A stretch of 64,000 nucleotides of DNA from the NCBI GenBank assembly GCA_016197205.1, contig JACPWG010000026.1, forward strand, positions 1 through 64,000, written 5' to 3'. The stretch is from Planctomycetota bacterium. GTDB lineage: Bacteria; Planctomycetota; MHYJ01; WSZJ01; JACPWG01. This document shows positions 1-64,000 of this stretch, piece after piece. A model generated the notes under the pieces. The model saw nothing but the letters and a program-made list of their open reading frames with translations. It searched no databases and was not told the origin of the DNA. The first letter of the stretch is position 1; every line of letters starts with the position of its first letter. A program made the translations under genes and the position numbers.

Positions 1-34
1 TGGATCCGATCGTCGCGCTTCGGTACGAACGCTG

Positions 35-361
35 ATGGACAGCCTCTTCCTCGCGCTCCGGAGCCTGCGGTCGCACGTGCTGCGCTCGGCGCTCACGCTC
101 TTCGGCATCGTGATCGGCATCACCGCGGTCGTCGGCATGAGCTCGATCATCCGAGGGGTAGACGAGGTCATCCTGGGTCAAATCCGCGCGCTGAATCCCA
201 ACGTGGTCTATCTGACGCGCTTCGGCATCATGATGTCCGCGGAGGACTGGCGCGCGGCCCGCCGGCGGCCGGACATTTCGCCGGTGGGGCTCGTCTTCGG
301 CGTCGCGCCCGCCTGGCGGGCGGCGCGGCTCAACGTGGTCGAGGCGCTGCGGGCGGAGTAG
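35..361 (+). pseudogene. MacB-type ABC permease, internally deleted remnant
   Basis: The frame is open for 108 codons. Residues 1 to about 60 are a MacB-like permease N-terminus: a basic start, a first membrane helix containing GIVIGITAVVGM, then the beginning of the periplasmic core. At about residue 83 it jumps straight to the family C-terminus (VGLVFGVAPAWRAARL, ending VEALRAE). A normal protein of this family has about 400 residues, so roughly 300 residues of core domain and two membrane helices are missing. It could still be translated but cannot work as a permease. Its last 75 bases closely match another remnant ending at 6366. I call it a decayed paralogue. Confidence 0.75.
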
Positions 362-369
362 AGTGTTCG

Positions 370-445
370 CCCTACCTACGACCCTCGCCTGTCCCGCACA
401 ATTCTTCCCACCGGCGGGAGGCCCGCGGCGGAGACCCGTCGATGC
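370..445 (+). repeat. 76-bp dispersed repeat, copy 1
   Basis: This segment aligns without gaps to 6912-6987 with most positions identical. Both copies lie downstream of a MacB C-terminal remnant (9 bp and about 545 bp after its stop), so they probably derive from a duplicated 3' flank. No coding function is seen. Confidence 0.6.
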
Positions 446-491
446 GCGAGCACGGCGCATCCTCTCCGATAGACGCCATTCGTCGCGATAT

Positions 492-537
492 CGTAAATTG
501 GTCGTGACTTTTTGACGCAATCACGTAAAATGGTCAA
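492..537 (+). promoter_or_regulatory. Repeat cluster before the DUF4143 ATPase, possible operator
   Basis: Two near-identical 12-mers, CGTAAATTGGTC (492-503) and CGTAAAATGGTC (524-535), lie 32 bp apart. The arms TTGAC (512-516) and GTCAA (533-537) form an inverted repeat. The cluster ends 3 bp before the ATPase start codon and is AT-rich against its surroundings. A repressor or autoregulatory site is inferred; no clear -35/-10 pair is visible. Confidence 0.35.
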
Positions 538-539
538 GC

Positions 540-1748
540 ATGAAGCCGCGCCCACGCCTCTATGACGCCATCCTCGCCGAGCACGTGCGAACTCATCGTC
601 AGATGGCCTTCGTGACCGGTCCGCGCCAGGTGGGCAAGACCACCGCCTGCCGCACCCTCGCGAACGTCTACCTGAACTGGGACGACGAGGACGACCGCAG
701 GGACTTTCTCAAAGGGAGCGCCGTTCTTGCAAGCCGGCTCGGGCTCGATCGCCTACGCGCAGCGCCGCCGGTGGCAGTTTTCGACGAGTTACACAAGTTC
801 AGGCGCTGGAAGACGCTCCTCAAGGGCTTCTTCGACGCCCACGGCGATGCGGCCCGCATCCTCGTCACAGGCAGCAGTCGCCTCGACGTCTACCGGCGCG
901 GCGGGGACAGCCTCATGGGCAGGTATTTCCCGTACCGCATGCACCCGTTCACCGTCGCCGAGACGTTGGCGCCCGAACTGCCCGACCCGCAGCGCATCCA
1001 TCGCCCCCCGGCACGCGTGGAAGAGGCGGATTTCAAAGCCCTCTGGGAGCATGGGGGCTACCCGGAGCCCTTCGTGCGGCGTGACGCGCGGTTCACGCGG
1101 CGCTGGGCCGGCCTTCGTCGGCAACAGTTGGTTCGGGAGGACCTGCGGGACTTGACGCGCATCCAGGAGTTGGGCCAAATCGACGTCCTCACAGCCCTGC
1201 TCTCGGAACGGTCCGGAGAGCAACTCGTCCACAGCAACCTCGCCCAGGAGATCCGCGTGTCGGTCGACACCCTGCGCCGCTGGATCGATACGCTCTGCGG
1301 TTTTCACCTGGGATTCCTGGTTCGCCCGTGGTTCCGCAATGTCGAGCGCAGCCTGCGCAAAGAACCGAAGTGGTTCCTGAGCGATTGGTCAGGCGTGGCG
1401 GAGCCGGGGAAGCGGGCGGAGACGTTTCTGGCCTGCCACCTGCTGAAAGCGGCCCAGGGCTGGACCGACCTCGGCCTTGGCGCGTTCGAACTCCGCTACC
1501 TCCGTGACAAGGAAAAGCGAGCGGTGGACTTCGTGCTCGTGCGCGATCGCAAGCCGTGGGCGCTAGTCGAGGTCAAGTTGGCGGAGGACCGGATCGGTCC
1601 GGCCCTGGCGCACTTCCAGGGCCAGACCGGGGCGCCCTACGCGTTTCAGGCGGTGATGGAGGCCGACTACGTGGCGGCGGATTGCTTCGCGCTCCCGCGC
1701 GGACCGATGAGGGTGCCCGCGCGGACCCTGCTGTCGCAGTTGCTGTAG
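540..1748 (+). CDS. AAA-family ATPase with DUF4143 C-terminal domain
   Basis: This is a 402-residue protein of the widespread AAA plus DUF4143 family. A Walker A motif (GPRQVGKTT, residues 27-35) and a Walker B segment (VAVFDELHK, about 78-86) show ATP binding. The C-terminal part carries a PD-(D/E)XK-like signature: an AVDF segment near 327-331 followed by VEVK at about 343-346. Length is typical. Members occur as scattered single genes in bacteria and archaea; their cellular role is not settled, though links to mobile or toxin-like modules have been suggested. There is no clear Shine-Dalgarno before the ATG; the message may be nearly leaderless, and the repeat cluster directly upstream may control it. 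It stands alone among permease remnants, consistent with an acquired gene. Confidence 0.85.
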   Translation: MKPRPRLYDAILAEHVRTHRQMAFVTGPRQVGKTTACRTLANVYLNWDDEDDRRDFLKGSAVLASRLGLDRLRAAPPVAVFDELHKFRRWKTLLKGFFDAHGDAARILVTGSSRLDVYRRGGDSLMGRYFPYRMHPFTVAETLAPELPDPQRIHRPPARVEEADFKALWEHGGYPEPFVRRDARFTRRWAGLRRQQLVREDLRDLTRIQELGQIDVLTALLSERSGEQLVHSNLAQEIRVSVDTLRRWIDTLCGFHLGFLVRPWFRNVERSLRKEPKWFLSDWSGVAEPGKRAETFLACHLLKAAQGWTDLGLGAFELRYLRDKEKRAVDFVLVRDRKPWALVEVKLAEDRIGPALAHFQGQTGAPYAFQAVMEADYVAADCFALPRGPMRVPARTLLSQLL

Positions 1749-2050
1749 CGCGTTTCGGCCTGGACGACACCGTCGCGCCTATCGGACTCCGCGCAAGCTG
1801 AGACTGAAGTCCCAAGGCGATTGAGTTTGCTCGGGGCTTGCGCCCGGGTCCGAACGTGCAGCCGTGCGGCGGAACGCGGGTCATGCTTCCGTCGCGGCCG
1901 CGCCCGCCCCGCCGGGGCCGCCCTGGCCGCGTGGGCCGCCCCCCCTCCAGGTCGGGCGTATACTGGGGCATGGCCACGCGTGCGCCGCATTACCCCCGTA
2001 GCCCGGGGCGAGGGGGGCTCGCGCGGTCGCAACGGATCCCTTCGGCGGCG

Positions 2051-2512
2051 GTCGTCCATGCGATCGCTGGGTACGGCGGCCACCAAGACGCGACGGACCC
2101 GGCCGGCCGGTCCTTCGCCGAGGCGGAGGAGCGGCGCCGCGTGCCGGTCGTCGTGCCCGGCTCGGATCTGGCCGAGGCGCTGTTTCCCGGCCAGGTCGCG
2201 GGCGGTCGCTCGGTACGGATCCTCGGCCGGCACTTCGACGTGATCGGCGTCCTTTAATCGCGCGGGACGCTCTTCGGCCGGTCGCGGGACGAGTACGCGA
2301 TGGTCCCGCTCGGCGCCGCGCTCGCTGGCTGGGGGCGGTCGTGGCAGCTCGAGGTGCCCGTCAAGCTGCCCCGCTCGGAACTGGTCGACGCGTGCGCGGA
2401 CGAGACGCGCGCGCCGCTCCGAGCCCACCGCGGGCTGCGGCCACCCGCGCTCGGCTTTTTTTTCAGTCCGCTCGCCCCGGCGAGCACCCTCCGGCGACTC
2501 CCGCAGTACCTG
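2051..2512 (+). pseudogene. MacB-type permease core-domain remnant with in-frame stop
   Basis: Reading through a TAA at about 2255 gives a continuous frame resembling the MacB periplasmic core. Recognisable blocks are GRSFAEAEERRR, GSDLAEALFPG and GRHFDVIGVL before the stop, then RGTLFGRSRDEYAMVPL and a VDA...RAHRGLRP block after it. The frame is kept on both sides, so a single base change (probably GAA to TAA) explains the break. Neither the N-terminal helix nor the C-terminal helices lie next to it. The region from 1749 to 2050 upstream holds nothing else I can support. It may belong to the same dead gene as the C-terminal piece at 6184-6366, separated by the kinase gene; that link is inference. 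Confidence 0.65.
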
Positions 2513-2546
2513 CGGGGTTCGCAGATCGTGAGACGGTACGACGGAC

Positions 2547-5500
2547 CTAGGGTAGCGCCCTGGCGGGACGGAACCCGACGTGGTTGCTGCGGTTCCCAGG
2601 GTCGATTCTGTTGCGGTAGGCGGAGCGACAGATCTCGGCGCGACGGAGCCAGGAGCCGCCCCGTGCCACCCGGTTCGACGAGCCCGAATCACACAGGGGA
2701 TCCGTGCCCGGCGAGCGCTTATAGAAGAACTCGTCGTAGATATCCTCGCACCACTCCCACACGTTTCCGTGCATGTCGTGCAAGCCCCACCCGTTGGCCG
2801 GGAACGACCCCACGGGCACGGTGGTCTTGCGAAACGGCCCTTTAGGCGCGTCTCCGTACGGGGGGGAGTCGCCGTCGTAGTTGACTTGGTCGGTCGTGAT
2901 CGTGCTCCCGCAGTGGAACGGCGTCATGGTTCCCGCCCGACAAGCGTACTCCCACTGCGCCTCCGTCGGCAAGGACAGCCCCGTCTTCCGACAGAACTCC
3001 TGACACTCCTCCCAATTCACGTTCTCCACAGGGGCATGGTTCCCCGACTTCGTGAAGTAGGATGGATTGCTCTGCATCACCGCCTGCCACTGAGCCTGCG
3101 TTACCTCGTACTTCGCGAGCAGGAACGGGCGGCTGATGCGCACCAAGTGTTGCATCTCAGCGCCCTCGTGACTCGGTTCGCCGTCGGGACTTCCCATCTT
3201 GAACTCCCCCGGGGGGATCAGCACCAACACGATCCCCGTCTTCTCGTGCAGGTACTCGTCGCGGCCCTGCGCGTTGCGGCTCGTCGCGCGGCAGCCTGGA
3301 AAGATGAGGCCGGCAGGGCCGGCGGGCGACAATATCCCGGCCGGCGCCGCGGCGACAAGGTCGGCTTGAACACGCGCGGCCTTGGCCGACCCCGGGTCAA
3401 ACGCGAACGCTCGCTGGACCGCGGCCTGGGCATCGATCCACTCGCGCTTTTCGAGATGCGCCCGCGCCTCGGCCAGGGCGCCATCGTGCGCCGTTTGCAC
3501 GGCAGCCGTCTCCTGCCTTCCGAGGGAATTCGCAAACTCCCGAGCCTCCTGCCGGATGGGTTCGGCGCTCTGCCCCTCGGCGAAAGCGCGGGCAAGCTCG
3601 ACCGCCGCGCGGTAGGGGTGCGGACCGGCCGCAGGCGCCCCTGTCGGGAGGGCCGCACGCGCCTTCGCCTTCACGCCCTCCAGCGCCTCGCGGGCCTCGT
3701 CTTTCTTTAGCTCCGCGAGAAGCGCTTCCGCCTCGGCGGAATTGGGGACAAACCTGCGCGCGCGAGCCGTCGCGTCCGCGGCGCCCAACCAGTCGTGCGC
3801 CCATCGCTTCTTCCGGGCCTCCGCCAGGGCCTTCTCGTGCCCCGTACTAACGGCCTTGGCCTCTTGTCTCTTCAATGTATCGAGGAACTCCCGCGCCGTC
3901 TCGAGGGATGAGCCTGCGTCCGGTCCTTCGGCGAAATTGCGGACGAGTTCGATGGCCGCGCGGTAGGGGTACTCCTCCGGCGCGGGCTCGGCCGGAATGG
4001 CCGCGAGAGCCCTCTCCCGCACAGAGGCGAACAAGTCGGTCGCACGGCCCGCGCGGATCGTGGACTCGACCGTGGCCGCCTCCTTCGAATCGACTCGGAA
4101 GCCGCGGGCCCGATGCACGGCCGCTTCGGCGCCCTCCCAGTCGGAGAGCTTCACCCTCTTGTGCGCCTCCGCGATGGCCTCGTCGTGCCCACGTTGCGCC
4201 GCCTCGAGATCGTCGGCCAGCGACGGATGCAAGGACCGCGACAGATCCGGGATCCACCCGAGTTGCCACGAGAGGACCGCGGCCATGACCACGAACAGGA
4301 CCGCTACCGTGACCCCGGCCGGTGACACGGCACATCCGAGGCGGGGACGGACCGGGGTGCCGGCGGAAGCGTGGGGCTGGGCGCCGTCAAGTGCGGTCGC
4401 CTGTGAGGGAGAAGTCTCCAGCTCGCGCCGCCCCGTGACGGATTCGCTCGCACGCCCGTCGGACTTGGGCTCCGAGGCCGGCCCCGATTCGCCCCCAGGG
4501 GCATCGACAGTCGGGCCGGTCGCACGGTCCTCCGTGGGCGGGAACGCGTCCGAGAGCCCCGTCCCTCCCGGCGACGGGCCCTTGCCCAGGGGCGCGGCGG
4601 CGGCAAGGCCGTGCCCGGGGGCGGCGGGCCCATCGCTCGTTTCCGCGACCGGCGCGTCGGGCGCCATCGGCCCGCCGACGGGGTCCATGGTCGCCTGCAG
4701 CGGTTCGACGGGCCCGCTGCCGGTCCGTCTGCCGCCGTCCAGCAGTCGATTCAGTTCGTGCCGGAATTCGCGGGCGGATGCAGGGCGATCCGCCGGCTCC
4801 TTCGACAGGCAGCGCATGACGAGCGCCTCCAGCCCGGGAAGGTCGGCGTCCGTCGCGCCCGCCTCTTTGAACGACGGCGCCGCGTGGAGGAGGATCTTCA
4901 TCGCGGTCTCCCGCGGGTTCCGCCCATCGAACGGGCGCCGCCCCGTGACCGCCTGATACAGCACCGCGCCCATCGAGAAGAGGTCGCTCCGCGCGTCGAT
5001 CTCCAGCCCCTGCGCCTGTTCGGGGCTCATATACGCCAGCGTCCCCACCATCGCCCCGGTCGCGGTCAGGCTCGGCCCGTCGTCGTCCATGGCGCCGTCT
5101 TCGTGCAGGATCTTCGCGACGCCGAAATCCAGCACCTTCACCTCCCAGCTCCCGCCTTCGCCCTCCGACATGATCAGGTTCGCAGGTTTCAGGTCGCGGT
5201 GGACAATCCCCTTTCCGTGGGCGTATTCGAGGGCCCGCAGGACCGGGATCGCCAGACGCGCGGCCTCGCGGGCCGGGAGCCGGCCCCGGCGCTTGAGGAG
5301 CGAGGACAGCGTTTCGCCGGGGCAGAGATCCATCGTGATGTACAGGAGCCCCTCCCACTCGCCGACCTCGCGTAGGGGAACGAGGTTCGTGTGGATGAGC
5401 CCCATGAGGATGCGCGCCTCGCGAAAGAAGCGCTCCCGGACCCTGGTGTTGGGGTCGAGGAGGAGCCCGGGATGCAGGGTTTTGAGCGCGAAGTCCGCGC

Positions 5501-5846
5501 AGAGCACGCGGTGGTAGACCCGGTAGACCTCCCCGAAGCCGCCGGCGCCGAGGACCTGGCGGACTTCGTACTTGTTGTCCACCACCGTCCCGAGCGAGAG
5601 GGCCGAGGGCGGAGTGGCGCCGTGTACGGCGGGCGCGGCGAGCGCCACGGGGGGCAGGGAGGGGACCCGCGGCGGCGCAGGGGGGGCGGGGGAAACGGGG
5701 ACGCGTGGAGGCGCGGCACCTACCTCTCGTGAAATCCGGGGCGCCTTCGCCCGCGGGACGGGCGTCCGACAGGCGGGACAGGCCTCGACCCCTATCGGCA
5801 GCGGGGCACAACAAACGAGGCAGGCGCTCGCACCACCGTCCGGCAT
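2547..5846 (-). CDS. Membrane Ser/Thr protein kinase fused to an FGE-like (SUMF1) domain
   Basis: The start at 5846 is chosen because GGGAGG lies 7 nt upstream; an in-frame extension to 6050 runs through the promoter-like region. The 1099-residue product has a zinc ribbon (C9, C12, C23, C26), a proline-rich linker and a complete Hanks-type kinase (about 92-371: Gly loop GAGGFGEV, Lys122, HRD at 216-218, DFG at 240-242, SPEQ). A low-complexity stretch and one membrane helix (about 509-530) follow. Next come three related helical repeats of about 110-120 residues and a C-terminal formylglycine-generating-enzyme-like domain (about 870-1095: IPPGEFKMG, PVENVNWEEC, LPTEAQWEYACRAG, HGNVWEWC, RGGSW, VGFRPA). 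Kinase and FGE-like domain should lie on opposite sides of the membrane. Such fusions are common in Planctomycetota; the FGE-like part is more likely a binding domain than a sulfatase activator. Confidence 0.9.
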   Translation of the reverse strand: MPDGGASACLVCCAPLPIGVEACPACRTPVPRAKAPRISREVGAAPPRVPVSPAPPAPPRVPSLPPVALAAPAVHGATPPSALSLGTVVDNKYEVRQVLGAGGFGEVYRVYHRVLCADFALKTLHPGLLLDPNTRVRERFFREARILMGLIHTNLVPLREVGEWEGLLYITMDLCPGETLSSLLKRRGRLPAREAARLAIPVLRALEYAHGKGIVHRDLKPANLIMSEGEGGSWEVKVLDFGVAKILHEDGAMDDDGPSLTATGAMVGTLAYMSPEQAQGLEIDARSDLFSMGAVLYQAVTGRRPFDGRNPRETAMKILLHAAPSFKEAGATDADLPGLEALVMRCLSKEPADRPASAREFRHELNRLLDGGRRTGSGPVEPLQATMDPVGGPMAPDAPVAETSDGPAAPGHGLAAAAPLGKGPSPGGTGLSDAFPPTEDRATGPTVDAPGGESGPASEPKSDGRASESVTGRRELETSPSQATALDGAQPHASAGTPVRPRLGCAVSPAGVTVAVLFVVMAAVLSWQLGWIPDLSRSLHPSLADDLEAAQRGHDEAIAEAHKRVKLSDWEGAEAAVHRARGFRVDSKEAATVESTIRAGRATDLFASVRERALAAIPAEPAPEEYPYRAAIELVRNFAEGPDAGSSLETAREFLDTLKRQEAKAVSTGHEKALAEARKKRWAHDWLGAADATARARRFVPNSAEAEALLAELKKDEAREALEGVKAKARAALPTGAPAAGPHPYRAAVELARAFAEGQSAEPIRQEAREFANSLGRQETAAVQTAHDGALAEARAHLEKREWIDAQAAVQRAFAFDPGSAKAARVQADLVAAAPAGILSPAGPAGLIFPGCRATSRNAQGRDEYLHEKTGIVLVLIPPGEFKMGSPDGEPSHEGAEMQHLVRISRPFLLAKYEVTQAQWQAVMQSNPSYFTKSGNHAPVENVNWEECQEFCRKTGLSLPTEAQWEYACRAGTMTPFHCGSTITTDQVNYDGDSPPYGDAPKGPFRKTTVPVGSFPANGWGLHDMHGNVWEWCEDIYDEFFYKRSPGTDPLCDSGSSNRVARGGSWLRRAEICRSAYRNRIDPGNRSNHVGFRPARALP

Positions 5847-5915
5847 GCTAGTCCTCCCAGGGCCTGTCGCCGTCTCCGCCGCCTTCTCCACGCCGATGCC
5901 GAAGCTGCTCGTTTG

Positions 5916-6017
5916 AGTCTCGCTCGCGCCCCCCGAGGTGTCAACTTCGGGGCATCGAACAACCTCACAGGGGGAAGCCTTGCGGCTGAGTCTAGCTCGC
6001 GCGTCCAGCGGTGTCAA
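5916..6017 (-). promoter_or_regulatory. Tandem duplicated sigma70-like promoters for the kinase-FGE gene
   Basis: A segment of about 36 bp is directly repeated with a 73-bp offset (starting at 5915 and 5988). On the minus strand each copy has a perfect TTGACA (6017-6012 and 5944-5939) with a 17-bp spacer. The hexamers that follow are TAGACT (5994-5989) in the distal copy and GAGACT (5921-5916) in the proximal one. Both point at the kinase start at 5846. The -35 boxes are perfect and the -10 boxes weak, so the distal copy is the better candidate. This is pattern evidence only. Confidence 0.45.
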
Positions 6018-6183
6018 CTTCGCGTGCGCGGGTTTTCGGGCCATGGACATCGGGGGTTGGACCGCCGGTCGGAGCCGTCAACCCGTGGCTCGGCAAGACC
6101 CTGAGGCCTGCGCTGAGCACAAAACCTCGATATCGAGAGACCGCGAGTCGCCGACCCTCGGGACGCTCGCTCAGCTCCTCTAA

Positions 6184-6366
6184 GCCGCGCTCGGCGCGGC
6201 CGCGGCGCACGGATTCGACAACTCGCTGGAGCTGCCGGTGGCGACGCCCTGGGACACGTTTGCGGCCGCGATCGGCGTCTCGACCGTCGTCGGGCTCGTC
6301 TTCGGTGTCGCGCCCGCGTGGAGGGCGGCGCGCCTCAACGTGGTCGAGTCGCTGCGGGCCAAGTAG
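6184..6366 (+). pseudogene. MacB-type permease C-terminal remnant
   Basis: After a stop at 6181-6183, sixty codons encode the end of a MacB-like permease: the last membrane helix (AAAIGVSTVVGLVFGV) and the terminal block APAWRAARLNVVESLRAK. No start codon or upstream domain is attached. The last 75 bases closely match the end of the remnant at 35-361, so at least two gene copies once existed here. The kinase promoter lies immediately to the left, which suggests the permease was broken when the kinase segment arrived or was rearranged. Confidence 0.7.
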
Positions 6367-7028
6367 GGCGGAAGCCCAGCCCTTGCAAGGTGACCGCCCC
6401 ATCCAGGTGGCCGCCCGCAAGGGGCAGATTCACCTGACCGTGCAGCGTGAGTTCACATTGTTGGGGCGCAGGGCCTCCGCCTTCGCGCGCGGCGCTTCGG
6501 TGGACGGGTCCGCCCCGCACCCGCTCGCGCACGGATCGTCCGCAGCACCTCCCCGCTTTCTCCCGTTGCCGGCCCCGCCCCTAACGGGCTCGGTGCTGTT
6601 CAACCGGCTCGCCCCGTCGGTGCAGGGCGGAAGCCCCGCACCACAACGGCCCATGGTCGGGTGAGAAAAACACTGTGACACAACAGCCCAAAAGCTTGTT
6701 TTTTGGGCAACGAATTCCCAATAGACAATTCGCGAAATTGGCGAAATTCGCGGTTCGTCTTTCGGTGTCTTCGGCGTCTTCGGTGGCTCGTCCCTGTGGT
6801 TGCGGCCAGCGGCTGCCCTGGGAAGTGCACGACCTCCGGGGCTCAGGCATCCTATGCCCCGCTTCCCAACGGTGGAGTGGTTCGTGCCACCTCGAGAGGG
6901 AGCGGCGCATACCCTACCGACGACCCTCGCAGGTCACGAACAATTCCTCCCGCCGAACGGAGACCCGCGACGAAAAATCGTCGATGCCCAAGGGCGACGC
7001 ACACAGGCCTCAAGTTGGGCGAGGCGTC
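6367..7028. other. Non-coding stretch with dispersed repeats
   Basis: I find no credible gene. A palindromic motif at 6620-6647 (core GCAGGGCGGAAGC, then a GCACCACAA-type end) is nearly repeated at 13280-13304. At 6725-6796 there is an imperfect run of TTCGG/CGAAA units (TTTCGGTGTC and TTCGGCGTC types) of the kind also seen at 22792-22862. The 76-bp repeat copy 2 lies at 6912-6987. Confidence 0.5.
6912..6987 (+). repeat. 76-bp dispersed repeat, copy 2
   Basis: Gap-free match to 370-445. Compared with copy 1, about 540 bp of repeat-containing DNA separates it from the permease remnant, which suggests a later insertion between them. Confidence 0.55.
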
Positions 7029-7409
7029 TCACTTCACCAGGGCTTGCGGGAAGTTCGGACTTTCGGGGTTTACGACGAGTTTCCGATGCGCCGGGGACAC
7101 GATCAGGTCCATGTCTTCCATGGGGACGGACCCCAGCAGCACCTCGTCCCCAAGCACGAGGGCGCCCACGAAGCAGCTCCTCTTCTCGAAGCGAACTTCG
7201 AGCGGCCCAACGTAGGGGACAACGCGTCGGCAACCATCCGCTGTCGTCACTTCCCGCAGGCTGTTTGTCTCCAGGCGGAGCTGGATTGCGACATGCTCGG
7301 GTATGCACAGCATCAGCGCCCCGGTGTCCACCCTGGCCATCGTGTCCAAGGCGTTCAACTTGGGGAGCCGGGGGTTTTTCAGCGTGATCCCGGCCGGCAC
7401 GAAGCCCAT
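7029..7409 (-). CDS. Clan AA (retropepsin-like) aspartic protease
   Basis: This 126-residue protein contains the single-domain aspartic protease signature VDTGALMLCIPEHVA, with Asp in a D-T-G triad, in the usual place near residue 28. The segments around it (NPRLPKLNALDTMARVDTGA and, further on, LEVRFEKRS, VLLGSVPMEDMDL) fit small bacterial clan AA proteases, which act as homodimers because each chain supplies one catalytic Asp. I start at ATG 7409 because GGAGG sits 8 nt upstream; a frame extension to 7469 lacks a site. No signal peptide is visible, so it is probably cytoplasmic. Substrates are unknown. The gene downstream of its start region, on the same strand, encodes a hypothetical protein about 240 bp away, so co-transcription is possible. 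Confidence 0.8.
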   Translation of the reverse strand: MGFVPAGITLKNPRLPKLNALDTMARVDTGALMLCIPEHVAIQLRLETNSLREVTTADGCRRVVPYVGPLEVRFEKRSCFVGALVLGDEVLLGSVPMEDMDLIVSPAHRKLVVNPESPNFPQALVK

Positions 7410-7648
7410 CGCCGTCGCCTCCGAATTCAGGCCTGAGCATGGATCGACAGTTCTACGCCATCGACCCATTCGCCCATGCTATTCGGCGGGATGGAAGATG
7501 TCAAGGTCACTCCGCGACCACGGGGCGTGCGAGGCTTGGCGTGCGGCATGAGGCCTGAGGTGCAAGAGGCGATTCGCGAGCGCCCGGGCTCTCGACACGT
7601 GCGGGACCGGCCTGCGGGGAGGCGTGCCGGCCTGTGGCACGCCGCCGT

Positions 7649-8089
7649 TCATGGGGGCGATCCAGCCGCGGTCGGAGGGGCCCCGCCGGCGTCAGGCCCG
7701 GGCGGTCTGCGAATGGCGACTTCGGTCCGAAACCGGACATACTCCGTCCGACCGGGAGTGCTGGGGTTCACGAAGGCCAGCATGCCCGCACGGATGTCCT
7801 CAAAATAAAAGATGCTCGCCGGCAAGCCGTCGAGGATGAACGAACCGTAGAGGAACGAGGACTCCTCCATCCGCTTCAGGAGCGTTTCTCCCAGGTGAAA
7901 CTTGCGGTCCAAGACCTGCCGGCAGGCGTAACGCACCGTTTCCATCAACTCCGGGTGCGTCACGGTCTTTCCACGGCCGAGCAGCTCCGTCTCGAGGTGG
8001 TTGAGAAAATAGTCCTGCACGTCGCTGAGTTTCTTCGCTTCGACGAAGCGCTTCTTGAGGGCCGCGATGAACGGGCCTGCTTCGGACAT
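7649..8089 (-). CDS. Hypothetical protein
   Basis: I do not recognise this 146-residue family. The N-terminal two thirds look like a real soluble alpha/beta protein: an amphipathic helical start (ALKKRFVEAKKL), a charged helix around HLETELLGRGK, then an aromatic block (FLYGSFILDG, IFYFEDIRAGMLAF) and TEYVRFRTEVA. The last 20 residues are Pro/Gly-rich and may be disordered. GAGG lies about 8 nt before the ATG. There is no signal peptide or membrane segment. It precedes the clan AA protease on the same strand with a gap of about 240 bp, so they may be expressed together, but nothing fixes a function. Confidence 0.6.
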   Translation of the reverse strand: MSEAGPFIAALKKRFVEAKKLSDVQDYFLNHLETELLGRGKTVTHPELMETVRYACRQVLDRKFHLGETLLKRMEESSFLYGSFILDGLPASIFYFEDIRAGMLAFVNPSTPGRTEYVRFRTEVAIRRPPGPDAGGAPPTAAGSPP

Positions 8090-8426
8090 GCCTGTGTCCT
8101 CAATACCGGGGAGAGGCCGATCTCTCTTCGCCGAAGCATGGCCTCGACGAGAGAGACTTCGGCGATAGGAGACGAACGCGGCTTGGCCGCGACAAAGCGT
8201 CGCTTCGAACGAACTTGTCCGCCCTGTGCAGGCTCGTGCGGGTCGGAGGACCGCACCCCCAGGCCCCGTGTCTGGACTCCGTCAACGGGCCACTGGGGAA
8301 GCCCTCGCGCCCTCATCGGCCCTGGAGCGGATGGAGTGAACGAATCCCGGGTCCGCAGCGCTTCAGGGATGTGGATGGAAACGCCGGCTCGTCGGCAAGC
8401 TTCGCATTTCCCAGGAGGCAACGACC
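8090..8426. other. Divergent intergenic region, no feature recognised
   Basis: This 337-bp gap separates divergent genes and should contain their promoters. I see a modest inverted repeat near 8128-8165 (TCTCTCTTCGCCGAAG against a GAGAGACTTCGGCGA type) but no convincing -35/-10 pair. The lipoprotein gene's Shine-Dalgarno AGGAGG is at 8416-8421. Confidence 0.4.
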
Positions 8427-9314
8427 ATGAGCATCAAGCTGCCAGGGAGCGGGACACTTCCCCGACGGACGCACGCGCGCGCCGCGTTTCTGACGCTGAC
8501 CATCGTCGGCCTTGCGGCGCTGGCCGCCGGCTGCGGCGCCTCGCGCATGCAGTCGGTCGCCCGTTCCTCGCCCACGGACGGCCACGGCGACCTCTCGGAG
8601 GACGCGGCGAGCGCCGAGTCTCGCCCGGGACTCGGCACGTCTTGGGGCGAGACTCGTCACTCGGCGATCCGCCCCGTTGCGTTCGAGCGCGCGAACCCCA
8701 CGACTCCCACGGTCGTCGCCACCCTCTACTACGACGACCGGGAAGGCGTAGAGGCGATGGCCGGCCGGCTCCGCGGCAATCGGATCGCCGAGGCGGCCTT
8801 CCCGGTGGCGGGCATCGGCGTCACCGTCTCCCTCCGAGACGGGTCCGGTGACAACCTGCCCGCCGTCCACGCCGGCCCCCGCGACTGCGTCGTGGGCGAA
8901 AGCGGTTCGCGCTACGTCCTCCACTTCAGGAATCGGTCCGACCTGCTCCTGGAAATCGTCGCGTCGGTGGACGGGCTCGATGTCTGGGACGGCCGGCCCG
9001 CCTCCTACGCGAAGCGCGGCTATCTGCTCCGCCCGCGCGGCGAGCTGACGATCGACGGCTGGCGGCGCAGCGACGTGGAGGTGGCCGCGTTCCGGTTCGG
9101 CTCGGTGCGCGATTCGTACGCCGCCCGGATGGGCTCGGCTCGAAACGTCGGAGTGATCGGCGTGGCCGTTTTCCATGAACGCGGGGCGAACCCGGGCGGT
9201 GCGCGGACCGAGGACGAGGTCTGCCGCCGGCTGACCGCCGATCCGTTTCCGGGCAGCAAATACGCCCAGCCGCCGCCCGGCACCCGAAGCGACGACTGGG
9301 ACAGGCGGCGATGA
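8427..9314 (+). CDS. Outer-envelope lipoprotein of unknown function
   Basis: AGGAGG lies 5 nt before the ATG. The 295-residue product starts with a basic segment and a hydrophobic helix ending in the lipobox LAAGC, so it should be a lipoprotein. A linker follows, then a beta-rich domain. Its most distinctive part is the C-terminal half (blocks VDGLDVWDGRPASYAKRGYL, VAAFRFGSV, SYAARMG, NVGVIGVAVF). I associate these blocks with a conserved but uncharacterised family also found in proteobacteria; that is from memory. No catalytic motif is seen. The gene converges with the SYLF lipoprotein gene 43 bp away. A GC-rich inverted sequence near 9318-9333 could end transcription. Confidence 0.7.
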   Translation: MSIKLPGSGTLPRRTHARAAFLTLTIVGLAALAAGCGASRMQSVARSSPTDGHGDLSEDAASAESRPGLGTSWGETRHSAIRPVAFERANPTTPTVVATLYYDDREGVEAMAGRLRGNRIAEAAFPVAGIGVTVSLRDGSGDNLPAVHAGPRDCVVGESGSRYVLHFRNRSDLLLEIVASVDGLDVWDGRPASYAKRGYLLRPRGELTIDGWRRSDVEVAAFRFGSVRDSYAARMGSARNVGVIGVAVFHERGANPGGARTEDEVCRRLTADPFPGSKYAQPPPGTRSDDWDRRR

Positions 9315-9357
9315 GGCGGCCCCGCGGGCCGGCCCCCAACAGGGTTCCGCCCCTCTT

Positions 9358-9924
9358 CTAGCTCCCGGCCGGGGCGCCCTCCGCGATCGGGTCCCACGTG
9401 AACTGCTGACCGCCGAGGGAGGCCTCGAACATCAGCCCGCCCTTCGTCATGGTGAAGACGGCGATCCCGTCCGTGTACTTGGCGCTGGCCGCGGCACCGG
9501 CCCGCATCGCGACCGCGGAAGCGTTCGCGGAGAATTTCAGCCTCCCGTTCCGGAAGTTGTCGAGGCTCGCCGCGTTTTCGAAAACGACCAGTTCGGCGAA
9601 CGTCTGCCCTCCGAGCTGCGCTCCGATGGTGACTTGCGAGAGCTTGCTGTGGGCGACCGGCCGTCCTTGTTCATAGACGACCCCCCAGCCCTCGGCGCCG
9701 CCGATGCCGATGCCCCCCTTCCCTACCGACGGGAAGAGCACGTAGGCATAGGCTCGCGCGAGGAAGTCGCCCATGCCCGGGTCCTCGCGCAGATAGCGGT
9801 TGTAGGTCACCGCCACGTCGTCCTGCAGCTCGGCGCGTCCGGAACTGGTGGTGGGCGCGGTGCTGCAGCTCGCGAGCGTGAGCGCGAGAAGTGCGAACGG
9901 ACCCACAAACAATGCGTGCTTCAT
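9358..9924 (-). CDS. SYLF-domain lipoprotein
   Basis: The 188-residue protein has a short signal with lipobox LASC (cysteine near residue 20), then a typical bacterial SYLF (Ysc84-like) domain. Landmarks are YAYVLFPSVGKGGIGIGGA, GWGVVYE, GAQLGGQTFAELVVF, then SANASAVAMRAGAAASA and GLMFEASLGGQQFTW. Length and motif order match the family, whose members bind lipid; the bacterial function is unknown. Lipidation places it in the cell envelope. It is transcribed toward the convergent lipoprotein gene ending at 9314. No other SYLF or envelope-stress gene is adjacent. Confidence 0.88.
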   Translation of the reverse strand: MKHALFVGPFALLALTLASCSTAPTTSSGRAELQDDVAVTYNRYLREDPGMGDFLARAYAYVLFPSVGKGGIGIGGAEGWGVVYEQGRPVAHSKLSQVTIGAQLGGQTFAELVVFENAASLDNFRNGRLKFSANASAVAMRAGAAASAKYTDGIAVFTMTKGGLMFEASLGGQQFTWDPIAEGAPAGS

Positions 9925-10361
9925 GACGGCCCCCGATCAAAGGTGTTTCCAGAGATCCTTTCCCGCGAACGCATGAAGACATTCACCCCTGCATTCTACC
10001 ACACGCTCGGCATTCGGGGAAGGTCACTCCCACGAAAGGCTGTGCAGGGGCTGCAAGCCGCGGGCCGCCATCGACTCGCCTGCTGGAACTTCGCCCCGCA
10101 AATATGGTACAGTTTCGGCTGGCCTGGGTCGTCGTAGGATCCGGCAGGTTCGCAGCGCGGCAGTGCGGCAGCCAAGCGACGACGGAACCACAGATTTCCC
10201 AGATTAACGACGATTTCACAGATTCGTAATCTGTGTAATCTCGTTGAATCTGTGAAATCTGTGGTTTTCGTGGTGCTCGACCAAAGTAGAATTGTCGCAA
10301 GAAAACGAACTTCGAACGGTTAGCGACGCAGGGAGGGGACCGCTTTGGGGGGGTATGCTCC
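9925..10361. other. Intergenic region with 81-bp hairpin inside a duplicated segment
   Basis: No gene is seen. Two blocks (about 10151-10192 and 10285-10313) match, in order, the sequence upstream of the patatin gene (12031-12069 and 12093-12120). In this copy the 81-bp hairpin element lies between the two blocks; in the other it does not. Confidence 0.55.
10186..10266. repeat. 81-bp dispersed hairpin element, copy 1
   Basis: The element begins AACCACAGATTTC and ends GAAATCTGTGGTT, and the arms pair over most of their length with a turn near 10226. A second 81-bp element with the same ends lies at 59266-59346. The sequence is AT-rich against its surroundings and has no coding capacity. The family could be a MITE or a REP-like element. 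Confidence 0.7.
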
Positions 10362-11996
10362 ATGTCGATGGAACAGGCGCAGTCCATGCCCGGCCACCCG
10401 CTCCGTTCTTTTCGCCCGACGCAAAGCCGCCGTGTCCTCTGCATCTTCCCGGCCTACAGCAAAGCCTTCGGGACTTTCGATCACGCCTTCCCGTTGATGG
10501 GCCGGGTCAAGGCCTTCATGCCGCCCCAAGGCATCCTCCTGATTGCGGCGCTCCTCCCCCGCGGGTGGGAGGTGCGGTTCGTCGATGAGAACATCCGGCG
10601 CGCGACCGCGGACGAAATGGAGTGGGCGGACGCGGTCTTCCTCTCCGGGATGCACATTCAACGCGCCCAGATCCAGGACCTGACGCGGCGCGCCCACCAG
10701 GCGGGCAAGGTCGTGGCGCTCGGGGGACCCTCGGTTTCCGCCGCGCCGGAGCTGTATCCCGACGTGGACCTGCTCCACTGCGGCGAGTCGGGCGACGCGA
10801 CCCTCGCCCTGTTTCAGCGGCTCGACGAGACCGTCGCGCGGCCCGCCGCCCAGATGCTTTATCGGACGGCAAATCGTCTGCCGCTCACCGAGTTCCCCTC
10901 GCCCGCCTACTCCCGGATCGATCTCCTGGAATACCTGCTCGGCAACATCCAATTCTCGAGCGGCTGCCCTTTCACGTGCGAGTTCTGCGACATCCCCGCC
11001 CTCTACGGTCGGAACCCGAGGCTGAAGACGGCTGCCCAGGTTCTCGACGAGCTCGAGCAGCTCGCGGACGGCGGCACGCCTTCGATCTATTTCGTAGACG
11101 ACAATTTCATCGGAAATGCGAAGGCCGCGCTGGAGCTCCTCCCCCACCTCGTGGAGTGGCAGAAGCGCCACGACTACAGCGTCCGGCTCTCGTGCGAAGC
11201 CACCCTCAACCTGGCCGGCTACCCGCAAGTCCTGGAGTTGATGCGCGAAGCGGGCATCGTCCACGTCTTCTGCGGCATCGAGACTCCCGAGCCGGAAGCC
11301 CTGCGCGCGATGCGGAAGACCCAGAACCTGCGCTCCCCGATTCTCGAGGCGGTCGCCACGCTGAACCGCTACGGCATCGAGGTGGCTTCCGGGATCATCC
11401 TCGGCCTCGACACGGACACGCCCGAGACCCCCCAGGCGATCCTCGACTTCGTGGAGGCGTCGCAGATCCCCATCGTGACGCCCAACCTGCTCGTGGCCCT
11501 GCCGAACACCCCGCTGTACGAGCGTCTGAAGCGGGAAGGCCGGCTCGTGCCCGACGAGGGGCGCGACTCGAACATCCGGTATTTGCGCCCCTACGAGGAG
11601 GTCGTGGGGGACTGGAAGCGGTTGATCCGGGAGCTGTACGAGCCGTCCCGGATCTACGCGCGCTACGCGACCCAGGGGGTGCGCACGTATCCGCATCGCA
11701 AGCGGCCCGACCGACCGCTCGAACAGCTCACGTGGCGAAACGTGAAACGCGCCACCGGGGTGATGGCGCGGCTCTTCTGGCACGTCGGGCTGCGCGGCGA
11801 CTATCGCCGAGAGTTCTGGCGCATGGCCTGGCGAGAGGGGCGCTCCGGCAACGTGGAGAGCCTCTTCCAGACCGCGATGATCGCGCACCACCTGATCACG
11901 TTTGGTCGCGAGTGCATGACCCGCGAGACGCAGGCCTCGGCCTATTCCGCGCGAACCGTGGACGCGCCCCCGGTGGCGCTGTCGACGGCGCCTTGA
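10362..11996 (+). CDS. hpnP: B12-binding radical SAM methylase, hopanoid C-2 methylase (HpnP)-like
   Basis: The 544-residue protein starts with a cobalamin-binding-like Rossmann domain (about 25-160). The radical SAM core carries the cluster motif C202-x3-C206-x2-C209 within SSGCPFTCEFCDIP. The DUF4070-type C-terminus follows. Many blocks match what I know of HpnP: MPPQGILLIAALLP, FVDENIRRAT, SGMHIQR, YFVDDNFIGN, CGIETPEPEALRAM, SGIILGLDTDTPET. HpnP methylates hopanoids at C-2 using SAM and cobalamin. No hopanoid cyclase or other hpn gene is near, so the substrate is unproven and a related class B methylase is possible. The start could be either of the ATGs at 10362 and 10368; no strong ribosome site distinguishes them. 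Confidence 0.75.
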   Translation: MSMEQAQSMPGHPLRSFRPTQSRRVLCIFPAYSKAFGTFDHAFPLMGRVKAFMPPQGILLIAALLPRGWEVRFVDENIRRATADEMEWADAVFLSGMHIQRAQIQDLTRRAHQAGKVVALGGPSVSAAPELYPDVDLLHCGESGDATLALFQRLDETVARPAAQMLYRTANRLPLTEFPSPAYSRIDLLEYLLGNIQFSSGCPFTCEFCDIPALYGRNPRLKTAAQVLDELEQLADGGTPSIYFVDDNFIGNAKAALELLPHLVEWQKRHDYSVRLSCEATLNLAGYPQVLELMREAGIVHVFCGIETPEPEALRAMRKTQNLRSPILEAVATLNRYGIEVASGIILGLDTDTPETPQAILDFVEASQIPIVTPNLLVALPNTPLYERLKREGRLVPDEGRDSNIRYLRPYEEVVGDWKRLIRELYEPSRIYARYATQGVRTYPHRKRPDRPLEQLTWRNVKRATGVMARLFWHVGLRGDYRREFWRMAWREGRSGNVESLFQTAMIAHHLITFGRECMTRETQASAYSARTVDAPPVALSTAP

Positions 11997-12030
11997 CGCG
12001 AGTCCGCAACCGAACCGGCGTTCGTACAGG

Positions 12031-12120
12031 GCGCGGCGGGGCAGCAGCCGAGCGACGACGAAACCACGGCTTTCTCCGGCGCCCAACAAGGGTAAAAATT
12101 GTCGCGAGGAAACGAATTCT
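12031..12120 (+). repeat. Duplicated upstream segment, copy without the hairpin
   Basis: Blocks 12031-12069 and 12093-12120 match 10151-10192 and 10285-10313, upstream of the radical SAM gene. Shared cores are AGCGACGACG with AACCAC, and AATTGTCGC followed by AAACGAA. Two neighbouring genes therefore carry a related 5' region, which may hold shared control elements or be an old mobile repeat. Confidence 0.5.
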
Positions 12121-12151
12121 AGCGACCTGGTCGTGTACAGGAGGGCATGGA

Positions 12152-13108
12152 ATGGCCGAGATCCGCAACCTGGTGTTCGAAGGGGGAGGCGTGCGCGGCG
12201 CGGCCTACGGAGGCGCCGTGCAAGTCCTCGAAAAAAAGGGCGCGCTCGCCCGCGTGGCCCGCATCGCAGGGACCTCCGTGGGGTCGATCACCGCGACCTT
12301 TCTCGCCACGGGCGGGGGGAGCGCGGGGCTGCTCGAGTGGATTCGCCACACCGACTTTCGCACGTTTCTCGACGGCTTCGGCGGCGTGCTCGGCAACTCC
12401 GTCCGCATCCTCGAACACCACGGCATGCACGCGGGCGAGGAGATGATCGCCATCCTGAAGCGCAACATCGGGCGCTTCTCCGGCGACCCGGAGCTGACTT
12501 TCCGGGGGCTGTCCGAGCGGGTCTCGCGCGAGCCTGGCCGGTTCGCCCAGCTCTTCGTGATCGCGTCCAACCTGACGAAACAGCGGGCCCAGGTGCTGAG
12601 CGCGGCAACCACCCCGGACGTGCCGCTCTGGCTGGCGGTGCGGGCGTCGGTCAGCATCCCCCTGATCTTCGAGCCGGTCAAGATCAACGGCGACCTCTTC
12701 GTGGACGGCGGCCTCTCCTGGAACTATGCGATCGACCTCTTCGACCATGACGAGGTGGGCCCGACGAGACCCTGCGCCCGCCGCCCCGGCAACGACGAGA
12801 CGCTCGGCTTCGTGCTCTGGAACAAGGCGGAGACCGCCGGTCGCGGGTTTGCCGTGCGCGACCGCTCGGTGGTCTCGCTCACCGATTTCCTGAGCGCCCT
12901 CGGGGGCTTCATGTACGAGGAGGCCAACCGGCGGCACATCCACCCCGACGACCTCGCCCGGTCGGTCTTCATCGACGATCTCGGCATTTCCTCCACCTCC
13001 TTCGACGAGCCGCCGGAGCGGATCGAGGCCCTCATCGCCAGCGGGAGCGCGGCCATGGAGGGCTTTCTGGCGGAGCGTCAGGCGGGTGGAGGGCCGGGGC
13101 GGGCGTGA
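12152..13108 (+). CDS. Patatin-like phospholipase
   Basis: AGGAGGG precedes ATG 12152 by 6 nt. The 318-residue protein has all patatin elements: the oxyanion loop FEGGGVRG (9-16), the nucleophile elbow GTSVGS with Ser42, and the catalytic Asp185 in DGG. This Ser-Asp dyad hydrolyses acyl esters of phospholipids. There is no signal peptide, so it is cytoplasmic or peripheral. It follows the HpnP-like gene by 155 bp and shares a duplicated 5' segment with it, which suggests a lipid-related pair, but this is inference. The region 13109-13392 downstream holds only a palindromic repeat at 13280-13304. Confidence 0.88.
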   Translation: MAEIRNLVFEGGGVRGAAYGGAVQVLEKKGALARVARIAGTSVGSITATFLATGGGSAGLLEWIRHTDFRTFLDGFGGVLGNSVRILEHHGMHAGEEMIAILKRNIGRFSGDPELTFRGLSERVSREPGRFAQLFVIASNLTKQRAQVLSAATTPDVPLWLAVRASVSIPLIFEPVKINGDLFVDGGLSWNYAIDLFDHDEVGPTRPCARRPGNDETLGFVLWNKAETAGRGFAVRDRSVVSLTDFLSALGGFMYEEANRRHIHPDDLARSVFIDDLGISSTSFDEPPERIEALIASGSAAMEGFLAERQAGGGPGRA

Positions 13109-13279
13109 GGGGGTGCAGCCGACGAGGGCCTTGAGGTTTCAAGAAGGGTCCACGCGGGGGCGCCAGGACCCTCTCTTCGACCTCGCGGAGTCCCGGGGCG
13201 CGGGGCTGCCAGGCCACACCGAGGGGTGACTGGACCTGGCAGCCGGTGGAAGGTCTCGAAGCTCCGCGCGAGTACGGGC

Positions 13280-13304
13280 GCAGGGCGGAAGCCCTGCACC
13301 ACAA
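13280..13304. repeat. Short palindromic repeat
   Basis: A motif built around GCAGGGCGGAAGCCCTGC followed by ACCACAA, nearly identical to 6620-6647. Its self-complementary centre suggests a REP-like hairpin between the patatin gene and the convergent HEAT-repeat gene. Confidence 0.45.
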
Positions 13305-13392
13305 GAGCCGGGTTCCGCACGACAGCCGATCCTTGGGTCGTCAAACCGACCACCGGGACGCTCGGGAACAGCCGGCCTTCCGACTCGCCGGC

Positions 13393-15000
13393 TCATCGGC
13401 CGATGGCGACGAGCGCGTGCGCGGCAACGCATCGGACCGCCCAGTCGGGGTCGTGCAGCGTCCACGTCAACGCGGGCACGGCGTTTCGCGCCGCGGGCCC
13501 CATTTCGCTCAGCGCTTCGGCCACGCGCAGACGGACCATCGGGCTCGACGCAGCCAGTTCTCGAACCAAACACGCTACCGGCGCCTCGCCGTCTCCGTCG
13601 ACTCGCCACAGCGCCAGTGCGGCCTCCACGCGAAGCATGGGCAGGGGATCCGACAGGGCGCGCCGCAGGACTCCGGCCGCCCCGCGGACAGCCGGCCGCA
13701 ATTCCCCGAGATAGAGGATCGAGCGGCGTCTGAGCCACGCCTCCCGGTCTTCAACCGCCTTCGTAAGGGACGACAGCGCCTCCGCGTCCTGCGTAAGGGC
13801 GTAGAGCGCGAAGGCCGCACTCAGCCTGACATTCGCATTTCGGTCGCCGAAGGCATGCCTGAGCGCGGGTACGGCGTTCAGCGCGCGCGGACCGAGCCTG
13901 CCGAGCGCTTCGGCGGCGAGCCAACGACCGTCGGCCGCTTCGTTCGCCAGCAGCCTGCAAAGGTCGGCCTCCGCCTCGACCGCCGCGGGCCCTACCTTCC
14001 CGAGCGCGAGAATCGCCCACTCACGAATGATCCGATCATCGTCGGAGAGCGACCTGCGCAACGCCGGAACGGCTTCACCCGCCTCGGGGCCAAGCCGTCC
14101 CAAGGTCTGGATCGCGAGGCTCCGCGCTTCGCGATCGGGATGCGCGAGGGCCGCGATCAGGTCCGGCAGGACCGCTCTCGCAGCTCGGCCGAGTCTTCCG
14201 AGCGCATTCGCCGCCGAAGCCCGAGGGCCGGCGCTTCCCGCGCTCGCCAGCTCGAGCAGTGCGCGAGCCGCCTCTCCACCTTGCGGATCCGCGTTGGCAA
14301 GCGCCTGCGCAGCGGCTACCCGCACGTCCTCGCTCGGGTCGTGCAGCGCCCGCAGCAGCGCCTGCACCGCGTCGCCGGACACCGGTCCGAGGACGCCGAG
14401 CTCTTCCGCAACGATCGCACGCACCTGCTCATCGCGGTCGTTCAGCGCGGCGAGCATGGCCGGAAGCGCGGGTTGCGCCGCAGGACCCAGGCGACCCAAG
14501 GCCAGCGCAGCATTCACGCGAACGAGAAAGTCCTCGTCCCCCAGCGCCTTCCCCAGCGCCATCGCGGCCTCCGCGGCGGCGGGCCCCAACCGGAAGAGGA
14601 CGTACGCGGTGACGGACCGGGTGTCGCCGGCGCCATCCTGGAGAAGCGGGAGCAAGAGCGGCAGGAGGGCCTCGCCCCCGCGTCCAAGCGCGAAGAGCGC
14701 CTTCGCCGCATGTTCGCGCACGAGCGGGTCCGTGTCCCTCAGTGCGCCGACCAGCGCGGGGAGCGCGGCGCTCGCCTGGTCGCCGGCGCCCGCGAGCGCT
14801 TCGGCCGCCCGGACGCGCACGGCCGGATCTGGATCGCGCAGTTCCGAGACCCAACCCGGGACCTCCGGCGACCGTGCCGATCCTCCTGAAGGATTCGTCT
14901 GGGCGAAGACAAAGCCCCCGCGGAGGGCAAGCAGGCACACGCAGGCGATGCCCGTCGTCGACGCCGTTCGACGCACTCCCACCACGCCGCCGTTCCTCAC
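13393..15000 (-). CDS. Exported HEAT-repeat protein
   Basis: The GTG start at 15000 overlaps the TGA of the TPR kinase gene (GTGA overlap), with AAGGGG upstream inside that gene, so the two are translationally coupled. The 535-residue product begins with a signal-like segment (about 10-30, ending near FAQ). It then consists of about 13 HEAT-type repeats of 37-38 residues, each with a VR..AA.ALG.LG-like core and an LPAL-like second helix. Such solenoids bind proteins; no enzymatic motif is present. Because it is coupled to a membrane kinase, it may be that kinase's exported partner or scaffold. It converges with the patatin gene. Confidence 0.8.
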   Translation of the reverse strand: MRNGGVVGVRRTASTTGIACVCLLALRGGFVFAQTNPSGGSARSPEVPGWVSELRDPDPAVRVRAAEALAGAGDQASAALPALVGALRDTDPLVREHAAKALFALGRGGEALLPLLLPLLQDGAGDTRSVTAYVLFRLGPAAAEAAMALGKALGDEDFLVRVNAALALGRLGPAAQPALPAMLAALNDRDEQVRAIVAEELGVLGPVSGDAVQALLRALHDPSEDVRVAAAQALANADPQGGEAARALLELASAGSAGPRASAANALGRLGRAARAVLPDLIAALAHPDREARSLAIQTLGRLGPEAGEAVPALRRSLSDDDRIIREWAILALGKVGPAAVEAEADLCRLLANEAADGRWLAAEALGRLGPRALNAVPALRHAFGDRNANVRLSAAFALYALTQDAEALSSLTKAVEDREAWLRRRSILYLGELRPAVRGAAGVLRRALSDPLPMLRVEAALALWRVDGDGEAPVACLVRELAASSPMVRLRVAEALSEMGPAARNAVPALTWTLHDPDWAVRCVAAHALVAIGR

Positions 15001-18000
15001 TTGCCCCCCTTCCCGACCTTCTCCCGCGCGTGCGCCAGCCACTCGCGCAGCACCGGCGGCGCGTCGGCGGCGGCGGCGAGCGCGGCCTCGTAGTCGGCCA
15101 GCGCCTCCGGCCACCGCTCGAGCTTCTCCAGGACTTGCCCCCGGTTCGCGCGCACGCGCCAGGCGCCCGGGCTGCGCTCCAGCACCGAGCCGAAAGCGGC
15201 CAGTGCGCGTTCGTGAAAGGCGCGCCCGTCCCGACCCGCCGCGGCCTCCGCGTCCCCGATCGACTTCGAGCACGCCCCGCGGCACGCGAGCGCCTCGGCA
15301 TCCGCGGGCTGCCTGCGGACCAACTCGTCCCAGGCCGCGGCCGCCTGCTCCCACGCGGCGCGCGCCGCCCCGGATTCGCCGCCCCGCGCGGCCTCCGTGT
15401 CCCCCAGGCCCTGCAGCAAGAAGGCCCGACACCGCTGGACGCCCGCGTGCGAGGGATTTCGACGCAGCGCGTCCTCGTAGTCCGCGATCGCCGCGCGGAA
15501 GCCCGGCCTCGGGTCCTCTCCGCGCGCGCCGGCCGCCTCCGCAAGCGAGCGACGCGCATTTCCCCGGTTGAGGTACGCGGACACGAACTCCGGGTTGACC
15601 TTCAGCGCTTCGTCGAAATCGGCGATCGCCCGGTCGTAGCTCGGCCGCGGGTCTCCGCCGCGCGCAGCCTCGGCCTGGGCTACCTTCAGGAAAACGACGC
15701 CGCGATTGTTCAACGCCGGCGCGAAGCCCGGCAGCCGCCGCAACGCTTCGCCGAGCTCGGCGGCCGCACGCTCATACGAAGGCCGCGGGTCCTGTCGCGC
15801 CGCGCTCTCGGCGTCCCCGAGCGACTGCCAGGTCGTACCCCGGTTGACGTACGCTTCGGCGGCCTCGGGCGTCAGCCGCAGGGACTCGTCGAGGTCCGCC
15901 AGTGCATGACGGAACGACGCCCGCGCATCCGTTCCCCGCCGCGTCTCCAAGTTCCCCAGGCTCAACCACGCCGACGCCCGATTGTTGTACGCGCGACCGT
16001 TGGTCGGGTCCCGGCGCAGGGTCTCGCCGTAGTCCCGGATCGCGGCCTCGTACTCGGGCCGCGGGTCCTCCCCACGGGCCTCGAGGGCCGTGCCGAGCCC
16101 ACGGTGGGCAACGCCCCGATTCATGAGAAAGACCGGCTCCTCCGGTAATAGTCGTAGGGCCGCCTCCACCTCCTCCAACTCGCGGCGGAAGCAGGCCGCC
16201 GCGTCCCCCCCGCGCGCGGCCTCCGCCTCGCCGGCCAGGTGCCAGGCATTCGCGCGCCCGATGCGAAACGCTGTGTTCGCCGGCTCCCGGCGAATCCCCT
16301 CCGCGTAGTCCGCCACCGCCGTCGCCAGCACCGCCCTCGGGTCCACGCCTTTCCAGCGCGCCGTGACCGCGGCCCCAAACCGCAACAGTCCCCGGTGCCC
16401 GTATGCCTCCGCGTGCTCCGTGCGCACTTTGAGCACCTCGTCGGTGTCCGCGATGCCCGCTTCGAAGCGCTGCAACAGGTAACAGACCTTCGCATGGGCC
16501 AACAGCAGGTCGCACCGGAAGAAGCGCATCGCGCCGGTGGCGCCGGCGGCGGCGAGGCCCCGCTCAGCCTCCTCGTACCGCCCGCCCGCGAAGGCCTGGA
16601 TCGCCCCGAGGGCCGAGCGGAAATCCTCAGCGGTCCCGGCCCCCCAGAGGCGACTCGCAGCCGCCTGCTCCAGCAGCGTCCGCATGCGCTCGCGCAGTGT
16701 CCGGAGCTGCACCGAATCCGGCGGGGTCGCGCCGAACGCCAGCCCCCCGAGCGAGACCGTGAAGGCCGGCATCGGCAGGTCGACCAGGTAGGCCGACAAG
16801 TAGACCAGGGCTTCAAAAAAAGAACCGTAGGGGAGATCGGGATCCAGCTCGCGGGCCTTCCGCATCCAACTTCGACCTTCCTCCGGACGCGCGGCCAGCA
16901 GCCGCGCCCAGCCGGCCACCGCCAGCATGGCGGACTGCGAGGTCGCGTCCGCGGGCGTCTTTCGCATGAACTCTTCGATCGGCGGCCACAGGGCGTCCCC
17001 GGCCTTCAGCTTCGCCTCCACGCTCGTCGTCGAGTCGTAGAGCGAGCGCTCCAACTGCTCCAGCGTCGGCGCGAGCCAGGCCGCGCGCGCGAGGACGTCC
17101 TGCGCCAGGCCCGCCTTGCGGAGGGACTCGCGCGCCCCCGCTTCGGCCTCTTGCGCCTTGCGAAGGGCCGCGGCCGCCCCGTCGGCGCGTTGCTGCACCT
17201 CGTGGTCCGCCCAGTCGAACCCTTCGCGCGCGTCTGTGTTCGCACGGTCGAGGGCGAGCGCCTTCTGAAAAGCGTCCCGCGCCTCGTCCGCCCGGCCGCG
17301 CGCGCGGAACTCCCGGCCGAGGGCGAGCGCCAGCTCCGCGTCGTGCGCACGGCGTCCCCGTTCGACGACCCACTGCCCGCCCGCGATCGCCGCGACGACC
17401 ACGGCGCAGGCGACCGGCAGGACGACGGCGCGATGCTTCACGCCCTTCCGCAGGATGCGCGTCACGGCGGCGACAGGACGCGCGAGGATCGGCTCGCCGG
17501 CGAGGAAGCGCCCGATGTCCGCCGCGAGCTCGGCCGCGCTCAGGTATCGCCGGCTGAGGTCCTTTTCGAGGCACGTGAGACAGATCGTCTCCAGGTCCCG
17601 GTGCACGCGACCGGGACGACCGGCGGCCGCGGCGGCGCGACCGGGGGGCTCGGGATCTTTGGAAAGGATCGCGACGACGATCTGCACCGTGCCGGAACCG
17701 TCGAATGGGAAGCACCCGGTCAGGTATTCGTAGAGGATGACCCCGAGGCTCCAGACGTCGCTGCGCGGGCCGATCCGGTCCGCCTGCGCGTCGGCCTGCT
17801 CGGGGGACATGAAGTGCGGCGTGCCCATGACCGCGCCGGAGACGGTCATGCCGCGCGCGCCCGCGTCACGCACTTCCTTCGCCAAGCCGAAATCACCGAC
17901 ATACGGGCGGCCGGCGGCGTCGAGGAGGATGTTCGCGGGCTTGACGTCGCGATGGATGACCCCGGCCTCGTGCGCGGCGTGGAGGGCAAGCGCGACTTCC

Positions 18001-18641
18001 CGAAGGACCTCGAGGAAGCGTCGGAGGGGCAGTTTTGTTTTCGCCGAGGCGAGGCTTTCCCCCTCGATGTAGTCCATCGTGAAGTAGTGCCGTCCATCCA
18101 CGGCGCCGACGTCGTGGACCTGAACGATGCCGGGATGCCGGAGCCGGCCGGCGGAGCGGGCCTCGCGCTGAAAACGGCCGACCTCCTCTTCGGAAGGAGC
18201 GCTTTCGGCCAGCAAGGTCTTGAGTGCGACGACGCGCTCCAGCTCGCAGTCCCACGCCTTGTGGACCACGCCCATGCCACCGCGGCCGAGCTGGCGAAGG
18301 AGGCGGTAGCGGCCGAACGGCTCGACCGCGGGCGGCGTGCGCGTCGGGGGGCATGCGGCGCCGGTATCGAGTCCGGGAAGGCCCACGGACGGCGTCGCGG
18401 CGCGGAGGAGGCCGCCGGCGAGGACCGTCGGCTCGCAGGGGGTCGCGGCCCGTCGCGGAGAGGCGTCGAGAAGCGGGCGGGTATCGCCCGCCGGGCGCGC
18501 GGAAGGGCCCGGGCGAAGCGGGGCGGCCGTGGGGCCGGCGTCGGAGATCGTCACTTCCCCGTCCGGGTTCGCCGGCGAGGGCGGCGACGGGGACGACGGA
18601 TGGGGGCGGTCCTCGGGTGCTTCCCCGTGTCGATCGGACAT
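14997..18641 (-). CDS. Membrane Ser/Thr protein kinase with C-terminal TPR array
   Basis: The 1214-residue protein starts with a disordered Pro/Ala-rich tail (1-105) and a complete Hanks-type kinase domain (about 112-385). Landmarks are GRGGMGVV, Lys141, HRD at 230-232, DFG at 250-252, SPEQ and DVWSLGVILYE. One membrane helix follows at about 404-426. The rest, about 780 residues, is helical and carries TPR repeats, clearest after residue 760 as units with A..D...ALRL.P and AY.NRG cores, spaced irregularly by insertions containing ARG.DPRP. Such kinases are abundant in Planctomycetota and Myxococcota. It heads a two-gene unit with the HEAT-repeat protein. The upstream end near 18642 has only weak GGGG as a ribosome site. 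Confidence 0.9.
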   Translation of the reverse strand: MSDRHGEAPEDRPHPSSPSPPSPANPDGEVTISDAGPTAAPLRPGPSARPAGDTRPLLDASPRRAATPCEPTVLAGGLLRAATPSVGLPGLDTGAACPPTRTPPAVEPFGRYRLLRQLGRGGMGVVHKAWDCELERVVALKTLLAESAPSEEEVGRFQREARSAGRLRHPGIVQVHDVGAVDGRHYFTMDYIEGESLASAKTKLPLRRFLEVLREVALALHAAHEAGVIHRDVKPANILLDAAGRPYVGDFGLAKEVRDAGARGMTVSGAVMGTPHFMSPEQADAQADRIGPRSDVWSLGVILYEYLTGCFPFDGSGTVQIVVAILSKDPEPPGRAAAAAGRPGRVHRDLETICLTCLEKDLSRRYLSAAELAADIGRFLAGEPILARPVAAVTRILRKGVKHRAVVLPVACAVVVAAIAGGQWVVERGRRAHDAELALALGREFRARGRADEARDAFQKALALDRANTDAREGFDWADHEVQQRADGAAAALRKAQEAEAGARESLRKAGLAQDVLARAAWLAPTLEQLERSLYDSTTSVEAKLKAGDALWPPIEEFMRKTPADATSQSAMLAVAGWARLLAARPEEGRSWMRKARELDPDLPYGSFFEALVYLSAYLVDLPMPAFTVSLGGLAFGATPPDSVQLRTLRERMRTLLEQAAASRLWGAGTAEDFRSALGAIQAFAGGRYEEAERGLAAAGATGAMRFFRCDLLLAHAKVCYLLQRFEAGIADTDEVLKVRTEHAEAYGHRGLLRFGAAVTARWKGVDPRAVLATAVADYAEGIRREPANTAFRIGRANAWHLAGEAEAARGGDAAACFRRELEEVEAALRLLPEEPVFLMNRGVAHRGLGTALEARGEDPRPEYEAAIRDYGETLRRDPTNGRAYNNRASAWLSLGNLETRRGTDARASFRHALADLDESLRLTPEAAEAYVNRGTTWQSLGDAESAARQDPRPSYERAAAELGEALRRLPGFAPALNNRGVVFLKVAQAEAARGGDPRPSYDRAIADFDEALKVNPEFVSAYLNRGNARRSLAEAAGARGEDPRPGFRAAIADYEDALRRNPSHAGVQRCRAFLLQGLGDTEAARGGESGAARAAWEQAAAAWDELVRRQPADAEALACRGACSKSIGDAEAAAGRDGRAFHERALAAFGSVLERSPGAWRVRANRGQVLEKLERWPEALADYEAALAAAADAPPVLREWLAHAREKVGKGGK

Positions 18642-18710
18642 GGCGACGCTGCCCCGAAAATCCCCCCCCCCCGAAAAACAAAACCTCGTGCGCGGGCGCG
18701 GTCGCGACCG

Positions 18711-20003
18711 CTACTCGGGCATGCGCGATTCGAACACCGCGGTCAGCGGAAACCGGCGCGTCACGCCGTGCGCCCGATCGGCGCGAGGATACACGGCGTC
18801 GAACGTCGCCCGAAGGGAGCGGGGCGCCGGCTCGGCCGCGGCGTAGGTGAGGACCGCCGTGAAAGGGCCTTCGAACGAAAACCCGTCCGGCCCCTCGTCG
18901 GTGAGGCGCACGGTTCCGCGCAGGAGGGAGTAGCGGGTGCCGTCCTTCGTCCCCGCAGGCTCGAGCGTGAGCGGCCCGTCCGCGCGGGCGACGCGCCAGG
19001 CAAACATCGTCTGCTTGTTTTGCCGTTCCATGACGCCCGGCGGGTAGACCTTGCGGAAGCAGGGGAGCAGTGCTTCGGCCCCGAGCGTGCGCGCCGCCTC
19101 CGGGTACTCGAGCGCTTTCCAGGTTTCCGGCGGCGGCTCGACGATTTCGACCACGGGCGCAAAATAGGCGGGCATGCCGGGGTCGTCGAGGCGCACGAAG
19201 ATCCGGATCGCGCGGGCCGCTCCGGAGCGATCGGGGAGCCGCAGCTCGCGCGGCGCACCGGGCGCTTCGTGCAGGCCGAGGGTTTCGCGGACGCGGCGGA
19301 GTCGGTCGGCGAAGTAGCGTGGCATCGTCTCCTGCCACGGCCCGTTCCAGCCCCGGCCGGGCATGGAGTCCCATGCGTCCACGAAGCGGGAGCGGGAGTC
19401 GAGGACGACGAGCTTCACGTTGCTGCGGCCAGCGGCCGGGCCTCCGCCCCCGGCGCCTCCTCCACCTCCCCCTGCGCCTGGGCCGGGGCCCAGGCCCGGT
19501 CCGCCGGGCGAAGGGCCTGCGCCTGGGGCGGCTCCGGGGGCGGGCCGCCCTCCCGCCTGATCAATGTACTCGCGCAGCTCGGGCGGTGGATTGTCATCCC
19601 TGTGCCCGTACCAGAACGTCACGATGAAGGGTTGCAAGAGCCCGACGACCGTCGGGTCGGCGAGGGCGTTTCCCCTCACCTGGGTGGCGGTCGCTCAGCA
19701 GTGGCCCGTGAAGAGGTCGCCATAGCGTGCGTGCACCGCGATGACGCAGAGCGGCCGATTCTCCTTCGCGGCGCGGCTCTTCGCCTCTTCGAACGTGCGC
19801 GCCCAATCCAGCCTGTACATCACGAGGTCTTCGTCGAGGGGTCGGGCCTCGCGGAAGTGGGAGAGGGCCGTCTGCGCGTCCTCGCTCTGGGCCAGGGCCG
19901 GCGCGGACATCCCGAGGGCAAGCACGACCGCCGCAGCGGCGTCAAACGAGCGATTTATTTTCCTACGGGCCCTAAGTACCGCTCCACGGAAGTCGGTGAC
20001 CAA
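18711..20003 (-). CDS. Exported thioredoxin-like protein, candidate selenoprotein (in-frame UGA)
   Basis: Two abutting open frames, 20003-19698 and 19694-18711, are in the same frame and separated only by TGA at 19697-19695. Joined, they give a signal peptide (AAAAVVLALGMSAPALA), a thioredoxin-like front end (DWARTFEEAKSRAAKENRPLCVIAV), then FTGHC-UGA-ATATQVRGNALADPTVV and LLQPFIVTFW, a Gly/Pro-rich linker and a second conserved region to the end. A redox motif belongs where Cys-UGA falls, so selenocysteine is plausible. A hairpin at 19679-19660 fits bacterial SECIS rules. The downstream half has no ribosome site before its first GTG. The true start is unclear: a MITE covers the 5' end, and TTG 20003 is a guess. 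Alternatives are a nonsense mutation or a sequencing error. Confidence 0.6.
19660..19679 (-). promoter_or_regulatory. SECIS-like hairpin downstream of the in-frame UGA
   Basis: On the minus strand GTGAGGG (19679-19673) pairs with CCCTCGC (19666-19660) over seven base pairs including one G-U, closing the loop GAAACG. The loop starts with G and lies 22 nt after the UGA. As I recall the bacterial SECIS model, it asks for a G in the first two loop positions and 16-37 nt spacing. GC-rich DNA makes chance hairpins common, so this supports the selenocysteine reading without proving it. Confidence 0.45.
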
Positions 20004-20144
20004 TAGCCGAAGGCAAGTTGGGCCGCCCGCGAGGCGCGCGAGCGAGGCGTAGTAACGGAGAACTACGTCGAGCGAGCGCAACAAAGCGGGCGGCCGAAAT
20101 CGCCGAGGAAATCGGTCACCCAATTCTGTGGGGCGGTACTAAGG
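19971..20144. mobile_element. 174-bp MITE-like element with 31-bp terminal inverted repeats
   Basis: The ends pair over 31 positions with 5 mismatches (left end CCTAAGTACCGC, right end GCGGTACTAAGG; inner ends GGTGACC and GGTCACC). The centre forms a second long hairpin with GGCCGCCCGC and GCGGGCGGCC arms. No transposase is encoded and no clean target duplication is visible. The left end lies just outside the signal peptide of the candidate selenoprotein gene, so the element may have replaced its 5' region. Confidence 0.7.
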
Positions 20145-20263
20145 ATTTCCTGCCCGCGGCAGGCTGTAGCTCCGCGGCAAGCCTCCCGGCACGAGCACGT
20201 TTGAGGCGCCACTGGATTCTATCGTGGTCGCGCGAAGCGAAACAAGTGAAAAGCTGGAGCGGC

Positions 20264-21226
20264 CTACCTCGCCCGTCCGCCCCGCCCTCCCCCCCACCAC
20301 CGGAGCACGCGCAGCGCGCGCAGCGTGTTCCAGCGGCTCGGCGCGCCGACCCTCTCCAGGACGAAGTGCAGCTTGCCGGCGTGCAGCGCTTCGAGGGGCC
20401 AGCTCCCGTCTTCGGCGCGCTTCGACAGCAGCAGGTCGATGCCGTCCTCGAGCCGCGCATCCCGCGGCGCGCCGCACGTCGCGAAGTACTCAAGCCCCCG
20501 CAGCACGTCGTAGCGCCATTGCGGAGGGAAGGCCAGCCGCGTCATCTTCGGGTCCACGACCTCGCCCGTGCGGTGCGATTTGTACAGTCGGTGCGCGAGC
20601 AGAAACTCGCGGGCGCCCGCTTCCGCGGCGGCGGTCTCCTTCGCACGCGGTCCCCCGCCTTCCGCGTAGGCCCGCAGGGCCTCGAGCACGCTCAGCGTCG
20701 TGTGGAAGGAGCTGTGGGTCGCGCCGCCCGCGCGACGGCAGTTCCAGCCGCCGTCTGACATGCGCTCGTCGAGCAGAAAGCCGACGAGCGCCTCCACGCG
20801 CGGGTCCTCGAGGCCGAAACCGGTCGCGAGCCCGAGAACCATCCCGGTGATGCACGTCTCGCCGCGCTTCGCCTTCCCCGCGAAGTTCACCCCGCGGTCC
20901 GGCAGCAGCCCCTCGTCGAGCAGGCGGCGGCACGCGTCCCGCGCGACCGGATGTCCGGGCTCGAGTCCGAGGCGGCGCAGGAGGAGCAGCGTGTAGGTCG
21001 TACAGGTCCACTTCGGCCGGTAGGCGGCCTCCCCCCAATGGCCGTCGGGTCGCCGGAGCGAGAGCAGCCTCGCGCCCCAACCCTCCGTCCCCACGCGCCG
21101 GCGCTCGGCGCGCCACGCGCGCGCAGGGGTTTTGCGAAGATCCTTCAGCACTTGCCAGCGGATAGCCGGATCGCCGTCCAGCAGCCAGTCGACCGCGCTG
21201 CCATCGCTCGCCTTCGTCGCCAACAC
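20264..21226 (-). CDS. Squalene-cyclase/prenyltransferase-fold (alpha-alpha barrel) protein
   Basis: The 320-residue protein has the repeated helical pattern of the squalene cyclase and prenyltransferase superfamily, with several QW-like motifs: RRPDGHWGEAA, DERMSDGGWNC, RAEDGSWPLE. At half the size of a squalene-hopene cyclase and without a visible DXDD motif, it is unlikely to be a classical cyclase. Short homologues of unknown function are common in bacteria. AGGAGG upstream is only 3 nt from GTG 21226 but 6 nt from TTG 21223, so translation may begin at 21223. There is no signal peptide. It lies upstream of the candidate selenoprotein on the same strand, but the MITE interrupts the gap. 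Confidence 0.75.
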   Translation of the reverse strand: MLATKASDGSAVDWLLDGDPAIRWQVLKDLRKTPARAWRAERRRVGTEGWGARLLSLRRPDGHWGEAAYRPKWTCTTYTLLLLRRLGLEPGHPVARDACRRLLDEGLLPDRGVNFAGKAKRGETCITGMVLGLATGFGLEDPRVEALVGFLLDERMSDGGWNCRRAGGATHSSFHTTLSVLEALRAYAEGGGPRAKETAAAEAGAREFLLAHRLYKSHRTGEVVDPKMTRLAFPPQWRYDVLRGLEYFATCGAPRDARLEDGIDLLLSKRAEDGSWPLEALHAGKLHFVLERVGAPSRWNTLRALRVLRWWGGGRGGRAR

Positions 21227-21429
21227 ACACCTCCTGGGCGCAAAAACTCGCGCACGACGCGGTTACCGACCCTAGCGCGAAGCGGCGGCCAAGTCAACTG
21301 TCGCTTGACCGCGCGGCCCGAACGGGATACCCTTCAACCCTCGACACCCGACCCGCACCGGCCTCTGGGCGCCCGCAGCGGACGCAGGAGCCGACGTCCC
21401 TTCCCAAAGCAGGAAGGAAGGAAGTTCTC

Positions 21430-22752
21430 ATGCGCCCCACGCCGGCCTCCGGCCCGTCGCAGTTGCCGCACCCCGCCTTGGATCTCACCGGGCGCCTCGG
21501 TCAGGCCGAACGCACCGACGCCTCCCTCTCCGATCTCGCCCGCGGCGTCGTCGGCTCGGAGATCCTGAAAATCGCCGCCGAAATCCGCACGATGCGCGCC
21601 GCCGGCGCCTCCGTTTGCAATCTCACGGTCGGCGATTTCGACCCGAGCTTTTTCCCCATCCCTTCCTCCCTCCTCGAGGGCGTCCGAAAAGCCCTCGCGG
21701 ACGGACACACGAACTACCCGCCCTCCGACGGCGTCCTCGCCCTGCGCGAGGCCGTCGGCCGCTACTACGACCGGGAGCTCGGCCTTCGCTACCCGCTCGA
21801 TTCCATCCTGATCGCGGGCGGCGCGCGCCCGCTGCTCTATGGCGCGTACAAGACCCTGCTCGACCCCGGCGACGTGGCGCTCTACCCGGTCCCCTCCTGG
21901 AACAACAACCACTACGCGTACCTCGCCGGCGCGAAAAGCGTCGCGATCCCCGTGAGCGCGGAGTCCAATTTTTTCCCCGCCCCGGAGCAGCTCCGCCCGC
22001 ACATGGAAACGGCGCGCCTCCTGCTCCTCAACTCGCCGCTCAATCCCACGGGCACGGTCATCGACCCGGACGCGCTGGCGGCCATCGCGCGCATGGTCGT
22101 GGCGGAAAATCACCGGCGCGAAGCCGCAGGCAGGAAGGGCCTGTGGCTGGTCTACGACCAGGTCTACTGGCAGCTCACGTTCGGCGGGGCGCGACACGCG
22201 ACGCCGCCCGGGCTGGTCCCCGAGTCCGCGCCGTACACGCTCCTGCTCGACGCCGCCTCGAAGAGCTTCGCCGCGACCGGGCTGCGCGTGGGGTGGGCGG
22301 TGATGCCCCCGGGGATCCGGCGCAGGATGGGGGACATCCTGGGGCACGTCGGAGCGTGGGCGCCGAAGGCCGAGCAGGTCGCCGTCGCGGCACTGCTCGA
22401 CAGCCCGGCCGTCATCCGCGCCCACCACGAGCGAATGGTGGCGGACGTGCGGGAGCGGCTCGACCTCCTCTCGGAGGGCTTCGCCGCGATGCACCGCGAC
22501 GGGTATCCCGTGGAGTCGCTCTCGCCGCAGGGCGCGATCTACCTCTCGGTGCGCGTGCACCTGCCGGGCAAGACGAACGAAGAGACGCGCAAGCACCTCC
22601 TCCACGCCGCCGGCGTCGCGATCGTCCCCTTCCAGGCGTTCGGCTTCCAGGACGACTCCGGCTGGTTCCGCCTGTCCGTCGGGGCCGTCTCGGTCGATGA
22701 GATCCGCGCCATCTTCCCGCGCCTCAGGACTGCGCTGCCGCGCGCCGGTTGA
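21430..22752 (+). CDS. Class I/II PLP-dependent aminotransferase
   Basis: The 440-residue protein is a fold-type I aminotransferase. Visible active-site elements are the substrate-pocket start NLTVGDFDP, the PSW segment near 155-157, NPTG around Asn205, Asp243 in YDQVYW, and the PLP lysine Lys278 in DAASKSFAATGLRVGW. It resembles aspartate/aromatic aminotransferases, with a slightly long N-terminus. The amino donor cannot be told from sequence. GGAAGG stands just before the ATG at 21430. It is divergent from the cyclase-like gene and monocistronic. A 71-bp TTCGG-type inverted repeat follows. Confidence 0.9.
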   Translation: MRPTPASGPSQLPHPALDLTGRLGQAERTDASLSDLARGVVGSEILKIAAEIRTMRAAGASVCNLTVGDFDPSFFPIPSSLLEGVRKALADGHTNYPPSDGVLALREAVGRYYDRELGLRYPLDSILIAGGARPLLYGAYKTLLDPGDVALYPVPSWNNNHYAYLAGAKSVAIPVSAESNFFPAPEQLRPHMETARLLLLNSPLNPTGTVIDPDALAAIARMVVAENHRREAAGRKGLWLVYDQVYWQLTFGGARHATPPGLVPESAPYTLLLDAASKSFAATGLRVGWAVMPPGIRRRMGDILGHVGAWAPKAEQVAVAALLDSPAVIRAHHERMVADVRERLDLLSEGFAAMHRDGYPVESLSPQGAIYLSVRVHLPGKTNEETRKHLLHAAGVAIVPFQAFGFQDDSGWFRLSVGAVSVDEIRAIFPRLRTALPRAG

Positions 22753-22791
22753 CCGCCGGTCGGAGCCTGTGCGCGCGAACCCGAGGGGACG

Positions 22792-22862
22792 AGCCACCGA
22801 ACGCGCCGAAAGCACCGAACGACCCGTTGTGAATTTCGGCGTCTTCGGTGTGCTTGGTGGCT
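22792..22862. repeat. 71-bp imperfect inverted repeat
   Basis: AGCCACCGAA...CGCCGAAAGCACCGAA on the left pairs with TTTCGGCGTC, TTCGGTG and TTGGTGGCT on the right. It lies between the convergent aminotransferase and beta-sandwich genes and could act as a two-way terminator or be a mobile repeat. Related one-sided sequence lies at 6725-6796. Confidence 0.55.
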
Positions 22863-22878
22863 ATCCCTTTCCGCGGCG

Positions 22879-24708
22879 TCACTCCACGACGAACTCCTGT
22901 TTCGTCACGACATCGCGCTCGAGCGTGACCGAGAGCTGGTCGACCGGGGCGCCGTCCAGGTAGAGCACGACCTGGTAGCTCCCCGGTTCGAGATGCCCGC
23001 TCTCGAAACGGCCGTCCACGCCGACCTTCCGCAGGACGAGATCGTTGCCCGAGGCGTCCTGGATCGAGAGGAAGGCGGAGGTGACCGCCTGGCCGTTCGC
23101 GCGCTTGACCACGCCTTCAAACTGTCCCCCACCCTGGAGCATCCCGAGCGAGACCGTCGCCGGGCCGCCGTCGGGCAGGACGACGGCCGGGACCGCGGTG
23201 CAGGCGTAGCCCTCGAGCGTGGCGATCACGGAATAGCTGCCGGGCTCCAGCGAGCTGAACTGGAAGGTGCCGTTCTCCTCGCTGAAGAGGCTGGTGATTT
23301 CCGTGGCGATGAGCGTCTCCATGAGGCCGGCCCTGGGGTCGCCCCCTTTCCGACGGGCCGAGAGCGCAACCCCCTGCAGCGGTTCGCCCGTGGCCTTGTC
23401 GATCACCTTGCCGCGGATGCCCAGGGCGGTGAAGAGCACGTCCCGGCGAAGTTCCCCGAGGCCGACGGGCAGCTCGAGGTTGAGCCGCGCGATGCGGGCC
23501 GGGTCCTCGGGGTGCGTGGCGATGAGCGTGTACGGACCGGGCAGCACGCCCTGGATCGAGAATTGGCCCGCCGCATCGGAGGTGGCGTTCTTGGTCGTGA
23601 GTCCGTTCAGGTCCGTGCCGCCGCCCGAGAGACCGGCGAGCGAGATGAGCGTGACGAGCGCACCGGCGACGAGCTGGCCGTCGGAGAGCACGGCGCCGAA
23701 GACGCGCGTGCCGGACTCCATGCCGAAATTCGCCGTCGCCAGCTCGCCGGCCTTCAGCGTAACGATGCGGTCTTCGAAGGCCGTGTACCCGGGCCGCTCC
23801 TGGTTCTGCACGCTGTTCAACGACACGAGGTAGCTGCCGGCGTGCAGGTTCTCGATCCGGTAGTAGCCGCGCCCGTCGGTGACGTTGGCGCCCCCTTCCT
23901 GCTCGAAGCCCGTCGCGGAGACCAGGAAGCCCTGGAGCGGGCCCTGGTTCGGCCCGAGGACGAGCCCTTCGACGCCGCACAGCTCCGTCCCCGTGCCCGC
24001 GGGCGCACCCGCGGCGCGCGCCGCCGGGATGCCGCCGGCCTGGGCGGGTCGCGCGGCGGGACGGGGCGGACGCGCCGTCACCGGGCGGGGCGTCGCGAGC
24101 GCGGGCGCCTGCGCGGACGCGCGCACGCCGCCGCGTCCCGCGCCGGGGGGACGCAGATCGACGGGGGCGGGCTCGGGACCCGGGCCCGCGTTTTGGACGC
24201 GGTCCTTCACCAGGAGGGCGATGTACACGATCGTGAAGGCGGCGACGGCCACGACCAGCCCGAAGAGGACCTTCTCCACGACCCCGGTCATGGCCGCGCG
24301 CAGGTTGTGGTAGACGCGCGCCTTTTTCAGGTTGAGAAGTCGTTGCTGCGTCCGCGTGAAGGCCGCGCGCACCGGGGCCGGCGCCTCCGCCATCGCCTCT
24401 TGCGTAAGTCTGCGGACCTCGACCAGGCCGTCCGCGGAAAACCGGGGCTTTCCGTGCTCCGGCAGCGCGTCCTCGCTCAGCTCCGCCGGCGCGAGCGCGG
24501 CCAGCTCGCTCAGGTATTCGGCCTGGATGTCCAGGATGGTGAAGAGCTCTTCGTCGGTGAGGAAGCCGCGCTCGACCAGATGCACGCCCAGCGGGCGGAC
24601 GGGCAGTTCCCCGCCCTGGTCGGCCACGCACTCCTGGACCTGCTCTTCGGTGACGAGCTCCGCGTCCACCGCGAGCCGGCCGAGGAGGATGTCGCTACGA
24701 CGGAGCAT
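22879..24708 (-). CDS. Membrane-anchored protein with carboxypeptidase-regulatory-like repeats
   Basis: GGAGGAG precedes ATG 24708, which lies within the 3' end of rsmI (about 14-nt overlap), so the two are probably co-transcribed. The 609-residue protein opens with an MshEN/GspE-N-like helical domain (about 1-65: LGRLAVDAELVTEEQVQECV and ERGFLTDEELFTIL). One membrane helix follows at about 155-180, then a long Pro/Ala linker. The rest is four or five carboxypeptidase-regulatory-like beta-sandwich domains with repeated G.Y.I..L..GSYLV cores such as LEPGSYSVIATLEGY. The front end should be cytoplasmic and the sandwiches exported. The mix suggests an envelope-assembly or adhesion role, but no function is known. 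Confidence 0.75.
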   Translation of the reverse strand: MLRRSDILLGRLAVDAELVTEEQVQECVADQGGELPVRPLGVHLVERGFLTDEELFTILDIQAEYLSELAALAPAELSEDALPEHGKPRFSADGLVEVRRLTQEAMAEAPAPVRAAFTRTQQRLLNLKKARVYHNLRAAMTGVVEKVLFGLVVAVAAFTIVYIALLVKDRVQNAGPGPEPAPVDLRPPGAGRGGVRASAQAPALATPRPVTARPPRPAARPAQAGGIPAARAAGAPAGTGTELCGVEGLVLGPNQGPLQGFLVSATGFEQEGGANVTDGRGYYRIENLHAGSYLVSLNSVQNQERPGYTAFEDRIVTLKAGELATANFGMESGTRVFGAVLSDGQLVAGALVTLISLAGLSGGGTDLNGLTTKNATSDAAGQFSIQGVLPGPYTLIATHPEDPARIARLNLELPVGLGELRRDVLFTALGIRGKVIDKATGEPLQGVALSARRKGGDPRAGLMETLIATEITSLFSEENGTFQFSSLEPGSYSVIATLEGYACTAVPAVVLPDGGPATVSLGMLQGGGQFEGVVKRANGQAVTSAFLSIQDASGNDLVLRKVGVDGRFESGHLEPGSYQVVLYLDGAPVDQLSVTLERDVVTKQEFVVE

Positions 24709-25564
24709 GTTCGCGTTCTCCTCCGCCGAAGACCTCGAGAGCGATCCGATACACTTCACGCCGCGGGACGCGGAGCCGGTCGGCGACGTCGCGGATCGCG
24801 GCCTTCCGGTCCTGGCCGATCCCGACCGCGTCCCGGAGCGCCGCGCCGATCGAAGCGTCGTCCGCGGGCGCAACCTCGATCGGGGGCGCGCCGGAGATGA
24901 CGAGGACGTACTCGCCGCGCGGCTCGCGGGCCGACGCTGCGGCGGCGAGCTCGGCCAGGGGCCCCCGCGCGGCTTCCTCGTGGAGCTTGGTCAGCTCGCG
25001 AAAGAGGGCGGCGGGCCGTTCGCCAAGGACCGCGGCGAGGTCGTCGAGCGTCTCGCGGATGCGGTGCGGCGCCTCGTACAGCACGACGGTCCGCGTCTCC
25101 CGCGCGAGCGCGGCGAGCCGGGCCGCGCGCTCGCGTCCCTTGCGCGGGAGGAAGCCCTCGAGGACGAAGCGGTCGGCCGGGAAGCCGCTCGCGCTGAGCG
25201 CGGCCGCGGCGGCGCAGGGGCCGGGCACGGGCACGACGGGGACACCGGCCTCCACCACGCGGCGGACCAGCTCGGCGCCCGGGTCGCAGATGCCGGGCGT
25301 GCCGGCGTCGGTGACCAGGGCGATGCGTTCCCCGCGGCGGAGGCGGTCCACGATCTCGTCCAGCCTGCGCTCTTCGCTGTGCTCGAAGCAGGAGAGGAGC
25401 GGCCGGGAGACCTCGATGCGGGCGAGGAGGCGCGAGGTGACCCGGGTGTCCTCGGCCACGACGAGGTCGGCCTCGCGCAGCACGCGCATGGCGCGGAGCG
25501 TGACGTCCTCGAGGTTGCCGATCGGGGTCGCGACCACCCAGAGCACGCCGGCGGTGCCGCTCAC
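24695..25564 (-). CDS. rsmI: 16S rRNA (cytidine-1402-2'-O)-methyltransferase
   Basis: The 289-residue protein matches RsmI throughout: VVATPIGNLEDVTLRA at the start, AEDTRVTSRLL, the SAM-binding LVTDAGTPGICDPG, PVPGPCAAAAALSASGF, GFLPRKGRER and YEAPHRIRETL. The length is normal for RsmI with its C-terminal extension. It 2'-O-methylates C1402 of 16S rRNA using SAM, in the decoding centre, after 30S assembly. The start at 25564 gives the usual short N-terminus. Its 3' end overlaps the start of the carboxypeptidase-regulatory-like protein gene. Confidence 0.95.
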   Translation of the reverse strand: MSGTAGVLWVVATPIGNLEDVTLRAMRVLREADLVVAEDTRVTSRLLARIEVSRPLLSCFEHSEERRLDEIVDRLRRGERIALVTDAGTPGICDPGAELVRRVVEAGVPVVPVPGPCAAAAALSASGFPADRFVLEGFLPRKGRERAARLAALARETRTVVLYEAPHRIRETLDDLAAVLGERPAALFRELTKLHEEAARGPLAELAAAASAREPRGEYVLVISGAPPIEVAPADDASIGAALRDAVGIGQDRKAAIRDVADRLRVPRREVYRIALEVFGGGEREHAPS

Positions 25565-25722
25565 GAAGGCCTCCTGCGGGTCGGACGGATACCTCCCTCG
25601 AACCCTCTATTCTCTCCGGCGGGACCCCGCGCCGCAATGGATTTTCGGCGGGGGGCGAGGACACCGGGCCCGAATCGAACCGCCGCGGACGGCTCGCGCG
25701 GGCGACACCGAGGTCCCGCCTC

Positions 25723-25750
25723 GTGGGCACGGCAGCGCCGGGCCCCTACC
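25723..25750 (-). repeat. REP-like GGGGCACGG hairpin, copy 1
   Basis: Reads GGTAGGGGCCCGGCGC then TGCCGTGCCCAC on the minus strand. Part of a four-copy family. Confidence 0.5.
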
Positions 25751-25841
25751 AGCCGCGCACGGCGGGATCCGCGGACGCAGCAAGAGCCGGGCAAGTTCGG
25801 CGCGGTGCTCCCGGCGTAGACGATGGAAGCGGACGGTCTTC

Positions 25842-25872
25842 GTAGGGGCACGGCGTTCCCGTGCCCCCGAAG
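25842..25872 (+). repeat. REP-like GGGGCACGG hairpin, copy 2
   Basis: GTAGGGGCACGGCG followed by TTCCCGTGCCCCCGAAG; the arms GGGGCACGG and CCGTGCCCC pair. Confidence 0.5.
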
Positions 25873-25913
25873 CGGCCGGCCTCGCTCGCCGTCCCGGCAG
25901 CGGGCGCGCTCTG

Positions 25914-25947
25914 GGTAGGGGCACGGCGCTGCCGTGCCCTCGAAGCG
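25914..25947 (+). repeat. REP-like GGGGCACGG hairpin, copy 3
   Basis: GGTAGGGGCACGGCGCTG followed by CCGTGCCCTCGAAGCG. Nearly identical to the copy at 29459-29492. Confidence 0.55.
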
Positions 25948-26163
25948 AATGCCACGTGCGGGCCTTGCGCGCTGTCGGCGGCCATTCGAACCCAGCACGA
26001 ATTTCCGCGCCGTCGGCACGCGGAGGTTGACCGGGCAGGATCGCGCCTGTTAGGCTACTCTACTGCCCTGCGACAGGCACACGTCGAGCCTGCGAGGCGC
26101 GCGCCATCCGCGAGAAGGAACCGCACGAGCGACGCAGGCTGGTCGAGAATAGGAGGAGCCAAC

Positions 26164-27501
26164 GTGTTTTTCGGTCGCCGATTCCCCTGTCTCCTCGGCG
26201 TCCCGCTGCTCGCCGGCTTCGCGCTGAGCGCGGGGGGCGGCCCGGCCGCGGGTGAGGACTGGAGCGAGCCCTCGATGGTCCATGCCATCGACAAGCTCTC
26301 GTACAAAGGGGGCCACACGGAGATCCTCGCGTTCGAGCCCACCCCCGACGGCGAGCTGTTCCTGCTCTCCTCCAGCGGGTTCGATCAGGAACAGCGCATT
26401 CTCTGGCGGCGAAGCACGGGCGGTCAAAAGGCCTGGACCGAGGCGCGAAGCTGGCTCGAGCGAGAGCCGTGGCATCCCAACGGCGCGGTCGCGTTGACCC
26501 GCACCGGCGACGACCTCCACCTGGTCGCGCTCGAGTTCAACAAGCCCGGCGACCAGCGGCTCCATTGCTTTCGTTGGCCGCTCTCCGCAGACGCCCCCGA
26601 TCGGGAGCAGCGGGACGTCGTGCGCCTCCAGTTCCCGGACTTCGCGATCCGAGGGGCGGCCTTCGCCCCCGCCGTGGACGAGGCCGGTCGCGCAGCGGCC
26701 GACCCCGCGCTGCTCCTTGAGCTCGAGGAACGGAAGCCCGGGAGCGCGGTGAAGCCCTACACGCTCGTCTTTCTGCGAAAGGACGCGGCCTACCGCCAGG
26801 TCTCGCGCTTGGACGAGGCGGCGGGGATCGACTGGTGGAGGAACTGGCGTACGGTCCGCTTCGAGGGACGAGAGGCCCTGCTGGCCGGGTGCGGGCAGGA
26901 AGGCGCCGGTCGGTTGCTGGAGGTGCGCGGAGAGTCGCTGGTCTGCCGTGCCCTGCCCCTTCCCGAGGCGAGCCAGGCGAGCCGCACCTTCGGCGCGGGA
27001 CTCCTGAGCGGCGACGGCTGGGACCTCGGCGTGTTCGCCCAGATGACGAACTCGCAGCCCACCGTGGCTTTTTTTGCGACGCGCCGGGCGCGCGGGGCGG
27101 AGGGCGGGCCGTCGGCCTGGGACGCGCCGGTCGAGCTCACCCGCACCGACCCCGGGCACATGGGCCCCGATGAGCGGCTCGGCCGCATCGAGGCGGCGGC
27201 TGTCGGAGAGCGCGTCCTGGTCGGGCTGAACCACCTGCGGCTCGTCGGCTTCGAGAACAACGAGACCTGGGCGAAGGTCTTCGAGACGCTCGACCGCGGA
27301 CGAACCTGGCGCGACACGCACCTGGTCCCGGACAAGCCGGGGGAGAGTACGTCCTTGCGCCTGCTCGCCCTCCCGCGGCGCAAAGAGTTTGTCGCCGCCT
27401 ACGTCGCCAGTCGGCTCGACCGTGCTCCCGCCAGGACGGGGATCGACCCCCAGACGACCGTGCTCGGGATCGTGCTTCGACGCATGGCCGCCGGGCCCTA
27501 G
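26164..27501 (+). CDS. Exported BNR/sialidase-like beta-propeller protein, function unknown
   Basis: GTG 26164 is preceded by AGGAGG with a 6-nt gap and is followed at once by a signal peptide (FFGRRFPCLLGVPLLAGFAL). The 445-residue product is beta-rich. It has short repeated hydrophobic strands (LFLLSSSGF, LHLVALEF, LLAGCGQEG, VLVGLNHLRLVGF) and one Asp-box-like motif near the end (TLDRGRTWRDTHLV), as in sialidase or BNR-type propellers. I cannot identify catalytic residues, so it may bind rather than cut. Its neighbours are rsmI (divergent) and an exported protein (convergent), giving no functional hint. Confidence 0.6.
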   Translation: MFFGRRFPCLLGVPLLAGFALSAGGGPAAGEDWSEPSMVHAIDKLSYKGGHTEILAFEPTPDGELFLLSSSGFDQEQRILWRRSTGGQKAWTEARSWLEREPWHPNGAVALTRTGDDLHLVALEFNKPGDQRLHCFRWPLSADAPDREQRDVVRLQFPDFAIRGAAFAPAVDEAGRAAADPALLLELEERKPGSAVKPYTLVFLRKDAAYRQVSRLDEAAGIDWWRNWRTVRFEGREALLAGCGQEGAGRLLEVRGESLVCRALPLPEASQASRTFGAGLLSGDGWDLGVFAQMTNSQPTVAFFATRRARGAEGGPSAWDAPVELTRTDPGHMGPDERLGRIEAAAVGERVLVGLNHLRLVGFENNETWAKVFETLDRGRTWRDTHLVPDKPGESTSLRLLALPRRKEFVAAYVASRLDRAPARTGIDPQTTVLGIVLRRMAAGP

Positions 27502-27576
27502 CGGCCCGTGGAAGAAGTTCAGCCTGGCGGCCTTGGGGGGGGCGGGCCCGCGTCCCCGCGACCGCACGCCCTCCGC

Positions 27577-28269
27577 TCAATCCCCCGCGACGTACACCAC
27601 CGGCACGTCGGTCGCCACGGTGGTCATGCGCACGTCGAGCTTGCCCTGGGCCGTCACGCGGATGTCGTAGCGCACCAGGTCGCGCCCCTTCACCGCCGTC
27701 TGACGCACGACGAAGTCCACGCCCTCCGCCCGCGCGCTCGCCGGCTCGATCTTCGACGCAAGGGCCTCCTTCGATTTCCGGATCCGCGCCGCAAGCTCCG
27801 TCTCCTCCGCCCGCGCCGGCATGTACGGCACTTCCCCCACCGAAGCGACCGGCCAGTACGCCGGCCCCTCCGTCAAGCGAAGCGTCCACTGCGCGTAGCG
27901 CAGGGCGGCCTCCGGGGTGCCCAGGGCGAATTTCACCTCTTCCCGCAGTCGCCGGAGCTCCGGCTCGCCGACCCGGAGCCGGTAGACCGGCTTGCCCGCC
28001 TGCAGCACGTAGTCGAGCACGTGCGGATGGTGCGGGTGCCGCACCACCACCCGCACGTAGACCGCCCCGCCCAGGAAATCGGGCCGGGTCTCCTCCAGGT
28101 CGCAGGGATAGGCCTCCAGGAGCTTCACCTCTCCCGCCCCGGACTTCGCAAGCTCCGCGATCAGCTCCTTGACCGTCATGGTGTCCGCTCGACAGAGGAG
28201 GGCGCCGGCCGACAGCACGAGCGCCGGCACGAACAAAAAGCTTGCGATGCGCGCACGAGGCGTGTCCAT
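27577..28269 (-). CDS. Exported protein of unknown function
   Basis: I do not recognise this 230-residue protein. ATG 28269 is preferred over a start at 28296 because GGAAGGA lies at the right distance and gives a clean signal peptide (RARIASFLFVPALVLSAGALLCRA). The mature part has alternating charged helices and strands (VKELIAELAKSGAGEVKLLEAY, VYVRVVVRHPHHPH, LRVGEPELRRLREEVKF). It ends with a strand-rich tail (YDIRVTAQGKLDVRMTTVA). It follows the prepilin-like/HExxH gene on the same strand with 28 bp between them, so they form a probable operon and may work together. Confidence 0.65.
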   Translation of the reverse strand: MDTPRARIASFLFVPALVLSAGALLCRADTMTVKELIAELAKSGAGEVKLLEAYPCDLEETRPDFLGGAVYVRVVVRHPHHPHVLDYVLQAGKPVYRLRVGEPELRRLREEVKFALGTPEAALRYAQWTLRLTEGPAYWPVASVGEVPYMPARAEETELAARIRKSKEALASKIEPASARAEGVDFVVRQTAVKGRDLVRYDIRVTAQGKLDVRMTTVATDVPVVYVAGD

Positions 28270-28297
28270 GGCTCGTCCTTCCGGGGCCCGCGCCACG

Positions 28298-29218
28298 TTA
28301 CTTCGGATGGCGCTTGTCCCATTCGTCTCCGTAGAAGTTCGGGTAGGTCTTGTTGTTCGTGCTGGTGATCACCTTCCCGTCGACGAAGGCCTGCAGCACG
28401 GCCGCCGCGCCCGCCGCCTTGCCCGCCGCGTCCAGCTCGGCCGCGGTCGCCTTCGGCTTTGCCGCCCTCAGGTCCTTCGCCGCTTTGTCGTACGCGGCGT
28501 CGTAGGCGGCTTCGCTGGCTTTCATCGCGGTGACGCCCTTCCCCGCGGCGTTCACCTCGCGTTTCGTTTCGATCGCCTGCACGTCCCCCGCCGCTTCCTC
28601 CGCCAGCATCTTCCGCACGTAGTCTTCGCGCGTGTCCTTGTCGACGTCGGCGGTCGTGTGCTCCTTGTCCGCCTTCGCATGGTTCGCTTCGTGCGCGATC
28701 GTAAGCAGCATCTCCCCCGGGGACTTCTCGGAGCGCACGGTCATGTTGCCGGTGCTCGGATCGTAGAAGGAACCGTCGCCGCTTTGCAGCTCGATCTGGA
28801 CGTTGTGGTCCTCCAGATATTTCAGCACTTCGCGGCCCTTGGGCGAGGCTCTCAACAGCTCCTTGGCCGCGGCGAGCTTCTCCTCCGGCGTGGTGGGCGT
28901 CTTCGGCGGGGCGTCCGGAGTCACCCCGAAAGGGCTGCCGGCGTCACCGGTCCCCGCGCCGCCGGACGTGCCTGAGGAGCCGGAGCCCTGGGCGAGCCCC
29001 TCGTAGGCGGCGGACGCTGCGGCCGCGACCGCGGGGGCCTCGCCGGTCCCCACGGCGACGGTCGAGCGCCGGAAGAGCTCGGAGACCTGGCGGCCGAAAG
29101 CCGTGAGGACGGACAGGCACGCGATCGCGACCAGCGACACGAGGATGATGTTCTCGGTGCTCGCGGCGCCGCGGCGATGACAAGGATGGGGCGGACGCAC
29201 CGGCTTGGAGCTGTTCAA
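28298..29218 (-). CDS. Prepilin-like protein with HExxH metallopeptidase motif
   Basis: TTG 29218 has GGAGAGG upstream; GTG 29197 is an alternative. The 306-residue product starts with a basic stretch and a type IV prepilin-peptidase site: Gly17, then A-A-S-T and Glu22 at position +5, then a hydrophobic helix (about 23-42), as in Flp-type pilins. After a Gly/Ser-rich linker comes a globular part with FYDPSTGNMTVRS and LTIAHEANHAKADKEH, a HExxH zinc-protease signature (His176, Glu177, His180). The spacing from a strand with a TGN turn to HExxH recalls small effector-type metallopeptidases, but no family is certain. A peptidase domain on a pilin-like anchor is unusual. No other pilus gene is in the window. 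Confidence 0.65.
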   Translation of the reverse strand: MNSSKPVRPPHPCHRRGAASTENIILVSLVAIACLSVLTAFGRQVSELFRRSTVAVGTGEAPAVAAAASAAYEGLAQGSGSSGTSGGAGTGDAGSPFGVTPDAPPKTPTTPEEKLAAAKELLRASPKGREVLKYLEDHNVQIELQSGDGSFYDPSTGNMTVRSEKSPGEMLLTIAHEANHAKADKEHTTADVDKDTREDYVRKMLAEEAAGDVQAIETKREVNAAGKGVTAMKASEAAYDAAYDKAAKDLRAAKPKATAAELDAAGKAAGAAAVLQAFVDGKVITSTNNKTYPNFYGDEWDKRHPK

Positions 29219-29413
29219 CGCGGGACCTCTCCGGTTCGAGCGCGGGAAGCTGCGAAGGACGGGGGAGATTCTATCCGGCGGCGCGCGCCGGGCGCAAGGG
29301 GAAGTCGCGACCGTCCCACGGCGCTCGAGCGGCGCACGGGCCCCTTTCCCCCGCTCGCATCGCGAATGCGCCGGCGCGCGGGACTGGCGGCTCGGGCCGC
29401 AGGGTGCTAAAAT

Positions 29414-29543
29414 GGGCATGGTTCAAATCCGGGTTACACTCGCCGAACGGCTGCTTGCGGTAGGGGCACGGCGCTGCCGTGCCCACGAAGCGAGACCCGG
29501 TGTTCAGCCGCGCGCGACGCCGGCGGCAATTTGAACCATGCCC
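29414..29543. mobile_element. 130-bp MITE-like element with perfect 15-bp terminal inverted repeats
   Basis: The ends GGGCATGGTTCAAAT and ATTTGAACCATGCCC are exact complements. Flanks TAAAAT (left) and TAAAGT (right) share TAAA, a possible short target duplication. The inside includes the GGGGCACGG hairpin (29459-29492). There is no coding capacity, so mobilisation would need a transposase elsewhere. Confidence 0.7.
29459..29492 (+). repeat. REP-like GGGGCACGG hairpin, copy 4 (inside the MITE)
   Basis: GGTAGGGGCACGGCGCTG with CCGTGCCCACGAAGCG. Its position inside an element with terminal repeats suggests the whole hairpin family spreads as part of such elements. Confidence 0.55.
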
Positions 29544-29605
29544 TAAAGTGCGAGCGGCGTGGCCGGATCCAGAGCTCGGTTGCCGAAAGGACTCGCCGTT
29601 TCTCC

Positions 29606-30985
<1,380 letters not shown>

Positions 30986-31234
30986 CGGCCAAGTCGCAGA
31001 GGTTGACCAGGTCCAAAAAGGCGAAGCCGGCCAACGAACAGGGCGGGGGCAAGCGGGGCCACAATCATCGGTCCTTGACAGCCGCGATCGCGGGTGGGCG
31101 GACTACCCAGCTCCAGGCCGGTCCTCCCCCCCGAGCAGGCATCCGACCGAGAACGAGGCGACGGATCGCCATCGCAGGAGTCATCGGCGGGCACGGCGGG
31201 CACGACGCGATCGAGGCCGCTCTCTCCCCGCGCC

Positions 31235-32227
31235 TCAGCGCGGCGGGCCGACCGCTGCATTCACGAGCACGCCACGATCCACGCCGCGCAGTAGGTTCTG
31301 CATCAGTGCGAGCGTCCTCGGCTCCGAAAAATATGCGGAGTGGATGCCCGACTGCTCGGGCTTGAAGAGTGGGGAGCAGTCGAAATCCCAGACGTTGTCC
31401 GGCGCCATCCGCCCCCCGCGCGTGTCCCGCGCCAGCCCGCTCCTCCCCAGCCGCCGCGTGCCGAAGTGCTTCAACCCAGCCGAGAGACCCAGCACGGAGT
31501 CCCGCCCGCTGTAAAGCGCCGTCACCCGGTAAGTCAGGTTCGCGATCGCGTCCCCGTCCGAAAAGTCAATTTCCTCGCCGGCCGCGAACAGGTCGTTGTC
31601 CACGTCCGCCGCGACCATCAGGAGCTGGTGAATCAAGCTAACGCTCAACGGATGGTTCTTACGCGTCCACACGAGCGGCATCGCCTTCTGCACCACGTAA
31701 TTCCCCATGCTGTGCGCGATGACTGAGGTCTTCAGCTTGCACGCGCGCTTCGGGTCCGTCGCCCCCTCCACCTGCTTCCTGAGCGCCCAATCATACAGCC
31801 GGCCCAGGACCTCCGCCAAGTCCGGTCCCGATTTCACCGCGTCGAGTCGGTCCGGAAGGTAGTTCGTGAACATCCCATCCGAGGGCCATGTGAAGAGGAC
31901 GCAAATCCCCAGTGAATTGGCCCCCTTGTACAGCCCCCGGCAGATCCCCCGGTAGGTCGTCGCGGCGGATGCCCAAGTGTTGTCGTAGCCGTGCACGAAA
32001 ACCGTGAGGTGCTTCTGCTCCTCGTTCCGGGCGGCGTCACCCGGGTCGGGCAATTGGTCGGCCGCCTCGATGAGCACCCGCTGGAACGCACTCACGCTCA
32101 TCGAGGACCAGTTCGCGAGGTCGTCCACTTCCTCCACATCGGTCGTCCAGAAGGAGAGCGGTCCAAGCTTGGCGCTCAGGTTGCCGGCCTCACGTTTCCG
32201 GTTCGTGATCATCCAGTAGCGGGGCAT
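31235..32227 (-). CDS. Alpha/beta hydrolase of the DUF900 family
   Basis: ATG 32227 follows GGAGGTG with good spacing; the longer frame to 32296 has none. The 330-residue protein has the hydrolase core: FVHGYDN with His79 of the oxyanion strand, TWPSDG, and the nucleophile elbow IAHSMGNYV with Ser173. A strand LLMVAADVDND should carry the acid, and a conserved C-terminal block follows. This is the pattern of DUF900-type esterase-like proteins, whose substrates are unknown. There is no signal peptide. It is the last gene of the minus-strand block that runs from 40200, 139 bp after the 1244-aa lipoprotein gene. Confidence 0.82.
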   Translation of the reverse strand: MPRYWMITNRKREAGNLSAKLGPLSFWTTDVEEVDDLANWSSMSVSAFQRVLIEAADQLPDPGDAARNEEQKHLTVFVHGYDNTWASAATTYRGICRGLYKGANSLGICVLFTWPSDGMFTNYLPDRLDAVKSGPDLAEVLGRLYDWALRKQVEGATDPKRACKLKTSVIAHSMGNYVVQKAMPLVWTRKNHPLSVSLIHQLLMVAADVDNDLFAAGEEIDFSDGDAIANLTYRVTALYSGRDSVLGLSAGLKHFGTRRLGRSGLARDTRGGRMAPDNVWDFDCSPLFKPEQSGIHSAYFSEPRTLALMQNLLRGVDRGVLVNAAVGPPR

Positions 32228-32366
32228 TTTGTCCACCTCCGACTCATGAAGGGAGAGGGGGCGGCAGTCGCAGGCCTCACCTCGAAGCGCATCCAAACTG
32301 CGCGGAACGGGCTCGCCGGGTGGCGGAGGTCAACTCCCTCGAAGCCGCGGGTAGACCTTCGATCCG

Positions 32367-35300
32367 CTATCTCGGGTCACCCGAATTAGCAGTCTGGAGC
32401 GCGGCGAGGCTGTTTCGGTGCGCCGCTTCGATCAAGAGCCGCTCGTCCATCACAGCCTGAATTTGGGCATCGACCACGTCGCGAAACCTGGTTCGGATGT
32501 CCGCAAGAAGTACTCCCCCTGGCGCAAGGAACCGGTTCTTCGCCGAAAGCGCCGCCTTCCAGGCGGCCCAGGCTTCGTCGCCGCTTTTTTTCGCATCCTC
32601 TCGCTGCTTTTCATTCGGGTTCGTGAGAGCCTCCTCCTCGGTGGATTTCGGCCGGTCGCCTACGTATGCGGCGACGTCTTGCACGGTTGGGAAGAGCCTC
32701 TTGCCCGTCGCAATTTGTCCCTCGATCTGACCCTCTACACCCTCCGTGGTCAGTCGCGCGAGGGCGTTGATCGCGAAGGACCTGAGCGTATCCAGCGCAG
32801 TGTCCAGCCCTCCGGATTCGGCTGCATTCGGGTCCGGTGCCGGCGGAAGTTCGCGGTTTGGGTCCAGGATGCGGCTGAAAAGCCAGCGAGCGTCAGCCTC
32901 GGCCACACCCTTGCTGAAGAGCCACGCGGTGAGGTAGCCCGGCTGCCCTTGTTGCAACTCGCCGCGAAGGGTATCCACCCATGAGCCGTGCTTTCGCAGG
33001 GTCTGGGCCAACTTTTTTCGCCGCTCCTCCTCGAGACGTTTGATCTGCTTCTCCAGCAGGCCCGCGTCGTCTGCCTCCTTCTTCTGCCCGGCCTCGGCGG
33101 CCTTGCGTTCGTTCGGCGACAGGCCTTTAAGCTCGGTGGGCGTGAGCGGCACCGGATCCGCGCCGAATCCGCCACCAGCTCCGAATTTGGCCAGGCTCTT
33201 CATCGAATCGATGATCACCTTCGGGTCCGCGGAGTAGTTCTTCACGTACCAGTTTCCCACGTCGTCTTTGGCCACTACGTAGTTTGTGCTGCCCGCGCCG
33301 CCCAGGCGAACCTGGTTGACCCGCTGCCAGAACTGCTTATCGATCTCCTGGATGCTCTTCAGGGCCTGCTCATCCGCCCCGCATCCACCGAATAGCGACC
33401 GCTTCCAGTGCTCGTCCAGCATGTTCTTCCAACTCACGGGCGAGTCCGGCTGTAGCGAGCTGGCCGGATAGCTGCTTCGCAAGTAGGAAGAGGCGGGTCT
33501 CAGAAAGACCATGCCGGAGCGCTGCTCCATGGCTACTCGCAGGGCCGCCCGGAGGTTCTTGGCCTCAAGGGTGTCATCCCCGCTCCTCCGGACGCAGTCG
33601 ATGAGATCGTACCGGAGCTTGGCGACCAGTCGATCGAGGACATTTCGAGGGTCGCCTCTGGCGATAGCGTCGTCCGCATGAAGACCGGCTGAGAGCTTCG
33701 TAAAGTAGCCCTTCTTTGAGGAGGGGGAGTTACTAGAGTCCTTCGTACCCGTCGTCGGGACCTTCGTGGTCGTCGTGTCGGCGTCGGAGGGACCCTTCTC
33801 TCCCTGTTTGGTGGGAGCCTCCTCCCTTGGCACCTTCCCGGATTCGGCCGGATGCGACCGAGCCGACTCCAGACCGATTCGCTCGATCTCGCCCTGCCGC
33901 GGCAGTTCGCCTTGATACCGATCCTTGCTACGTAGGGCATCCGCCTCGGCCAGGATGGAGTTTGCGACGGCTTGGAGCACGTCCACGTATTCCCGTAGAT
34001 TCAAGTCCTTTCCAAGAAGAGTCTGAAATCCCGCGATGAACCGGAGTTTCTCCGCAAATCCAACCAAGCTGTCCAGGAGCTGGGCGAACTTCTCTCGATC
34101 CGCGTCCGGATCCTTGGCACGATCGTAGTTCGCCTGGAGGTAAGCGTCGATCAGGGAGGTGAGGCCCTGGGAGAGGCGGCCGCGATCGAGTCCGAGGTTC
34201 GCCAGAAACAAGACCTTGCGAAGCTGGGCGAGGAACTCCTCCCGACCTTCGGAGAGCAGCGTGTCGCCGGCGTCGGTGGGCCCTCGGACTAACCCGTATT
34301 TCCGGCGCAGGGCAGCTACCCTGGCGCTCCCGGAGACCCTTCGGAAGTGCCCCGAATAGGACGCGTCAGCATCAGAGCGGGCAAGACCCACGGCATGGTC
34401 GAGGTTTTGGTACTCTGATTGGGCGTTGGTTTCTCCGAACCTCTCGACAAAGAACTCGTCTACCTGCAAAAGGGCGGATGCAACGGCCGCCCGCTTGTCG
34501 TGGAGGGCCTGCGACAGGGCGTGGCGCCAGGTACCGTGATCGACCGCATCCCGCCAGGCAGCCATTCCCGTTTCATAGTTCTGCCGGGCGAGGGAGTACA
34601 GCGGTCGCACCACCTGCAAAAGGGCGGATGCCACGGCCGCCCGCTTGTCGTGGAGGGCCTGCGACAGCGCGTGGCTCCAGGTGACGTGATCGACCGTATC
34701 TCGCCAGGCAGCCAGCCCCGCTTCATAATTCTGCACGGCCTGGGCGTACGCAGCCGGGTTCGGCTCCCGCGGTTCCGTCTTCAGAATCAGGCCATTCCTC
34801 GCACGCTCGAGCGCGTCCTTCAAGGGCACGGCCACCAGGAACAGCGACTCGACCTCGGGTGCCGGCTTGCCGTTCGATGCGGCGGACAGAGCCAGGAGGA
34901 GGAGATCCGTATCGACCAATTCCGCGGCGCACTTGAGGGCCACCTCCACCAGGTCGGCGGCGCGCCACTCCAGGTTCTCCGGACGGTCGACCAGACTCAA
35001 GTAGACGAGCGAAGCTCGCCAAAGACGTGCGCGGGCCTCCCTTGCCCGTGCGAACGCGTGGGCAATGGTGGTCACGCGAGCGACGAAGCGATCCAGGATC
35101 TCCGGCGGGGTCGATGGCAGGAAGAGCAGACGGGCATGTCCTCGCGCCACGGCGGGATCCTCAAGGAGGGCGAAACGGGCATTCGCGCCGATCTCCTTGA
35201 CGAGGTTCCGGCCAGTGCTTCCCAGCGTGAGTCCCTCGATCCGGAGGGGTGGGAGGGGTTTCGTTGGATCCTGTGTCCGAGACGAGGCTCCCCCGGAGTC

Positions 35301-36101
35301 AGCCACGAAGAGTAGATGAGCCTCCAGCACGTCCCGGTCCCAGCGCCATTCATGCCTTTTTGGATCGCTCTGCTTTTCCGGATGGAGGAACGCCAAGTAT
35401 GCGTTGCGCAAGACCTGAAAAGGAGTCGGGCTGACCTTCGGGTCCTCACCCGGTTTCACTTCCGGTTTGAAGTGTTTCTCCAGTTCGTCCCATAGCTCAG
35501 AGTCGGCCGTCTTATTCGGGCCTACCCACGTCCTGGCGTCGTCGTACTCTAGGTAGGCCCTCCGCGCCTCGGCCACGATCTTACCGATCGGCTGCAGAGG
35601 CAGATCTTCGTACAGGCTCAGGATCGCGTTGACTCGAATCGCCTGCTCATCCTTGAATCCGTCATACTCTGGATCCAGGAGACTCGCCGTCGTTTCTGAA
35701 CCTACGTAGCCCGCTCGATACCACGTCTTGCTGCGAAGCACCCGACGCTCCTCCTTGTCGGGCACTTCCAAGATATCCCGAAGCTGGATCAGCAGAGGGC
35801 GAGCGCCGATGGCCATCGCGGCAATCTGCTTCATCTGCACTTCATCGTGGTTCGCGAGCGGCCCCTTGTACACGTCTACGTCAACGGTCAGGACCGAGCA
35901 GCCTCCTGCCAGGAGCGTTAGCCCGGCGCAGATCAGTCGGACGACCGCCCGAGAAGCGCTTGGACGAGAACCCGGACCCCGTGCTCGGGCATCGGTGTAG
36001 AATTCTCCCCCGGCTCCGGCCCCGGGGCGGCTCTTCCTTAGAACACTCGGGCACGCGAGCGAATCAAAGCCGGCCCAACGAGCATTCGAAGTCGGCGGCA
36101 C
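32367..36101 (-). CDS. Giant lipoprotein of unknown family
   Basis: GTG 36101 has GGAGGG a few bases upstream and lies in a frame open to 36209. The 1244-residue product has an unusually long n-region, then a hydrophobic segment and a lipobox-like LAGGC with Cys68, so it is probably a lipoprotein. The mature start VDVDVYKGPLANHDEVQMKQ and the rest are mostly helical with no enzyme motif. A 50-residue unit (AAWRD.VDH.TW.HALSQALHDK) is duplicated in tandem at about 447-546, encoded by a 150-bp DNA repeat. A Ser/Thr/Lys-rich region near 790-830 looks disordered. I do not recognise the family. It sits between a small lipoprotein and a hydrolase, likely one operon. Confidence 0.7.
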   Translation of the reverse strand: MPPTSNARWAGFDSLACPSVLRKSRPGAGAGGEFYTDARARGPGSRPSASRAVVRLICAGLTLLAGGCSVLTVDVDVYKGPLANHDEVQMKQIAAMAIGARPLLIQLRDILEVPDKEERRVLRSKTWYRAGYVGSETTASLLDPEYDGFKDEQAIRVNAILSLYEDLPLQPIGKIVAEARRAYLEYDDARTWVGPNKTADSELWDELEKHFKPEVKPGEDPKVSPTPFQVLRNAYLAFLHPEKQSDPKRHEWRWDRDVLEAHLLFVADSGGASSRTQDPTKPLPPLRIEGLTLGSTGRNLVKEIGANARFALLEDPAVARGHARLLFLPSTPPEILDRFVARVTTIAHAFARAREARARLWRASLVYLSLVDRPENLEWRAADLVEVALKCAAELVDTDLLLLALSAASNGKPAPEVESLFLVAVPLKDALERARNGLILKTEPREPNPAAYAQAVQNYEAGLAAWRDTVDHVTWSHALSQALHDKRAAVASALLQVVRPLYSLARQNYETGMAAWRDAVDHGTWRHALSQALHDKRAAVASALLQVDEFFVERFGETNAQSEYQNLDHAVGLARSDADASYSGHFRRVSGSARVAALRRKYGLVRGPTDAGDTLLSEGREEFLAQLRKVLFLANLGLDRGRLSQGLTSLIDAYLQANYDRAKDPDADREKFAQLLDSLVGFAEKLRFIAGFQTLLGKDLNLREYVDVLQAVANSILAEADALRSKDRYQGELPRQGEIERIGLESARSHPAESGKVPREEAPTKQGEKGPSDADTTTTKVPTTGTKDSSNSPSSKKGYFTKLSAGLHADDAIARGDPRNVLDRLVAKLRYDLIDCVRRSGDDTLEAKNLRAALRVAMEQRSGMVFLRPASSYLRSSYPASSLQPDSPVSWKNMLDEHWKRSLFGGCGADEQALKSIQEIDKQFWQRVNQVRLGGAGSTNYVVAKDDVGNWYVKNYSADPKVIIDSMKSLAKFGAGGGFGADPVPLTPTELKGLSPNERKAAEAGQKKEADDAGLLEKQIKRLEEERRKKLAQTLRKHGSWVDTLRGELQQGQPGYLTAWLFSKGVAEADARWLFSRILDPNRELPPAPDPNAAESGGLDTALDTLRSFAINALARLTTEGVEGQIEGQIATGKRLFPTVQDVAAYVGDRPKSTEEEALTNPNEKQREDAKKSGDEAWAAWKAALSAKNRFLAPGGVLLADIRTRFRDVVDAQIQAVMDERLLIEAAHRNSLAALQTANSGDPR
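34462..34761 (-). repeat. 150-bp tandem duplication inside the giant lipoprotein gene
   Basis: Units 34462-34611 and 34612-34761 start with the same ACCTGCAAAAGGGCGGATGC and are nearly identical over about 127 bp. The period is exactly 50 codons, so the reading frame is kept. The high DNA identity suggests a recent duplication. Confidence 0.75.
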
Positions 36102-36180
36102 GGAACCCTCCTTACCTGGACACTTGACGGCATCCACGGTATCCCCATTTCCCCACTCATCTGGCTCGACGCTTCGGCCC

Positions 36181-36843
36181 CTACGGCGTTTTCGGCAGGG
36201 CAAGGTCAAGTTTCATCTTCTCCAGCCGGTCTGTCTCCTCCACGGCCTTCACGATCGCCGAGAGGATCCGCTGGTTCTGCTCCTGGATGGTCATGGTGCG
36301 CGCGCGCTTGGCCTCCGCCAGAACGCCGAGCACCTCGTCCACGGCCTGGAAATAGGCCGACGGATTCGACCCCATCACGATCACGAGCCGGTAGTCCCGA
36401 GGCGCCTCCCGGAAGCCCTCGGGTCCGAACATGACGAGCCGCCGCCCCGTCTGCAGCGTCGCGCTCTTGCCGCTCTCCGCGTCGGACATCTTGAGGCTGC
36501 CCGTCTCGTCGTCGAAGTGAATGCGGGTGTTGAGGGAGTCTACCAACTGAGCCGGCGCCCAGCCCGATGCAAACTTGGTCGAGCTGATGAAACTGGCCTG
36601 ACCTCGGACCGTGACGCGGTAGAAGCTGGGCGGGAGCTGCTCGGCCGGATCAAAGACGCCTAGGTAATAGATCTGCTCGATGTCGTTGGAGGCCGTGCGA
36701 CCCAACACAAAAGTAGTCGCCGCGATCCCCGAGACCGTGCCCACGGCATACCCCTGGGGCGTACTGCAGCCCGCCGCAAGGGCGGAGAGGACGGCAAGGG
36801 TTGCGAAGCGGCAGCCAATGCGAGCGGGGCAGAGCGGCGGCAT
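36181..36843 (-). CDS. Small lipoprotein of unknown function
   Basis: ATG 36843 is preceded by GGGGAG at a suitable distance. The 220-residue protein has a signal with lipobox LAAGC (Cys26), then TPQGYAVGTVSGIAATTFVLG and a beta-rich body (YRVTVRGQASFISSTKFASGW, LNTRIHFDDETGSLKM, RRLVMFGPEGFREAPRDYRL). It ends in a helical tail (AKRARTMTIQEQNQRILSAI). No enzyme motif is seen. It lies 80 bp upstream of the giant lipoprotein gene on the same strand and may be its partner in the outer membrane; this is inferred from context only. Confidence 0.68.
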   Translation of the reverse strand: MPPLCPARIGCRFATLAVLSALAAGCSTPQGYAVGTVSGIAATTFVLGRTASNDIEQIYYLGVFDPAEQLPPSFYRVTVRGQASFISSTKFASGWAPAQLVDSLNTRIHFDDETGSLKMSDAESGKSATLQTGRRLVMFGPEGFREAPRDYRLVIVMGSNPSAYFQAVDEVLGVLAEAKRARTMTIQEQNQRILSAIVKAVEETDRLEKMKLDLALPKTP

Positions 36844-37028
36844 GGACTCACTCCCCGGCTGGAGTAAAGGAAACGAGGGGCGCGCCCCCGGGCCGACGAC
36901 CGATCGCCGGCTCATCGAACACACAGCAGCGAAGGGACTTGCGGGCAGCAGGCCGGCGCACTTGACACCCATCCGTGCCTTTCCGCGGGCAGATCGAACC
37001 CGAGTCGTGAGGGCCTGCGAAGCGGGCG

Positions 37029-37967
37029 CTAATCCGGGTCGAACATCAGATCCTCGGGGTAGTACCGCAGCTTGATGCCACCGCGACCGACGTTGTACAA
37101 GTCGTGGAGGTTGCCCACCTCACCCGTCGGCAGGAGGGCCCGATCGTCTCGATGAGTGTCGGCCCGGACCCATGCATCGAATTCGCGAAGGCCCTGGTAG
37201 CCGGCCTCGAAATGGGCGATCAGACGACGGTAGAGCTTCGGAAAGACGACGAGCTGTGCCAGGTCCGCCATCCCGTTCAATTGCAGCCGGCCCGTGCGCT
37301 TCAGGCTCTCCTGCGGCCAGAAACCCTTCCCGGCAGCCCGAGCCGCCTTCACGAGTTTGCGCATGTGCCGAATCAGGTCGATCGGCATCGTCGAATACAG
37401 TTCGGCGTACGCAAGACCCTCGCGAATCAACAGGGCGTTCACGCTGGAGTCGAGGCGCGCCTCGTCCACGACCACCTGTTGCCCATCGCTCAAACCCCTT
37501 GCCGGTTCACCGGGGTGGACCTGGGCCAAGATCCGACCGTTGCTCTCGATACCGATGGCGAAGATATGCCCTCGCACGGGATGGTGCTGCGCCTTCTTGA
37601 CGTTGTTCGGCTGGGTCGGCCAGAACTGCACGCTGCCAAAGCCCAGCTTCGCCAGCATCTTGTCGCGGGCGGCCTCGGCGAATTGAGGGTTTTGGTGCTG
37701 GCCGTGGAAGTGCGTTTCCAGGGCGTCGATGCCCTCGAAGCGGACACTGTAATTGCCGAGGTGCTTTCGCTCCGCGGCCCGCCCCTGGAGCCGCTTGAGG
37801 CTCTGCACCAGACCGTCGTCGTCCGGCAGGATGTTGACCGTGTCTCCGTCCGGCTGCGGACCATTCCTGGGCAGATCGGGATATAGGATATAGAAGGAGC
37901 CCTTTATGAGCGTATAGCGGGGCCTGCGGATGTTGCTCGTCACCGTCGCCTCCTCGTAGTTAGCCAT
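37029..37967 (-). CDS. SNase-like (thermonuclease fold) domain protein
   Basis: The 312-residue protein has a staphylococcal-nuclease-like core. Visible elements are PDGDTVNIL (39-47), NYSVRFEGIDALETH (72-86, where Arg76 and Glu84 take the places of catalytic Arg and Glu), a strand with GHIFAIG, and GLAYAELYST. The FWPQES segment and a C-terminal extension are atypical. The core DGDT and IDALE motifs are kept, so nuclease activity is possible, but a binding role is equally so. No signal peptide is visible, although such nucleases are often secreted. ATG 37967 is chosen; GTG 37973 is nearly as good. It follows the GMC flavoenzyme gene by 18 bp, so both are in one operon. Confidence 0.75.
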   Translation of the reverse strand: MANYEEATVTSNIRRPRYTLIKGSFYILYPDLPRNGPQPDGDTVNILPDDDGLVQSLKRLQGRAAERKHLGNYSVRFEGIDALETHFHGQHQNPQFAEAARDKMLAKLGFGSVQFWPTQPNNVKKAQHHPVRGHIFAIGIESNGRILAQVHPGEPARGLSDGQQVVVDEARLDSSVNALLIREGLAYAELYSTMPIDLIRHMRKLVKAARAAGKGFWPQESLKRTGRLQLNGMADLAQLVVFPKLYRRLIAHFEAGYQGLREFDAWVRADTHRDDRALLPTGEVGNLHDLYNVGRGGIKLRYYPEDLMFDPD

Positions 37968-37985
37968 GCCCACCGAGAGTTCGTT

Positions 37986-39746
37986 TCACACCCCCTTGGC
38001 GAGGTTCGCCGCGGTGCGCAGCGCCAATGCCGCCAGGGTCAGGGTCGGATTTGCCGTTCCGGAGGTCGTGAAAACGCTGGAACCGGCAACGTACAGGTTC
38101 GGCACGTCGTGCGACCGGCCGTCGGCATTGACGACGGAGGTCTTCGGGTCATCCCCCATGCGACAGGTCCCCATGATGTGCGCGGCGGTATTGAATTTCT
38201 TCTTCCATTCAAGCTCCTCGATCGCGCTCTGGTCGATACCCGGGATGCCGCGGGCAAGGGCGAGGGCAAGCTCATGGCCCTTGCGGAGGCCGTCGTAGGT
38301 GTAGTTGCCTACTTTGAAGTGCAGCTCCGGCCGCGGAATACCGTAGCTGTCCCGAAGGTTGTTCGAGAGCTCGACGCGGTTGGCCTCGTCCGGAAGCATC
38401 TCGGTCGAGAAACCGATCCTCACGAGCCGGCTGAGGGTGTCCTCGAGCCCATGGTGGAGCGGCTTGCCGAACGTGTTTTTGGCCAGGAGGTTCGCAAGTA
38501 CGTCCGAAATCGAGCGGCCTGGCGCGCGTCCGGCTCCGTCGTTGCCCACCGTCATGCGGATCGCGCTGTGCTTCCCTCGGAACGGACCGTCGCGGAAGAC
38601 TTCGATCGACGCCAGACTCTGGGGACCTCGGAAGGGATAGAGAGGCCTGGGGAAAAACAGGGTTATGTCGTCCTGCAGATGGTCCATGAGGTAGGACCCA
38701 ACCCGCTCGCTGGAGTTCGCGACATTGGAAAGCAGGAGGAGCTTGGGCGTCTCGATGGCATTCGCCGCCACGACGATGGTCTTGGCGGTGACCACGCGCT
38801 CCGCGTCGATATCGTCGGAGTCCCACCGCTTGTAGAAGACCTGCGTGACAAGCGCGGGATTGTCCGCGTCGCGGGCGAGTCGAGTGACCACCGTTGCCTC
38901 TTGGAGCACCACTCCCAGACGAAGCGCCTGGCGCAGATGCACGGAGGCGTCGTACTTTGCCCCTATCGGGCAGAGAGGAATGCAATTGGAATTCCCCTCG
39001 CACGCGGGCCGCTCCTCGAAGCTGGGATCCGGCCTGTAGGCCCGGGACGTCCTCGCCTGCGGCGTGTGGAAGACCCGAACGGGGAGAAGGTGACCCTCGA
39101 GTTCGACGACCTGCTTGTTCAACTCCGCCCCCATTTGGGCATCCCCGGAACTGAAGACGATCGGGGACATCGGGAAGGGTTGGCTCCGCTTGCCGAGGTG
39201 CTGCTCCATCGACTTCCCGAATACTCTGGTGATCGGGTCGCGCCACTCCTCCGTGTCCCCGGACACGCCGAGGTGCCGCTCCGCCTCGAGGTAGAAGGGT
39301 TCGAGCGTGTCGTAGGTGATGGCTTTGGGCCAGTCCTCGCCGACGCCATAGACCTCCTTCAGACGGAAGTCGTTGGGTACGAATCGGGGCGTGTTCCCGC
39401 GCCAGCTCCACGTCGAGCCGCCGACCTGGCGCAGATACTGCGCCTTGAAGAGATCGGGCCCGCGCTGGTCGAAATACTTGGGCCCTCCCGCTTGTTCCGC
39501 GACCGCGTCAGGGACCGGCGCGTACTGGCGGCTCGCCAGCTTCGCATAGGGCGCATGCATGTCTCCTCGATTCACATTCGCGAGCATTGCGGAGTGGAAC
39601 TCGCGACGTTGAGCATGGTCCAACCCGTTTTTTCCCGCCTCCAGGATCAGGAGTTTGCAGCCGGGCTTCTCACTGACGATTTTCCAGGCCACCAGCGCTC
39701 CGGCCACTCCGGAGCCGATCACGATCACGTCGTAGTCGTAGGCCAT
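37986..39746 (-). CDS. GMC-family FAD-dependent oxidoreductase (large subunit)
   Basis: GGAGGGGG precedes ATG 39746. The 586-residue protein has the FAD-binding GSGVAG loop (11-16) and the usual GMC blocks: GGSTWSWRGNTPRF, a Cys-containing GNSNCIPLCPIGAK segment, and the C-terminal active-site part with His523 in AAHIMGTCRMGDDP and Asn566 in SGTANPTL. It should oxidise an alcohol or sugar, passing electrons from FAD to a carrier. The Cys-rich segment and a small-subunit gene 13 bp upstream place it with gluconate- or sorbitol-type dehydrogenases, not single-chain oxidases. Unlike most of those it has no Tat signal, so it is probably cytoplasmic. The substrate is unknown. Confidence 0.9.
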   Translation of the reverse strand: MAYDYDVIVIGSGVAGALVAWKIVSEKPGCKLLILEAGKNGLDHAQRREFHSAMLANVNRGDMHAPYAKLASRQYAPVPDAVAEQAGGPKYFDQRGPDLFKAQYLRQVGGSTWSWRGNTPRFVPNDFRLKEVYGVGEDWPKAITYDTLEPFYLEAERHLGVSGDTEEWRDPITRVFGKSMEQHLGKRSQPFPMSPIVFSSGDAQMGAELNKQVVELEGHLLPVRVFHTPQARTSRAYRPDPSFEERPACEGNSNCIPLCPIGAKYDASVHLRQALRLGVVLQEATVVTRLARDADNPALVTQVFYKRWDSDDIDAERVVTAKTIVVAANAIETPKLLLLSNVANSSERVGSYLMDHLQDDITLFFPRPLYPFRGPQSLASIEVFRDGPFRGKHSAIRMTVGNDGAGRAPGRSISDVLANLLAKNTFGKPLHHGLEDTLSRLVRIGFSTEMLPDEANRVELSNNLRDSYGIPRPELHFKVGNYTYDGLRKGHELALALARGIPGIDQSAIEELEWKKKFNTAAHIMGTCRMGDDPKTSVVNADGRSHDVPNLYVAGSSVFTTSGTANPTLTLAALALRTAANLAKGV

Positions 39747-39759
39747 GACCCCCTCCGAA

Positions 39760-40200
39760 CTAGGAATTGTGCGGCGGTTTTGCCCAGTAACCGTGGCGAC
39801 CGAAGGAAAATGCCGGCGGATGCGCGTCGATCAGCCGCCAGAGGAGCCCGCGTTCGAAATGACCGGCCAGGATGGGCGCCTTATTTGCCGGGTTGGGGTC
39901 GTTGAAGAGTGACAATAGCCAGATCGTGACGATCTGGCGAGCGGCCACGGCCAGGGCAGCTTTCGCAGTCAGCTCGACGTTGAGGGCGGCAAGTGGGTCC
40001 GCCTCGCGGATGTTTTCGTAATACAGCTTGCAAAGCTCGCCAATCTCTGCCCCGTACAGCGGCTCGAGCCTCTGCAAGTAGTCCTCGCCGAGAAGCGGAT
40101 CGAGGTCCTCGAAGCCGGTCAACAACGCCGAGAGCTTGAGAAACACCTCGCGCTTGTCGGTCCCGAGGAATGGGTCAGCGGAGACTGTACTTCCATTCAC
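39760..40200 (-). CDS. Small subunit of a GMC dehydrogenase (FAD-SLDH / gluconate dehydrogenase subunit 3-like)
   Basis: GTG 40200 follows GGGAGGTA. The 146-residue protein matches the small-subunit family of membrane sorbitol and gluconate dehydrogenases: FLKLSALLTGFEDLDPLLGEDYL, a helical middle (LCKLYYENIREADP), and the closing ARQIVTIWLLSLFND then HGYWAKPP. Such subunits pair with the GMC flavoprotein, whose gene starts 13 bp downstream. The usual Tat signal is missing, in agreement with the large subunit. It is the first gene of the block running to 31235; its promoter should lie in 40201-40658. Confidence 0.8.
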   Translation of the reverse strand: MNGSTVSADPFLGTDKREVFLKLSALLTGFEDLDPLLGEDYLQRLEPLYGAEIGELCKLYYENIREADPLAALNVELTAKAALAVAARQIVTIWLLSLFNDPNPANKAPILAGHFERGLLWRLIDAHPPAFSFGRHGYWAKPPHNS

Positions 40201-40658
40201 AGCCTACCTCCCAAGCAAACTGAGGATCCGGATCGATCCGTCCGCTCCCCAAGCTACCCCAAACTCACTGCGCTCAGAGAATGGACACCAAAGCGAGAAC
40301 CCTTTCGGCACGCGACAGCCGGCACAACCCCTGAGTTCCACCCTGCTTCGATCATGCGGTTCACCCCGATCACTTTCCCAGCAGCGCAAGGGTTCCGTGG
40401 CGACGCTATACACAACAACCGTGCCCGAAAAAGGCTGCTCGGGCGAAATCGCACAATAAGCGGCAGCCATTCGTCTTAGGGGATCGAAGGACCCCGAACA
40501 CGTCGCTGCCCAACCGGGTTCACCCTCAAGCGGACTTGAGGGTGTCAAGTTCCGAAGGGGCCCTTGCGTTGGCGCCGAATCGAGATGTGAGCCTGCCGGC
40601 CATTCGACAAGGAGGGAGGGGAAGAACATCGAAACGGTGATGCAAGTAAGAGCGGCGC
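40201..40658. other. Intergenic region upstream of the GMC operon
   Basis: No gene is seen. A perfect 10-bp inverted repeat CACCCTCAAG-CGGA-CTTGAGGGTG lies at 40521-40544. It may end the small gene that stops at 40659 or act as an operator for the GMC operon. A TTGACA on the minus strand (40548-40543) touches it but lacks a good -10. Confidence 0.45.
40521..40544. promoter_or_regulatory. Perfect 10-bp palindrome with 4-nt loop
   Basis: CACCCTCAAG and CTTGAGGGTG pair exactly. No T-run follows on the minus strand, so an intrinsic terminator is doubtful and an operator or attenuating hairpin is as likely. Confidence 0.4.
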
Positions 40659-40886
40659 TCAAGTCGAGCTGTCGGACCCCGGAATGGATCGATCGTTCGG
40701 AGGTAGCGCAGGCCTCTCCCGCGGCAGCGCCCCCGATCGCCACGCGAGTCGGATCATCTCCTCCAGCCAGGCGAGGCGCTGCTCGGGCGTGGCCGACAGC
40801 CAGAGGTCCAGGTGGTCGGCGCGGCTGTCCTCCCAGTCGACTCGCCATGAATCGCAAACCTCTTTCGTTTCTTCAGGCTCCGCCAT
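40659..40886 (-). CDS. Small helical partner of the nucleotidyltransferase
   Basis: ATG 40886 lies inside the 3' end of the nucleotidyltransferase gene with GGGAGGTG upstream (overlap about 14 nt), so translation is coupled. The 75-residue protein is acidic and helical, with a conserved-looking core WRVDWEDSRADHLDLWLSA and PEQRLAWLEEMIRLAWRSGAL. Small proteins with this W..SR...L..WL and RL.WLEE pattern are, as far as I recall, found beside DUF6036-type nucleotidyltransferases. The pair looks like a two-gene toxin-antitoxin-type or regulatory module; the roles are unproven. Confidence 0.65.
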   Translation of the reverse strand: MAEPEETKEVCDSWRVDWEDSRADHLDLWLSATPEQRLAWLEEMIRLAWRSGALPRERPALPPNDRSIPGSDSST

Positions 40887-41385
40887 GTCCACCTCCCCGC
40901 CGCCGTTCGATCGCCTCCAGCGCCCCGATATCCGACAGGTCTTGCGGCCGGCCGGCCTGACGCTTCAACTCAACGAGATCGCGAATGGACGCGATCCGGA
41001 TCGGAACGCCGCCCATGGGCAACAGCAACGACCGGCTCCAGAGCCCGTCGAACGGCATCGGGTGCTCGGCGAAGATGTCCACGACAAGCATCGGGTTGAG
41101 AGGATTCCAAAAGGTGAAAACGCGCATACCCTTTTCGCGGATCCAACCGGCACGAACTGTCGAATCGGCGAAGAGGCGCGGGTCCACGGGGGCGCGCGCC
41201 CGCAGTCCCAACCCGAGCATCGCCTCCACGGCCGCGGTCGCGGGGAGAGGGTCGAGGTCCACGATCAGATCCAAGTTGGCCGTCAGGCGCGCATGGCCGT
41301 GCAAGACGACCGCAACGCCGCCCACAACGACGTAGCGCACTTGGCCGCGATTCAGGGCCTCGAAGACCGGCTCCAAGAAGGACAT
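40873..41385 (-). CDS. Nucleotidyltransferase of the DUF6036/AbiEii-like class
   Basis: The 170-residue protein has the nucleotidyltransferase N-terminus: VRYVVVGGVAVVLHGHARLTANLDLIVDLDP, with the VGG loop at 21-23, an NLDL strand in place of the usual T.DIDL, and Asp39/Asp43 as metal ligands. The second half carries MRVFTFWNPLNPMLVVDIFAE (third acidic strand) and ends in a helix with RIASIRDLVELKRQAGR. This fits the DUF6036/AbiEii-like group. Its downstream gene overlaps it by 14 nt. Such pairs resemble toxin-antitoxin systems, but neither toxicity nor substrate can be read from sequence. Confidence 0.8.
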   Translation of the reverse strand: MSFLEPVFEALNRGQVRYVVVGGVAVVLHGHARLTANLDLIVDLDPLPATAAVEAMLGLGLRARAPVDPRLFADSTVRAGWIREKGMRVFTFWNPLNPMLVVDIFAEHPMPFDGLWSRSLLLPMGGVPIRIASIRDLVELKRQAGRPQDLSDIGALEAIERRRGGGHGGA

Positions 41386-41730
41386 CTCGCTACGCTCTTG
41401 AGAAAGAAGCCTCTCGCGCCCCGCTTGCTCCGCGGTCCATGCCCCTGCCGGTCAACGCCCCGCCTGAAGGCAGAACTACGAACGGGTGCCTCGGCATTCC
41501 AGGACCGTCTCCGCGCGTGGTCAACCGGCCACGCGACTCCCGCGGCGCGTGAAGGGGACGAGGGAGTTTCGGCACCGCGAGCACCGGCCAAGCTCACTCA
41601 TTGTACTCTCCATGCTCGCCGCCGAGCAACACCGGCTTGGCGCGCGCCGGAAGTCCCGCTCGGGAAGTCGAACGCCTGCCGCGGAACATCCGTGCGGCAG
41701 CGCGAAGCTGCCGGGACCCGAAAACGCCCC
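41386..41730. other. Intergenic region, one degenerate repeat
   Basis: No gene is supported. At 41459-41488 a CCGCCTGAAGGC then ACTACGAAC stretch resembles one arm of the MITE at 54097-54227 and may be a decayed half copy. Confidence 0.4.
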
Positions 41731-44298
41731 TCACCGCGCCTCGACCTCCGCCGCCGCGCCCCCTCCAACCTCGCGCAGGATGACGCGCAGCCCTGCTCCC
41801 GCGGCCGGCACGCCGGCTAGCGGAAGTTCGACCGCGCGGCCTTCGCCCGGCACGAACGACCCGAGGTCCTGCTCCGCCACTCGCCCGCCGGGCATTGCAT
41901 AGTGCGCACGAAGCGTGAGCCGGCGGTCCGACCGATTCGTCACCACGCCGACGATCGCGGCCGCCCCGGCTCCGCCGCCGCCTCCCGGACGGATCGCAAG
42001 GGCCGCTTCGAGCACCGATCGGGCGTTCACCGCAATCGTTCGGGTCGTTTCCAGTCGGCGATCGCCGAAACGTCCGGTGACCCGCACTCGCACCTCGCGC
42101 GTCGGCTCCGAGCCGGGGGCCACCCACACCCGAAACCCTACACGATCGCCCGCGGGGACCGCGCGCGCAGGCGCCTCCGCAAGCTCGCCGCCGGCAAGGA
42201 GAGCGACGGTCAGGTCCTCGAGCACTCCCGGCAACTCGTTCACCAGGCTGAGTTCGAGCGCGCTCGGACGGTCGATCAGGTCCAGGCGCGGTTCCGCCGG
42301 CTCGAACCGCAGCCGGGGCTTGAGCGCGCGCCGGTCCACGTCGAAGAGCAGGAACGGCCCGGCCTCCGCCGGAAGCGCCGCCCGCCCACCCCGTGCTTCG
42401 ACGCCGCTCGTGCGCCGAAGCAGCGTACGACCGCGCGCGTCGAACACTCGAAGCGCCTCCCCCTCCGGCAGGGGCACCTCTCCCGCCTCCCCTTCGCGCC
42501 AGCAGACCACGTCCACACGCGCCGGGTGCACGAACACGTACTCCCGCAGGCCCGGCCGGTCCAGGACCACGCCGTCCGACAGCGTTGAGCCCGTCACGGC
42601 CAGGAGCAAGAGCCGCAGGCCATGGAAGGCGTCCGTGGGGTCGCCGAGCGCATCGAAGAGCGGGCCCGCAAGCACCCTCGTCTCCGGTCCCGTCGGCTTC
42701 TCAGACACCGGCACCAGGAGCGCGCGCGCCCCGGCCGCGTATGCTTCGCAGCCGAGCCGCACCCATGCGCCCGCGTCGGACGCGGGCACCGCACGCAACA
42801 CGGCCTGGACCTCGAGGCCCCGCACCGCGGCGGCCGCAAGCTCGACCGGCTTCGCGGCAGGCAATTCGAAGGAGCGGAAGCCGCCGGCCCCCAGCGCCTC
42901 CGCCAGCAGCACGGACTCGACCGGTCCGGTCCGTCCCGCGAGGCCGCAGGCAAGCCGTGGATCGACCGATCGAACCGCGGCTGCGAGCGCGGCCGCCTGT
43001 TCGAGGCCGTCGCCGGGCACCGCTTCACCACCATCCACGCAGGCCACCGCATCGAGGCAATCGGACCAGCCGCCGCGGAGCGCGGACAGCAGCGCCGTCA
43101 CCGCTTCGCCTGGAAGTCCCGCCGCCCCATGCGTGGGGACGCCGCGGCCGAGTCCCGCTCCAGCCCCCGTCACCGCCGGCCGGCTCGCGGGCAGCGACCG
43201 CCCGCCCGCACGAACCATTCCCACGCGCCGAAGGCCGCCCCGTCGCCCAGTGTGCGTCGCAGCAGGCATCTTCCCGCGGCCGAGCGGCGCGCCCTGGATC
43301 GGCACCAGGAGCGTGCCCGCGCCCCACGCGCGAGCCAGCCGCTCGAAATCGGGCGAGGAGGAGAACGCCCCAGGGCCGTCCACCACAAACCCGCCGATCC
43401 GCCCGACCTCCCCCGCCTCGCCGGGCTCGCCCGGCAGCACGCCGAGCCGAATCCGGCGCGCGCCGACTTCGCCGGAGGGACCGGTCAGGGAGAGCCGCAG
43501 CTCCCTGCCGCCGCTGAAGTCCAAGGGCAGGGACGCGGAGGCGGAGAGGCCGCCGTCCGGACCGACGCGCACGGCGCGCGAACCGAGGTCGCTCGCCGCA
43601 TCCGACCAGCCCCAGGAGAGGACGTGGTCCCCCGCGGAAAGCCCCCGCGCCCGGAGGTCGAGCACGGGCCGCGCCCCCTCCGGAAAGAGCCGCTGCGCCG
43701 TCCCTCCCAGCCGGACTTCGAGCCGGGCGCTTTCCAGGAACTCAAGGTCGTCGAACCAGACCCGCGCGCCGAGGTCCCCGTGGACGACGCGCAGTTCGAG
43801 CAGCGCGGCGGCGGCCCGCAACGGCGCGCGCTCCAGCTCCAACTCCTGCCGGGTCCAGGGGTGCTCGCCGACCAGCGGGCCCGTCACGGACTCCCCGAGG
43901 ACGAAGCCCTTCGCGTCGAGCCAGACGACGGCGATCGACGCCGAGCCCGCGGACAGTCCGACGGCGCGCGTCCAACCGGCGACCAGGTAGGCGCGCTCGG
44001 GCGAGACGGGAATCGACGGCCGGCGCCGTAGCACAGCGCCGGCCCCGTTCGGCTCGATGCGGATCGCGGCCTCCCCCGCGTGACGTTCGGCGCGATCGGG
44101 GAAGGCCACGCGTGCGAGCCGTGGATGCTCGGCGTCGTGGAGGGGAACCCAATGGTCCGGGAGTCCGTCCTGGTCCACGTCCGCATCAAGACCATCGCGG
44201 AGCGTGTCCGCGCGCGCCGCCGCGCCGCCCCCACCGGCGAAGCCGACCCCGCCCGCTACGAGAACGGCGGCCAGCCGGGAGATCCAGTCTCGGCGCAT
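41731..44298 (-). CDS. Large exported beta-rich protein of unknown function
   Basis: The 855-residue protein starts (ATG 44298) with a signal peptide (ISRLAAVLVAGGVGFAGG then AAARA). The mature N-terminus carries a calcium-type DADVDQDGLPDHW motif and a jelly-roll-like domain (about 50-220) resembling carbohydrate-binding modules, with WFDDLEF near its end. The centre (about 340-560) looks like a TIM-barrel-type region; the C-terminus (about 640-855) is Ig-like strands (LSLVNELPGVLEDLTVALL, REVRVRVTGRFGDRR). The layout recalls secreted glycoside hydrolase-like proteins, but no catalytic pair is clear. It is monocistronic, divergent from the tsaB operon. Confidence 0.65.
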   Translation of the reverse strand: MRRDWISRLAAVLVAGGVGFAGGGGAAARADTLRDGLDADVDQDGLPDHWVPLHDAEHPRLARVAFPDRAERHAGEAAIRIEPNGAGAVLRRRPSIPVSPERAYLVAGWTRAVGLSAGSASIAVVWLDAKGFVLGESVTGPLVGEHPWTRQELELERAPLRAAAALLELRVVHGDLGARVWFDDLEFLESARLEVRLGGTAQRLFPEGARPVLDLRARGLSAGDHVLSWGWSDAASDLGSRAVRVGPDGGLSASASLPLDFSGGRELRLSLTGPSGEVGARRIRLGVLPGEPGEAGEVGRIGGFVVDGPGAFSSSPDFERLARAWGAGTLLVPIQGAPLGRGKMPAATHTGRRGGLRRVGMVRAGGRSLPASRPAVTGAGAGLGRGVPTHGAAGLPGEAVTALLSALRGGWSDCLDAVACVDGGEAVPGDGLEQAAALAAAVRSVDPRLACGLAGRTGPVESVLLAEALGAGGFRSFELPAAKPVELAAAAVRGLEVQAVLRAVPASDAGAWVRLGCEAYAAGARALLVPVSEKPTGPETRVLAGPLFDALGDPTDAFHGLRLLLLAVTGSTLSDGVVLDRPGLREYVFVHPARVDVVCWREGEAGEVPLPEGEALRVFDARGRTLLRRTSGVEARGGRAALPAEAGPFLLFDVDRRALKPRLRFEPAEPRLDLIDRPSALELSLVNELPGVLEDLTVALLAGGELAEAPARAVPAGDRVGFRVWVAPGSEPTREVRVRVTGRFGDRRLETTRTIAVNARSVLEAALAIRPGGGGGAGAAAIVGVVTNRSDRRLTLRAHYAMPGGRVAEQDLGSFVPGEGRAVELPLAGVPAAGAGLRVILREVGGGAAAEVEAR

Positions 44299-44580
44299 GC
44301 GGGAGCACCTCGCTTCAGTTGTCATCACCGGGGCCGTCGTTCGGCGCCCGCGCAAGAATTACTTTGCATTTTCGTCGATCGACCGATGCCTGGGGGCGCG
44401 GGCCCGAGGGCCCCGCCCCCGTCCGAGTCTGCGCATTTATTTTTGCGCGGGCGCCTAGCGGCGGCGCGTGCGACCGACCGGGGTCTCGCGGGCCGTGCGC
44501 TCGGACCTGGCCGGTTCAAGCACGCACCCCCCCTCCTCTTTCTTTCGGCAGTTCGGGGCCCCTGCCTTTGGCCCGTCTGC

Positions 44581-44610
44581 TTGACACTTTTCTTCCGATA
44601 ATGGTATAAA
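44581..44610 (+). promoter_or_regulatory. Sigma70-type promoter of the tsaB operon
   Basis: TTGACA (44581-44586), an 18-bp spacer and TATAAA (44605-44610) lie in a locally AT-rich patch. This is the best consensus promoter in the window. A start near 44617 gives a 5' leader of about 210 nt with a GC-rich hairpin repeat in it. Confidence 0.65.
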
Positions 44611-44676
44611 ATCAGACTTTGGGACGCCCCGATGCGGGTAGCCGCAACCAGATTCGAACGAGGGTGCTACACTTGT

Positions 44677-44740
44677 GGCACCCCTCAGCCCGCCTTCGCG
44701 GGCCGTAGCCCGCTTCGGTGGGCGAAGGCCCGACCCTCTC
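44677..44740 (+). repeat. GC-rich dispersed hairpin repeat, copy 1
   Basis: Starts GGCACCCCTCAGCCCGCC and continues with alternating GC-rich arms (CCTTCGCGGGC, GCCCGCTTCGG). It matches 60289-60348 over about 60 bp. Confidence 0.5.
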
Positions 44741-44828
44741 CGCTGCGAGGGGAGAGGGTGCCTATGCCTCCGCCTGCTTTGCGCCGATCGCGCAAATCGG
44801 GCGGAGGAATAGCACACTGGAGGCCGGA

Positions 44829-45548
44829 GTGAGGATCGCCGCGTTCGAAACCTCGGGCACGCTCGGCAGCGTCGCCCTCGCCCAGGACGGCGCCCTCGTG
44901 TCGGAACGGGCCTTCGAAAAGGGCCTGGTGCACGGGCGCGAGCTCCTGCCCTCCCTGCGGGACCTTGTGGCCGCCGCCGGCTGGGTCATCGGGGACGTCG
45001 ACCTTTTCGCCGTGAGTTGCGGTCCGGGCTCGTATACGGGCGTCCGGGTCGGCGTGGCGACCGCGAAAGCCCTTGCCTGGGCCCTGGGCAAGGGGATCCT
45101 CGGCGTCCCCAGCCTCGACGCCCTGGCCGAGAACGCCCCCGCGGACGCGGGGGAGCGGGTCTGCCCCGTGGTCGACGCCCGCTGGCAACAGGTCTACGCC
45201 GCCGTGTATCGCCGCAACCCGGCCCGGGACGCGGGCGCCTCCGGGGAGGTCCGTCGATGGCTGCGCGACGGCGAGCTCCTCGCGGTCCGACCCGAGGAGC
45301 TGCTCCCCCGGCTGCCGCCAGGCACTTTTATTTTCGGCGACGGCCTGGACCGGTACGCCGCCCTTTTTGAGCGGCCCGACCTCCGGCGCGGGCCGGAGCC
45401 TCCTCGCCACGCGCGGGCCTCCGCGGTCGCCGCCCTGGCCTGGCTCGACGCACGGGCTGGACGACGCGACGACCCCTTCCGTCTCGTTCCGCTGTATTTG
45501 CGGCCCACCGAGGCCGAGGTGAAATTTGGCTCGAAAGCGAAAAACTGA
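44829..45548 (+). CDS. tsaB: tRNA threonylcarbamoyladenosine biosynthesis protein TsaB
   Basis: GTG 44829 follows GGAGG with correct spacing. The 239-residue protein is TsaB: IAAFETSGTLGSVAL at the start, HGRELLPSLRDLV, and the signature DLFAVSCGPGSYTGVRVGVATAKALAWAL, then VPSLDALAE and a variable C-terminus. TsaB is the scaffold of the TsaBDE complex that makes the t6A37 modification of ANN-decoding tRNAs. It leads an operon: the MEMO-like gene starts 23 nt before its stop codon, and alr follows with a 4-nt overlap. TsaD and TsaE are not in the window. Confidence 0.93.
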   Translation: MRIAAFETSGTLGSVALAQDGALVSERAFEKGLVHGRELLPSLRDLVAAAGWVIGDVDLFAVSCGPGSYTGVRVGVATAKALAWALGKGILGVPSLDALAENAPADAGERVCPVVDARWQQVYAAVYRRNPARDAGASGEVRRWLRDGELLAVRPEELLPRLPPGTFIFGDGLDRYAALFERPDLRRGPEPPRHARASAVAALAWLDARAGRRDDPFRLVPLYLRPTEAEVKFGSKAKN

Positions 45549-46839
45549 GGACCCGGACCCGGGACCCGGCAAGCAGGACCCGCCCGCGCCGCCCTCCAAG
45601 CCGCGCCTCCGCCCCCTCCAGATCCAGGCCTTCCGCGAGGGGGAGGAGATGCTCCTGCTCCTCGAGGACCCGTTCAAGTTCACGCCCCCCGTCTCGATGA
45701 AGGCCAACCCCCTCGTGCTTCTCGTCCTCACCTCGCTCGACGGAGAGCACGACGCGCGCGACATCCAGGCCGGGATCCTCAAGCAGACCGGCCAGATGGT
45801 GCCCGCGGACATCATCCTCGACGTGATCGGGCAACTCGACGAGCACCTCCTCCTCGACTCCCCCACCTTCACGCGCGCCCGCGACCGGATCGTCGCCGAC
45901 TTCCGGGCCGCGCCCACGCGGCCGGCCTGCCACGCCGGCGGGGCCTACGAGAAGGACCCCGAGAAGCTGCGCGCGCAGCTCGACGCGCTCTTCGTGCACA
46001 AGGACGGACCGGGCGCCGTGCGGGACGGGACCCGGCGGGACGACCTCGTCGGCCTCGTCTCCCCCCACATCGACCTCCACCGCGGCGGACCGTGCTACGC
46101 CTGGGCCTACAAGGAGCTGGCGGAGCGCTCCACCGCCGAGCTTTACGTCATCTTCGGGACCTGCCACGCCCCGACCCCCGGCCTTTTCGCCATGACGCGA
46201 AAGGCGTTCGACACGCCCCTCGGCGTCGTGCCGACCGACCAGGAGTTCATCGACCGCGTGGTCGCCCGGTATCCGCGCGCCGACCTCTTCGCAGGGGAGT
46301 TCGCGCACCAGGCGGAGCACTCCATCGAGTTCCAGGCGCTCTTCCTCCAGTACCTCTTCGGCGGCAAACGACCGTTCGCCGCGGTCCCCATCCTCGTGAC
46401 GTCGTTCCACGAATACGTCGCGGACGGGCAAGAGCCGGCGCAGGCGGCCGACGTCGCGGAGTTCGTGACGGCCGTACGTGAGGCGGCGGCCGCGTCGGGC
46501 AAGCGCGTCTGCTACGTGTGCGGGGCCGACCTCGCGCACATGGGCAGCCTTTTCCAGGACCGGATCCAGGTGACCCCCTCGTTCCTCAAGGACCTGGAGA
46601 AGGACGACCTGGCCATGCTCCGCACGGTCGAGGCCTGCGACACCGACGGGTTCTTCCGCTCCATCGCGGACGACAAGGACCGGCGCAAGGTGTGCGGCTT
46701 CCCCCCGCTGTACACGATGATGGCGGTGCTCGGCCAGGCGAAGGGAAAGCTGCTCAGGTACAGCCAATGGGCGGACCTGGGCGAGGTGAATTCGACGGTG
46801 ACGTTCGCTTCGGTTTCCTTTGAGCGACAGCCGGCGTGA
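45526..46839 (+). CDS. amrB: AmmeMemoRadiSam system protein B (MEMO1-like)
   Basis: TTG 45526 follows GAGGTG inside the tsaB gene (23-nt overlap). The 437-residue protein has a MEMO domain from about 130 on: ACHAGGAYEKDP, SPHIDLHRGGPCYAWAY, VIFGTCHAP, DQEFIDRVV, FAHQAEHSIEFQALFLQYLF and CGADLAHMGSLFQD, including the family His and Asp ligands. The first 130 residues form an extra domain with a charged start and a LEDPFKF segment, common in bacterial members. The AmmeMemoRadiSam partners, protein A and the radical SAM enzyme, are not nearby. Its role is unknown; coupling to tsaB and alr is only positional. Confidence 0.88.
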   Translation: MARKRKTEDPDPGPGKQDPPAPPSKPRLRPLQIQAFREGEEMLLLLEDPFKFTPPVSMKANPLVLLVLTSLDGEHDARDIQAGILKQTGQMVPADIILDVIGQLDEHLLLDSPTFTRARDRIVADFRAAPTRPACHAGGAYEKDPEKLRAQLDALFVHKDGPGAVRDGTRRDDLVGLVSPHIDLHRGGPCYAWAYKELAERSTAELYVIFGTCHAPTPGLFAMTRKAFDTPLGVVPTDQEFIDRVVARYPRADLFAGEFAHQAEHSIEFQALFLQYLFGGKRPFAAVPILVTSFHEYVADGQEPAQAADVAEFVTAVREAAAASGKRVCYVCGADLAHMGSLFQDRIQVTPSFLKDLEKDDLAMLRTVEACDTDGFFRSIADDKDRRKVCGFPPLYTMMAVLGQAKGKLLRYSQWADLGEVNSTVTFASVSFERQPA

Positions 46840-47951
46840 AGAAATACCGAGTCTGGGCGGAGGTGGACCTCAAGGCCGTGGAGGAGAACCTCCGCCTGGT
46901 GAAGAACGAGGTCGGGCCGGAGGTGCGGATCCTGGTGGTGGTGAAGGCGGACGCCTATGGGCACGGGGCCGTGCCGGTGGCGAAGACCGCCCTGGAGAGC
47001 GGGGCGTCGATGGTCGGCGTCGGGGACTCGACCGAGGCGCTGGAGCTGCGACACGCGGGGATCCGGCACCCGATCCTCATCCTCGGCGCCCTCATCGAAG
47101 AGGAGCTGGGCTGGGTCGTGAGCTTCGACATCACGCCGACGATCCACGCGGCGGAGATGGTGGGCCTGCTCGAGCAGGAGGCCGCGCGGCAGTCGAAGCG
47201 CCAGCGCGTCCACGTGAAGGTGGACACCGGGATGGGCCGGCTCGGCGCTTCGCCGGCGCGCGCGGCGGAGATCGTGCGGCGCGTGTCAGCGGCCCCGCAC
47301 CTGGAGTTGGAGGGGATCTCCACGCACTTCTCGTCCGTGTGGGGGGCCGACCCGGAGCGGACGGAAAAACAGGTCGGCCGCTTCAACGCTCTCCTTTCGG
47401 AGGTCGAAGGGCAGGGGATCCGAGTGAAGTATCGGCATGCGGCGAACAGCGCGAGCCTATTCAAGAACCCGGCGTCGCGCTTCAACCTGGTGCGCCCCGG
47501 CGGGGTCATCTACGGGATCGACACCTCCAACCTGCGCGGGGCGGGCGTGCCGTTGCGGCCGGCGCTGGCGCTGAAGAGCCAGATCGCGTTCCTGAAGGGC
47601 GTGCCCGCGGGGACGCCGATCGGGTACAATGCCACGCACGTCACCACGCGCAGGACGAGGATCGCGACGATTCCGGTCGGCTACAGCGACGGCTATCCGT
47701 ACAGCCTGGGCAACCGCGGACAGGTGCTCGTGCGCGGGCGGCTCGCGCCGGTGGTGGGCACGATCACGATGGACTACGTGATGGTGGATGTCGGGCAGGT
47801 GCCGGACGTGCGCGCCGGAGATGAGGTCGTGCTGATCGGCCGGCAGGGAGACTCGGAGCTCAGGATCGAAGACCTGGCGCGGGTCGCGGACACGATCCCG
47901 TACGAGATCACGTGCTCGCTGGGGAAGCGGGTGCGGCGGGTGTATCTCTGA
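46836..47951 (+). CDS. alr: Alanine racemase
   Basis: GTG 46836 overlaps the preceding TGA. The 371-residue protein is a complete PLP-dependent alanine racemase: VVKADAYGHG with the PLP lysine Lys37, VHVKVDTGMGRLG, HFSSVWGADPE, RHAANSAS, RPGGVIYG, IPVGYSDGYPYS with the catalytic Tyr, and VGTITMDYVMVDVG. It makes D-alanine for peptidoglycan. A peptidoglycan precursor enzyme would be of interest in a planctomycete-like genome, where cell-wall content was long debated. It is the last gene of the tsaB operon. Confidence 0.95.
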   Translation: MKKYRVWAEVDLKAVEENLRLVKNEVGPEVRILVVVKADAYGHGAVPVAKTALESGASMVGVGDSTEALELRHAGIRHPILILGALIEEELGWVVSFDITPTIHAAEMVGLLEQEAARQSKRQRVHVKVDTGMGRLGASPARAAEIVRRVSAAPHLELEGISTHFSSVWGADPERTEKQVGRFNALLSEVEGQGIRVKYRHAANSASLFKNPASRFNLVRPGGVIYGIDTSNLRGAGVPLRPALALKSQIAFLKGVPAGTPIGYNATHVTTRRTRIATIPVGYSDGYPYSLGNRGQVLVRGRLAPVVGTITMDYVMVDVGQVPDVRAGDEVVLIGRQGDSELRIEDLARVADTIPYEITCSLGKRVRRVYL

Positions 47952-48756
47952 GCGGTGTGGGAGTGCGGGCGACGGCGAGGCGGTTGGACACGGCGAGGCG
48001 GTCGGAACAGATGCGCCCGGACGAATTCTCAATGATCCATGCTCAATTTTCAAACAAGGTCCCGTAAGAAAATCACTTGCTCGTTTGACCCGCAGGGGGG
48101 GCGACAAGAATTCTCAATGCTCAATTTTCAAGACTCAGAGAAGGCTCAAGGTTCAATTCTCAATGACCACCACGGAGCGTAGCCCGGGCACGGAATCGCG
48201 GACTCTGAGCCTGTAACTTTGAGCCTTGCCTGAAAATTGAGCCTTGAGCCATGAGCCTTCTCCTGCAACGACCCGAACAAAGGCTAAACGAGACCGAGGA
48301 CGGCAAGTGGCTAGATCATGGCTCCGCGTCCCAACTAGCCGCGGGCGAAATTTGAAATTTGAAATTTTGCAATTTGAAATTCGGACCGGTCGTGTGGGTC
48401 GAATGCGGGACTTTTACACAGAGACGCGGAGACGCAGAGGCAGGGCGCCGAGTCCACCCTCCTCTACCGGCGATAATCGCTGGCAACGCACTGAGAGATC
48501 GATTTTAGCTTCATTTCGGCTTGTTGTTTTCCTGAGGAGCTCCCCGGTCTCCGAGCGGCATGAGTTGTTTCTTTACGGGCCCCAAGGCTCAAGCATCAAG
48601 GCTCATCGCCGGTCCGGGCGAAGGCGAGCTGTGCGGCGGGCGAGCCGACTCTGGGCATCGAAACCTTGAGACTTGGACCTTGAGCATTGAGACTTGAAAA
48701 TTCGTCCTCGGGCTGGACCTCGAACCACGACAGAGGTTCGCGCCCGACCTCCCCGC
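47952..48756. other. 805-bp low-complexity repeat region
   Basis: No gene is supported. From about 48028 to 48260 the sequence is a run of degenerate units such as CAATTTTCAA, CTCAATGCTCAA and TGAGCCTTGAG, with complementary forms near 48650-48700 (CTTGAGCATTGAG), so long hairpins are possible. A TTTGAAATTTGAAATTTTGC run lies at 48352-48375, and an ACACAGAGACGCGGAGACG stretch at 48418-48436. The region is AT-rich and looks like accumulated repeat debris. Confidence 0.5.
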
Positions 48757-49698
48757 TCAGCGGTCTTCGCCTGTGGCGGCGTCCTCGCCGGTCTGGTACT
48801 GCACGGAGAGGTTGATGGTGCCTTCGGTCTGGACGGTGGCGACCGACTCGCCGCGGGCCCCGATCTCCGCGCCGGTGGCCTTCAGCTTGCCGCCGAGCCG
48901 GAAGGAACGGGGCTTGCCGGTGGAAGTGACGAATTCGAGCTGGCCGGCGAGATTCGCCTCGAGTTCGTACCCGCCGCCGGCCGCCTGCCCGCCGGAGCGA
49001 CCCGAGAGGGTGAGGACGACCGTGACGATGGCCGCGCGTCGCGCTCCGTCGCCTTCCAGCCGTTCCAGCGTGCACCGAACCGTGCCTTCCTTGGGGGTGA
49101 CCACGTAGTCTCCGACCAGAAAGCGCGCCGCTTCGCCGCCCTCGGGGCTCCAGCTTTCGCCGACCTTCACGGGGGTGGGCGGCAGGAGCTGCTCGTACGA
49201 CTCTTCGAAGCTCATCTCGTTCATGCGGGCCTCGGGGTAGGCCGCGTCATTCAGGCACTCGCGATGCAGTCCGCCCTCCGCCCGCTCGAACCGGAACACC
49301 TTGCCCTCGAGGGGCAGCGTCTCGGACTGGAGCTGGACCTGGCCGGAGCGGGCCCGCGTCTCGCGCGCGAGGATGTAGTTGAGCTTGAGCCGGGTCGCCG
49401 TGCCGTCGGCGGCCGTTTCCACTTCGCGGACATAACGATGGTTGCGGCTCGTCACCAGGCTCTGGCGGCTTTTCTTTCCCTCGGCGTCCGCCACTTCGAG
49501 ATCGAGGCCGACGCGACGCTCGCTGGTGACCGTCCATTTCTCACCGTTCTCCACTCGCGTCCGAAGCACAAATGCGCCTTCCGCGGGGGCGTCGGCGGGG
49601 GGAGCGGAGGGTGGATCTCCGAGGGCGGAGAGGAGGGGGAGGAGTCCGGCGAGGAGGGCGACGAGGAACGCCGGCTGACGAAGGAAGCGGTTCGTCAT
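48757..49698 (-). CDS. Exported protein of unknown function
   Basis: ATG 49698 follows GGAGGCG. The 313-residue protein has a signal peptide (NRFLRQPAFLVALLAGLLPLLSA) and a Pro/Ala linker, then a beta-rich body made of long amphipathic strands: VENGEKWTVTSERRVGLDLEV, ATRLKLNYILARETRA, YEQLLPPTPVKVGESWSPEG. A conserved-looking segment has VGDYVVTPKEGTVRCTLERL. The pattern fits a family of exported proteins common in Planctomycetota, built of repeated beta sheets, with no known activity. It is divergent from the large membrane protein; the 170-bp gap must carry both promoters. Confidence 0.65.
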   Translation of the reverse strand: MTNRFLRQPAFLVALLAGLLPLLSALGDPPSAPPADAPAEGAFVLRTRVENGEKWTVTSERRVGLDLEVADAEGKKSRQSLVTSRNHRYVREVETAADGTATRLKLNYILARETRARSGQVQLQSETLPLEGKVFRFERAEGGLHRECLNDAAYPEARMNEMSFEESYEQLLPPTPVKVGESWSPEGGEAARFLVGDYVVTPKEGTVRCTLERLEGDGARRAAIVTVVLTLSGRSGGQAAGGGYELEANLAGQLEFVTSTGKPRSFRLGGKLKATGAEIGARGESVATVQTEGTINLSVQYQTGEDAATGEDR

Positions 49699-49868
49699 GC
49701 TGGCGCCTCCAGGGGGACGTGGGAACCGAGGTGCGCGCGGCGCAAGGAAGAAAAGCGTCGGCCGGGGGGCGACGGGGGCGCGGAGGAGGTCGCGAATTCC
49801 GAAATCGAAGGGGCACCGACCCGCGCGGGCGCGATCCTGCCACAGCCGCACGAGGTTGTCAAATAAAA

Positions 49869-52800
49869 ATGAACATCGAGTGCCAGGTCTGCGGTGGGCA
49901 AACCGCACCGGTGGCGGAACGCTGCGGCCGATGCGGGGCCCGCCGGCTCCCCGAGGGGCATCGGCGGCTGGAACTCCTGAAATTCCTGCTGGCGGAGGTC
50001 GTCCGCTGGCGGGAACAGGGGACGTGCGAGGGCGTCTGGAGCGAACGCGTGCTCGCGCCCTACAAGGCGGAATACGACGCGATCGTCGAAGGGCTGCTGG
50101 CCGGCGAAGGAGCGGGGGCTCGTCCTCGTCCGGGCCCGGGAGCGATCGAGGGAGGCGCCGGGCTCACGGCGGAGGACTTCGTGCGCCGCGCCGCGCGAGA
50201 CCTGCGGCGACGCTGGGAGGCATTGGGCGGGGCGCCCGGCGCCGGGAAGGGCGAGGCCGGGACGCCGCGGCCGGAGGAGGACTACTTCCGGAGGCTGATC
50301 GAGGCGAAGGAGCGGCGGCTGGGCCCGTCGGCCACGGACCGCGACAAGAGCATTGCCGCGGGCGCGGGCGCGAGTGTGGGTGTGGGTGTGGCGGCCGCCG
50401 CGGACGACATCCCGGTCGCGGAACTGGTGACAGGGTCGTCCGCCTCCACGATCGCCGACGACGCCCCCGGGTCGGGCGTCGCGGCGGACGTCGTCCCCCA
50501 GGGTCCGGTCGCCGCCGCCCCGCGGGCCGGGGTCGCCGCGGACGGGGTGGAGGCGACCGGCGTTGCGCCCGACTCGGCGGGCATCCGCCCACCGGGCGAG
50601 CCGCGCGCACCCCAACCCCGAGCTCCCGGCCGCGCGCCCGCTCCGGCCCATCCCCCGCCGAGGGTTCCGACGGCCGCCGACGCCGTGCAACGCGAGGCCG
50701 ACGCCGAGCGAAAGCTGCGCTGGATCCTCAACCTGGGCATCTACATCTTCGCGGTAGCAGCGACCGTCCACGTCTACAACCAATGGCAGGAATGGACCGC
50801 CGGCCAGAAGATGGGCAGCCTCGTCTTTGCCACGCTCGTGCTCTGCGTGGGCGGCGCGTTTCTCAAAAGGACGAGTCTGCTCCGCACCACAGGGTCGGGG
50901 ATCTTCATCCTCGGCACTCTTTTTTTCCCAATCGACCTCTTCGGCGCGGTCCGCTTTGGGCTCATCCCACCCGCCCAGGCGGACGCGACGGGCTTGCTGG
51001 GCGGCCTCGTGTGCGCGGCGGCCTACGGCACGCTGGCCCGGCTCGGCAAAGAGTCCTTCTTCGCCCACCTCGCCGGCCTGGCGGGGCTCGGGGCATGGCT
51101 GTTCGGGCTACGCTGCTTCGGCGCACCCGCCGGGCATCTGCCGGCGTTCCTGCCGCTCCTCGCGCTGGCCTACCACGCCGTCCCCGTTCGCCTGAGGGAG
51201 AGGTCGGGGGGCGGCGAGGAAGTGGAGCGCCTGCTCGTCCAGCCGTTACGCTGGATCAGCCTCGCGGCCTGGCTCCTGGCCTTCCCCGCGCTCTTTGTCG
51301 CGGTGCTCGCGGAGTGGCTGCCCTTCGACTCGGCCTTCGGCGTGCTCGCGTTCGGCCTCCTGGGCTGCGCCGCCTACGCCCTCGAATTCGCGTGGGCGGA
51401 ACGCGCGCCCCTCGCGCTCTGGCCGGCGGCGCTCACGAAGGCCGTCCTCGCCTTCCTGGCCCTTTCCCATGCGGACGTGCCCGTGCACGAGTGGGGGCTG
51501 TGGCTGATGCCGCTCGGGACCGCCTTCTGGGCGGGCGCGGCGGTCGCCACGCGCCGCCTGGAGGCGAGCTACCTTCAACCGTACTTCGTCACAGGGGCCC
51601 TTGTGTCCGTCGTTGCACTTTTCTTTTCGGCGGAGGGCTACGGCGAACACTTCGACGCCGCGCTGTTGCCGCCGCTCATGGGCACGCTCGCCTGGCCGAC
51701 GGCGGCGTTCCTCGCGCTCGCCGCACTGGGACGCAGCGAGGCGCCGGCCTACCCTGGCCTCATCGGCGTCGTGCTCGAGTACGTCCTCCTCCTCGTGCTC
51801 CAGGGCCCGCCGGTGGAGCACTTCCCGGCCTGGCTCGCCGTGGGGCAGATCGGCCTGACCTTCGCCTGGCTGGGCTTCCGGCGAACGGGCTGGACCTTCC
51901 TGGAAAGGCCCGGGCTCGCGACGGTCCACTTGCTGGGGATCGCGTCCGCCTGCACGCTCCTCGCCCGTGTGACCGACGTCTACGAAGCCCACCCTGGCGC
52001 GGGCGTGGCCGGGTCGGCGCTCCTCGCCGGCTCCTACTGGATCTGGACCGGCCTGCTGAAGTCGGAAGGGGTCGCCTGCCTCGCCGCGCTCCCCTCCGCC
52101 GCCGCGTACGTCTTCGCCCTCCGCTGGGCGGGCGTGGAATGGCAACATTTCATGCTCTGGTTCGACGCGGCCGCGCTGGTCCTCCTCGGCGTCCGCGCAC
52201 GTGGACCCGCGTTCTTCGGGCTCCCCTCGATGATGACCGGCCACCTGCTCGTGGCGGCCGGGATCGTCCTCGCCCTGTACGACCTGGGGGAGGCGGCGGG
52301 CAGCCAGGCCGCCGTGGCCACGGAGTCAGGGCGCGCCGCGCTTTCCGGGCTCCTCGCCGCCGCCTTCTACGCCTTGCAGTCGCTCCGCGGGGAGCGGCGA
52401 CCGGCCGAGGTCGCCGCGCTCGCCGTCCTGGCCTGCGCCTGGCCGCTCGCGCTCCGCGCGATCGGGGCCGACGTGGACACGATCCGCCCCTGCGTCATGC
52501 TCCTCGCGGCCGGCTACTGCGGGCTGTCCTTCGTCGCGCGTTCCCTGCCCGGACAGCCGTTCGTCGAAGCCTCCATGGGCGTGGGGATGCTCCTCGTGTA
52601 CCTCGACCTCGGGCTGACGCTGTTCGATTTCGGCTGCTATGGAAAGCCTCGTCTCTATTGCCCGATCCTGACCTGCGGGCTCGCGGCCGCGCTGCTCACC
52701 GGCCTCTGTTTCGTGAAGCGACCGACAACCTGGCCGGGAGGCGGCGCCCTCGCCCTCAGCGGCGCGCTCCTCCTTCTCGTGACCTACCTGCTGACGCTCG

Positions 52801-53918
52801 AGCGGTTCTCGACCGGGAGCATCTACGGCGGCATCGCGGTCTTCGCGATGTCTCCGGCCCTCGCAGGCGCGGGCTGGGCGATGCGGCGACGGGGAATGGA
52901 GGCGGAGTGGCGGCCGTTTGTGGGCGTGGCCGTGCTCACAAGCTACCTGGCGCTCTTCCTGTCGCTCCCGCACGAGTGGGTGCGGATGATCGTCTGCTTC
53001 GCGTGCTCGGCGTTCTACGGAGCCATCGCGCTCTTGTTCGAGTGGCGCGCCTTCTCGTTCTTCGCTTCGCTCTCGGTCGTCGGCGGGTACTTCTCGATCC
53101 TGCAGGGGCTCCACGTCGACCCGCGGCTGTACCCTCCGTGGCTGGTCACGCTCGCGCTCGGGAAGGTGGTGACCGGGTCGATCCTGGAGGCGCAGGGCGG
53201 GGAGGACACGCGGCAGCGGCCGATGGTCGCGGTCGGGCTGGGGATGTCCTTTCTCGCGCTCGGCGCGCTCGTCATCAACGTGCGCAGTTACGTGGGGCAG
53301 GACGTGTGGGTGGGGATCGGCGTGGCGCTGCTCTGTTCGGCGGTGTACGTGGCCGCGTGGCTCTTCCAGAAGAAGGCGCTCTTCCTCTACCTGTCGTGCA
53401 TGAGCCTGGTCGGCGCGTACTACATCTACGCGTTCCACAAGGAGTGGACGGCGTGGGAGGCCTACACCCTGCCGATCGCGGCCCTGATCCTGGTCTGGGG
53501 GCACCTGGTGGCCCGAGGGAAGTGGGGGCCGGAAGACGCGCGGAGCCTGGAGGGCTTTGGCATCGCTGCGCTGGTCGGGCCGTCGATCCTGCAGTCGCTC
53601 GACGCCTCAAAAAAAGAACACACGCTGGCGGCGGTCCTGCTCGGCCTCGGCGCGGTCTTCGTCGGCATGCCGCTCAAGAAGCGCGCCTACGTGTACGGCG
53701 GGACGGTGGGGTTCGCGCTCGCGGTCCTGATCCGCGCGGTGCACGTCCTGATCGACGCGCGCCTGTCCACGACCGCGTACGGCATGCTCATCGGCGCGGG
53801 GATCTTCGCGCTCGCCGCGCTCCTGGAGATCGCGCGCCGCCGCCGCGAGCAGGCGATCGCCCGCGGCGAAGGGGGCGTCCGCGCGGTGCTGGACCGGTGG
53901 TTCGAGGGATGGGAGTAG
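49869..53918 (+). CDS. Very large polytopic membrane protein with N-terminal zinc ribbon
   Basis: The 1349-residue protein starts with a zinc ribbon (C5, C8, C19, C22) and a soluble helical region (about 25-150), then an Ala/Gly/Pro-rich linker (about 160-280). After residue 285 it is almost entirely membrane: some 30 or more hydrophobic helices of even length, separated by short loops with few charges. It resembles DUF2157/DUF2339-type proteins in style but is longer than any I know. No transporter or enzyme signature is visible. ATG 49869 has GAGG too far upstream to be sure of the start. A kinase in this window also carries a zinc ribbon of the same kind, so this may be a shared targeting module. 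Confidence 0.7.
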   Translation: MNIECQVCGGQTAPVAERCGRCGARRLPEGHRRLELLKFLLAEVVRWREQGTCEGVWSERVLAPYKAEYDAIVEGLLAGEGAGARPRPGPGAIEGGAGLTAEDFVRRAARDLRRRWEALGGAPGAGKGEAGTPRPEEDYFRRLIEAKERRLGPSATDRDKSIAAGAGASVGVGVAAAADDIPVAELVTGSSASTIADDAPGSGVAADVVPQGPVAAAPRAGVAADGVEATGVAPDSAGIRPPGEPRAPQPRAPGRAPAPAHPPPRVPTAADAVQREADAERKLRWILNLGIYIFAVAATVHVYNQWQEWTAGQKMGSLVFATLVLCVGGAFLKRTSLLRTTGSGIFILGTLFFPIDLFGAVRFGLIPPAQADATGLLGGLVCAAAYGTLARLGKESFFAHLAGLAGLGAWLFGLRCFGAPAGHLPAFLPLLALAYHAVPVRLRERSGGGEEVERLLVQPLRWISLAAWLLAFPALFVAVLAEWLPFDSAFGVLAFGLLGCAAYALEFAWAERAPLALWPAALTKAVLAFLALSHADVPVHEWGLWLMPLGTAFWAGAAVATRRLEASYLQPYFVTGALVSVVALFFSAEGYGEHFDAALLPPLMGTLAWPTAAFLALAALGRSEAPAYPGLIGVVLEYVLLLVLQGPPVEHFPAWLAVGQIGLTFAWLGFRRTGWTFLERPGLATVHLLGIASACTLLARVTDVYEAHPGAGVAGSALLAGSYWIWTGLLKSEGVACLAALPSAAAYVFALRWAGVEWQHFMLWFDAAALVLLGVRARGPAFFGLPSMMTGHLLVAAGIVLALYDLGEAAGSQAAVATESGRAALSGLLAAAFYALQSLRGERRPAEVAALAVLACAWPLALRAIGADVDTIRPCVMLLAAGYCGLSFVARSLPGQPFVEASMGVGMLLVYLDLGLTLFDFGCYGKPRLYCPILTCGLAAALLTGLCFVKRPTTWPGGGALALSGALLLLVTYLLTLERFSTGSIYGGIAVFAMSPALAGAGWAMRRRGMEAEWRPFVGVAVLTSYLALFLSLPHEWVRMIVCFACSAFYGAIALLFEWRAFSFFASLSVVGGYFSILQGLHVDPRLYPPWLVTLALGKVVTGSILEAQGGEDTRQRPMVAVGLGMSFLALGALVINVRSYVGQDVWVGIGVALLCSAVYVAAWLFQKKALFLYLSCMSLVGAYYIYAFHKEWTAWEAYTLPIAALILVWGHLVARGKWGPEDARSLEGFGIAALVGPSILQSLDASKKEHTLAAVLLGLGAVFVGMPLKKRAYVYGGTVGFALAVLIRAVHVLIDARLSTTAYGMLIGAGIFALAALLEIARRRREQAIARGEGGVRAVLDRWFEGWE

Positions 53919-54405
53919 AGGCACGCGGACCAATAAGGGTTGCGAGCAAGTCGCCGCGGCCCCGTCGTAGCCATGAAGCACCCAGTTCGCGTAGGGCGCC
54001 GGCAATGAAGGACGGTGGCAACTCCTGCCGCAAGCTCTGCCGGATGCCGAACCGTGCGTTGGGCAGGTGGATCCCGTATTCAAATTCGATTTCAAATGGG
54101 TGTGGCTACTTTTCGACGACAGCGCCCAGACCGCCTGAAGGCGGTACTACGAACAGTAGGTTCCGAGAGCAGCACCCACTGTTTGTAGTACCCCCTTCAG
54201 GGGGCCTACGAAAAGTAGCCACACCCATTTCAAATTGCAAAAGATCGCACGGACCAAGCCCCTTGCCATCGCAGGCCCGGATTCGCGCTGCCTTCAGCTT
54301 CAAGACAGCAAGATTTGCTCCCCTGATCTCTTGCCGGCTCTCCATCGGCGCAATTCGCGGTTTCGTCAGTCCCGGCCCCCGCAACGAGCGCACACGCCCC
54401 TCGGT
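53919..54405. other. Intergenic region with a MITE
   Basis: No gene is supported. The 131-bp element at 54097-54227 with its 7-bp target duplication is the only clear structure. Confidence 0.5.
54097..54227. mobile_element. 131-bp MITE with perfect 19-bp terminal inverted repeats and 7-bp target duplication
   Basis: TGGGTGTGGCTACTTTTCG (54097-54115) and its exact complement (54209-54227) bound the element. TTTCAAA lies directly outside both ends (54090-54096 and 54228-54234), a clean 7-bp duplication. The inner arms CCGCCTGAAGGCGG and CCCCCTTCAGGGGG with ACTACGAACAGT and ACTGTTTGTAGT make most of it self-complementary. It has no coding capacity. Perfect ends suggest recent movement by a transposase elsewhere. 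Confidence 0.85.
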
Positions 54406-55881
54406 TCATCGACTTGGCGGTACCAACGCCGACGGCATTTCGGCGAGGGCGTAGGCCGCGCCGGCCATGGTCGCCACGCAGCGGGCAAGCTTCGAGGGCT
54501 CGACCTTGTCCACGGTGTCGGCCGCGCTGTGGTGGTAGTCGAAGTAGGTCGACTCGTCCACGGCCAGCCCGAGGCAGGGCACGCCCGCCTCCTTGAAGTG
54601 CCCGACGTCCGGGGCCGAGCCGCCGGGGAAGACCGCTGCCGCACCGAGGACCGCGAGAGGGGAGATCGCATCTTTCAGCGTGGCGGTCGCGCGCTTGAGC
54701 GCGTCCGGGTCCCGGTGGTCGAGGTGGAAGCCCCGCGGAGCGAAGGCGCCGCTGTCCGCCTCGATCACCGCGACATGGCGCGCCAGCTCCCCGGCGTGGG
54801 CGGCCAGGTACCCCTTCACGCCGGCCATGCCATTTTCCTCGTTGGTCCAGAGCACTACGCGAATCGTCCGACGCGGGCGCAGGCCGAGCCGCCGGAGCAG
54901 CGCGAGGGACTCCATGGCGATCACGCAGCCGGAGCCGTCGTCCTGCGCGCCCTGCCCCACGTCCCAGGAATCAAGGTGCCCGCTTACGAGGACCACCTCC
55001 TCGGGCTTCTCCCGACCGATCAGCTCCGCCACCACGTTCGCGGACGGCGCCTCCCCCTCGTCGTGCGCCTCCATCGACAGCCGCACCACGACGTGCTTTC
55101 CGCGACGGGTCAGCCGGTCGAGGCGTTCGGCGTCCTCGACCGACACCGCGGCCGTCGGGATTCGCTTCGGGGCGTCGCCGTACTTCATCATGCCCGTGTG
55201 CGGGGAGCCCAGGCTCCGCGCAGTCACCGAACGGACCAGCGCCGCGACCGCACCCCTTTCCGCCGCCCAGACCGCGCCGTTCACGCGGTACTCGACCGTC
55301 TCGCCGTAGCGCGTGCCCTTCGCCTCATCGAAGGGCGGCATCGCCCGGTTGAAGAGGACGATCTTCCCCGTGGCGCGTTCCCCGAGGGCGTCCAGCTCTC
55401 GCCGGTCGTGGACCACGACGAGTTCCGCGGTGACTCCCTCGGGAGGCGTGCCCACCGAGCCGCCGAGCCCGAGCATCGCGAGCGGCCGCTTCTCCGGCTC
55501 GACCAGGGCCAGCGACTCTCGTCCCCGGACCCACTTCGGCACGCGCACCGGCTCGCGCCGGACGTTTTCCTGCCCGTCGGCCTCCAGCGCGTGCACGGCC
55601 CACTCGACCGCGCGCTCCAGCGCAGGGGAGCCGGACAGGCGATTACCCACGTCGTCGCACAGGGAGACGAGCTTGTCGTAGGCGCCGTTCGAGGCCAGCG
55701 CGGCCTGGACGATCCGGGCCGAGGTCGGTTCGTCACCGGAGGGCCTGGGCTCGACGCCGCGCCCAGGTCGCGCGCCCGCGCGTCCGGCCGTGCAGCCGGC
55801 GACCAGGGCGCACCCCAGCGCAAACGCGAGCAGGAGAGGGAGCGGCCCGCGGCGCGGGACGCGGACGGCGGGTGGGGCCAT
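54406..55881 (-). CDS. M28-family peptidase lipoprotein
   Basis: The 491-residue protein starts with a lipobox LVAGC (Cys30). A PA-type insert lies around 150-270, and the M28 zinc-peptidase core from about 280: VSGHLDSWDVGQGAQDDGSG (His302, Asp304, Asp314), TNEENG (Glu348/Glu349), EADSG (Asp376) and YFDYHHSAADT (His450). These are the two-zinc ligands and the catalytic Glu of plasma glutamate carboxypeptidase-like M28 enzymes. Lipidation puts it on an outer membrane leaflet, where it would trim dipeptides or peptides. It lies 32 bp after the RND exporter gene on the same strand, a probable operon. Confidence 0.9.
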   Translation of the reverse strand: MAPPAVRVPRRGPLPLLLAFALGCALVAGCTAGRAGARPGRGVEPRPSGDEPTSARIVQAALASNGAYDKLVSLCDDVGNRLSGSPALERAVEWAVHALEADGQENVRREPVRVPKWVRGRESLALVEPEKRPLAMLGLGGSVGTPPEGVTAELVVVHDRRELDALGERATGKIVLFNRAMPPFDEAKGTRYGETVEYRVNGAVWAAERGAVAALVRSVTARSLGSPHTGMMKYGDAPKRIPTAAVSVEDAERLDRLTRRGKHVVVRLSMEAHDEGEAPSANVVAELIGREKPEEVVLVSGHLDSWDVGQGAQDDGSGCVIAMESLALLRRLGLRPRRTIRVVLWTNEENGMAGVKGYLAAHAGELARHVAVIEADSGAFAPRGFHLDHRDPDALKRATATLKDAISPLAVLGAAAVFPGGSAPDVGHFKEAGVPCLGLAVDESTYFDYHHSAADTVDKVEPSKLARCVATMAGAAYALAEMPSALVPPSR

Positions 55882-55913
55882 CGGACCTCCGAAAATGGCG
55901 TGCGAGCGGGCGC

Positions 55914-58697
55914 CTACGGTGCGGGCGTGGGCGGCGCGGGCGCCTCCAGCGCCGGCGGCGCGCTCGGGGGCGGGCAGAGGACGGTCGGCGCCTGGGCGGG
56001 CGTTCCGCCTGCCGCTCCGTGCGCGCCCGGCCCTGTGGACGCGGCCGCCGCCAGCCCCGGCAGCACCGCCGACGCCGCCGGCGAGCGCGCGAGCCGCGGC
56101 CGGAAATACAGCACGGCGAGCGGCACGAGCGTGAGCGAGGAAAAGAGGGCGGAGGCCATCGCGAGGGCGGTGAGGACCCCGAACGAGATCGTGGGCCGGA
56201 AGTTCGAGAGCGCGAGGACGCAGAACCCGACGATGATCGCCACCGAGGTGTCCCAGATCGCGGTCCCGGTCGTGGCATGGGTCCGCACCATCGCCGCGTC
56301 ATAGTCGCCGTCCCGCGAAAGCTCGAGCCGGTACCGGCAGAGGTAGTGGATGGCGCAGTCCACCGAGATCCCCATCGACACGCTCGCGATCATGATCGTG
56401 ATCATGTCGAGGTTGATCCCCAGCCAGCCCATGGCGCCGAGGATGAAGAGGATGTGCATGACGTTCGGGATGACCCCGATGAGCCCGACGCGCCACGACC
56501 GGAACAGCAGGCAGATCGTGGCCAGGATGAGGCCGAAACCGGCGAGCACGATCCAGATTTGCGACGTGATCAGGCTTTCGATCATGTCCGTGTAGAGCAC
56601 GAAGAGCCCGGTGAGCACGCGCTGGTCCTTTTCCAGGTCGGCGAAGTCCGGCCCGGCGAGATAGGCCTCCAGCTCGTTGATGATCCGGCGGCGCTCCAGG
56701 CGCGGGTAGGTCTCCAGCATGCGCGCGAAGATCCGGACACTCGACCGGTCCTCCGTGACGTAGGAGCGCAGGTTGTCCTTGCCGAGGGTGTTCCGCAGCA
56801 CCCGCAGCGCGGGCTTCGCGGCGAGGGCCTTCGGCCCCGGGGCGGACGAGAGACCCGCCGCGGCCACGACCCCCCGCAGCTCGTCCACGAGGTTCGTCAC
56901 GGTCATGACCTTGCCGACCTCCGGCTTCGCCTCCAGGAAGGCCTGGATTTTCCGCACTTTGTCGAGGTTCGCCTCCTTCGCGAAGTAGTCGGGCTTCTTT
57001 CCGTCCAGGACGACTTCGAGCGTGATCGTGCCGCCCAGGTTCCGGTCGATGAAGCTCATGCCCTGGTAGAAGCTCGTGGACGCGCGGAAGTAGTCGATGA
57101 ACTTCGTCTCGACGTCGATGCGGAACGTCCCCCAGACGGAGAGGACGATGACCGCGAGGCTGCCCGCGAGGATCCAGCCCCGATGGGCCTGGGTCGCGCG
57201 CGCGAGCCAGCGCACCGGGGCTGGGGTTTCCCGACGCGCGTCGGCGAAGAGCGGCGCGGGCGGCAGGAGCGCGAGGCCGGCGGGGATGAGCAAGAAGGAG
57301 ACGACGAACGAGACGCCGACCCCGAGCGACATGAAGATGCCGAAGTCCCAGATGGAGCGGATATCGGAGAGGAGGAGGGAGCCGAAGCCGGCGATCATGG
57401 CGACTGAAGTGAAGAGGCAGGGCTTGAGCAGGTCGCGGCACGTGTGGAGGATGTGTTCGGGGTTCGAGCGCTCCGGATGGTGGAGCTGGCTCTCTCCGTA
57501 GACGACGAGGAGCTGGATGGAGTGGACCATCGCGATGATGAAGAGAAGCGACGAGAGATTCGAGGTCGGGATGGTGATTTTCCGGTCGCAGGCGACCATG
57601 GCGCCGAGGACGACCACGACGGTGACGGCGCACGTGGCGAGGGGAAGGGCGACCCACCGGAGGCGACGGAGGACGAACCAGAGGATGGCGACGAACGCGG
57701 CCGCGACGCCGAGCCCGAAGACGCGCATGTCGTGCGAGATGTAGGCGCCGATGTCGGAGATGACCACGGGCACGCCGCTCGTGAAGTAGGGCACCTCGCC
57801 CGGATAGGGGTGGGCCTTCAGGACTTCGCGACAGGCGCCGACCAGGGTCTCCCGCCGCTGGCGCCGCGCCTGGTCCAGCTCCTGGTAGCGGGCGCGCTTC
57901 GCCGCGAGCGCCGGCGCGCGCTCCCGGGCCAGCCGCGCGCAGCCGGCCGCGAGCTCTTCGGCGGGGAGCGCACGCCCTTCCTGGACGCCGCTGAGCCGAC
58001 GGTAGACACCCTCCTCCCCACGCTCGAGCGCGGCGAGGTCGGCTTCGTCGTCGAAGACTTCGTGCTGGAGAGGGATCAGCTCCGGGTCCGCTTCGAAGTA
58101 GACGAGGAGCGAGACGGTCTTCCCGTCGGCGCTGATCAGGTTTTTCCGGTAGAGGGCGTGATGGAGGATCTCTTCGCGGGCCAGTTTCCGATCGCAGTTC
58201 GGCGAAGAGAGGAAGAGGGGGAAGGGGGACCGCTTGTGGAGCTCGCGGCGGAGGCGGAGGCGTTCCGCGCGGGACACGCGCACGCCGGCGCGGCCGCCGG
58301 TCGGCTCGGGCAACTCGCGTCCGGCGACGGCGAGCGCGAGGCTCAACGCGAGCTTGTTGGGCGGGCTCTTGAGGAGGGGAATTTCCGTGAGGCTGAGGAC
58401 GGAATCCACGCCCGGGAGCTCGAGGAACTTTTCGGAGAGGAGTTCGGTATGGCGGATGGCCTCGTCCGAAAACGGATCGCCGGGCGAGAAGGCGACCATG
58501 ACGTAGTCGTCGCTCCCGAAGATCAGGTGGGAGCGGTCGTAGAGGACGAGGCTCGGGTCGTTTTCGAGGAGCAGGGACTCGGAGGAGGCGTCGATGCCGA
58601 AGCGGGGGACGAGGCGGCCGAAGCCGACCGCGAAGAGGAGGACGAGCGCGATCGGGAGCCAGGGCCGGCGGAGGACGAGGGCGGAGAAGATACGCAT
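55914..58697 (-). CDS. MMPL/RND-superfamily exporter
   Basis: The 927-residue protein is a single-gene RND/MMPL transporter (COG1033 type): one membrane helix at the start, a large periplasmic loop, a bundle of about five helices near 325-480, a second loop and a final bundle near 720-870. The helix-4 type segment NLSSLLFIIAMVHSIQLLVVY and its mirror NLDMITIMIASVSMGISVDCAIHYLCRY carry charged or polar residues of the proton path. The last 60 residues are Pro/Ala-rich. Such proteins move lipids or hydrophobic compounds; HpnN, a hopanoid transporter, is one member, but nothing here proves that substrate. It appears to be the first gene of a unit with the M28 peptidase. Confidence 0.88.
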   Translation of the reverse strand: MRIFSALVLRRPWLPIALVLLFAVGFGRLVPRFGIDASSESLLLENDPSLVLYDRSHLIFGSDDYVMVAFSPGDPFSDEAIRHTELLSEKFLELPGVDSVLSLTEIPLLKSPPNKLALSLALAVAGRELPEPTGGRAGVRVSRAERLRLRRELHKRSPFPLFLSSPNCDRKLAREEILHHALYRKNLISADGKTVSLLVYFEADPELIPLQHEVFDDEADLAALERGEEGVYRRLSGVQEGRALPAEELAAGCARLARERAPALAAKRARYQELDQARRQRRETLVGACREVLKAHPYPGEVPYFTSGVPVVISDIGAYISHDMRVFGLGVAAAFVAILWFVLRRLRWVALPLATCAVTVVVVLGAMVACDRKITIPTSNLSSLLFIIAMVHSIQLLVVYGESQLHHPERSNPEHILHTCRDLLKPCLFTSVAMIAGFGSLLLSDIRSIWDFGIFMSLGVGVSFVVSFLLIPAGLALLPPAPLFADARRETPAPVRWLARATQAHRGWILAGSLAVIVLSVWGTFRIDVETKFIDYFRASTSFYQGMSFIDRNLGGTITLEVVLDGKKPDYFAKEANLDKVRKIQAFLEAKPEVGKVMTVTNLVDELRGVVAAAGLSSAPGPKALAAKPALRVLRNTLGKDNLRSYVTEDRSSVRIFARMLETYPRLERRRIINELEAYLAGPDFADLEKDQRVLTGLFVLYTDMIESLITSQIWIVLAGFGLILATICLLFRSWRVGLIGVIPNVMHILFILGAMGWLGINLDMITIMIASVSMGISVDCAIHYLCRYRLELSRDGDYDAAMVRTHATTGTAIWDTSVAIIVGFCVLALSNFRPTISFGVLTALAMASALFSSLTLVPLAVLYFRPRLARSPAASAVLPGLAAAASTGPGAHGAAGGTPAQAPTVLCPPPSAPPALEAPAPPTPAP

Positions 58698-59040
58698 GGA
58701 TTCCGGCCCCAGTGAAGAGTCCTGGAGGTCGTCAGGCTTGGTACTATTCTAGCCGGGGAGGGGGCAAATTCAACGAATTGCCTACCGCGAGTCTCAAGAC
58801 AAAAGACTTCGGCGGGTGCTCGCCGACCGGGGACGTCGGACGACTCGGCGGATCCCTCCAGCGGGAGGCGCCCCACGGACGGGCCACCACCCATTCCCCG
58901 AGGGCGGACGCGGAGTCTCCAAGGATTTGTTCCGCCGGGGAGGGGAGAGGGGGCGCGGGGTGGGACGCCGCGCAAGGGGGACAGGCAGGGCACCGCGGAC
59001 GGGGGGGCGGCGCGGGACCGCGAGGAGGGACGCGACAGAC

Positions 59041-59212
59041 AATGATCAATGACCAAGTTCCAAGGACCAATCAATGACCAAGTGACCAATGACCAAGGGC
59101 TTGCGCTCCACCAGCGAAGAAGGATGACGGCGCCGTGGCCCTGACGCCGGTCACGTGTCCAGTTTGGTCATTCGGGCTTCGTCATGGCTTGGTCATGGAT
59201 CATTGGATCCCT
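59041..59212. repeat. Dispersed repeat of about 170 bp, copy 1
   Basis: Begins with AATGATCAATGACCAAG-type units and ends with CTTGGTCATGGATCATTGG-type units, so its ends are complementary. The inner TGTCCAGTTTGGTCATTC and AGCGAAGAAGGATGA blocks recur at 60072-60250. Confidence 0.6.
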
Positions 59213-59265
59213 ACTGCGCAACTTCTGGAAGTCTCTTCGAGATATTCGCGAGGCCGGATTTTCGA

Positions 59266-59346
59266 AACCACAGCTTTCACGGATTTTTCGGGATTTCACA
59301 GATTCCGAATCTGTGAAATCGCCGTTAGTCTGTGAAATCTGTGGTT
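59266..59346. repeat. 81-bp dispersed hairpin element, copy 2
   Basis: Same length and ends (AACCACAG and CTGTGGTT) as 10186-10266. It carries the inner TTTCACAGATT and AATCTGTGAAAT arms. Confidence 0.7.
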
Positions 59347-59559
59347 CCCTTTCGGTTTCGGGCGCGTGCCTGACTTGGACCCCTACCGGTGAACTTCTTG
59401 AAAGCGTCTCCAGATTCGCAGGCGACGAAACCACAAAGACTCGAAGTCACGAAGACCACAAAGGCGCTTTTCGGCCGAGCCAAACTCGCCCCCCTCAGTG
59501 ACGGTCCTTCGTGGCCTCTCCCCCAGGGCGAATGCGCCTTCAGCTCAGGCTCGCGAGGT

Positions 59560-59892
59560 CTAGTAGCGGGAGGACTTCACCTTGCTGTAGCAATCGCGGC
59601 AATAGACGGGGCGGTTCTGCTTCGGTTCGAAGGGCACATCGGCCTTGCCGCCGCAGGAGGCGCAGGTCGCGGTGAACATCGGCCGGTCGCTGCGGCCCAT
59701 GCCGCCGCCCATGCCACCGCCGCCGCCACCACCACCGCCACCCCCCTCCGCGCGACGACGAGCCTTACGGCACTCGGGGCACCGCTTCGGTTCGCTCGTG
59801 TAACCCTTCTTCTGGTGGAACTCCTGGTCGTCCGCAGTGAAGACGAACGAGGTCCCACATTCCACGCAGGTCAAGTTCTTGTCCTGGAACAA
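59560..59892 (-). CDS. Zinc-ribbon protein with CxxC-x17-CxxC domain
   Basis: TTG 59892 follows GAGAGGG. The 110-residue protein has two treble-clef or ribbon units: LTCVECGTSFVFTADDQEFH with C9/C12 and RCPEC with C38/C41, then a poly-Gly linker (about 50-65), then C77/C80 and C98/C101 with exactly 17 residues between the inner pairs. The first unit is the zf-trcl type, the second the CxxC-x17-CxxC type (PFEPKQNRPVYCRDCY). Function is unknown; zinc and perhaps RNA binding are inferred. It is a paralogue of the gene at 60706-61098 and lies downstream of rpsU on the same strand. Confidence 0.8.
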   Translation of the reverse strand: MFQDKNLTCVECGTSFVFTADDQEFHQKKGYTSEPKRCPECRKARRRAEGGGGGGGGGGGMGGGMGRSDRPMFTATCASCGGKADVPFEPKQNRPVYCRDCYSKVKSSRY

Positions 59893-60071
59893 AGTACTAC
59901 CCTCTCAACAGGTCTCGACCCCCTCTCGGGGAAAACAGATCCCAGCGGACTTGCCTCTCCCCAGGAGGAAGGAGAGAACCAAATCCGCAAGGATCGAGGG
60001 GACCGATAATCAATCCCCGGCCCCCGGGGCGGGCCGGAATTCGCTATTTACCGCGGCTGGATGAAACTGGA

Positions 60072-60250
60072 AATGATCAACGCCCAATTTCCAAGGACCA
60101 ATCAATGCCTAAATACCAAATGACCAAGGGCTTACGCTTCGGCAGCGAAAAAGGATGAGTGCGCCGCAGGCCTTACACCGATCACATGTCCAGTTTGGTC
60201 ATTCCGGCTTGGTCATTGATTGGTAATTGGACATTGAACCTTGGTCATTC
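60072..60250. repeat. Dispersed repeat of about 170 bp, copy 2
   Basis: Matches 59041-59212 in order, including AGCGAAAAAGGATGA and TGTCCAGTTTGGTCATTC, with point changes and small gaps. Its ends are again complementary. Confidence 0.6.
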
Positions 60251-60288
60251 GTCAGCGGGCTCTGGTTGCGGCCACCGCCTGCGGCAGG

Positions 60289-60348
60289 GCACCCCTCAGC
60301 CCACCTTCGCGCGCTGCGGCCGGCTTCGGAGCGCAGGCCCGCCCTTTG
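60289..60348 (+). repeat. GC-rich dispersed hairpin repeat, copy 2
   Basis: GGCACCCCTCAGCCCACC and the following arms match 44677-44740. Confidence 0.5.
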
Positions 60349-60383
60349 CCTCTCGTCTCTCGCCCCCACACGCGGAGCGGGCG

Positions 60384-60435
60384 GCTATTGACCTGGATCT
60401 TTTGCGCTCTCGCGCAAAGGAGCCAAGTCAATAGC
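60384..60435 (-). terminator. 52-nt hairpin downstream of rpsU, possible terminator
   Basis: Two 24-nt arms (GCTATTGACCTGG... and ...GTCAATAGC) pair with about 3 mismatches around a 4-nt loop. It starts 12 bp after the rpsU stop codon. There is no clear T-run, so it may be a processing site or a mobile repeat. Confidence 0.45.
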
Positions 60436-60446
60436 ACTTCCCCACG

Positions 60447-60665
60447 TTACCGCGTGAACCGCGGAATACGCTTTTTTTTCTTCTTCTGGAGGTTCCGGAT
60501 GTTCTTCTCGCGCTGCTGTTCCTCACGCCGGCGACGTTCGCTCGGCTTTTCGTAGAAGGACAGGCGCTTGATTTCGCGGAAGAGGCCCGCGTCGTTGCAG
60601 ATGCGCTTGAACTGACGGAGCGCCTTTTCGAGGCGGTCGCCCTTGTCTACCCGAATACGAATCAT
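60447..60665 (-). CDS. rpsU: 30S ribosomal protein bS21
   Basis: The 72-residue protein is a bS21: IRIRVDKGDRLEKALRQFKRICNDAGLFREIKR, then the basic FYEKPSERRRREEQQREKNIR and a Lys-rich tail. bS21 sits near the 3' end of 16S rRNA and helps start-codon selection. The gene begins 40 bp after the zinc-ribbon gene on the same strand and is probably co-transcribed with it. The 52-nt hairpin follows it. Confidence 0.95.
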   Translation of the reverse strand: MIRIRVDKGDRLEKALRQFKRICNDAGLFREIKRLSFYEKPSERRRREEQQREKNIRNLQKKKKKRIPRFTR

Positions 60666-60705
60666 CGACCCGCACCACCTTTCAGGACCGGGAGGAGAAG
60701 CCGCG

Positions 60706-61098
60706 CTAGCGGCGGGAATCTTTCATCTTGACGAAGCAGGCCCGGCAGTAGACCGGCCGGTCCTGTCTGGGCTCGAAGGGAAGCTCGGCCTTGCCGCCGC
60801 ACGCATCGCAGGTGGTTTCGAAGAGGACGCGTTCGGAGGAGCCGCCCGCGCCGCCACCACTCCCGCCACCGCTCCGACTCCCTGCCCCGCCGCCGCTCCC
60901 TGGGGCCCCGGCCCCTTCCCCGCCGCCCCCGGCGGAACGAGCCCCCTTGCGGATCTGGCGTCGCCTCGCCTCGCGACAGGGCGCGCACCGCTTCGGCTCG
61001 CTCGCGTAGCCCTTCTTCTGGTGGAACTCCTGATCCTCGGCGGAAAAAACGAAGGTCGAACCGCACTCGATACAGGTCAGGTTCTTGTCCTGGAACAC
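60706..61098 (-). CDS. Zinc-ribbon protein with CxxC-x17-CxxC domain (paralogue)
   Basis: GTG 61098 with GTGGAGAA upstream is chosen because it starts at VFQDKNLTC, exactly like its paralogue; an in-frame extension to 61317 is Arg/Pro-rich and unlikely. The 130-residue protein has the zf-trcl part (LTCIECGSTFVFSAEDQEFH, C9/C12, and RCAPC), a Gly/Ser-rich linker longer than in the paralogue, and the C-terminal CDACGGKAELPFEPRQDRPVYCRACF unit with 17 residues between the inner cysteines. It lies 40 bp upstream of rpsU, which suggests a ribosome- or RNA-linked role, but that is inference. Confidence 0.8.
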   Translation of the reverse strand: MFQDKNLTCIECGSTFVFSAEDQEFHQKKGYASEPKRCAPCREARRRQIRKGARSAGGGGEGAGAPGSGGGAGSRSGGGSGGGAGGSSERVLFETTCDACGGKAELPFEPRQDRPVYCRACFVKMKDSRR

Positions 61099-61376
61099 CG
61101 GCTTCTGTTCTCCACCTCGGCGCCCCTCAGCGGGGCCAATTCGAAAAAAGTCCCAGCGGATCTGACTCTCGCGCTCCCGCTCCGCGCCTCGCGGACGACC
61201 ACCGATCGGACGACTGCGGGAGTCGAGGACCAGCTCCGCTGGGACTGGGCTGCCATCCGCTTCGAATTTCACTTCTACGAGCGGCCCACATTTTACCGGT
61301 GGCAGGGTCCGTGTCAAGTGAAAAATTCAGGCCGCCAGGGCCGGCGCGGGCAGCCGCTTGGCCCTCGAAAACGTCT

Positions 61377-62375
61377 TCACCGCGCGCGCGGCGGCCATGT
61401 CGCCGCCGCGGCAATGCCGTGCCGCAGCCCCGTCAGCGAGACGCCCACGCGCTCCACCCCGAGACCCGCGAGGGAGAAGGCCAGCACCGTGAGCCCCGAG
61501 ACGATGATGTCCGCGCGCGCCGGATCCATCCCGGGCACCCCCCGCCGCTCTTCCACGCTCATGCCGTGCAGACGCTCGAGTAGCTCCTCGACGAACGCCC
61601 GTCGGACCTCCACAGGCCCGCCCGTGGCCGGCCGCACCGCCCTCGTCTTCGCAGCGAAGAGCGCGCCGCCCGTCGCGACCTGCGCCAGCGTCACCGCGGT
61701 CCCGCCCACGAGCAGGAGCGGCGCGCCCCGCGGCACCGAGCGGAACGGGCCCGCCGCCAGTACCCGTCGCACGTGGGCCTCGAGCCGGGTCCGGTCGGCC
61801 GGCGGCGTCGGCGCCGTCGACAGGAAACGCTCGGTCAGCCGCACGGCCCCCAGCTTGTAGCTTCGGCTCCACTGGATCGCAGCGCCGGCCCCTACCGTGA
61901 ACTGGGCGCTCCCGCCCCCGACGTCCAACACGAGGAGACGAGCGCCGGGACGGGTTCTGCCCGTGCCGCCGGCCTGTGCGCCCGTACCCGCGACACCGCC
62001 GGCCACCGCGCCGAGAAAACCATAGCGCGCCTCCTCCGCGCCGGACAGGATGGCCACCTCGAGGCCGGTTTCGCGGCGCACGCGCTCCAGGAAGGCCTCG
62101 CGATTGTCCGCGTCCCGGATGGCGCTCGTGGCCCCGCAGCGGACCTCCGACGCGCCCAGGCCCCGCGCCTCGGCCGCAAGCTCGGCGAGCACCGCGATCG
62201 TCCGCGCCATCGCGTCCTCGCGCAGCGAACTCGAGGCGCCGATCCCCTTCCCCGAGCGGGTCGGCAGCACCCGCTCCGTGAGCGTCCGGCCCAGCGCGCC
62301 GCCGCGCCCGACCTCCGCCACCAGGAGTTTGGTCGTGTTCGAACCGAGATCGATGGCCGCGCGAATCTTCTCCAT
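61377..62375 (-). CDS. Exopolyphosphatase / pppGpp phosphohydrolase family (Ppx/GppA)
   Basis: ATG 62375 has GAGG 5 nt upstream. The 332-residue protein has the actin-like ATPase-fold motifs of Ppx/GppA: IDLGSNTTKLLVAEV at 8-22, GATSAIRDADNREAF, the catalytic-Glu region GAEEARYGFLGA, and LDVGGGSAQFTVG. It cuts terminal phosphates from polyphosphate or pppGpp. It is short, lacking the C-terminal HD-like domain of the E. coli enzymes, as in many single-module Ppx proteins. It lies in a minus-strand row with pgeF upstream (117-bp gap), so weak operon evidence. Confidence 0.88.
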   Translation of the reverse strand: MEKIRAAIDLGSNTTKLLVAEVGRGGALGRTLTERVLPTRSGKGIGASSSLREDAMARTIAVLAELAAEARGLGASEVRCGATSAIRDADNREAFLERVRRETGLEVAILSGAEEARYGFLGAVAGGVAGTGAQAGGTGRTRPGARLLVLDVGGGSAQFTVGAGAAIQWSRSYKLGAVRLTERFLSTAPTPPADRTRLEAHVRRVLAAGPFRSVPRGAPLLLVGGTAVTLAQVATGGALFAAKTRAVRPATGGPVEVRRAFVEELLERLHGMSVEERRGVPGMDPARADIIVSGLTVLAFSLAGLGVERVGVSLTGLRHGIAAAATWPPRAR

Positions 62376-62492
62376 CCGGTCCTCGCAAATGACACCAAGC
62401 TTTTTTCGAGCCGGCGAGGGTCGAGCGGGCCCTTCGCGGCAGCGCACCCGCGTGCGACCCTTCGCGTCAAGCCGCGGCCGCGTACGGCGGGG

Positions 62493-63326
62493 TCATCGCA
62501 GCACCACCACCGTCCCGAACCGCCCGCCCCGCGCCCCTTCGCGGCGGTACGAGTAGAAAAGTTCCGGGCGGCATCGCGTGCACGCGCCCGCCACTTCGAT
62601 CCGCTCCGCCGGCACGCCCGCGTCCAGGAGCTGCCTTCGATTGCACGACCAGAGGTCGAAGGTCCTTCGGTCACCCGCTCCCGTTCGCAGGTACTCGTCC
62701 GCGTAGGGAAGGGCGGCGCGCATCGTCGCGACGAAATCCTCCCGGACGTCAAAACAGCACGGCCCGATCGACGGCGCGATCCCGACCACCAGGTCGCCGG
62801 GCCGGCTGCCGTAGCGGTCGGCAAGCACACGCACGAGGCTCCCCGCCATGTTCGCCGCCGTCCCGCGCCAGCTCGCGTGCGCGGCGCCCGCGACGTGCCG
62901 CGCCGTGTCATACGCCGCGAGGCACGGGCAGTCCGCCGACATCGCCGTCAGCGCCACCCCCGGCCGGTCGGTGACCAGGCCGTCCACGCCCGGGACCATC
63001 CACGTCGCCGGCTGCGGCGCCGCGACCGCGCCCGCCGCGCCCGGCATGCCCGCCCCTCCTGCCTCCACGACGGCGATCCGGCTCCCGTGCACCTGCTCCG
63101 CGAACACCTGTCGCTCGGGCGCGTAGCCGACGGCCGCGGCAAGTCGCCGCCGGTTTTCGAGCACCGCCGCGGGATCGTCCCCGACCGACCGCGAGAGGTT
63201 CATGGAGGCGAAGCCCCCGCCGCTCACTCCCCCGCGCCGGGTCGAGGTCGCGGCGGCGACCCCGGAGGCCGCGTCCAACAGCGCGAACCGCACCAGCTCT
63301 ACGCGGTCGGCTTCGGTCCTCGCCAC
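62493..63326 (-). CDS. pgeF: Peptidoglycan editing factor / purine nucleoside phosphorylase (multicopper-oxidase-like laccase domain)
   Basis: GTG 63326 has GGAGGGGG upstream; the upstream permease gene ends 4 bp before it, so they are one operon. The 277-residue protein is a YfiH/PgeF protein: STRRGGVSGGGFASMNL, QVHG with His80, SADCPC with Cys133, and AAHASWRG with His150, the three zinc ligands. The C-terminal CTRCRPELFYSYRREG block is also typical. E. coli PgeF keeps non-canonical residues out of peptidoglycan; related enzymes cleave purine nucleosides. With alr in the same window it hints at active peptidoglycan synthesis. Confidence 0.92.
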   Translation of the reverse strand: MARTEADRVELVRFALLDAASGVAAATSTRRGGVSGGGFASMNLSRSVGDDPAAVLENRRRLAAAVGYAPERQVFAEQVHGSRIAVVEAGGAGMPGAAGAVAAPQPATWMVPGVDGLVTDRPGVALTAMSADCPCLAAYDTARHVAGAAHASWRGTAANMAGSLVRVLADRYGSRPGDLVVGIAPSIGPCCFDVREDFVATMRAALPYADEYLRTGAGDRRTFDLWSCNRRQLLDAGVPAERIEVAGACTRCRPELFYSYRREGARGGRFGTVVVLR

Positions 63327-63330
63327 GGTG

Positions 63331-64000
63331 CTATTCCCCCTCCGCGGCCGGCGGCTCCGCGGCGAGCTGCAGAAGCTGCGGGGCCAGGAATTCCGCCCAG
63401 AGGATCTGGCAGATCGACGCCACCGGCACAGCGAGCAACAGACCGAAGAGGCCCAGGAGCTGCGCCCCGATGAGCAGGGAGAGGATCAGGACCACCGGGT
63501 GCAGCCCAGTCTCCTTACCCAGGATCCAGGGGGTCAGGACGAAGCCCTCCAAGCCTTCGGCGAACAGGAACACCACGACGCAACCCAGCATCGAACCCCA
63601 CGCGAAGCCGTGGTCGAGCGCGACCAGCCCCAGGGCCGGCAGGAGGCCGACGATCAGCACGAGGAACGGAACCAGGCTCGCCCCCGCCTGGATCAGGCCG
63701 AAGAGCAGGGGGAACCGGACGTCCACCAGCAAGAGGCCGATGTACGTCAGAAGCCCCTTCACCAGGCAAATGGTCAGCTTCCCGCGAAAGAAGCTCGACA
63801 GGGCGCGATGGATGCGCTCGAAAATCCGCAGGATCCGTGCACGGTTCCGGCCCGGCAGGTAGCCGCGAATCCGGTCCCGCAACCTCGGCATTTCCCGGAG
63901 CAGGAAGAAGGTGTAGATGGGCAGCAGCAGTAGATAGGAAACGACCGAAAGCGTGCCGAGCACGCCCGATTGGAGCAGGGAAAGCCCGCGACCCGTCAGA
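63331..64000 (-). CDS. AI-2E family / PerM-type permease (5' end outside window)
   Basis: The frame is open from the window edge down to a TAG at 63331. The visible 222 residues are the C-terminal half of an AI-2E/PerM protein: a hydrophobic helix (VVSYLLLLPIYTFFLL), a basic amphipathic segment (RGYLPGRNRARILRIFERIHRALSSFFRGK), then about five helices with GLIQAGASLVPF and the conserved LGKETGLHPVVLILSLLIGAQLLGLFGLLLAVPVA. Substrates of this family vary; some move ions or autoinducers. The start lies beyond base 64000. It appears to be upstream of pgeF in one operon. Confidence 0.88.
   Translation of the reverse strand, partial: LTGRGLSLLQSGVLGTLSVVSYLLLLPIYTFFLLREMPRLRDRIRGYLPGRNRARILRIFERIHRALSSFFRGKLTICLVKGLLTYIGLLLVDVRFPLLFGLIQAGASLVPFLVLIVGLLPALGLVALDHGFAWGSMLGCVVVFLFAEGLEGFVLTPWILGKETGLHPVVLILSLLIGAQLLGLFGLLLAVPVASICQILWAEFLAPQLLQLAAEPPAAEGE

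Follow-up and report, generated by a model that had tools for sequence, protein, structure and literature searches.

Several described groups of proteins approach the one studied here. The VPGUxxT selenoproteins, types 1 and 2 (NF041382 and NF041383, with curated cut-offs of 350 and 275 bits, respectively), carry selenocysteine (Sec) in a Thioredoxin_7-like domain and have no Cys at the CxxC partner position; the Trx7/PDZ selenoprotein (NF041199) has a Thioredoxin_7-type domain with Sec, in the motif CxxU, and a PDZ domain; in selenothioredoxin and other thioredoxin-like selenoproteins of the UxxC type, Sec occupies the N-terminal nucleophile position of the thioredoxin fold, with a resolving Cys in the same motif. 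The Thioredox_DsbH/DUF255 proteins (PF03190) are Cys proteins. A 2026 inventory of 119 prokaryotic selenoprotein families contains no thioredoxin-like family with the motif described below and does not mention Planctomycetes (PMC13188914), in which selenoproteins were already known (PMC4807772).

The locus lies in a window of 64,000 nucleotides, which is the whole stretch of planctomycete DNA that was analysed (contig JACPWG010000026.1). An earlier note, made from the sequence alone, had singled out two open frames in phase, split only by a TGA, as a candidate selenoprotein in a thioredoxin-like gene. Frame inspection confirms this arrangement: on the minus strand the frame from 20003 to 18711 is interrupted only by TGA 19697-19695, ends in TAG 18713-18711, and on read-through gives a product of 430 residues, in which a signal-peptide-like start is followed by ...DLFTGHC-U-ATATQVRGNALADPTV... 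(local motif GHC-U-ATATQ), a Gly/Pro-rich insert and a C-terminal part. The signal peptide (19884..19966, minus strand) was recognized by sequence inspection from its basic residues, the stretch AAAAVVLALG and the end ALA-Q; similar N-terminal segments are present in the relatives, and export of the window protein is predicted from these features. No ATG is present upstream of the signal peptide in the window gene; candidates for the start codon are TTG 20003-20001, a later GTG, a non-standard start in AAAATAAATCGC near 19960, and ATG 19910-19908, from which the residues are numbered here. In the surroundings of the gene an inverted repeat with 19-nt arms, 84% complementary and 55 nt apart, can be seen upstream (20012-20104), and a Ser/Thr protein kinase gene with TPR repeats (14997-18641, minus strand) begins about 70 nt past the selenoprotein gene on the same strand.

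The TGA (19695..19697, minus strand), here read as Sec72 directly after Cys71, is found at the same codon in homologues from a dozen other planctomycete genomes, 34-58% identical to the window protein. Five of the six other genomes of the same order have such a gene, with the context GHCUATATQARG; further copies, in G007, G021, G027, G163, G199, G284 and G342, came from profile searches that covered 23 genomes of the class and 392 of the phylum. Each family copy that covers the site in these searches carries the TGA, and neither Cys nor any other sense codon was found there among the window-family copies of the sampled genomes; the carriers span several taxonomic families and reach beyond the class. 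Among five close relatives Ka/Ks ranges over 0.24-0.34 in the part after the UGA and 0.10-0.48 in the part before it, or about 0.3 on both sides: the downstream values argue that the part after the UGA is translated and selected, with purifying selection that, judged from these ratios, is as strong as before the UGA. The copies in G007 (L026:2922-3973) and in the public MAG contig JACPTZ010000008.1 (L033) share a deletion and a frameshift just before the UGA, representing either decay or an assembly error; in G284 the copy lies on a degraded contig end and has two TGAs.

The family belongs to a wider group of thioredoxin-like genes. A search of the phylum with two paralogues of the order as queries (motifs ECU and HCU) matched 60 of 392 genomes, most matches having exactly one TGA, and the group as a whole comprises some 78 UGA loci spread over about 45 genomes. 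In all 78 distinct loci the TGA has the same place: it follows a KP[IL] strand and precedes an 'SD/AD' motif by about 12 codons, in contexts as varied as ECULGG, GCUAAG, GCTUNNGVLDR and RCUVFAGAAREAVFS; an alignment of 30 members, trimmed to the region of the site, has no invariant column other than that of Sec. The window genome itself has at least 13 members, eight of them strong. Seven further strong members, each having a single UGA at the active-site position and a hairpin after it (G000 contigs C131:60650, C151:15755, C15:57751, C13:129653, C28:45266, C45:95322 and C60:52069; L109, L143-L148), were matched by no NCBIfam model, and five weaker thioredoxin-like UGA genes (C102:6377, C139:4369, C74:72394, C22:2128 and C59:38617; L149-L152, L154) include several of the UxxC type, for example EWUGACKQM. 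Cys occupies the Sec column in G157 (RCCLGGR), G031 and G355, in none of which a convincing tRNA-Sec was found; it also stands there in more distant proteins, which have SCANSR or CxxC. Two orthologues from the same genus, 51% identical, differ in this respect: the one from G128 (L049) has Sec in a genome with tRNA-Sec, the one from G157 (L050) has Cys in a genome where tRNA-Sec was not found. The UGA column, which the earlier note had proposed to inspect for Cys or Sec, is thus Sec throughout the window family and Cys in more distant homologues.

The same assembly contains all the genes of the selenocysteine machinery that the note had listed: selA (541 bits), selB (333 bits), selD (399 bits; itself UGA-containing, with GAGUACK) and selC, the tRNA-Sec (80.6 bits, anticodon UCA). 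The genes adjoining the window gene end in TGA, which indicates that the code is not reassigned. Considering genomes at least 90% complete, tRNA-Sec is present in 24/24 UGA carriers versus 98/193 others (Fisher p = 6e-7, with relatedness ignored; the counts were taken by hand from the results table at a limit of E < 1e-10).

A bacterial SECIS element is expected to have its apical loop 16-37 nt after the UGA, with a G in the first two loop positions. Downstream of the UGA in the window gene (19659..19680, minus strand) folding reveals a hairpin made of GGUGAGGG (19680-19673), the loop GAAACG (19672-19667) and CCCUCGCC (19666-19659), whose loop lies 22 nt after the UGA and starts with G. The stem begins at the 15th nucleotide after the UGA, that is, with a spacing of 14 nt; position and loop are as first described, and the stem, given earlier as 7 bp, has 8 bp including one U-G pair. 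The significance of this hairpin was evaluated against synonymous-codon shuffles encoding the same peptide for 77-78 related genes, with relatedness ignored in the statistics. In the 77 genes the 42 nt after the UGA are more stable than in the shuffles (mean z -0.78, p = 1e-10 to 2e-13), and along the gene the energy reaches its minimum directly after the UGA; the best hairpin has a mean of -9.2 kcal/mol versus -5.7 in the shuffles (p = 4e-13, 77-78 genes), and G is found in the first two loop positions in 90% of the related genes versus 51% of the shuffles. The hairpin of the window gene is 1.2-1.9 SD stronger than its own shuffles. At the level of the 12-member family the covariation, tested in the hairpin register of the window gene, is moderate (80% of cells paired, with 11-46 of 500 shuffles reaching the observed values, depending on the measure), and RNAalifold with the 12 sequences returns a weak consensus of -5.3 kcal/mol in a slightly different register; what supports the case for a SECIS element statistically is therefore the superfamily-wide test against synonymous shuffles. 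The Rfam SECIS_1 model has no match in the window genome, nor in any of the control genomes, and for this reason the miss is uninformative; a scan around the gene by Rfam E-value gave only chance matches.

These observations can be used to weigh other explanations of the in-frame TGA. By one of them, the TGA would stem from a sequencing error or a strain-level nonsense mutation, both considered in the earlier note, or would signal a pseudogene in decay. This would fit a draft assembly and the state of some copies, with two TGAs at the degraded contig end of G284 and a deletion beside the UGA in G007 and JACPTZ010000008.1. It is extremely improbable: the TGA recurs in a dozen genomes from several families and classes, which is enough to discard the error or strain-level mutation, Ka/Ks values are near 0.3 downstream, the same column is seen in about 78 related loci, and an error shared by independent assemblies is not credible. 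The UGA might alternatively be a true stop between two genes, the second started by itself or by translational coupling. The downstream frame has one possible start of its own, GTG 19679-19677, located 15 nt after the UGA; this codon is GCG in five relatives and thus is not a conserved start. A split at this point would also separate strand 1 of the thioredoxin-like fold from helix 1, and distant homologues are a single uninterrupted frame with Cys at the position: we regard the existence of two genes as very improbable. Finally, code reassignment or suppression with another amino acid such as Trp would be compatible with a UGA that lies in frame and whose read-through we infer, but with TGA ending the neighbouring genes, Cys as the homologous residue, a complete Sec machinery and UGA carriers that match the tRNA-Sec-positive genomes, there is hardly any chance that it applies. 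The gene almost certainly encodes a selenoprotein that belongs to a new family and relies on known machinery for its decoding.

An AlphaFold2 model of the window protein (mean pLDDT 81.3) contains a thioredoxin-like domain at residues ~26-211 (19278..19835, minus strand), for which the best PDB match by Foldseek is the Thioredox_DsbH protein Bab1_2064 (7tkv; probability 0.99, E = 0.007). Following strand 54-59, Sec72 opens helix 72-79, and in the model it therefore lies where the first helix begins, which is the nucleophile position of thioredoxin. Residues 121-161 (19428..19550, minus strand) form a Gly/Pro-rich, low-complexity insert, absent from the relatives and predicted to be disordered. 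The C-terminal beta-rich domain (18723..19238, minus strand), delimited by alignment, AlphaFold2 and Foldseek, is conserved within the window family and has no match when the full model is compared by Foldseek with the PDB and with viral structures. Apart from C71 and U72, the family has no conserved Cys/Sec residue: there is no second redox Cys of the CxxC or UxxC type, UATA being found there instead, and the vicinal Cys71-Sec72 pair is immediately preceded by an invariant His70.

Very probably the window gene encodes an exported selenoprotein, with a thioredoxin-like and a C-terminal beta-rich domain, whose Sec, decoded by SelB and the hairpin, acts as the nucleophile of a periplasmic redox reaction. 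SelB carrying Sec-tRNA(UCA) would recognize the hairpin beginning 15 nt after the UGA, and insertion of Sec at the UGA would allow the full-length protein to be made. The selenol, which takes the place of the attacking thiol of thioredoxin-type enzymes where the first helix begins, would then serve as nucleophile in a periplasmic thiol/selenol redox reaction, and Cys71, the sole other conserved Cys, is likely to be the resolving partner, through a selenenylsulfide; we infer, in other words, a thioredoxin-like mechanism that operates without a CxxC or UxxC pair. The presence of UATA in place of CxxC, and the consequent lack of a UxxC motif, also suit a selenoprotein that is not a thiol-disulfide oxidoreductase and has instead a one-Sec peroxidase-like, sulfur-transfer or metal-binding role: the invariant His70 together with the vicinal Cys-Sec could bind a soft metal, and SaoL, HgcA and MbdU, which are mercury-related and metal-binding families, have CU motifs as well. 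Such a role is possible but rather unlikely, as Sec is located exactly at the thioredoxin nucleophile position and the closest modelled relatives are Thioredoxin_7 and DsbH-type domains, although neither of these two observations settles which reaction is catalyzed.

We lean towards a broader view of the phylum, in which Planctomycetota would hold a large radiation of exported thioredoxin-fold selenoproteins, most of it covered by no model, with Sec replacing the CxxC pair entirely and the active site often consisting of a vicinal Cys-Sec pair alone. The window family would be one of several subfamilies that are obligate-Sec and have no Cys form and, with a dozen or more members in single genomes, the group would form an unrecognised selenium-dependent periplasmic redox network. 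Automatic annotation ends such genes at the UGA, and would leave a redox group of a common environmental phylum invisible or filed as fragments; the window gene, as an example, would ordinarily be split in two. From the copies compared here the window family appears to be without Cys versions, and the predictor deep-Sep, by its own account, may filter out selenoprotein families of this kind (PMC12013277). The same-genus pair of G128 (Sec, with tRNA-Sec) and G157 (Cys, without it) offers a ready test of what selenium contributes.

With respect to known families, the suspicion that this one was not a described selenoprotein holds against both NCBIfam (June 2026), in which the window protein has no match, and the 2026 inventory; Pfam gives only sub-threshold matches for the window protein, and at E 0.001 NCBIfam matches none of eight paralogues in the window genome. 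The family and its expansion appear to be new, the recoding machinery and the fold being known, with an earlier, unnamed listing possible in the candidate table of PMC4807772. Among the listed families the nearest are the VPGUxxT and Trx7/PDZ proteins. Weak matches to NF041383 are seen for 16 of 30 domain members from the wider group (best E 1.3e-6). These related proteins fall far below the 275-bit cut-off, which no protein in 23 genomes of the class exceeds, and the window protein, with its motif GHCUATAT, matches neither VPGUxxT model. It likewise leaves the NF041199 model (>300 bits and CxxU) unmatched and has CUxx in place of CxxU. Thioredox_DsbH/DUF255 proteins, which 14 of the 30 domain members match weakly, provide the best structural match to the N-terminal domain, but their C-terminal part is different and the TM-score over the whole chain is low. 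With selenothioredoxin and the other UxxC types, members of which are also encoded in the window genome, the window protein shares Sec at the N-terminal nucleophile position; unlike them, it has no resolving Cys in a UxxC motif and carries a Cys directly before Sec instead. The family thereby adds to the thioredoxin-like selenoproteins an active-site layout that the 2026 inventory does not list for them, in which Cys immediately precedes Sec at the thioredoxin nucleophile position and no CxxC is present.
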